IMG/VR virus record: IMGVR_UViG_3300044940_000706
Coordinates: 1-23,407 of that record
Direction: 5' to 3' (one strand)
Source of the DNA: a virus
DNA: 23,407 nucleotides
The notes under the pieces were generated by a model. That model made no database searches and was not told where the DNA came from. It was given only the letters and a program-made list of their open reading frames with translations. Below are positions 1-23,407 of this stretch, in pieces. The position numbers and the translations under genes are program-made. Each line of letters opens with the position of its first letter. The stretch's first letter is position 1.

Positions 1-663
1 TCATATTTTGCCTTCCTTCCGGGCTTGGTAACGGCTCCATGCGATATAGAGCAGCACCATTGCCAACACCGCGACGATAGCCCACGGCGCGGCCTGCGCC
101 AGCGTCGTTGCAAGCGGCATGGCGGGTTCCAGCGTTTCGATGACCTGTGACAACGCGCCGATGCCAACGCTGGCTACGCCGCCGATTTTGGTGGCAACCA
201 TCGTGTCCGTGCTACCGATAGGCTTAATCTGGTTCAGCGCATCCTTGGCGCTTGCAGGCGGCTTGGTGTCGATGTCGTTAAAGAATACATGGCCGCTGGT
301 GAAATACACCGGCTTCTTGCCCCGCGACCATGCCGGTTTTACCGCAGGCGTGTGATAGTGCGTGCTGGCATTGGTGGGGTCAACCAGCTGGTGATCGACC
401 GCTTTCATGGCAATCTGCACGCATTTATCGAACCATGCGCCATTTGCCTTGAATATCCGCGCCCGGTTTGGGTCGCTCGTATTCCAGCAACTGAATTGAT
501 ATGGCTGGATGCACACGGATTCCACGTCATCCGGCCAATTCGGGAGCGCGACCCGGTTCATTACCACGCAGGCGATGGCGGTGGCATCCTGAATATCATG
601 GGGTTTGGCCTCGCCGTAAAGGGTGCGTGCCAGCGTGTCGATATGTTCGGCTTTCGTCGTCAT
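1..663 (-). CDS. SleB-like cell-wall hydrolase (endolysin) with C-terminal membrane segment
   Basis: This is the probable endolysin, cutting peptidoglycan for host lysis. The N-terminal two thirds match the Hydrolase_2/SleB family: the LARTLYGEA motif carries the expected catalytic Glu, and it is followed by VVMNRV, QFSCWN and THYHTP, all typical of the family. The C-terminal third is a linker and then one hydrophobic helix (around APWAIVAVLAMVLLYIAW) ending in a basic tail. This suggests membrane anchoring, which is unusual for a soluble lysin. The start at 663 is chosen because GGAG lies 8 nt upstream; an in-frame ATG at 675 has no ribosome site. The stop codon is at the window edge, so the gene is complete. 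It is the last late gene visible, just after a small membrane protein, as expected for a lysis module. The family call is firm; the role of the membrane helix is inference. Confidence 0.85.
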   Translation of the reverse strand: MTTKAEHIDTLARTLYGEAKPHDIQDATAIACVVMNRVALPNWPDDVESVCIQPYQFSCWNTSDPNRARIFKANGAWFDKCVQIAMKAVDHQLVDPTNASTHYHTPAVKPAWSRGKKPVYFTSGHVFFNDIDTKPPASAKDALNQIKPIGSTDTMVATKIGGVASVGIGALSQVIETLEPAMPLATTLAQAAPWAIVAVLAMVLLYIAWSRYQARKEGKI

Positions 664-683
664 AAGTTTCTCCATTGGTTAAG

Positions 684-911
684 TTATTTCCAAGTCAGGT
701 TACCGGCGACAAAGCTGAGGAAGGCCACAACGCCAGTCCAAAGCCCTCCGACAATCAGCAACGTGCGAAGGCTGCCTTTGCCCTGATTTGCCAGTGCGGT
801 GAGCGCCTTCACTTCCTCCACCAGCCCATCCACGGTTTTGGTGAGCGTTTGAATTTGTGTATTCATGACGGCAAGCTGCGCCTGCACGTCTTTTTCTTCG
901 GTGGGTGGCAT
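684..911 (-). CDS. Small coiled-coil plus single-TM protein, holin/XhlA-like
   Basis: A 75-residue protein of unknown family. Residues 8-42 look like an amphipathic coiled coil (heptad-like spacing in QAQLAVMNTQIQTLTKTVDG). Residues 51-71 form one hydrophobic helix (LLIVGGLWTGVVAFLSFVAG) with a short tail. This plan resembles XhlA-type haemolysin/holin accessory proteins. Its place immediately before the SleB-like hydrolase supports a lysis role such as holin, holin partner or spanin-like factor. A good ribosome site (AAGGAG, spacer about 8 nt) precedes the ATG. A hairpin-T-tract terminator lies just upstream, so its expression depends on read-through or on an unseen promoter. The function is inferred from architecture and position only. 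Confidence 0.7.
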   Translation of the reverse strand: MPPTEEKDVQAQLAVMNTQIQTLTKTVDGLVEEVKALTALANQGKGSLRTLLIVGGLWTGVVAFLSFVAGNLTWK

Positions 912-937
912 GTCGTTTTCTCCTTTGGTTCGGGCAT

Positions 938-958
938 AAAAAAACCGCCTTGCGGCGG
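938..958 (-). terminator. Intrinsic terminator after the DUF2793 gene
   Basis: Read on the minus strand: stem CCGCC, loop GCAA, stem GGCGG, then seven T. It starts 8 nt past the stop of the DUF2793 gene. The GNRA-like tetraloop and uninterrupted T-tract make this a textbook Rho-independent terminator. It separates the tail genes from the lysis genes. The 12 bp GGCATAAAAAAA (plus-strand sense) at its downstream edge recur at the terminator after the capsid gene. Confidence 0.8.
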
Positions 959-965
959 CGGGGAT

Positions 966-1904
966 TTAGGCACTCAGAAGCGCGTACCACTTGCTGGAAG
1001 TGGCTGCCCAAAACAGGGCGTTTTTCCCTACCGCCAGCGAGAACGCGGCATTATTCGCCAGCGCGTTGATGCTGTGGCCGGAGGCCGGATAGACGTTCAT
1101 CGCACTCGCCCCGGCATTGGCCACAAAGATGAATTCGCCTTGCTCCGGCGAAGGCAGGATTGCGCCGGAACTTGCGGCAACGGTGGTGAACTGGTTGGTT
1201 TGCTTGGTGATGGCCGTGGCAGTGCCTTGCGTTGTGCCTGCCGCACTCAGGCCGGAGCCGTTTGCTTTCAGTGCTGCACGACCGCTACCGGCGAGCATTT
1301 TGAGGGAGTCATAAAACGTCGAACCATCCGGGGACACTTTCAGGGTGAAGTTGTCATCCCCCAGCAGGCCGAATTCCGCACGCGCTGACCAGTTAGTTTG
1401 AAATAAGAAGCCAGCCTTGTTCCCGGCAGCGTTCTTGTTCAGCTTAATCTGAAGATCGCCGCCGACATGGTTAAACAGGATGGCTTCACTCGCCACCGCC
1501 AGCTTGTTCGTGGAATCCGCAGTGGTATTCACGCCCAGCATGAACAGGTTTTGCAGCGATGTCGGCGTGGCCACCGATACGCCCCAGCTCGTACCATCAT
1601 AGGTGTAGAGGGCATTGGCATCCTTCGCCCACACCGTCAGGCCTTCCCACGGGGTGATGAAGTTCCAGCCAGTGGTGTAATAGGCCAGCGCCATTGCTTT
1701 ACCCGTCCATGCGCCCGTCGGTGAAGCGCCGACAATGTAGCAATCACCGGCCACCGGCGAACCGGGCGGCGTGTTGACGCTGACACTGACCATCGCGGCC
1801 TGTAGCAGCGCATCGAGGATGTCGAGCGAGGCGTTGTGCGTCACTTCTTTTTGGGCTTGGCTCGTGACAATATACGGCAAGCCCAGACGTGATGTCTGAG
1901 GCAT
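966..1904 (-). CDS. DUF2793 tail/fibre protein
   Basis: The N-terminal part (about 1-120) has the hallmarks of DUF2793: opening SRLGLPYI, QAQKEVTHN, and the PPGSPVAGDCYIVG and GWNFITPWEGLTVW segments. The family is typical of alphaproteobacterial phages and prophages and lies next to the host-specificity protein. The rest is Ser/Thr/Ala/Gly-rich and looks beta-structured (DGSTFYDSLKML and so on), which suits a tail appendage or receptor-binding fibre. A good ribosome site, CGGAG, lies 6 nt before the ATG. The gene sits 22 nt after the large tail protein and is closed by an intrinsic terminator. The family call is firm; the receptor-binding role is inference. Confidence 0.82.
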   Translation of the reverse strand: MPQTSRLGLPYIVTSQAQKEVTHNASLDILDALLQAAMVSVSVNTPPGSPVAGDCYIVGASPTGAWTGKAMALAYYTTGWNFITPWEGLTVWAKDANALYTYDGTSWGVSVATPTSLQNLFMLGVNTTADSTNKLAVASEAILFNHVGGDLQIKLNKNAAGNKAGFLFQTNWSARAEFGLLGDDNFTLKVSPDGSTFYDSLKMLAGSGRAALKANGSGLSAAGTTQGTATAITKQTNQFTTVAASSGAILPSPEQGEFIFVANAGASAMNVYPASGHSINALANNAAFSLAVGKNALFWAATSSKWYALLSA

Positions 1905-1926
1905 AGGATTCTCCGATTAAGTTGGG

Positions 1927-4900
1927 TTAAACGCTGGCTGCTGCCGGGTAGCCCCGGCCAACCACCGCCGATAGCTGATAGACTTTCACGATCATGCTGC
2001 TTTGTGCCGAACCGAAATCCGTTACCTGCTGCGCGGCGCTGTAGGCGACCGTCGGGCTGGTGGCAGTTAAGGTTCGCTTGAGTGTCAGGCCGCTATAGAT
2101 TTCCACCTCATAGCGTTCTGATTCCTCGCCCAGCGGAATGTCCACCCCGTCGCGCCATTCCGCATCCACGCGGGAGCGGCGCACCCAGCTGATGGTCAGG
2201 TTGGCCGAACCATCGCGCACGCCGGTAACATGCACCGGGGCGAACGGTTTCAGGTTTTTGCCGGTGTAGGTGAAGGCAATCTCGTCGGTGTTGCCCAGCG
2301 AGTTCCCGACGCTGACGGTTTTGTAATACAGTTCCCGCCCGATAAGGTTGTTAGCGATTGCGGTCGTATAAAGCGCCGGAGAAAGCAGAACGAAGCGGTC
2401 GCCGGGGTCATGTAACCCCATCGCCCATTCCGTACCCTGCCGCCCCCGCAAAAGCCGGGAAAGGCGGTATGTGTTCTCGCCGATCAGCACGGCATTCTGA
2501 AACTGCACCAGTTCCTCGCCAATCAATGCGGCGTTCGCCCCGTTGAACACGGCCAATTCGCTGACACTGGCAAGGCTGCCGGAACTGAGCAGCACTTCCA
2601 CCGTGTTGAACTCGTCCCACGTTACCGCCGTGCCATTCTCCAAGTCGGTGATAATAGCGCCGAATGTGGCCGCACCGTCGAGGCCTGCCAGTACGTTGAA
2701 GGTGTTGCCGCCATCCTCGCCACCGTCATCGGAGCGATAAATCGCCGCGCCGTTCCAGTTCGGACCATCTGCCGCTACGCCGATACGCAACAAGCCTTGG
2801 TTCTGCACTGTGTCCACCGGCAGCGGCGGCGCATCAATGAATTGCACCAGAGTTCCCGGCACTAGCACGGGCGGCTGGAGGTTGCTGCCGGTTTCACCGG
2901 GCGGCGAGTAGAAATCATACGAACTGATGTCTTCCGCCACCGCACTCAGTTTCATCATGCCGTTGGCCTCCATATCGGTTTTGACGACACGCATTTCATG
3001 CGCCACGCCGGATACGTTCACCGTGATGATGTCGGTCGGCTCAATCCGCACATATTTGGGCGGCAGGCTCAGGGAAAAGCTGATGCGCTCCTTCCATGTG
3101 CCGTAAAGCGTGACATCGGCCACTTTCTTTGCCTGCGTTGCACCCATCACAATCGGCAGGTTCATAGTCACCTGATCGACCGCTTTCACCACCTGACGCT
3201 GGGAAGTCTGCGTCACCGGGTCATAATTGAAAGGCCGGTCGATATAGGTCACGTTCACGCGCTGCGGTAGTTCCAATTCCTGCGCGTAATTGATTTCCAG
3301 CACGCTTTGCGCGTCACCCTTGCCGCCGGGGATTAAATCATCCTCCGGCACGTTCTTGATTGAGGCATTGCCACGCGGCACGCATTTCAGGATGCCATCG
3401 CTTTCCACCACATCGAAAAAGAACGCGGCTGTAAGCTGCTCAATGGCATTTCGCACCGTAATGGGCTGCTGGATGATATACCCCTCCAGCGTAGCAGTGA
3501 GGCGCGTTACGTCATAATCAGAGGCGGTCAGGCCTGCGGCTTGGAACAGTTCCGCCACCACCGCGCCAAGCGTTGATGCACCCAGCTTGCCGTTTACCCA
3601 ATGGCCGGTCGCCCAAAGGATGGAATCCTGCCAGACGTTTTCCAAGTCAGGCCAGAAGGAAAACGGGCGCGCATCCCACGTCCACACAAAGCGGCGCGGC
3701 ACAAGGTTGGCGTTGCCGGTTTCCAGCCTGCGCTCCTCCAGATAATCCAACGTCGCATCGAGTGCCACGCGCTGCGCCTGAAAATCCACCCGGCCACGGC
3801 TGGCACGGGGGAAGAAACTCTCGCTCGATGTCGGGTCATAGAACACGTTGGGCTGATTGGTGCATCCATCCACGCTAGGGAAACCGAACTCCGTAAACCA
3901 GACCGGCTTCATTTTGGAAGTCCAGCCGGTGGTCACCGCATTCGGGTTGGTGTGCGTGTTCTTCCACCAGTATTCGAGGTTTTTCCACGCATAGGCCGCG
4001 TTGCCGCCATAGCTGGTCTGGCCGGTGCGTGCGACGGAATCGAGGAAGTAATAATCCCAGCCTTCGCCTTTTTCCCAGTATTCTTTGATAAGCTCCGGGG
4101 TAATCTGCACCTGCGGCAGGTCTGGCGTAATCGGGAAATAGCTATCAATCCCCACCACGTCGATATTGGAGGATGCCCAAAGCGGGTCGAGGTTAAACCA
4201 CCCGCCACGGCTATGATATTCACTCCAATCCGCCGCATAGGTGATGATGGTTCCCGGCATCGCGGCTTTTACACTACCGGCCAGCGTCACCAGCTTAGAA
4301 ACAGCCGGATAGTTTCCCGGCGAATCCGTGTAACCTGTCATGCCCACCAGCTCCGAGCCGATGACAAACGCATCCACATCGCCACTCAGCAAATTGGCAT
4401 AGTGCATGATGAAAGCGTTATAGCCGTTGGTTTTGGTGAACCAGTTATTCGCATCGGTGGCATTGGCGGGAACGATGCGACCGCGCCACGGCTTCGGCTC
4501 CGGCGTGATGGTATCCACGAAAATCATGGGATAGAGCATCACATTCAGGCCACGGGCTTTCAGCTCCGCGCAGATTTGCACCACCGTATGGTCGGAGGGC
4601 GTGCCGCCATAAGTCGGTTTCCCATCGCCGAAATTTAGCACCACGGAGGCGGAAGCACGGCTGATACCGGCCACGCTCCAATCCTGCGGCAACACCTGCG
4701 TTGTGCCTTGGAACTCCACTTTGGGAATGATGGTGCAGGCTCCGGCATCGGTGCTGGTGGCAAACCACGTCACCACCACCGCCACCCATTCGAGGTTCGG
4801 CAGGTTTTTAATCAGCTGGTCGATTGCCACCAGCACATCGGCCTTGCCATCGTAATTGTGCATGTTGAGGGTTTTCTTTTCGCCGCTGGGCGTGAACGCC

Positions 4901-5682
4901 CCGCCGAAATAGGCGAAATAGCCATCCTGCTTGGTGGTGTTCTGCGTGCCATAGACGAACTCGCCAGCACCCGGAATCATCACGATGTCTTTAACCTTTT
5001 CCTCAACGCTGGGGCTGAATTTCAGCGTGCGGCGAATCTCAAACGTAAAATTGGGGATACGGTTGCCGTATTCGGCCAGCGGGAAATCCTCAATCACCAC
5101 ATAGGCGCGACCACGATAGGCGGGAATGGTTCCCGCAGGCAGATATTTGGCGATGATGTCATCCACTCCCTGTGTTTCATCGCCGAAATGCACGTTGTAT
5201 TTGCCTTGGGAGGCCGATAGCACGTCTTCTGTCAGCACCTTGCTATCCGCCCATACGCGGATGACTTCATCAATCGGACCCTCGCAAATGGCAATCGCCA
5301 GTGTGACGAAATAATTATAGGTGATCGTGGTTTGGCTCGTGGTGGTTTTGCCGCCACCGCCGCCACCTTTACCGCCGCCGCTGGAAGTTTGTGTGCTGGT
5401 GGTTTCGGTGCGAACTTCCTTAATGTCCGTTGACCAGATCACGTTACCGGCCAGCCGCATCGTGCCATACACCTTGGGAATCATGTTGCCGTAGGTGGAA
5501 ACCTGCGCCCGGAGGTCAGCAAGGCGCGGTCCTTCCTGTGCTGGCAGCTGCACGCGCTGGGTTTTCGGGAAAAACATCCCCGCCGCCATGCCGCCGAGAT
5601 TCGCGCCAAGCACAGCGCCGGACGGACCACCCAGCACAAAGCCGGTCACGCCGCCAACAACAGGTAGGACTATATCAGCCAT
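1927..5682 (-). CDS. GTA-type host specificity / baseplate hub protein with TIM-barrel domain
   Basis: A 1251-residue tail-tip protein, the equivalent of gene 15 of the Rhodobacter-type gene transfer agent. The N terminus (4-36) is hydrophobic and Gly-rich, and a Gly/Lys linker lies near 99-113. Residues about 285-610 form the GTA TIM-barrel, glycoside-hydrolase-like domain. Two likely acid residues stand in IGSELVG (E444) and WFTEFG (E598), as in retaining glycosidases. After that comes a gpJ-like phage tail domain (about 650-1000), then a C terminus with a fibronectin-like segment near 1150-1240. It probably forms the tail tip, contacts the cell surface and may degrade envelope glycans. Its ribosome site is weak. 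In GTA-type clusters it directly follows NlpC/P60, but here a plus-strand gene is wedged between them. Confidence 0.88.
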   Translation of the reverse strand: MADIVLPVVGGVTGFVLGGPSGAVLGANLGGMAAGMFFPKTQRVQLPAQEGPRLADLRAQVSTYGNMIPKVYGTMRLAGNVIWSTDIKEVRTETTSTQTSSGGGKGGGGGGKTTTSQTTITYNYFVTLAIAICEGPIDEVIRVWADSKVLTEDVLSASQGKYNVHFGDETQGVDDIIAKYLPAGTIPAYRGRAYVVIEDFPLAEYGNRIPNFTFEIRRTLKFSPSVEEKVKDIVMIPGAGEFVYGTQNTTKQDGYFAYFGGAFTPSGEKKTLNMHNYDGKADVLVAIDQLIKNLPNLEWVAVVVTWFATSTDAGACTIIPKVEFQGTTQVLPQDWSVAGISRASASVVLNFGDGKPTYGGTPSDHTVVQICAELKARGLNVMLYPMIFVDTITPEPKPWRGRIVPANATDANNWFTKTNGYNAFIMHYANLLSGDVDAFVIGSELVGMTGYTDSPGNYPAVSKLVTLAGSVKAAMPGTIITYAADWSEYHSRGGWFNLDPLWASSNIDVVGIDSYFPITPDLPQVQITPELIKEYWEKGEGWDYYFLDSVARTGQTSYGGNAAYAWKNLEYWWKNTHTNPNAVTTGWTSKMKPVWFTEFGFPSVDGCTNQPNVFYDPTSSESFFPRASRGRVDFQAQRVALDATLDYLEERRLETGNANLVPRRFVWTWDARPFSFWPDLENVWQDSILWATGHWVNGKLGASTLGAVVAELFQAAGLTASDYDVTRLTATLEGYIIQQPITVRNAIEQLTAAFFFDVVESDGILKCVPRGNASIKNVPEDDLIPGGKGDAQSVLEINYAQELELPQRVNVTYIDRPFNYDPVTQTSQRQVVKAVDQVTMNLPIVMGATQAKKVADVTLYGTWKERISFSLSLPPKYVRIEPTDIITVNVSGVAHEMRVVKTDMEANGMMKLSAVAEDISSYDFYSPPGETGSNLQPPVLVPGTLVQFIDAPPLPVDTVQNQGLLRIGVAADGPNWNGAAIYRSDDGGEDGGNTFNVLAGLDGAATFGAIITDLENGTAVTWDEFNTVEVLLSSGSLASVSELAVFNGANAALIGEELVQFQNAVLIGENTYRLSRLLRGRQGTEWAMGLHDPGDRFVLLSPALYTTAIANNLIGRELYYKTVSVGNSLGNTDEIAFTYTGKNLKPFAPVHVTGVRDGSANLTISWVRRSRVDAEWRDGVDIPLGEESERYEVEIYSGLTLKRTLTATSPTVAYSAAQQVTDFGSAQSSMIVKVYQLSAVVGRGYPAAASV

Positions 5683-5796
5683 GAGGTTGCTCTATTGAGG
5701 GTTGTTTTTTGGATTAAGAATCGCAAAGACTCTTGCAGTAATATGTGTAGAATTAACGCTTAGTTATTCTTCTAAAACGCTTATCATTCGGGCAGC
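5683..5796. promoter_or_regulatory. Divergent intergenic region with 21-bp-spaced direct repeats
   Basis: This 114-nt gap is A/T-rich and lies between the start codons of the tail gene (minus) and the cargo gene at 5797 (plus). It is the longest non-coding stretch in the structural region. AACGCTTA occurs at 5755-5762 and again at 5776-5783, exactly 21 bp apart, so on the same face of the helix. Candidate -10 boxes for the plus strand are TAGAAT (5748-5753) and TATCAT (5782-5787), but neither has a good -35. It probably holds the cargo gene's promoter and an operator; no exact promoter can be assigned. Confidence 0.45.
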
Positions 5797-6780
5797 ATGT
5801 CAAAATTCTCACTATTTCAGCGGTTCATAGAGCAAGGCACGGTGAGTGAGCCAGATGGCATCCCGAACCCGCTTTATGCTTTGCCATCAACCGTAAATTG
5901 GATGCGTGCATATGCGATACTGATTGAGGACGAAGAACTCGATTTCCAGTCGGCAAAAAATTTTTATAAATCCGTGCAACCACGAAAAATGAGTCCTTCT
6001 GAAGAAAATTCTGTCTTTGAACATTTACTGCTTGCCCTGCATCAGCTTTCAGCATTGCAGGCACTGGCAGAAGTGCCGTGTCAGGCTGATATTGCGCGTG
6101 TTGCCAGCGTTGCATGGTATTATGGGATTTACGCAGCCGTCAGCGCCATGATCGCGGCAAATGATGGTAGTGTTCAAGATAACCACACAAAAACAGCAAA
6201 CACTTGGGATAGGCAGTTCGGGCAGAACTCCCTGATCCCACATCCTTTTGACCTGCGAGTGACAACTTTAGTGAAGGCTGATGCAGACATTCAAATTGAT
6301 GCCATCAGAAAAGGACCGAAGATTAATCTAGTAAACACCCCGACGACACCTTCAGAAGCACATCAAGCTATTTGCGGATATTTGTCAGGTACGCGAAATT
6401 GGTGGCAATGGAAGACCGAGTTAGATATTAGGCGTGATAAGGCGTTTAAGGATTTAGATGTCACAGATTTCCGCACTAAAAAGGCGCGAACTTTGCGTGA
6501 TGAGCGATTAAAGAAGCAATGTATTTCATTCATGCATCAAGCTTTCAGATTCCGAGGAAAGGCTAATTACCGTGAAGCCTTATACCTTGCTCATGGCAAA
6601 ACAGTAGAAGGCAACATTTCAACTTTCGTGCCTGACATGGCAAAAATCTTAGAAGCCTTTACTGCTATGGCTGGAGCATATTGCTTCAAGCGTCTTGGTA
6701 AGGAATTACAGGATAGCTTTTTAGCAGACCTCGATAAACACCGCTCTTTCAGCCTTGATCCACGGGACATCTGGTCTTGA
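5797..6780 (+). CDS. Opposite-strand cargo (moron) protein with HEPN-like motif
   Basis: A 327-residue protein of no family I can name. Two regions recall HEPN folds. The first is a helical stretch near 104-140 (SVAWYYGIYAAVSAMIAAND, followed by H130), which has the shape seen in HEPN proteins. The second is an R-X6-H motif at R259-H266 in ANYREALYLAHG, matching the RX4-6H catalytic signature of HEPN ribonucleases. No signal peptide or membrane segment is seen. It lies on the strand opposite the late operon, is more A/T-rich than its flanks, and separates NlpC/P60 from the large tail protein. Its stop is 1 nt from the stop of NlpC/P60. No strong ribosome site is visible. I infer a phage-defence or toxin-like moron. 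The HEPN assignment rests on motif alone. Confidence 0.75.
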   Translation: MSKFSLFQRFIEQGTVSEPDGIPNPLYALPSTVNWMRAYAILIEDEELDFQSAKNFYKSVQPRKMSPSEENSVFEHLLLALHQLSALQALAEVPCQADIARVASVAWYYGIYAAVSAMIAANDGSVQDNHTKTANTWDRQFGQNSLIPHPFDLRVTTLVKADADIQIDAIRKGPKINLVNTPTTPSEAHQAICGYLSGTRNWWQWKTELDIRRDKAFKDLDVTDFRTKKARTLRDERLKKQCISFMHQAFRFRGKANYREALYLAHGKTVEGNISTFVPDMAKILEAFTAMAGAYCFKRLGKELQDSFLADLDKHRSFSLDPRDIWS

Positions 6781-6781
6781 G

Positions 6782-7267
6782 TCATTTTAATGATTGCAGT
6801 TGTTTGTTTTTGAAGCGGTAGGCATGGGTCAGCATCCGCCGCCATGTGTCGGAAAGCGGCTGCTCGACCACCCGGCCAGCACTGGAATTGCAATGAATCA
6901 GGCCAAGCCCACCGGTCGGATAAATGGAAAGCAGCGCCACATGCTGCGGGTCTTTGAATGTGCGAAAAAGCAGCACATCGCCCTCAGACATTTTATCAAG
7001 CGGTATGGGGCACAGGTATTTCTCGATGCAGCCAACCAGCCGCCCACGCTCCGGGTACATGGAATAATCGGTTTCATCCGCACGCGAGAGCGGATTGCCA
7101 GCGCCATCCTGTAAGCCCAACTCATCGGCCACGCCAACAATCAGGCCGATGCAATCCACGCCGCCCGGACCCGCCGCCGATTTCTTGAGCCGCCCTTGAT
7201 GGTGATAGCGCGTGCCAAGCCATGTGCGTGCCTGCACGACGATTTGCGATGATGAAACTCTAGCCAT
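6782..7267 (-). CDS. NlpC/P60 family tail-associated peptidase
   Basis: The equivalent of GTA gene 14. It is a 161-residue cysteine peptidase that probably cuts peptidoglycan stem peptides during DNA entry and is mounted at the tail tip. The catalytic Cys is in GGVDCIG (C39). The His candidate is H109 in PQHVALLSI, with H125 in LIHC nearby. The opening ARTWLGTRYHHQG is typical of the family. It overlaps the DUF2163 gene by 8 nt, so the two are probably translationally coupled. The length is normal for the phage family. Confidence 0.9.
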   Translation of the reverse strand: MARVSSSQIVVQARTWLGTRYHHQGRLKKSAAGPGGVDCIGLIVGVADELGLQDGAGNPLSRADETDYSMYPERGRLVGCIEKYLCPIPLDKMSEGDVLLFRTFKDPQHVALLSIYPTGGLGLIHCNSSAGRVVEQPLSDTWRRMLTHAYRFKNKQLQSLK

Positions 7268-8123
7268 TGCGATTGCCCTTATCCATTGTGCCTGCGGTCA
7301 TCAAAAGCTGATCGACTCCCGGCACGTCCGGCTCTCCCCGGAAATTAAGAATGTTACTAAACTTGGTACGGCAGGTTTCGCGGGTTTTGTCGCACCCGGC
7401 GATTACCTTGAACCCATCGCCGACTTGGATGGATTTCCCCATTGGCAGCGCCAACACCAGCTGGCCGGAGGCGAATTCCTTCACCTCCATGCGCCGCCCA
7501 TCGTTATTGCCGCTCGTCCATTCGACTTCGCCACCCGTGAAATACCCCGCCGCCTGCGTGAGTGCCGATGCGGTGAAGGTCTGGTTACTGGTAACCGCCG
7601 TGACGGTCGTGGTGATGGTGAACCCGGCGAGCGATTTCTTGCACCGCGCATCCCCCAGCACGGCGCGGCATGATGGCGAATACACTTCGCCGATGGTCTG
7701 GCTTAAATGCTGCGTCAGGCCGCGCACCTCAGCAGTGAAAAGCTGCTGGTTGAGCGTCACTTCGCCCAGCCGCCCACGCTTCACCACCAGTTTTCCTTGG
7801 CTCAGGTCTTCATAATTGACGGTGAAAATCTCAATCTCGGCATAATCATACATCCCGGCCAGCAGGTCGGATTCTGTGATTTTGGAGGGGAATGTCTGGC
7901 CTTCAACCTCTAAATTATCCACGCTCATATTGGATTTGCTTTCCACCGTGGTCGGCGTGAACCCGGCGATGGAATCGTAATCCAGTCCATCGACGGTCAA
8001 TACCTGGTCGTGATCGGTGAAGCCCAATTCTTCGCCATCAAGCCGGATAATCTTCCAGCAGGTTGCGAGCGTGGTCATGTTGCTGCCAAAATGCGCCTCA
8101 AGCTGCGGTGAAATCACTCTCAT
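7260..8123 (-). CDS. DUF2163 baseplate/tail-tip protein (GTA gene 13-like)
   Basis: A 287-residue distal tail component of the GTA/siphovirus baseplate. The N terminus (ATCWKIIRLDGEELGFTDHD) and the C-terminal block GCDKTRETCRTKFSN with FRGEPDVPGVD are characteristic of DUF2163. The protein contains conserved cysteines (SPSCRAVLGDARC in the middle, C244 and C251 near the end). It lies between DUF2460 and NlpC/P60 with a 4-nt ATGA overlap to the first, the standard order in alphaproteobacterial tail modules. Confidence 0.9.
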   Translation of the reverse strand: MRVISPQLEAHFGSNMTTLATCWKIIRLDGEELGFTDHDQVLTVDGLDYDSIAGFTPTTVESKSNMSVDNLEVEGQTFPSKITESDLLAGMYDYAEIEIFTVNYEDLSQGKLVVKRGRLGEVTLNQQLFTAEVRGLTQHLSQTIGEVYSPSCRAVLGDARCKKSLAGFTITTTVTAVTSNQTFTASALTQAAGYFTGGEVEWTSGNNDGRRMEVKEFASGQLVLALPMGKSIQVGDGFKVIAGCDKTRETCRTKFSNILNFRGEPDVPGVDQLLMTAGTMDKGNRNG

Positions 8124-8701
8124 ACGCGCACCTCGATTAGCGGGATGTTGTTCCAGCTACCGGCATTGAAGCTATCCATCGAAAGCCCCAGCTCGTCGGT
8201 ATCGAAGCGCACCGGCACATCGAATTCAAAATCCACCGTGAGCGTGCCGGTATGGGCGGTAGTGATGATGCCGGTGGCCGTGTCCACGCTCCAGCCACTC
8301 GCTTGTAGGATGCTGTTTTTATAGAGCTTCACTGTGCCAGCGACCGGCTTGCTGATAATGCGCTCCGACACCACCGCGCCGCTCACATACCGCTTCACCA
8401 GCTGGTATTCATCGCCGCCGAGGGATTGCAGCGGCTGGTTCACCGCCTTGAAATCGCTCCAATCCTTAAAGCGGAACCCCACCGCCTTGCCACGCCGCGC
8501 ACGGAAAAAGGCAATCAGCACCTGCCATTGCGTTTCGGTTTTCACGCCGGAGGCGGCATTATACCGCGCACGCGCTTGGCTCCACTTGCTGTTGCGTTGC
8601 TCATGCCCGGATACAGTGGCCACCACATCCGTCATAAACATCGGACCACCATTCGCGCCGTAGCTGATGTCGGTGGGGAATTGGACTTCTACGAAACTCA
8701 T
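8120..8701 (-). CDS. DUF2460 distal tail protein (GTA gene 12-like)
   Basis: A 193-residue distal tail protein. The opening FVEVQFPTDISYGANGGPMF, then RARYNAASGVKT, FFRARRGKAVGFRFKDWSDF and the near-terminal WNNIPLIEVRV all match the DUF2460 pattern. It probably forms the ring between the tail tube and the hub. Its start is only 14 nt from the divergent start of the SieB-like gene, and a weak TGAGAA ribosome site survives in that gap. It is normally next to the tape measure, but here the SieB-like gene separates them. Confidence 0.9.
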   Translation of the reverse strand: MSFVEVQFPTDISYGANGGPMFMTDVVATVSGHEQRNSKWSQARARYNAASGVKTETQWQVLIAFFRARRGKAVGFRFKDWSDFKAVNQPLQSLGGDEYQLVKRYVSGAVVSERIISKPVAGTVKLYKNSILQASGWSVDTATGIITTAHTGTLTVDFEFDVPVRFDTDELGLSMDSFNAGSWNNIPLIEVRV

Positions 8702-8709
8702 GTTAAATT
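8681..8709 (+). promoter_or_regulatory. Candidate promoter of the SieB-like gene
   Basis: TTGGAC (8681-8686), a 17-bp spacer and TAAATT (8704-8709) form a plausible sigma70-like promoter reading toward the SieB-like gene. It lies inside the 5' end of the oppositely oriented DUF2460 gene. Transcription would start at about the ATG at 8716, giving a leaderless or nearly leaderless message. That fits the lack of a ribosome site. The match is modest (3/6 and 4/6). Confidence 0.3.
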
Positions 8710-8715
8710 CTCATT

Positions 8716-9264
8716 ATGGTTGGTCTTGAATGGTTAAAATTTTTGGACGTGACAAAGCTTCCACTGCGGTGGTGGTTCGTCGTTGCGTGTCTTTCTGGCG
8801 GGATATTGATTATTCCCGAAGATTATGCCGTGACTCTAGGAATCGAACATTTGCGGAACGAGTTCAGGCCATACTTTGGCCTTGGCGCTCTATTTTCAGT
8901 CGCAATCTTGGGAGTTAATCTCGTATTAAAATTATGGTCAGCTGTTTCTGGCAAACTGAGAATTAAGGCTAAAAGAAGCGCCGCTCTCGCTTCATTGGAT
9001 AGGCTATCTGTATATGAGGCGGCAATCCTCGCGGGTTGCTATTACACAAACAGCCAAACCATCAATGTTCGCATAGATAATGCCTATGCGCGCTCATTGG
9101 TTGATAAAGGGCTAATGAAGCGAATTTCTGGCTCTGGAAATATGATGGAATGGCCTCATACAGTGTATGATTTCGTGTGGGATCATATTCCAATTCTTTT
9201 GACAAAATTCTCCGAAGAAGAACTGCAGAATGCCTTGCATCCTGCTGTTGACCCTTGGCGCTAA
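8716..9264 (+). CDS. sieB: SieB-like superinfection exclusion membrane protein
   Basis: A 182-residue inner-membrane protein. It has two hydrophobic helices, about 18-34 (WWFVVACLSGGILIIP) and 54-74 (FGLGALFSVAILGVNLVLKL), then a cytoplasmic part with LDRLSVYEAAIL and VDKGLMKRI. This plan and the pattern LKLPLRWW...P.DY closely resemble the superinfection exclusion protein B family of P22/lambda-type prophages. Those abort lytic growth of other phages in a lysogen. It is on the strand opposite the late genes, A/T-richer than they are, and sits between the tape measure and DUF2460. Its stop is 1 nt from the tape-measure stop. No ribosome site is visible. The family call is from memory of sequence pattern; which phages it excludes is unknown. 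Confidence 0.75.
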   Translation: MVGLEWLKFLDVTKLPLRWWFVVACLSGGILIIPEDYAVTLGIEHLRNEFRPYFGLGALFSVAILGVNLVLKLWSAVSGKLRIKAKRSAALASLDRLSVYEAAILAGCYYTNSQTINVRIDNAYARSLVDKGLMKRISGSGNMMEWPHTVYDFVWDHIPILLTKFSEEELQNALHPAVDPWR

Positions 9265-9265
9265 A

Positions 9266-11173
9266 TCATAAATTCCTCCTTGCGCGTTCAATGGAACGCG
9301 CCATATCCGCCGCAATCTGGCTTTGGCTTTGCCGGAAGCTGCGAACATCGGGGGTTTGCACGTTCATGTTGATAGTGATGGGCGAACCGCCGCCGAGTGC
9401 GCTGTTTGGCGTGATATTCAGCGGCGCGTTTCCGGCGTATGCGAGTTCGGGACCACGTTCACCCACCACGCCGAACTGACCGGGCTTCAACCTGCCGCCC
9501 TTAGCGAAGAAGCCGCCGAAGAAGTCGCCAATGCCGCCGAGGATACCACCCAAGCCACCGCCGCTACTGCCACCACCACCGAAAATGCCTTTGATGGAGC
9601 CGAAAATATCCTCGATAAAGCCGCCTTTGCCGGTAATACCGAGGTCATTCAGCGCCCATTTCAGCAATGAGCGGTTCAGGTCAGACAACATGCCGGTGAA
9701 GAAATCGCCGAAGCTATCGAAACGACCACTAATGGCATCCAGCGAGTCGGCAATCGTGCCTTCCATGCTTTCGCCAATCCTATCGAATTCGCCTTCAATC
9801 GTTTCGCCGGTCTTTTTCGTGGATTTATTCAGGCGCTCCGCTGCCTGTTCGGTCGCACGCCCAAAGGTTTCCTGATTGATGTAGCCTTTCTCCAGCAACA
9901 CATTCAGCTGCGACATTTCCTTGTTGTAGTTTTCCAGTGGCGTGCGCGTGGCCTCAATGATGCGTTGCGCCTCCTGCTGGAGCTTATTGAAGGACTTCAC
10001 TTCCTTCGCCGTTTCCTTGACCTTTTCCGGCTCTTTGGTTTCCTGAAACAGGCTATCGAGCGACTTGTTCTTGGCATTCCGCGCATCCACGATTTTCATG
10101 GCCGCATCTTGGATTTGCGCGTCAATGTCGGCGTTAAACTGTTTCGCTTCCGCCAGCGCCTTATCGAAGGCTTGCCCCATTGCATCGGCAAGGCCGGTTT
10201 CCAGCGCCTTGCGAGTGTTCTCGAAAGAAATACCGCCCAGCGGATTTTCTACGAAATTCTTAAGGTCTTGCCCCAGCGCCTCAAAGCGGTTGGAGATAGC
10301 GTCGCCGAATGCGCTGAACGCATCGCCTACGCCTTTGAACACGGCAATGAACAGGTTGCCGAATTTAATCACCTCCGCGATGAAAGCCTTAAATCCCAGC
10401 CCGAACGGCTCGATGGAATCCGTAATCACCTGCGCCAGCCAGCGCACCTTATCGGCAAGGAAAATCAGAATGTCAGTCAGGCCTGCATCGCCAATGGCTT
10501 TCACCAGCTTGGCGAACGCATCGCCCATGTTGGAAAGTGCCACATTCAGCGTGCCTGCCTGTTCCTGCATTGCGCCGGCAAACTGCACATCGCCGATAGA
10601 GCGCAGGTAGCCTTCGATTTCTTTGGCGTTCTTGCCGACGGTCGTGCTGACCCCTCGGAAGGTGAACGTCACCTGTTCGCCTTGCACGCGGGATTTAATG
10701 CCGAATTCCTTCAGGCGCTCAAATTCGCCTGTAGTGGCATCCGCCACCGCTTCAATCATCTGGTTGAGGGATTTCCCCATCGCCGTTGCGGTGTTGCCGT
10801 AAGACGTGAGGGCTTCCTCGGACGGAGTAAGACCCAGCGCCTTCAGCTTAATGAAAGCATCGACGACTTCCTCCAACTGAAACGGAGTTTCCGCCGCAAA
10901 CTTTTCAATGAAGCCAAAGGCTACACTCGCATTATCCGCCGAGCCGGTAACCGTTCGCAGGCTGGCTTCAAGTTTTTCAAACTTGGTGATGGTATCGGTG
11001 ACCTGCTTGCCCACGAAAGCCGTGGCCATCAAGCCGCCAATGCGGTTCAAGCCACCACTGAGGCGCTTGAACCGCTTATCCATATCATTCACGCCATTGT
11101 TAATTTGCGCGAATGTCTGCTGCGTTTTGTTAATGGCGCGGATGATAAATTCTGCACTACCGAACGCGGCCAT
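9266..11173 (-). CDS. Tape measure protein
   Basis: This 635-residue protein sets tail length and fills the tube lumen. The N-terminal domain (about 40-260) has the tape-measure pattern FEKLEASLRTVTGS, FAAETPFQLEEVVDAFIKLKALGL and TTGEFERLKEFGIKS. A helical, Lys/Glu-rich middle follows. The C terminus has a Gly-rich stretch, then FFAKGGRLKPGQFGVVGERG, common in lambda-like tape measures, and ends in a helix (SQIAADMARSIERARRNL) like GTA tail proteins. At 635 residues it is fairly short, implying a tail of roughly 95 nm by the usual 1.5 Angstrom per residue rule. The start overlaps the T-frame ORF by 17 nt and the ribosome site is weak, suggesting coupled translation. Confidence 0.92.
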   Translation of the reverse strand: MAAFGSAEFIIRAINKTQQTFAQINNGVNDMDKRFKRLSGGLNRIGGLMATAFVGKQVTDTITKFEKLEASLRTVTGSADNASVAFGFIEKFAAETPFQLEEVVDAFIKLKALGLTPSEEALTSYGNTATAMGKSLNQMIEAVADATTGEFERLKEFGIKSRVQGEQVTFTFRGVSTTVGKNAKEIEGYLRSIGDVQFAGAMQEQAGTLNVALSNMGDAFAKLVKAIGDAGLTDILIFLADKVRWLAQVITDSIEPFGLGFKAFIAEVIKFGNLFIAVFKGVGDAFSAFGDAISNRFEALGQDLKNFVENPLGGISFENTRKALETGLADAMGQAFDKALAEAKQFNADIDAQIQDAAMKIVDARNAKNKSLDSLFQETKEPEKVKETAKEVKSFNKLQQEAQRIIEATRTPLENYNKEMSQLNVLLEKGYINQETFGRATEQAAERLNKSTKKTGETIEGEFDRIGESMEGTIADSLDAISGRFDSFGDFFTGMLSDLNRSLLKWALNDLGITGKGGFIEDIFGSIKGIFGGGGSSGGGLGGILGGIGDFFGGFFAKGGRLKPGQFGVVGERGPELAYAGNAPLNITPNSALGGGSPITINMNVQTPDVRSFRQSQSQIAADMARSIERARRNL

Positions 11174-11288
11174 GAGATTTACCCATCTGTTCCTGTTGAA
11201 GTTGAAAAAAGGCGACCCATTCCGCGAACTCAGCGGTTGTCATTTGCTCGATTTCTGAGAGTGGTTTGCTGAGGCGGTACGCCAGCAT
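11157..11288 (-). CDS. Tail assembly chaperone, second frame (lambda T-like)
   Basis: A small 43-residue ORF, opening MLAYRLSKPLSEIEQMTTAE and followed by FAEWVAFFQLQQEQ, that resembles the short chaperone domain after the G-type protein in many siphoviruses. Its ATG overlaps the stop of the G-like gene by one base (TGATG). The -1 frame is also open from the slippery GGGAAAC at 11321-11327, so it can be made as the tail of a 169-residue GT fusion. The fusion would recruit tail tube subunits to the tape measure. It overlaps the tape-measure start by 17 nt. The identity is well supported by position, composition and frame; which product is made is inference. Confidence 0.75.
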   Translation of the reverse strand: MLAYRLSKPLSEIEQMTTAEFAEWVAFFQLQQEQMGKSHGRVR

Positions 11289-11665
11289 CAGCTGGCAGTG
11301 TCGGATGGGGTCGCTTCGGAGTTTCCCTTGGCTTGCTCCACGTTTTTGAAGAAGTGGCGCTCGATTTCCTCGTTAATGCGAAGAATCACGCGGCAATCCG
11401 CAAAATTGAGCAGCGTTTCCTTGTCCTCGACTTTGAACAGGCGATTGCCGTCCTTATCGCGGGCTTTCACTATCAGGGAATTGACCGCGCTTTCAATGTT
11501 GGAGGCCTTCTTGCCAGACATGCGCTGGATAAGGCTGGCCTCCGCCATCGTCATCGGGAAAATGTTAATTTCGAGCGGCGCTTCACCTTCGCCCCATTCG
11601 GGAACGGAGATAACCACGCGCTCTTGTGCCTGATAGTGTTTCTTTACTTGGTCAATGGTACGCAT
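11288..11665 (-). CDS. Tail assembly chaperone, first frame (lambda G-like)
   Basis: A 125-residue protein in the position of lambda gpG, between the tail tube and the tape measure. It probably coats the tape measure before the tube polymerises. The mixed beta/alpha pattern (RVVISVPEWGEGEAPLEINI, PMTMAEASLIQRM, LVKARDKDGNRLF) matches phage chaperones that follow the tube gene. A strong ribosome site (AAGGAGG) precedes the ATG. Near its 3' end the codons GGA AAC preceded by G form the slippery heptamer G GGA AAC at 11327-11321. Ribosomes slipping back by one base continue into the T-like frame. Confidence 0.82.
   Translation of the reverse strand: MRTIDQVKKHYQAQERVVISVPEWGEGEAPLEINIFPMTMAEASLIQRMSGKKASNIESAVNSLIVKARDKDGNRLFKVEDKETLLNFADCRVILRINEEIERHFFKNVEQAKGNSEATPSDTAS
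11321..11327 (-). promoter_or_regulatory. Programmed -1 frameshift site GGGAAAC
   Basis: The heptamer G GGA AAC is phased exactly as X XXY YYZ relative to the G-like frame (zero-frame codons GGA and AAC, residues 114-115). The -1 frame has no stop from here to 11157. Lambda uses the near-identical GGGAAAG at the same place in its G-T overlap. Slipping would give a fusion of about 169 residues. Confidence 0.8.
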
Positions 11666-11674
11666 GATGCCTCC

Positions 11675-12070
11675 TTATGGTGTGACGGTTTCTTCATCCA
11701 GCGCACCCGTGCCGGTGAAGCTGAAGGTGGCTTCTACGATTCCATCGAAGGAGCCGCTGTAGGCGATGGAGGTCACGATTGCGTCACCTGTCCAATACGT
11801 CGCGCCGGAGGCATTGCCTTCCGGGTAGAGATTGAGGGTAACGGTCGCGCCGACTTCCAACGCACCTTGGCCGGTGGTGTCGGTTTCATCCCAAAACGCA
11901 TCAAAACTGCCTGACCAGCTTTTGATGGTGGCTTGGTTTTTGCGCCATTGCGTGCCGATGATGGATGCGTCCACCGTGTCGGAGGTCACTTCGAGTGACC
12001 AAGATTTGACTTCTGCGACTTGGGAAGTGCCAATAAAGACCTTCCCCTCGCTGCCAGCGTGGGTAGCCAT
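11675..12070 (-). CDS. Major tail tube protein
   Basis: A 131-residue beta-rich protein forming the tail tube. The pattern GKVFIGTSQVAEVKSWSLEVTSD...VDASIIGTQWRKNQATIKSWSGSFDAFWD, then a C-terminal beta stretch (GSFDGIVEATFSFTGTGALD), is typical of siphovirus tube proteins. The ribosome site TAGGAG is strong, as expected for a highly made subunit. It lies between the tail terminator and the G-like chaperone. Confidence 0.88.
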   Translation of the reverse strand: MATHAGSEGKVFIGTSQVAEVKSWSLEVTSDTVDASIIGTQWRKNQATIKSWSGSFDAFWDETDTTGQGALEVGATVTLNLYPEGNASGATYWTGDAIVTSIAYSGSFDGIVEATFSFTGTGALDEETVTP

Positions 12071-12101
12071 AATGTTTCTCCTAATGTTGGGTTGAGTGGG
12101 G

Positions 12102-12545
12102 TTAAACGAGCGTCTGAGGCACGTTTTCTTTGACGCAGTAAAGCACTGCGAAAGTCAGGCTGATGATGGCGACGGGCTTTTCTCCTTCGCCTGAAAGCTG
12201 GGTGCTGGTGGTGTCGAGCGTGGCATCCTTCACCAACCCGCCAAGGGTCGGGTCAGCGCCGATGATTTGCTCCACCTCCAGCGCCAATGCGTCGGCCTCG
12301 GCATCAATATCACCTCTGGCCTTCACATACCCTTCGATCACCAGCTGAAGATTGCGCTGCTGCGTGCGTGGCCGCTGCATGGAGGGATTCCCCATGCCTT
12401 CCTGCGGCGTGAACACGAGCAATGCCGGTAGTTTTGGGTCATCCAGCGCATAAACGCGGGAGGCATAAACCCGGCTTCCGGCGGCAGTGTTCCCGGCAAG
12501 CAGGTTCACCACCGCCTGCCGTATCTGCGTGCGGGCGTGTGTCAT
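12102..12545 (-). CDS. Tail terminator (lambda U-like)
   Basis: A 147-residue protein. ARTQIRQAVVNLLAG at the start, the ALLVFTPQEG strand, EGYVKA and a final beta strand (AIISLTFAVLYCV) match the minor tail protein U/terminator type, which caps the tube and joins it to the head. It overlaps the FII-like connector by 4 nt (ATGA) and precedes the tube gene. The sequence family is diverse; position strengthens the call. Confidence 0.75.
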   Translation of the reverse strand: MTHARTQIRQAVVNLLAGNTAAGSRVYASRVYALDDPKLPALLVFTPQEGMGNPSMQRPRTQQRNLQLVIEGYVKARGDIDAEADALALEVEQIIGADPTLGGLVKDATLDTTSTQLSGEGEKPVAIISLTFAVLYCVKENVPQTLV

Positions 12546-12871
12546 AGTTTTTCCAAAATGAGTTCGGTGATGCCTTCGCTATCCGGGCGAATCACAGCGA
12601 CTTCGTAATCCTGACCATCCACCGTGAACTGGTCGCCGGTCTGGATTTCGGGAATGTCCTGTGTTCGCACCGATAACACCGGGTTCGCCACCACCACATC
12701 CACCGATTCGCCGCCGACCAATTCAGAATAGGCCTGCAACATGCCGGATAGGACGCGAGGCGTTCCCCCATCAGGGGTGTAGGTGACCTCGCGCCCATCC
12801 AGCGCCTTCAGTAGGGTTTGGTGATGACCGTGCATGTCATCCAAGAATGTCATGGGCTTAAAGCCCAACAT
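12542..12871 (-). CDS. Head-tail connector (lambda FII-like)
   Basis: A 109-residue protein. The opening DDMHGHHQTLLKALDGREVTY and the C-terminal PEIQTGDQFTVDGQDYEVAV and GITELILEKL are the pattern of the phage head-tail attachment (FII) family, a small beta protein at the portal-tail interface. The start is uncertain: ATG at 12871 overlaps DUF2190 by 14 nt, while ATG at 12853 (7th codon) does not overlap. Neither has a clear ribosome site, so translation is probably coupled. Confidence 0.75.
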   Translation of the reverse strand: MLGFKPMTFLDDMHGHHQTLLKALDGREVTYTPDGGTPRVLSGMLQAYSELVGGESVDVVVANPVLSVRTQDIPEIQTGDQFTVDGQDYEVAVIRPDSEGITELILEKL

Positions 12872-13187
12872 TCAGGAGGACTTGCACCGTTGCGTCGCCA
12901 CTTTGCGCCGCTGCCGCCGCCACGCCGACAATCGTATTGCCGGAGGCGGTGGTCGTAAGCACAGAGTTGGTGGCATCCCAATAGAGCTTGGCTCCTTGGG
13001 TTACCGCGCCGCTGGCTTTCGGGACGCTGAACACGCCTTTGACGCGCACCGCGCCCGTCGCACCGTTGGCGATAGCACCGATTGCCACGCCACCAATCGC
13101 GCCAATCAGCACGAACTGGCCGGAGGCGATATTCGCCCCGGCGGTGTAATTGAGGACATCGCCCTCATGGATGAAGTTTTTAGCCAT
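12858..13187 (-). CDS. DUF2190 capsid-associated protein (probable decoration or stabilising protein)
   Basis: A 109-residue Ala/Gly-rich beta protein. AKNFIHEGDVLNYTAGANIASGQ at the start, and the middle AKLYWDATNSVLTT with GVAAAAAQSGDATVQVLLN, fit DUF2190. Genes of this family follow the capsid gene and are thought to decorate or stabilise the head. A strong ribosome site (AAAGGAG) precedes it, although an intrinsic terminator lies between it and the capsid gene. Confidence 0.85.
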   Translation of the reverse strand: MAKNFIHEGDVLNYTAGANIASGQFVLIGAIGGVAIGAIANGATGAVRVKGVFSVPKASGAVTQGAKLYWDATNSVLTTTASGNTIVGVAAAAAQSGDATVQVLLNVGL

Positions 13188-13213
13188 AGTGATTTCTCCT
13201 TTGTTACAGGCAT

Positions 13214-13236
13214 AAAAAAAGCGGCATGAAGCCGCT
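13214..13236 (-). terminator. Intrinsic terminator after the protease-capsid gene
   Basis: Minus-strand reading: AGCGGC, loop TTCAT, GCCGCT, then a T-tract. It lies 24 nt past the capsid stop and before DUF2190. It is probably partial, allowing high capsid mRNA with reduced downstream genes, unless antitermination acts. It carries the same GGCATAAAAAAA edge as the terminator at 938-958. Confidence 0.75.
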
Positions 13237-13259
13237 GGTTGCTTTGGTCTTTAGGTGGT

Positions 13260-15176
13260 TTACGCGCCGGGGTTTTTATACATGGTGCGGTATTCGAGCG
13301 GCGCGGCGGCAGCATCAATGCGGACTTTGTATTCCACACCATCCACCGTCCAACCGTCCTGCTGATCGAGGAACGGAGCGGCAACGCCATCGAGGTAACC
13401 CACCTCAATCGTGTCGAACAGGTTCGGGTCGGCGGTCAGATACCATGCGGTAGCTGATGCCTCATCCAAACGCGCATCCACGATGATTTCCAGCGAACCG
13501 CGCACCGGGTTCGGCACACGGCTGTTGGTGGAAGCCGGGTCGGTTTCCGATGCCATCAGCACCCGTGCCGTATCCTCCAGCGCCGCAGGCACCAGAAGAT
13601 ATTGCGGACGGATATTGAGAGTCGCCGCGCCATCCTTCTGTTTACGCATGGCTGTACGCGCCGCGCCCACGTTGGTCGCGTTAATCACCGTGCCGGAGGC
13701 GGCAAGGTTTTTATGCGTGGCCGTATGGAACAGCGTCACGCCGTCGGACATGGTGGGGTTGCCGGTCAGCACCTTCCACACAATATCCCCGACGGTGCGT
13801 GAGGCGGCACGTCCCATCTTGCGCGGAATATCCGTGAAAGCGGTCAGGTCATCATTGATGATGGCTTGGCGGGTGATGGCAAACAGCTTGCCGTAGGTGG
13901 CCAGCTGGATGGTTTCCCCACGTTCACCAATCGTGCCGTGCTTGTATTCACCGCCTTCGGGAATCTTATCCAGCGTTTCAAACACGCCCAAACCAACGCG
14001 GCTGTGCGTTTTGAAATCGGACAGGTTGCCGACACGGGTAAACATCGAGAAGACTTCCTCGGCCTCGCCATACCCGCGCAGCATTGCTTTACGGGCATTG
14101 TTTTCAAGGATTTTGGGGAAGTCGCTGCTGGAATGGGTGAAGGCACGCGCTACCAGTTCGCGCTTATCCAGCCCATGCACGCGCACGCCGCGCACTTCCA
14201 AGGATTTACGCGCCAACTCCAGCAACGTATAGCCCCGGAACTCGGAAGGCTCGCTGTCTTTGCCAGCGATACCGGCACGGAAGGCAACCGCATCTTCGGC
14301 AGCACGGGCGAACTTCTCCACCTCGGTCCGTCCCATTTCGATACGTTGCCCGGTCGCAACCGGTTCCTCGCGCTTGCCAATGGCATCGAGCAGCTGCTTA
14401 CGCGCCTCGTTCACATCCACTTCTGGGTTATCGAGGCACGCATCGCGCACCTTGTCATGGTCGGGGTGGTTGGCAAACAGGGTGCGAATATCGCCACGAC
14501 GTTTCTTTTCATCCTCCAGCGCACGCTTTGCACCTTCGGCCATTGCATCACCGCGCACCGTTTCCATATCGGGTTCGGTGCGGGCTTGCGGTTCTTTCAC
14601 AGATTCAGGCATTAGATTCTCCTTTTGGGTTGGTTGGGGTTGAGGCTGGAGGATTTCGGCCTCCAGTTTCCGGCCAACCCCAACAGTGGGATCAGCGGGA
14701 ATATCGACCAGCGAGATTTCCATCGGCGTCCAACGGACAACGCGGTAAACGTCTGGTTTATCTTTGTGTTCTTCGGTGAGTTTGCGCTCGTTAATGCGGT
14801 AGGCCACCGACACGTTGCGGAGGATGCCATCGCGCACGTCCTGCCACAGGCCTTCCACTTCAGCGCGGCGGCTTAGGCGGATTTCTGCATAACCACGGCC
14901 ATTTTCCAGCCATGCACGTTCCACCACGCCGATACGGTTAGCGCCTTCGCTGCGGTCATGGTTGTAAAGCACCGGGGCGCTGTTATTCAGCCGCTCCAGA
15001 TCCACTTCGCCATCGTCATGACCCAGCACCTCCACCCACGCGTCGCTGAAGAAGCTCTGCCGGGTGACGGGTTCCTCCGAAGAAAAAGAAAGCCGCACAA
15101 GGCGGCTTTCAGCGTCAACGATGGAGCGGGAGGTAAGCTCAAGCGTTCGTGTCAGTATTTCCGGGTTGTTCGTCAT
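13260..15176 (-). CDS. Prohead protease - major capsid protein fusion
   Basis: A 638-residue fusion of a head maturation protease and an HK97-fold capsid protein. Residues about 10-170 are an S78/U35-type protease. The likely triad is H73 (LYNHDRS), S123 (RNVSVAY) and E153 (PMEISLVDIPADP). A Pro/Gln-rich linker (about 170-190) and a charged, scaffold-like stretch (about 190-330) follow. The capsid domain (about 330-638) has FETLDKIPEGGEY, LATYGKLFAITRQAIINDDL and LFHTATHKNLA. This fusion is known for GpA-terminase phages. The start at 15176 is chosen because GGAAGGAG lies just upstream; an in-frame ATG at 15230 lacks a site. It overlaps the portal by 38 nt. A second internal start at 14612 may make capsid precursor alone. 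Confidence 0.92.
   Translation of the reverse strand: MTNNPEILTRTLELTSRSIVDAESRLVRLSFSSEEPVTRQSFFSDAWVEVLGHDDGEVDLERLNNSAPVLYNHDRSEGANRIGVVERAWLENGRGYAEIRLSRRAEVEGLWQDVRDGILRNVSVAYRINERKLTEEHKDKPDVYRVVRWTPMEISLVDIPADPTVGVGRKLEAEILQPQPQPTQKENLMPESVKEPQARTEPDMETVRGDAMAEGAKRALEDEKKRRGDIRTLFANHPDHDKVRDACLDNPEVDVNEARKQLLDAIGKREEPVATGQRIEMGRTEVEKFARAAEDAVAFRAGIAGKDSEPSEFRGYTLLELARKSLEVRGVRVHGLDKRELVARAFTHSSSDFPKILENNARKAMLRGYGEAEEVFSMFTRVGNLSDFKTHSRVGLGVFETLDKIPEGGEYKHGTIGERGETIQLATYGKLFAITRQAIINDDLTAFTDIPRKMGRAASRTVGDIVWKVLTGNPTMSDGVTLFHTATHKNLAASGTVINATNVGAARTAMRKQKDGAATLNIRPQYLLVPAALEDTARVLMASETDPASTNSRVPNPVRGSLEIIVDARLDEASATAWYLTADPNLFDTIEVGYLDGVAAPFLDQQDGWTVDGVEYKVRIDAAAAPLEYRTMYKNPGA
14613..14624 (-). 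promoter_or_regulatory. Internal ribosome binding site for a free capsid precursor
   Basis: AAGGAG at 14624-14619 (minus) stands 6 nt before an in-frame ATG at 14612, codon 189 of the fusion. It falls exactly at the linker between the protease and scaffold/capsid parts. Initiation here would yield a 450-residue capsid precursor without the protease, giving many capsid subunits per protease. Confidence 0.7.
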
Positions 15177-16680
15177 CGGGTTCTCCTTCCTTTTCGGGTG
15201 TTTTGGTTGCCGCCGCAGGCTTGCTGGCACTGCTGGTAAAGCTCAGGCCTGCTTCTTCTTCCTGTGCGCGTTCCTGTTTGATTTGCTCGAATACATCCTG
15301 CGGATTGCCGCCACGCTCGCGGATAACCTGCGACCGTGATTTGAACCCGGCGGATACGGCCAGCTGCTCGGCTTCACCTTCTTTCTTCGGGTCAATCCAC
15401 GGCATAGTCGGTCCCTGAAACCCTGCATTCCACAGGGTGCGCGGGTTGATGCTGCCTTCAGGCAGTTCCAGCTTGCCGGATAGTACCGCCATATCCACGA
15501 ACCGTTCCCATATCGGGCGCACGCAGCGTTCGATGAAATGGTCGCGCAGCACGCCGTAATGGACGGATTGTTCCACCAGTTCCTGACGCTGGGCGCTGTA
15601 AGTGCCGTTGTAATCCTTCGATATGCTGGAATAGCTGGTGCTGGTTCCGGCAGCGACCGCACGCAGCTGGCTGTTTCGGAATTGCTCCAGCATGGCATTG
15701 GGGCGATTGCTATCAATCATCCCGATTTCCTCACCGGGCAGCAGGTTGTCGAAAATCATCCCCGGCTGCATTTTCAACAGGCGGTTACCCGCCGCATCGA
15801 CGCTTTGCGGATTGGTGGGGGCATCAAGGTTCTTCCGCACATACGCGCAAATGCTGGCCGCAACCTTCGCCGCCAACCGCTCGGAAAGTTCATAATCCTT
15901 AATATCCTCCATGCGCGTCATCACGCTGGCGAAGATGGAAACGCCGCGTGTCTGCGCGATGCGGTCGGTAATCTTCAGATGGATGATTTTCTCTGCCGGA
16001 TAGCGTTTGGTGTCCTGCCGGGTGACGAAGCTGTGCTTATCGCCGGGATGTTCCTTGTAGAGGTAATACGCGCGCGGCCTGCGCCATGCGTTTTTCTCTA
16101 CTCCATGAATGATGCGCTTTTTGTCGTCGGTGTAATCAAAGGGCAGATAATCCGCTTCAATCAATTCCAGCGAGTACGGCACGGCGGTTCCATGATCGAG
16201 GGCGGCGTTGGTGCCTTCGATATGTTTCACCAGCACTTCACCATCGCGAAACCAGCAACGCGCCACTAGACGCAGCATCTGGTTCCAGTGCAGTTCCCAC
16301 GTCACTTCCGGCAGGCAAATCCACTCATCCCATAAATCCAGCAGCTGGTCGTTAATGGGTTTGGCGAGTTCGCCGCTCGGCAGCTTCACCTGCGGTTCCA
16401 CAGTAATGCCGCGCCCGATGACGTTATTAACGAGGCAGTTAAGCACGCCGCGTGCGAGGTCGTGGTTTTCATCGAGAAAGCGAGCTTGCAGGCGCAGCGA
16501 TTCCCCGGCGCGTTCCACCACCGCATCACCGCTGCCGGGGTCGGTTTTAATCTTCCGCAGGCGCGATGGTTGGGCTGCTTCATAGGCACGCTGGTGCTTC
16601 AGAATCCACCGGGCGGTTTCCCGGCGTAGCGCAGATTCGGGTGAGAATACCTCTATGGCTTTGTCGAATAAGTTAGTCAT
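15139..16680 (-). CDS. Portal protein (lambda B type)
   Basis: The 513-residue portal, the dodecameric DNA gate at the head vertex. The N-terminal segment LQARFLDENHDLARGVLNCLVNNVIGRGI, then WCWFRDGEVLVK-like RCWFRDGEVLVKHIEG, and the mid-protein SSISKDYNGTYSAQRQELVEQ match the lambda gpB/Phage_portal_2 family. It starts 8 nt inside the DUF6148 gene and has no separate strong ribosome site, so translation is probably coupled. It lies between the head-tail protein and the capsid fusion, as in lambda. Confidence 0.92.
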   Translation of the reverse strand: MTNLFDKAIEVFSPESALRRETARWILKHQRAYEAAQPSRLRKIKTDPGSGDAVVERAGESLRLQARFLDENHDLARGVLNCLVNNVIGRGITVEPQVKLPSGELAKPINDQLLDLWDEWICLPEVTWELHWNQMLRLVARCWFRDGEVLVKHIEGTNAALDHGTAVPYSLELIEADYLPFDYTDDKKRIIHGVEKNAWRRPRAYYLYKEHPGDKHSFVTRQDTKRYPAEKIIHLKITDRIAQTRGVSIFASVMTRMEDIKDYELSERLAAKVAASICAYVRKNLDAPTNPQSVDAAGNRLLKMQPGMIFDNLLPGEEIGMIDSNRPNAMLEQFRNSQLRAVAAGTSTSYSSISKDYNGTYSAQRQELVEQSVHYGVLRDHFIERCVRPIWERFVDMAVLSGKLELPEGSINPRTLWNAGFQGPTMPWIDPKKEGEAEQLAVSAGFKSRSQVIRERGGNPQDVFEQIKQERAQEEEAGLSFTSSASKPAAATKTPEKEGEPDDEQPGNTDTNA

Positions 16681-16897
16681 CGCTGAAATCCGCTAAGGCT
16701 GCTTGTTGGTTTTGATTCGCTGATTCAAGGGTGGCGACGCGGCGCTCCCAGTATTGAATCTGCTCCCGTATTTCCCGTGTATTGGCGAGGGTCAGACTTC
16801 GCCCGTTCATGGAATAGCTTTGACCTTTGGCCACGGCTAAATCCGCCGCAATCCACGCATTGAGTGCAGCCTGCGCTTGTGATAGCGTCAGTCCCAT
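16673..16897 (-). CDS. DUF6148 head-tail joining protein (gpW position)
   Basis: A 74-residue helical protein. The helix LSQAQAALNAWIAADLAVAKGQ, GRSLTLANTREIREQI and the WERRV helix match DUF6148. It sits between the large terminase and the portal, the slot of lambda gpW, and probably helps close the head. A TAAGG site is 7-8 nt before the ATG. The start is 26 nt from the divergent start of a plus-strand cargo gene. Confidence 0.8.
   Translation of the reverse strand: MGLTLSQAQAALNAWIAADLAVAKGQSYSMNGRSLTLANTREIREQIQYWERRVATLESANQNQQAALADFSDD
16860..16888 (+). promoter_or_regulatory. Candidate promoter of the cargo gene at 16924
   Basis: TTGAGT (16860-16865), a 17-bp spacer and TAGCGT (16883-16888) could drive the plus-strand HEPN-like gene. 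It lies within the opposite-strand DUF6148 gene, because only 26 nt separate the two starts. The -10 match is weak. Confidence 0.25.
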
Positions 16898-16923
16898 AAA
16901 AAAACCTTATTTTTGAGTTAGAA

Positions 16924-17688
16924 ATGAACGAAGTAGATGCGTTTTCAAAAACCGCTGTTGAGGCGGTAGAAAAACTGTTTCAAGCGGCTAAAGCGCAGGA
17001 TGAATTTGCCTATGTCTTTGCATTGCTCGGAATTAACTCCGGAATTGAGGATGCAGGATGGCAACCAATTAATGAAACGCGCCAGTTAATGCGTGACATC
17101 GTAAGCATCGTAAATACTCCTTTAGAGGATTATACAAAGATGCGCTTGTTGCTGCTGATGTACTGCCAAATTACCGAGGCAAGCTACCTCTATCATGTGC
17201 TGTACAACATGCTTCTCACCATCGAATTCGAGAGTCCTCCAAAGGTTTTTAGTTTTCTTGAACAATACCGAAAAGGTGTTCCACCATCTGTAAAATCCAA
17301 GGTTCAACAGATATGTGATAAAGCGGTTACGTTAGGGCATCCCGAAATCAAAACGCTGCTGAATGCCACGTTTCACGCTCCCATTCGCAATGCGGTTTCC
17401 CATGCCGATTTTATACTCTACGGCGACAAGCTCCGGCTAAAACACACTGGTAGGGAAATCATGGAGATTCCCGCTGATGACGTGGTGCTAATCATCAATA
17501 AAATGGTCAATTTTTTTGACATTGTTTTTATGAAATTGCAGCAGCACAGGACATCCTATCAGGATGGGTATGTAATAAGAAATCGTAAGAATAAGGCTGG
17601 AATGAACCTTTCTAGTGTTACGCTTTCTGCTCATCCGCAATACGGCGTGACTGGATTTAGCACATCTGATCCTCTCCCTATTTGGTAG
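16924..17688 (+). CDS. Opposite-strand cargo (moron) protein with HEPN RX4H motif
   Basis: A 254-residue, mainly helical protein of no family I can name. PIRNAVSHADFILYGDKLRL contains R155-NAVS-H160, the RX4H signature of HEPN ribonucleases. It is followed by strand-like residues and a helix (IINKMVNFFDIVFMKL) as in many HEPN toxins and abortive-infection proteins. No membrane segment or second enzyme domain is visible. It lies on the plus strand inside the late operon, between the large terminase and DUF6148, is visibly A/T-rich, and has only a weak GAG ribosome site. Its TAG directly abuts the terminase TAA (0-nt gap). I infer an RNA-cleaving defence moron; the motif supports it but activity is unproven. 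Confidence 0.78.
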   Translation: MNEVDAFSKTAVEAVEKLFQAAKAQDEFAYVFALLGINSGIEDAGWQPINETRQLMRDIVSIVNTPLEDYTKMRLLLLMYCQITEASYLYHVLYNMLLTIEFESPPKVFSFLEQYRKGVPPSVKSKVQQICDKAVTLGHPEIKTLLNATFHAPIRNAVSHADFILYGDKLRLKHTGREIMEIPADDVVLIINKMVNFFDIVFMKLQQHRTSYQDGYVIRNRKNKAGMNLSSVTLSAHPQYGVTGFSTSDPLPIW

Positions 17689-19515
17689 TTAGTTAAAGTT
17701 CCAATCGTCGTAGCCAATCCAGCCCTCGGTCTTGGTGGCTGGTGGCTCGGCTTCTTGTTTCTTCAGGTTCTGCCGTTCCTGTTCGCTCCGCAGCGCATCC
17801 AAATTCGGGTTCAGGATGTGCAGCGCGGCCAGCCCGTACACACGGCAATCCAGCGCCTCGTTGCGTTTTCCTTTCGGCATCACCCACACCCGCGTCGGGT
17901 GGCCGTTGATAAACTTGGTCTGAATCCGCTCGGCGGTGAGCTGCTGGAAGTATTCCTCCGGGTAGTCAGCCGGGAAATGGCAATAGCCCGGACCCGGCTG
18001 GTGAATCTTCAGCCGCGAGTAAATCATCTGCTTTGCCGTATCGGTGCCGAGGGTGAACAGCTTCACGCGCAGCTTGTTGGCCTTGCTGAATTTACTCACC
18101 AGCGGTTTGCCTGCCGTGGATGCGCCTTTGATCGCATACACCCGCGCATGTTCCCGGCGTTTACAGAATTCATAGACTTTCTGCGTGTGATGACCGCCCG
18201 TATCCACACAGGCCGCCAGCACCGATAACGTGCCGCCATCCGCACGAGGTATGGTCTGCCCCAGCACCTTGTCGAGGTCTTCCCATACTTTGTTCTGTGC
18301 CGGGTCGCCGTGGATGACATGGTATTGCAGCGACCAGCTTTCCTGACCAACGCCCCAGCCAATCACTTCCGCTTCCAGCCGGTCGCCTTGCACGTCCACG
18401 CCAGCGGTGATGACCACCACACCATCAGGCGCGACACGTCCCCAGTTTTCCTTGCGCCCTAGCAGACCGGATGCGTCGATGCCTTCGCTCGCTTCCTTCC
18501 ATGTTTCGCCAAGGCTGGTATTGACCCACACTTTCAGCGTTTCCGGCAGGCGCTTGGCCTTCAGGAAACTTGTCACCATTTCCGACCAGCGCACCCACGG
18601 GCTGTAAAGCTCTGAAATATGAAAGCCTGCAACGCCGTTAAACGGGGCAGATGCCCACCATTCACCACGCGCCAGCATCCATTGCTTATCGCTTTCGCGC
18701 AGCTTCGCTTGGCAATGCTCGCACTCGTAATAAGCCGCTTCCGGCTTGGCCTTATCGAACTTCAGCTGCGCCCAGCACAGCACCTGAAATTTTTTGCATT
18801 CCGGGCATGGCACATGAAAGCGGCGCATGTCGCTTTGCTGATACCGTGCATCAATCTTGCTTTCGCCCTCGATGGTCGGCGTGCTGGCCGACACCAGCAG
18901 CCGATTCCAGAAAGTCGTGGTGCGTTTCTGCGCCAGCGAACCGGGGTCGCCTTCCGCACCGGCTGAGGATGGGTAACGATCTTCCTCATCCAACAGCACG
19001 ATGCGGATAGGCCTGCTTGCCAGCGACGAAGGGCTGTTTGCTCCCGCCATCGTCAGGTGACCGCCAGTAAATTTCTTATGCAGCAGCGTGTTGTCGCTGT
19101 TGCGGGTCTTGGAATCCTTAAACAGATTGCCCAGCGCCTCTGTATCTCGAATCATCGGTGCGAGGCGGTCTTTGCTCCATGCCTCCGACATTTCTAGCGT
19201 CGGCTGGATAAACAGGATGGGCGACGGGTCTTGGTGAACGAAATAGCCGAGAATATTATTCAGAATCTCGGTTTTTCCGATTTGCGCCGAGGTCATAAAC
19301 ACCACCTCGCGCACGCCGGGTTCATTCACCGCATCCATCATTCCGCGCTGGTATGGCGCTCGGTCAGTCCTCCATCTTCCGGGTTCGGCGCTTGCCTCCG
19401 GGCTTAGTTTTCGGTGCGTGTCTGCCCACTGGCTTACTGTCAGTTCCGGGGGCGGCATCCATGCCAACGCCACCTTCCGCCGCAGCTTCTGATACAGTGT
19501 CGGTTGCGTCATCAT
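17689..19515 (-). CDS. Terminase large subunit (GpA family)
   Basis: The packaging motor and nuclease, 608 residues. The family opening PPPELTVSQWADTHRKLSPE is followed by Walker A SAQIGKTE (76-83) and Walker B IVLLDEEDR (172-180). A probable zinc-binding pair follows (CPEC 237-240, CEHC 265-268). The nuclease region opens at VDVQGDRLEAEVIGWG (D374) and includes CVDTGGHH. The start is uncertain: ATG at 19515, its neighbour at 19512, or 19458. None has a good ribosome site. With 19515 it overlaps the small subunit by 152 nt, so translation is probably coupled. GpA enzymes usually cut at cos-like sites; no cos site was identified here. Confidence 0.94.
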   Translation of the reverse strand: MMTQPTLYQKLRRKVALAWMPPPELTVSQWADTHRKLSPEASAEPGRWRTDRAPYQRGMMDAVNEPGVREVVFMTSAQIGKTEILNNILGYFVHQDPSPILFIQPTLEMSEAWSKDRLAPMIRDTEALGNLFKDSKTRNSDNTLLHKKFTGGHLTMAGANSPSSLASRPIRIVLLDEEDRYPSSAGAEGDPGSLAQKRTTTFWNRLLVSASTPTIEGESKIDARYQQSDMRRFHVPCPECKKFQVLCWAQLKFDKAKPEAAYYECEHCQAKLRESDKQWMLARGEWWASAPFNGVAGFHISELYSPWVRWSEMVTSFLKAKRLPETLKVWVNTSLGETWKEASEGIDASGLLGRKENWGRVAPDGVVVITAGVDVQGDRLEAEVIGWGVGQESWSLQYHVIHGDPAQNKVWEDLDKVLGQTIPRADGGTLSVLAACVDTGGHHTQKVYEFCKRREHARVYAIKGASTAGKPLVSKFSKANKLRVKLFTLGTDTAKQMIYSRLKIHQPGPGYCHFPADYPEEYFQQLTAERIQTKFINGHPTRVWVMPKGKRNEALDCRVYGLAALHILNPNLDALRSEQERQNLKKQEAEPPATKTEGWIGYDDWNFN

Positions 19516-19963
19516 CTTTGGCGAGTTCGGTTAGCGCCTCATAAATGCTGTGTTTTAGGAACCGCTCGATTTCGGCGGGTTCCTGCATCACGGCGATCTG
19601 AAAGGCTGTTTTGGTCGGCAGCGCCAAAAGCCGCATCCGGCAGGCGCTGATATGCTGGAGCCAATCGGTTTCCACGGATTCAATCGCCACCAGCTGGTTA
19701 CGCATGGTGGCCACTTCCAATTCTGTTTTGTCTGCCTGCGCTTTAATCAGGCGTGCGCGTTCGTGGTGCGTATCCTGCGCGGAAACGCCGCTCCCGTAGG
19801 CGCGGTCTTGCAGATATTGCACATACTGCTGAACGCAGCGTACCAGGTCATATTTGCCTTTCTCTGGTTTGGGGATGATTCCATCCCGCGCCAGCTGCTG
19901 CACTCGTCGCTCGGTCAGGTTCAAAAACCGTGCGATCACGGCGACTTTGTGGAGAATCTGCAT
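19364..19963 (-). CDS. Terminase small subunit (Nu1-like)
   Basis: A 199-residue DNA-recognition subunit of the packaging enzyme. The N-terminal winged helix-turn-helix (VIARFLNLTERRVQQLARDG) matches Nu1. Next come helices with HERARLIKAQADKTELE and CRMRLLALPTK, and a low-complexity basic end (KPGGKRRTRK). That end overlaps the large-subunit start, so its composition is probably constrained by two frames. An AGGA site precedes the ATG. It lies directly after the CmoA-like gene. Confidence 0.88.
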   Translation of the reverse strand: MQILHKVAVIARFLNLTERRVQQLARDGIIPKPEKGKYDLVRCVQQYVQYLQDRAYGSGVSAQDTHHERARLIKAQADKTELEVATMRNQLVAIESVETDWLQHISACRMRLLALPTKTAFQIAVMQEPAEIERFLKHSIYEALTELAKDDDATDTVSEAAAEGGVGMDAAPGTDSKPVGRHAPKTKPGGKRRTRKMED

Positions 19964-19975
19964 AAGGAATTCCTG

Positions 19976-20653
19976 TCATGACGTGATGACCCATCCTGCA
20001 AACTCTCCGAATCGAAACCATTCTGCGGCATCATCACCCAGCATCACAGGGTCAAGCGGTCGCTGCACCCCTCCGAGTGACAGTTCTTTGGCAATGATTT
20101 GTTCTGCTTCCACCCCGGCAGCCACTTTGCCAGCCAGCGTCAGCCGCCATAGCACTGTTGCCTGATAGCCGGTGGCCGCTTGGCATTTGTCCACGATGAT
20201 GATGGCTCCACCGGGCTTCAACGCTGCTTTCAGCTTGGCGATGAAGGCGGCACGCGCACCCACCGGCATGAACATCATCACCAGATAGCAAATGGCGACA
20301 TCAAACGGCTCAAAGTCATAGCGGCAGGCATCCATCTGGATGAGGTTCTCCTTGCCGGGACCATCATACCGGGCGCACATTTCCGCGCTTGGCTCAATCG
20401 GCACCAGCCGCGCCTGCCGCTGCGCGAGGGCAGCTTCCAGCGAACGGCCTATATTGCCGGTGGATGCGCCGATGTCATAGACCAGCCCACCTTGCGGGAT
20501 GTAATGACGGGCGATATGCGCCACCGCGCCGGTAACCAGATCATACCACGGCAGCTGCTCACGCACATGCAGGTTAAATCCTTTGGCTACCGAGGCGTTC
20601 TCGAATGTCCACTCTTTGGGGATGTGGATGGCGTTATCGGTAGTTCTGTCCAT
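19976..20653 (-). CDS. CmoA-like SAM-dependent methyltransferase-fold protein
   Basis: A 225-residue class I methyltransferase fold. Motif I is VYDIGASTGNIG (58-69), and GGAIIIVDK lies at the motif VI strand. Across its length it resembles CmoA, the carboxy-SAM synthase of tRNA wobble modification. The opening EWTFEN with a helix and PWYDLV, the MMFMPVGARAAFIAKLKAALKPGG block and the final WFRFGEFAGWVI all parallel CmoA. The CmoA segment holding the Arg that binds the carboxyl group looks shortened. It is therefore either a divergent Cx-SAM enzyme or an ordinary methyltransferase. It overlaps the HAD-like gene by 67 nt and precedes the terminase. The substrate is unknown; modifying phage or host nucleic acid is speculation. 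Confidence 0.8.
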   Translation of the reverse strand: MDRTTDNAIHIPKEWTFENASVAKGFNLHVREQLPWYDLVTGAVAHIARHYIPQGGLVYDIGASTGNIGRSLEAALAQRQARLVPIEPSAEMCARYDGPGKENLIQMDACRYDFEPFDVAICYLVMMFMPVGARAAFIAKLKAALKPGGAIIIVDKCQAATGYQATVLWRLTLAGKVAAGVEAEQIIAKELSLGGVQRPLDPVMLGDDAAEWFRFGEFAGWVITS

Positions 20654-21048
20654 TGTTCGTTCTCAACTATTTTGATCGAAGGAATGCCGTACTCCGCATA
20701 CATCGCGTGCGTGCGGGGATTGCTTTCAATCGCTAGATATGGCGCGTTTTGCCCATGCTTCGGAAAGACATGCTGCTCCAGCATGATGCGTTTCGCCTCA
20801 TGCGGTGGCTTGTGGTAACGGTTGAAAAACGCCTCCTGCGGAGTCCACCCGACCTTGAAATAGATGCTATCGAGCGTGGCCTGCCGGTGCATTTCAGGCC
20901 GCGCTGTCATCAGGATGGTGTGGTATGGCGCAACCAGACTCACCAGCCATTCGCGGTATTTTTCATGCTGAATCTGCATGGCAAACGGGCGTTTCTTTTC
21001 CGTGCTGTTAGCTACCAGCGTGTAATTCAGGTCGAGCAAGATAATCAT
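20587..21048 (-). CDS. HAD-like protein with DxN active-site motif
   Basis: A 153-residue HAD-fold protein. Motif I is LLDLNYTLV: D6 is kept but the usual second Asp is Asn8. Motif II is ILMTARPE (T48), K86 is a candidate Lys in PHEAKRI, and motif IV is replaced by IESNP (108-111). The second Asp is the general acid/base of phosphatases, so catalysis may be altered, or it may be a phosphate-binding or nucleotidase-like variant. It starts inside the stop of the ParB-methyltransferase gene (ATGA overlap) and overlaps the CmoA-like gene by 67 nt. No clear strong ribosome site is seen. The role is unknown; it is one unit of the cassette next to the terminase genes. Confidence 0.75.
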   Translation of the reverse strand: MIILLDLNYTLVANSTEKKRPFAMQIQHEKYREWLVSLVAPYHTILMTARPEMHRQATLDSIYFKVGWTPQEAFFNRYHKPPHEAKRIMLEQHVFPKHGQNAPYLAIESNPRTHAMYAEYGIPSIKIVENEQWTELPITPSTSPKSGHSRTPR

Positions 21049-22559
21049 AACTTCATTCCCAGCCGTTGTTCAAAGGCAGTAATGGCTTCCTCCACAAGCC
21101 CCATGCGGCTACCGTCAGGATACGGTAGGTCGAACTCAAAGGCGATAGCTGCTTTCAGTCTTTTCGGATTGATAGCCAGTGGCTTAGAGCATACGGCTTG
21201 CACGTTACTGTTGCTTTCATTCACCTGCACCTTGGCAAAGAATTCCTTGAACAATTCGTAGAACTCTTTTTGCGAATGGTACTTCTGCACCTTGGGCGAT
21301 GTAGCGATGTCACCGAGCGTGATGCCCGGTTCGTAATCCAGCTTGAACAGTACCGCGCCGGACTGCCGCTCATTCAGCGAATGGTAACCACTCAGCTGCT
21401 TGAGGTTGATATGGTTGCTGGCCGATGCCACCGCGTAGAGGCGTGTGGCATCATCCGCCAGCGCCGCGCAGATGCAGGCGATATGCTGCCGGTCAGCTTG
21501 GAACGGCACGCTATTCAGCACGCTGGATATGAAGATGGACGACCAGCGCAGCTTGTCCGTGCCAATGGCGTGCAAAAACTCCCGCGTCAGCGCAAGACTC
21601 TGCGCCTTATCAATCTCATCGCCTTCATTCACCCGGTACGGCTCGAACGGCGTGACGCTGATACCCAGCTTCCGCAGGATGCGCGTTTCATGCAAATGGC
21701 CTGCGCCGAAATCCAGCACACACCGGCCATGCTGCTTAATCCAGCGATCACGGTTCGCCTGATTATCCATGTCGAATGCCTTAGCGGTCGAATCACCGGC
21801 AACCGCGAAGATGAAACCACGGCCAAGGTTGTTGCGAACCTGCCGGAGGCGGCGGAACGAATTATGCCGCAGCAAATCTTCGTAGCGACGGTGGATGTCA
21901 AAATCCATCGAGAGGTAATTCAGCATGGCTTCCGCTAGTTTGCCTTCCTCGTCGGTGACAAACACGACCGGAACCTGTGCAAGCCCCAGTTCAGCACCGT
22001 GCTGTAACCTACCTATCCCGTTTACGACCCGGTAATCCCGCGTAGCGACGATAGGCATGGTGATGCCGCGCCGCTTGAGCGTTTTAGCAATGTTGAGCGA
22101 GTAGGCTTTCCAGCGTCCCTGATTTGCTTTCAGAAACGGTGCGATGGGGTGCATCTTTGCATTCAGGCATGGGTAAAACTCCGGCGTGTTCACCTCCTTA
22201 TCGGGAATGCACTCCGCCAGCTTCCGCACGTCCGTTGCCTTCAGCTGCTCGTTAATTTTCGCTACCGTGTCGCTCTGACCGAGGTCGTTGGTGGCGCGGT
22301 TAAACACCACGTTCACGCCCTTACGCTCCGCTAAATCCATCGACCGGGTGACTTCCAGCGGCACCTGTTTCGCCCCCATCCGGCACGCCACATGATGACG
22401 CTGGTGGCCGGAAATGATTTCACCGTCGGGTGTTGCGTAAAGCGGCAGGAGGAAGCCGAGCTTACGCAGTGACAGTTCAATCAGATCAAGCCGCGCCGGG
22501 TCAGCAACACGCGGGTTGTAAGTAGAGGGTTCAATCTCTGTGACATCGACCAGTTTCAT
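21045..22559 (-). CDS. Double ParB-like plus methyltransferase-like protein
   Basis: A 504-residue protein. A first ParB/Srx domain (1-90) has ISGHQRHHVA at 50-58. A second (about 140-205) has VVNGIGRLQHGAELGL at 178-193. The C-terminal half (about 275-385) has a Rossmann-like motif I VLDFGAGHLHE (281-291) and FEPY, as in SAM enzymes. No D/N-PPY motif of DNA amino-methyltransferases is seen, so a canonical restriction-type methylase is unlikely. The stop overlaps the next gene by 4 nt and the start overlaps the preceding ParB gene by 4 nt (ATGA). ParB/Srx folds bind nucleotides and DNA. A role in phage DNA modification, partition or packaging control is possible, none proven. Confidence 0.72.
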   Translation of the reverse strand: MKLVDVTEIEPSTYNPRVADPARLDLIELSLRKLGFLLPLYATPDGEIISGHQRHHVACRMGAKQVPLEVTRSMDLAERKGVNVVFNRATNDLGQSDTVAKINEQLKATDVRKLAECIPDKEVNTPEFYPCLNAKMHPIAPFLKANQGRWKAYSLNIAKTLKRRGITMPIVATRDYRVVNGIGRLQHGAELGLAQVPVVFVTDEEGKLAEAMLNYLSMDFDIHRRYEDLLRHNSFRRLRQVRNNLGRGFIFAVAGDSTAKAFDMDNQANRDRWIKQHGRCVLDFGAGHLHETRILRKLGISVTPFEPYRVNEGDEIDKAQSLALTREFLHAIGTDKLRWSSIFISSVLNSVPFQADRQHIACICAALADDATRLYAVASASNHINLKQLSGYHSLNERQSGAVLFKLDYEPGITLGDIATSPKVQKYHSQKEFYELFKEFFAKVQVNESNSNVQAVCSKPLAINPKRLKAAIAFEFDLPYPDGSRMGLVEEAITAFEQRLGMKL

Positions 22560-23149
22560 AATCCTAACCGCCGTTTAAGTTCTGCGATGATTTCCTTTTT
22601 CTCGAACCCGGCGGATTGTTTGATGTCCTCCAGCCATTCGAGGTATTGCTCACGCGGGATAGGGAAACTGTATGCGCCGATGCGTGCGGTGGTGTCGGCT
22701 TCCTCGATGTCATCATCATCGTCTGAGCCAAAACCATCTTCCAGCAGGCCATCCACCGAGGCCTTGATGTCCCGCAGTTCTTCATCGTTGAACCCCAATA
22801 ACTCCGCGCTAAATGCCGCTTCCTCCAGCTCTACGATTTCCAGCTGCAGAAGCGCCTTGTCCCATTCCGATTCCTCGCCCACGCGATTGTCCGTGATGCG
22901 ATAGGCTTTGATTTGCTCCGGCGTGAGGTCGGTAGCGATATGCACCGGCACCTTTTTCAGCCCCAGCCGTTTCGCCGCCTCGTATCGGACATGGCCGACG
23001 ACAATGACCATTTCACCATCCACGACAATCGGCTGGCGGAAGCCAAACTCCTTGATGGAAGCCGCGACTTTCTCCACCGCGTGCGCGTTAATTCGTGGAT
23101 TTCGTGCATACGGAAGCACCTGATCCACCGGCATCAGTTCTATTTTCAT
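22556..23149 (-). CDS. ParB-like N-terminal domain protein
   Basis: A 197-residue ParB/Srx-fold protein of the type often found beside phage terminases. MKIELMPVDQVLPYARNPR, EFGFRQPIVVD, VVGHVRYEAAKRLGLKKVP and YRITDNRVGE are the family blocks; GHVRxxA is the signature. It ends in an acidic stretch and a helix (EYLEWLEDIKQ). No separate DNA-methylase domain follows in this protein. The start at 23149 matches the family N terminus; an ATG at 23161 would add four residues. Neither has a strong ribosome site. It starts next to the operator-like region and leads a four-gene overlapping run toward the terminase. Confidence 0.82.
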   Translation of the reverse strand: MKIELMPVDQVLPYARNPRINAHAVEKVAASIKEFGFRQPIVVDGEMVIVVGHVRYEAAKRLGLKKVPVHIATDLTPEQIKAYRITDNRVGEESEWDKALLQLEIVELEEAAFSAELLGFNDEELRDIKASVDGLLEDGFGSDDDDDIEEADTTARIGAYSFPIPREQYLEWLEDIKQSAGFEKKEIIAELKRRLGL

Positions 23150-23248
23150 AAACACACCCATTTCGTTTTTTTGACCGACCCATTTCGTTTTTTGATTTCT
23201 GGAAGCTGTTGAGATTACTCAATAACAGCACCGAAAAAACGAAACGAA
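23150..23248. promoter_or_regulatory. Divergent control region with repeated operator-like motifs
   Basis: CCATTTCGTTT occurs at 23158-23168 and 23180-23190 in the same direction, 22 bp apart, each followed by further T and GA. The reverse complement occurs at 23242-23252, overlapping the plus-strand ATG. Between them is an imperfect palindrome: GCTGTT at 23205-23210 and AACAGC at 23224-23229, with an inner TTGAG-ATTA-CTCAA at 23209-23222. TTGACC at 23171-23176 could be a -35. This looks like a regulated divergent promoter pair, but no full promoter could be fixed. Confidence 0.6.
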
Positions 23249-23407
23249 ATGGACATTCCAACTCTGTCCCTAGCGAAATCCCGCGCTCGCGGCGTACCCG
23301 TGCAGGCCGGGCTGGAAGGACCCGCCGCGCTCGCTCCGGTTCAACCAACTGAAAAACATATTAAAACAGCGTTGATTGCAGCTGCACGCCTGTTATCCAA
23401 TAGAAGG
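23249..23407 (+). CDS. Possible plus-strand gene, 5' part only
   Basis: An open frame of 53 codons runs from ATG at 23249 to the window edge (opening MDIPTLSLAKSRARGVPVQA; later HIKTALIAAARLL). I do not recognise it. No ribosome site is seen, and the operator-like inverted repeat overlaps the start, so it may be regulated or leaderless. It diverges from the ParB-led operon, so an early or regulatory gene is possible. The 3' end is outside the window. The open frame may be chance; confidence is low. Confidence 0.35.
   Translation, partial: MDIPTLSLAKSRARGVPVQAGLEGPAALAPVQPTEKHIKTALIAAARLLSNRR

Follow-up and report, generated by a model that had tools for sequence, protein, structure and literature searches.

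A four-gene cassette beside the terminase

What could four overlapping genes for ParB-like, methyltransferase-like, HAD-like and CmoA-like proteins do together in a virus? Such a cassette occupies positions 19976-23149 on the minus strand of the viral DNA analysed here (the whole 23,407-nucleotide stretch of IMG/VR record IMGVR_UViG_3300044940_000706, hereafter the window), just upstream of the terminase genes. CmoA is the carboxy-SAM (Cx-SAM) synthase. All four ORFs were confirmed, in the order ParB, ParB-methyltransferase fusion (ParB-MT), HAD and CmoA-like, with overlaps of 4, 4 and 67 bases at the junctions, and terS starts 12 bases downstream of the cassette:

22556..23149, minus strand: ParB-like protein, 197 aa (ParB_N, E 6e-9; phrog_620, E 1.9e-49)
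21045..22559, minus strand: ParB-MT, 504 aa (phrog_5475, E 4e-107)
20587..21048, minus strand: HAD-superfamily protein, 153 aa, of the T4 Pnkp-phosphatase type (phrog_32036, E 1.6e-25)
19976..20653, minus strand: CmoA-like protein, 225 aa, putative carboxy-SAM synthase (TIGR00740 is the top NCBIfam model)
19364..19963, minus strand: terminase small subunit, a neighbour outside the proposed system (phrog_57, E 2.7e-30)
17689..19515, minus strand: terminase large subunit of the GpA type, a neighbour (GpA_ATPase, 2e-93; GpA_nuclease, 1.8e-102)

The preliminary description had counted three ParB-like domains, two SAM-type folds and a HAD-like fold in four overlapping or tightly spaced genes adjoining the terminase, and this inventory holds: ParB_N is found in the first and second proteins, a second ParB-like stretch in the second, Methyltransf_23 in the second and Methyltransf_25 in the fourth, and the third has a HAD-like fold by its phrog match and structural model. 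Neither a C5-methyltransferase (C5-MTase) gene nor CmoB was seen in the cassette, and the Asn_synthase-type amide ligase CmoY is absent from it and from nearly all other ParB-MT loci. The sole PADLOC match in the cassette was to one Type II methyltransferase model, through a ParB domain, and thus named no defence system.

The four genes travel together

In the 80 ParB-MT loci that an independent search of viral contigs recovered, a CmoA-like gene is present in 79, a HAD gene in 66 and a separate ParB gene in 73, versus a terminase large subunit in 40, and the association is therefore not a matter of chance. Conservation of the four-gene set extends to phages and to genome bins from nine phyla or more; the order of the genes differs among loci, and the terminase is frequently not adjacent. 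Replication genes surround the cassette in Samunavirus PA_L9, in Gordonia phage Evaa the HAD gene is on the opposite strand, and in two further loci (L045 and L172) CmoA is positioned upstream; CmoA was undetected in loci L026, L146 and L148. In the complete genome of Evaa, ParB-MT and CmoA are the sole annotated methyltransferases. Unbiased clustering of neighbouring genes returned for the most part genes for phage structural proteins together with antisense ORFs, and no further constant member was found. The neighbourhood survey proposed in the preliminary description thus leaves standing the idea that the genes belong together, while the suggested link to packaging was abandoned as a general feature because the terminase is not always near.

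A CmoA-like protein with an altered carboxylate-binding position

The window CmoA-like protein matches Methyltransf_25 (E 1.2e-9) and, best among NCBIfam models, the CmoA model TIGR00740 (4e-13), with a score of 49.5 bits where the cut-off is 193.3; the verified SpCmoA, at 115.6 bits, likewise falls below. It is 46% identical to the Mcat8 CmoA, which adjoins a CmoX-type C5-MTase. Arg199, the basic residue for the Cx-SAM carboxylate in Escherichia coli CmoA (PMC3663124), is absent from the window protein, which has Glu (E190) at that position and Arg at E. coli position 207. Across the family the two positions covary (R199 with V/S207, E199 with R207), and some CmoA-like genes linked to ParB-MT do have Arg199. 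We considered the missing Arg199 as proof against Cx-SAM and dropped this argument, because the verified SpCmoA (PMC12783734) also has Glu at 199, with Lys at 207. On sequence grounds, we propose that the window protein is a carboxy-SAM synthase.

Prephenate dehydratase is present in 12 of the 13 host genomes examined; there was no match in L135, a Rickettsiales host bin of the nearest relatives that may be incomplete. Host CmoA scored above the cut-off only in two Vibrionaceae among these genomes.

ParB-MT alternates with the DNA carboxymethyltransferase CmoX

Phage CmoA has been reported, in December 2025, to supply the cytosine-C5 carboxymethyltransferase CmoX, and the CmoA-CmoX-CmoY module of Synechococcus phage S-B43 is linked to 5-carboxymethylcytosine (PMC12783734). 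Like CmoX, ParB-MT adjoins a phage CmoA (79/80 loci). When CmoA was the starting point of the search, 204 loci were obtained; 185 of them carried either a CmoX-type enzyme or ParB-MT and never both, and nearly all of the other 19 end beside CmoA. The first 51 CmoA loci comprised 25 with ParB-MT, 23 with a C5-MTase, none with both and 3 cut at the contig end; a further 153 comprised 48, 89 and none, with 16 carrying neither (nearly all contig-broken near CmoA). Except for two staphylococcal enzymes, the CmoA-linked C5-MTases show the CmoX hallmarks SPPC and Arg350. Alignable C5-MTases inside ParB-MT loci have at the Arg350 position Asn, the ordinary methylase residue. On a CmoA tree, parsimony counts 25 changes of partner, at least 10 of them forced by well-supported branches (13 and 5, respectively, on a smaller tree).

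The accessory genes follow the partner: HAD, which never accompanied CmoX in any of the locus sets, occurs in 71/92 ParB-MT loci versus 0/23 CmoX loci, and CmoY in 0/92 versus 13/23, with the same direction for both in the 153-locus set. In two cyanobacterial genomes, of Nostoc and Leptolyngbya, divergent ParB-MTs adjoin Asn_synthase-type amide ligases with an intact SGGxDS loop, and in Nostoc CmoA and two ParB genes lie about 10 kb upstream of the divergent ParB-MT. Amide ligases of the asparagine-synthase type need a carboxylate.

Domain structure of the ParB and ParB-MT proteins

The separate ParB protein, to which an alternative start at 23161 would add 4 codons, has a ParB/CTPase fold with box-II motif GHVR and retains the NTP-binding Arg. 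ParB-MT matches phrog_5475, a family with no annotated function, over residues 2-501 of 504. Within it, ParB_N covers residues 3-75 (Pfam E 1.7e-6), a second ParB-like stretch spans about 156-210 (phrog_12047, TIGR00180), and Methyltransf_23 is matched at E 3.5e-4; PF00145 is not matched. The protein, whose AlphaFold model has a pLDDT of 90.6, comprises a ParB domain (1-93), a second ParB-like domain (about 130-215), a class-I SAM-fold transferase (about 220-463) and a conserved tail (465-504). Structure comparison aligned the ParB domain with ParB bound to a CTP analogue (Z 11.8, rmsd 1.6 Å), and box-II SGHQR is invariant in the family; the domain has the ParB/CTPase fold and is predicted to bind NTP.

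In the family alignment the SAM-site motifs are intact (DFGAG 283-287, E306, NSVPF 349-353), with NSVPF, not DPPY or NPPY, at the motif-IV position. R231, R237, K423 and Q425 are invariant and K426 nearly so; R231, R237, K423 and K426 are candidates for binding Cx-SAM. Against the PDB, the transferase domain matched METTL6, a tRNA m3C enzyme, first (Z 13.8), and no function was drawn from this match because many unrelated small-molecule methyltransferases score nearly as high. A Foldseek search of viral structures found no full-length match, and comparison of ParB-MT with CmoX or CmoB found no specific sequence similarity; the hallmarks of CmoX (C5-MTase fold, SPPC, Arg350) are not those of ParB-MT.

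A HAD protein with an atypical motif I

Although below Pfam significance, the HAD protein is placed by its phrog_32036 match, and 124 residues of its AlphaFold model, which has a pLDDT of 92.8, align with the T4 Pnkp phosphatase at rmsd 2.2 and Z 16.1. Motif I reads D-L-N-Y-T: the nucleophile D6 is present and the usual +2 Asp is replaced by Asn. The other motifs are T48-A-R50, K86 and E108-S-N, and D6, T10, T48, R50, K86, E108 and S109 are invariant in the family alignment. Nearly all members have D-L-N where classical HAD phosphatases have DxDx[TV]; the protein has a HAD fold and its motif I does not support classical phosphatase chemistry.

A proposed carboxy-SAM-based DNA-modification module

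We consider it probable that the cassette is a carboxy-SAM-based DNA-modification module whose transferase, ParB-MT, is the counterpart of CmoX: a non-C5 enzyme that depends on Cx-SAM and carboxymethylates phage DNA. The CmoA-like protein would convert SAM and host prephenate into Cx-SAM, and ParB-MT, taking the place of the C5-type CmoX, would move the carboxymethyl group onto one of the bases of phage DNA. Both the separate ParB and the ParB domains within ParB-MT would bind NTP as well as DNA and would load the transferase or guide it. In place of the amide ligase CmoY of other modules, the HAD protein would act on either the product of carboxymethylation or an intermediate; the module would probably serve to shield phage DNA from host nucleases. 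The linkage of ParB-MT to the Cx-SAM cofactor is well supported; the production and use of Cx-SAM, DNA as the target and the roles of ParB and HAD are inferred. The coordinated nucleic-acid modification system envisaged in the preliminary description is well supported, because the linkage is conserved across phyla and ParB-MT is interchanged with a proven DNA carboxymethyltransferase.

The main rival to DNA as the target is tRNA: like CmoB, the phage ParB-MT could use Cx-SAM to modify a nucleoside of the anticodon loop and so retune host translation. Bacterial CmoA does serve tRNA cmo5U and the top fold match, METTL6, modifies tRNA, but METTL6 stands hardly above unrelated methyltransferases, ParB domains are part of the fusion and a ParB partner accompanies both modules, and ParB-MT has repeatedly been interchanged with CmoX, a DNA enzyme (PMC12783734). 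We regard a tRNA target as unlikely, and a tRNA-only reading of CmoA was dropped as the leading view given this interchange. Somewhat less likely again, ParB-MT could methylate DNA with SAM in the ordinary way and the CmoA-like protein could be a methyltransferase that serves some other function, as the many phage ParB proteins fused to predicted DNA methyltransferases (PMC12704722) and the missing Arg199 and low CmoA score in the window would suggest. Yet ParB-MT is nearly obligately linked to CmoA-like genes, including those with Arg199, and alternates strictly with CmoX, the verified SpCmoA lacks Arg199 too, and motif IV is not of the DPPY/NPPY type.

A role for ParB-MT as a sensor or regulator with no transfer to nucleic acid, for instance in counter-defence by depleting SAM together with CmoA, strikes us as improbable. 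SAM depletion by CmoA has been raised as a possibility (PMC12783734) and phage SAM lyases are known, but the intact SAM-site motifs, the invariant active-site-like residues, the adjoining amide ligases in cyanobacteria and the alternation with a transferase all speak against such a role. It is hardly credible that the genes have nothing to do with one another and simply ride in a cargo region near the terminase: the terminase is indeed their neighbour in the window, as in many relatives, but the survey refutes this reading, with co-occurrence (79/80) persisting across contexts, orders and strands (Evaa, Samunavirus, L045, L172).

Beyond the proposed carboxy-SAM module, we suggest more tentatively, as a reading nearly as likely as not, that ParB-MT forms a second class of natural DNA carboxymethyltransferases with no structural relation to CmoX, and that it acts on an atom other than cytosine C5, yields a new, HAD-processed base and has repeatedly been swapped with CmoX behind the same Cx-SAM supply. 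The cassette appears to represent a second kind of machinery, not described before, for tagging phage DNA with carboxymethyl groups by means of the rare cofactor carboxy-SAM. The report of natural DNA modification by Cx-SAM dates only from December 2025 and described a single type of transferase; should ParB-MT be another, unrelated type, Cx-SAM would be a shared phage currency served by interchangeable enzymes, and a new DNA base would be probable in culturable phages (Gordonia phage Evaa, Aeromonas phage HJ05, Samunavirus) as well as in the prophages of strains that grow in culture. Functions are thereby proposed for phrog_5475, phrog_32036 and the phage "CmoA" genes whose annotation reads tRNA methyltransferase, and phage ParB-methyltransferase fusions gain a chemical context. 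In the literature searched (bioRxiv and most subscription papers lay outside the search), we found no paper linking ParB-MT to CmoA and none on base modification in Samunavirus.

Comparison with known systems

The preliminary description had held that no known pathway fits fully, which is by now true only by half: the CmoA part of the cassette fits the phage Cx-SAM pathway (PMC12783734), and ParB-MT and HAD stand outside it. The HAD protein resembles the 3'-phosphatase domain of T4 polynucleotide kinase in its fold, nucleophile Asp, motif-II Thr and Arg, motif-III Lys and acidic motif IV, but differs in the Asn for the +2 Asp, in a Glu-Ser-Asn motif IV and in standing alone, with no kinase domain. 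Like the phage ParB-methyltransferase fusions (phrog_498; the N6_N4 and Methyltransf_23 fusions of PMC12704722), ParB-MT joins a ParB/CTPase fold to a SAM-fold enzyme and is prophage-enriched, and the ParB-MT family probably falls among the Methyltransf_23 (PF13489) fusions listed in that paper; unlike these fusions, ParB-MT has a second ParB domain and a C-terminal tail. That paper does not link ParB fusions to CmoA or Cx-SAM, and "CmoA" does not appear in its text.

With the bacterial CmoA-CmoB pathway, which makes tRNA cmo5U34 (PMC3663124, PMC4482062), the cassette shares a CmoA homologue and probably Cx-SAM; it differs in having no detected CmoB, in its ParB domains and in a partner interchangeable with a DNA enzyme. 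Unlike CmoX, a C5-MTase with SPPC and Arg350, the cassette transferase is of class I, fused to ParB and non-C5, and a HAD protein is present where CmoX modules often, though not always, have the ATP-dependent CmoY. As in CmoA-CmoX-CmoY (PMC12783734), a phage CmoA stands beside a transferase and often a ParB protein, both kinds of module draw on the same CmoA lineages, and the donor is probably Cx-SAM.

Gene organization of the cassette

On its minus strand the 23.4-kb window carries genes for the terminase, portal and capsid together with a GTA-like tail module. The right end of the window is occupied by four overlapping genes, followed by terS and terL:

22556-23149, minus strand: ParB
21045-22559, minus strand: ParB-MT, a fusion of two ParB domains and a class-I SAM fold
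20587-21048, minus strand: HAD, a T4-Pnkp-like protein
19976-20653, minus strand: CmoA-like gene

Since alphaproteobacterial and Rickettsiales genome bins hold ParB-MT copies of 98% identity, such bacteria are probably the hosts of this phage. The gene-transfer-agent-type tail module (1-7267, minus strand; Rcc01698/GTA_TIM, NlpC/P60 and cell-wall hydrolase) is combined with a lambda-type terminase and portal. Amid the tail genes, a SieB superinfection-exclusion protein (8716-9264; PF14163, E 3e-17), probably lysogenic cargo, is encoded on the opposite (plus) strand. Two other plus-strand genes (5797-6780 and 16924-17688) are inserted among the structural genes where G+C is lower (~0.47-0.48); neither matched Pfam or PADLOC, and both are candidate cargo or defence genes.

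ParB-MT and CmoX alternate as partners of CmoA

Yang et al. reported that carboxy-SAM (Cx-SAM) from phage CmoA feeds the C5-MTase CmoX to yield 5-carboxymethylcytosine, that the ligase CmoY adds glycine, and that ParB genes lie near CmoA-CmoX (PMC12783734). Surveying from the ParB-MT side, we found CmoA in 79 of 80 viral ParB-MT loci. From the window CmoA, 51 loci were recovered: 25 carried ParB-MT and 23 a C5-MTase, no locus had the two together, and three were cut by the end of the contig. A second survey, queried with two CmoA alignments from different lineages, added 153 loci, of which 48 carried ParB-MT and 89 a C5-MTase; again no locus combined them, and the remaining 16 had neither enzyme, nearly every one of these ending close to CmoA. 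ParB-MT and CmoX thus alternate as the CmoA partner. The CmoX hallmarks, SPPC and Arg350, are complete in 84/91 CmoA-linked C5-MTases, most of the rest being truncated sequences; C5-MTases within ParB-MT loci carry, where alignable, the ordinary Asn in place of Arg350. In two staphylococcal phages (L007 and L008) the C5-MTase beside CmoA has GSPC and a Gly at the Arg350 position, pointing either to a different Cx-SAM contact or to an ordinary methylase; L008 additionally has a CmoY homologue.

The CmoA tree contains at least 10 partner changes on well-supported branches (25 by parsimony). Mainly because unrelated enzymes are swapped repeatedly behind the same cofactor synthase, we think that ParB-MT and CmoX both use the CmoA product.

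The CmoA-like protein and its hosts

The best NCBIfam match of the window CmoA-like protein is the CmoA model, far under cut-off, and the biochemically verified SpCmoA of Synechococcus phage S-B43 likewise falls under it. Arg199 of E. coli CmoA binds the Cx-SAM carboxylate (PMC3663124), and this position is Glu in both phage proteins. Across the family, R199 pairs with E203 and V/S207, and E199 with R207 (K207 in SpCmoA), a covariation that looks like the move of a basic residue to another position. ParB-MT partners occur with both charge-swap groups. Phage CmoA genes, such as that of L007, are commonly annotated as 'tRNA methyltransferase', probably wrongly for most of them.

Of the 13 host genomes tested, 12 encode prephenate dehydratase, which points to a supply of prephenate, and only those of Vibrio and Photobacterium had CmoA over cut-off. 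Phage CmoA would therefore be needed in most hosts. The complete sequence of Gordonia phage Evaa has no annotated methyltransferase other than ParB-MT and CmoA.

Architecture of ParB-MT

The phrog_5475 match spans ParB-MT end to end (E 4e-107). In its AlphaFold model (pLDDT 90.6), residues 1-93 form a ParB/CTPase domain (Z 11.8, 1.6 A versus ParB with a CTP analogue); another ParB-like domain comes next, and residues ~220-463 adopt a class-I SAM fold. ParB-MT has no C5-MTase domain, and its fold refutes membership of the CmoX family. The SAM-site motifs are conserved in 138 closer homologues, in which R231, R237, R357, K423 and Q425 are invariant and K426 near-invariant. By position, K423 and K426 lie in an insertion after the fifth strand, where CmoA has Arg199, and R231 and R237 immediately ahead of the core; this placement makes all four candidate carboxylate contacts.

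Accessory genes differ between the two modules

Among non-redundant loci, HAD accompanied ParB-MT in 71/92 but CmoX in 0/23, whereas CmoY accompanied ParB-MT in 0/92 and CmoX in 13/23. The later survey gave 45/48 ParB-MT loci versus 0/89 C5-MTase loci for HAD, and 0/48 versus 36/89 for CmoY-type ligases. Phylogenetically independent pairs all agreed for HAD and CmoY, with no counter-examples, five pairs being too few for significance alone. The HAD fold is that of T4 Pnkp phosphatase (Z 16.1; nearest other family, 12.5); compared with phosphatases, the nucleophile Asp is retained but Asn replaces the second Asp.

In two cyanobacterial genomes, divergent ParB-MTs adjoin Asn_synthase-type ligases whose SGGxDS loop is intact, and HAD is absent beside them.

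Divergent ParB-MT loci with adjoining ligases
L203:6805-13683 and L212 (contigs), Nostoc linckia z4: three Asn_synthase-type ligases
L205:7039-9441 (contig), Leptolyngbya bin: one partial Asn_synthase-type ligase

In Nostoc linckia z4, the strand that encodes ParB-MT also carries CmoA and two ParB genes, ~10 kb upstream. ParB-MT with ligases and without HAD is a third arrangement of the module. Asn_synthase-type ligases require a carboxylate substrate, and their adjacency to ParB-MT therefore lends independent support to a carboxymethyl product.

Comparison with known systems

Together, the comparative evidence linking ParB-MT and its cassette to Cx-SAM is strong, albeit not proof of activity. 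The best-supported reading is that ParB-MT would function like CmoX, and the analogy with CmoX, together with the ParB domains, suggests DNA as its target. Our literature search, with preprints and most subscription journals outside its range, found no paper connecting ParB-MT to CmoA. A 2025 survey (PMC12704722) already lists ParB-Methyltransf_23 fusions, and the CmoA-CmoX pair has likewise been published.
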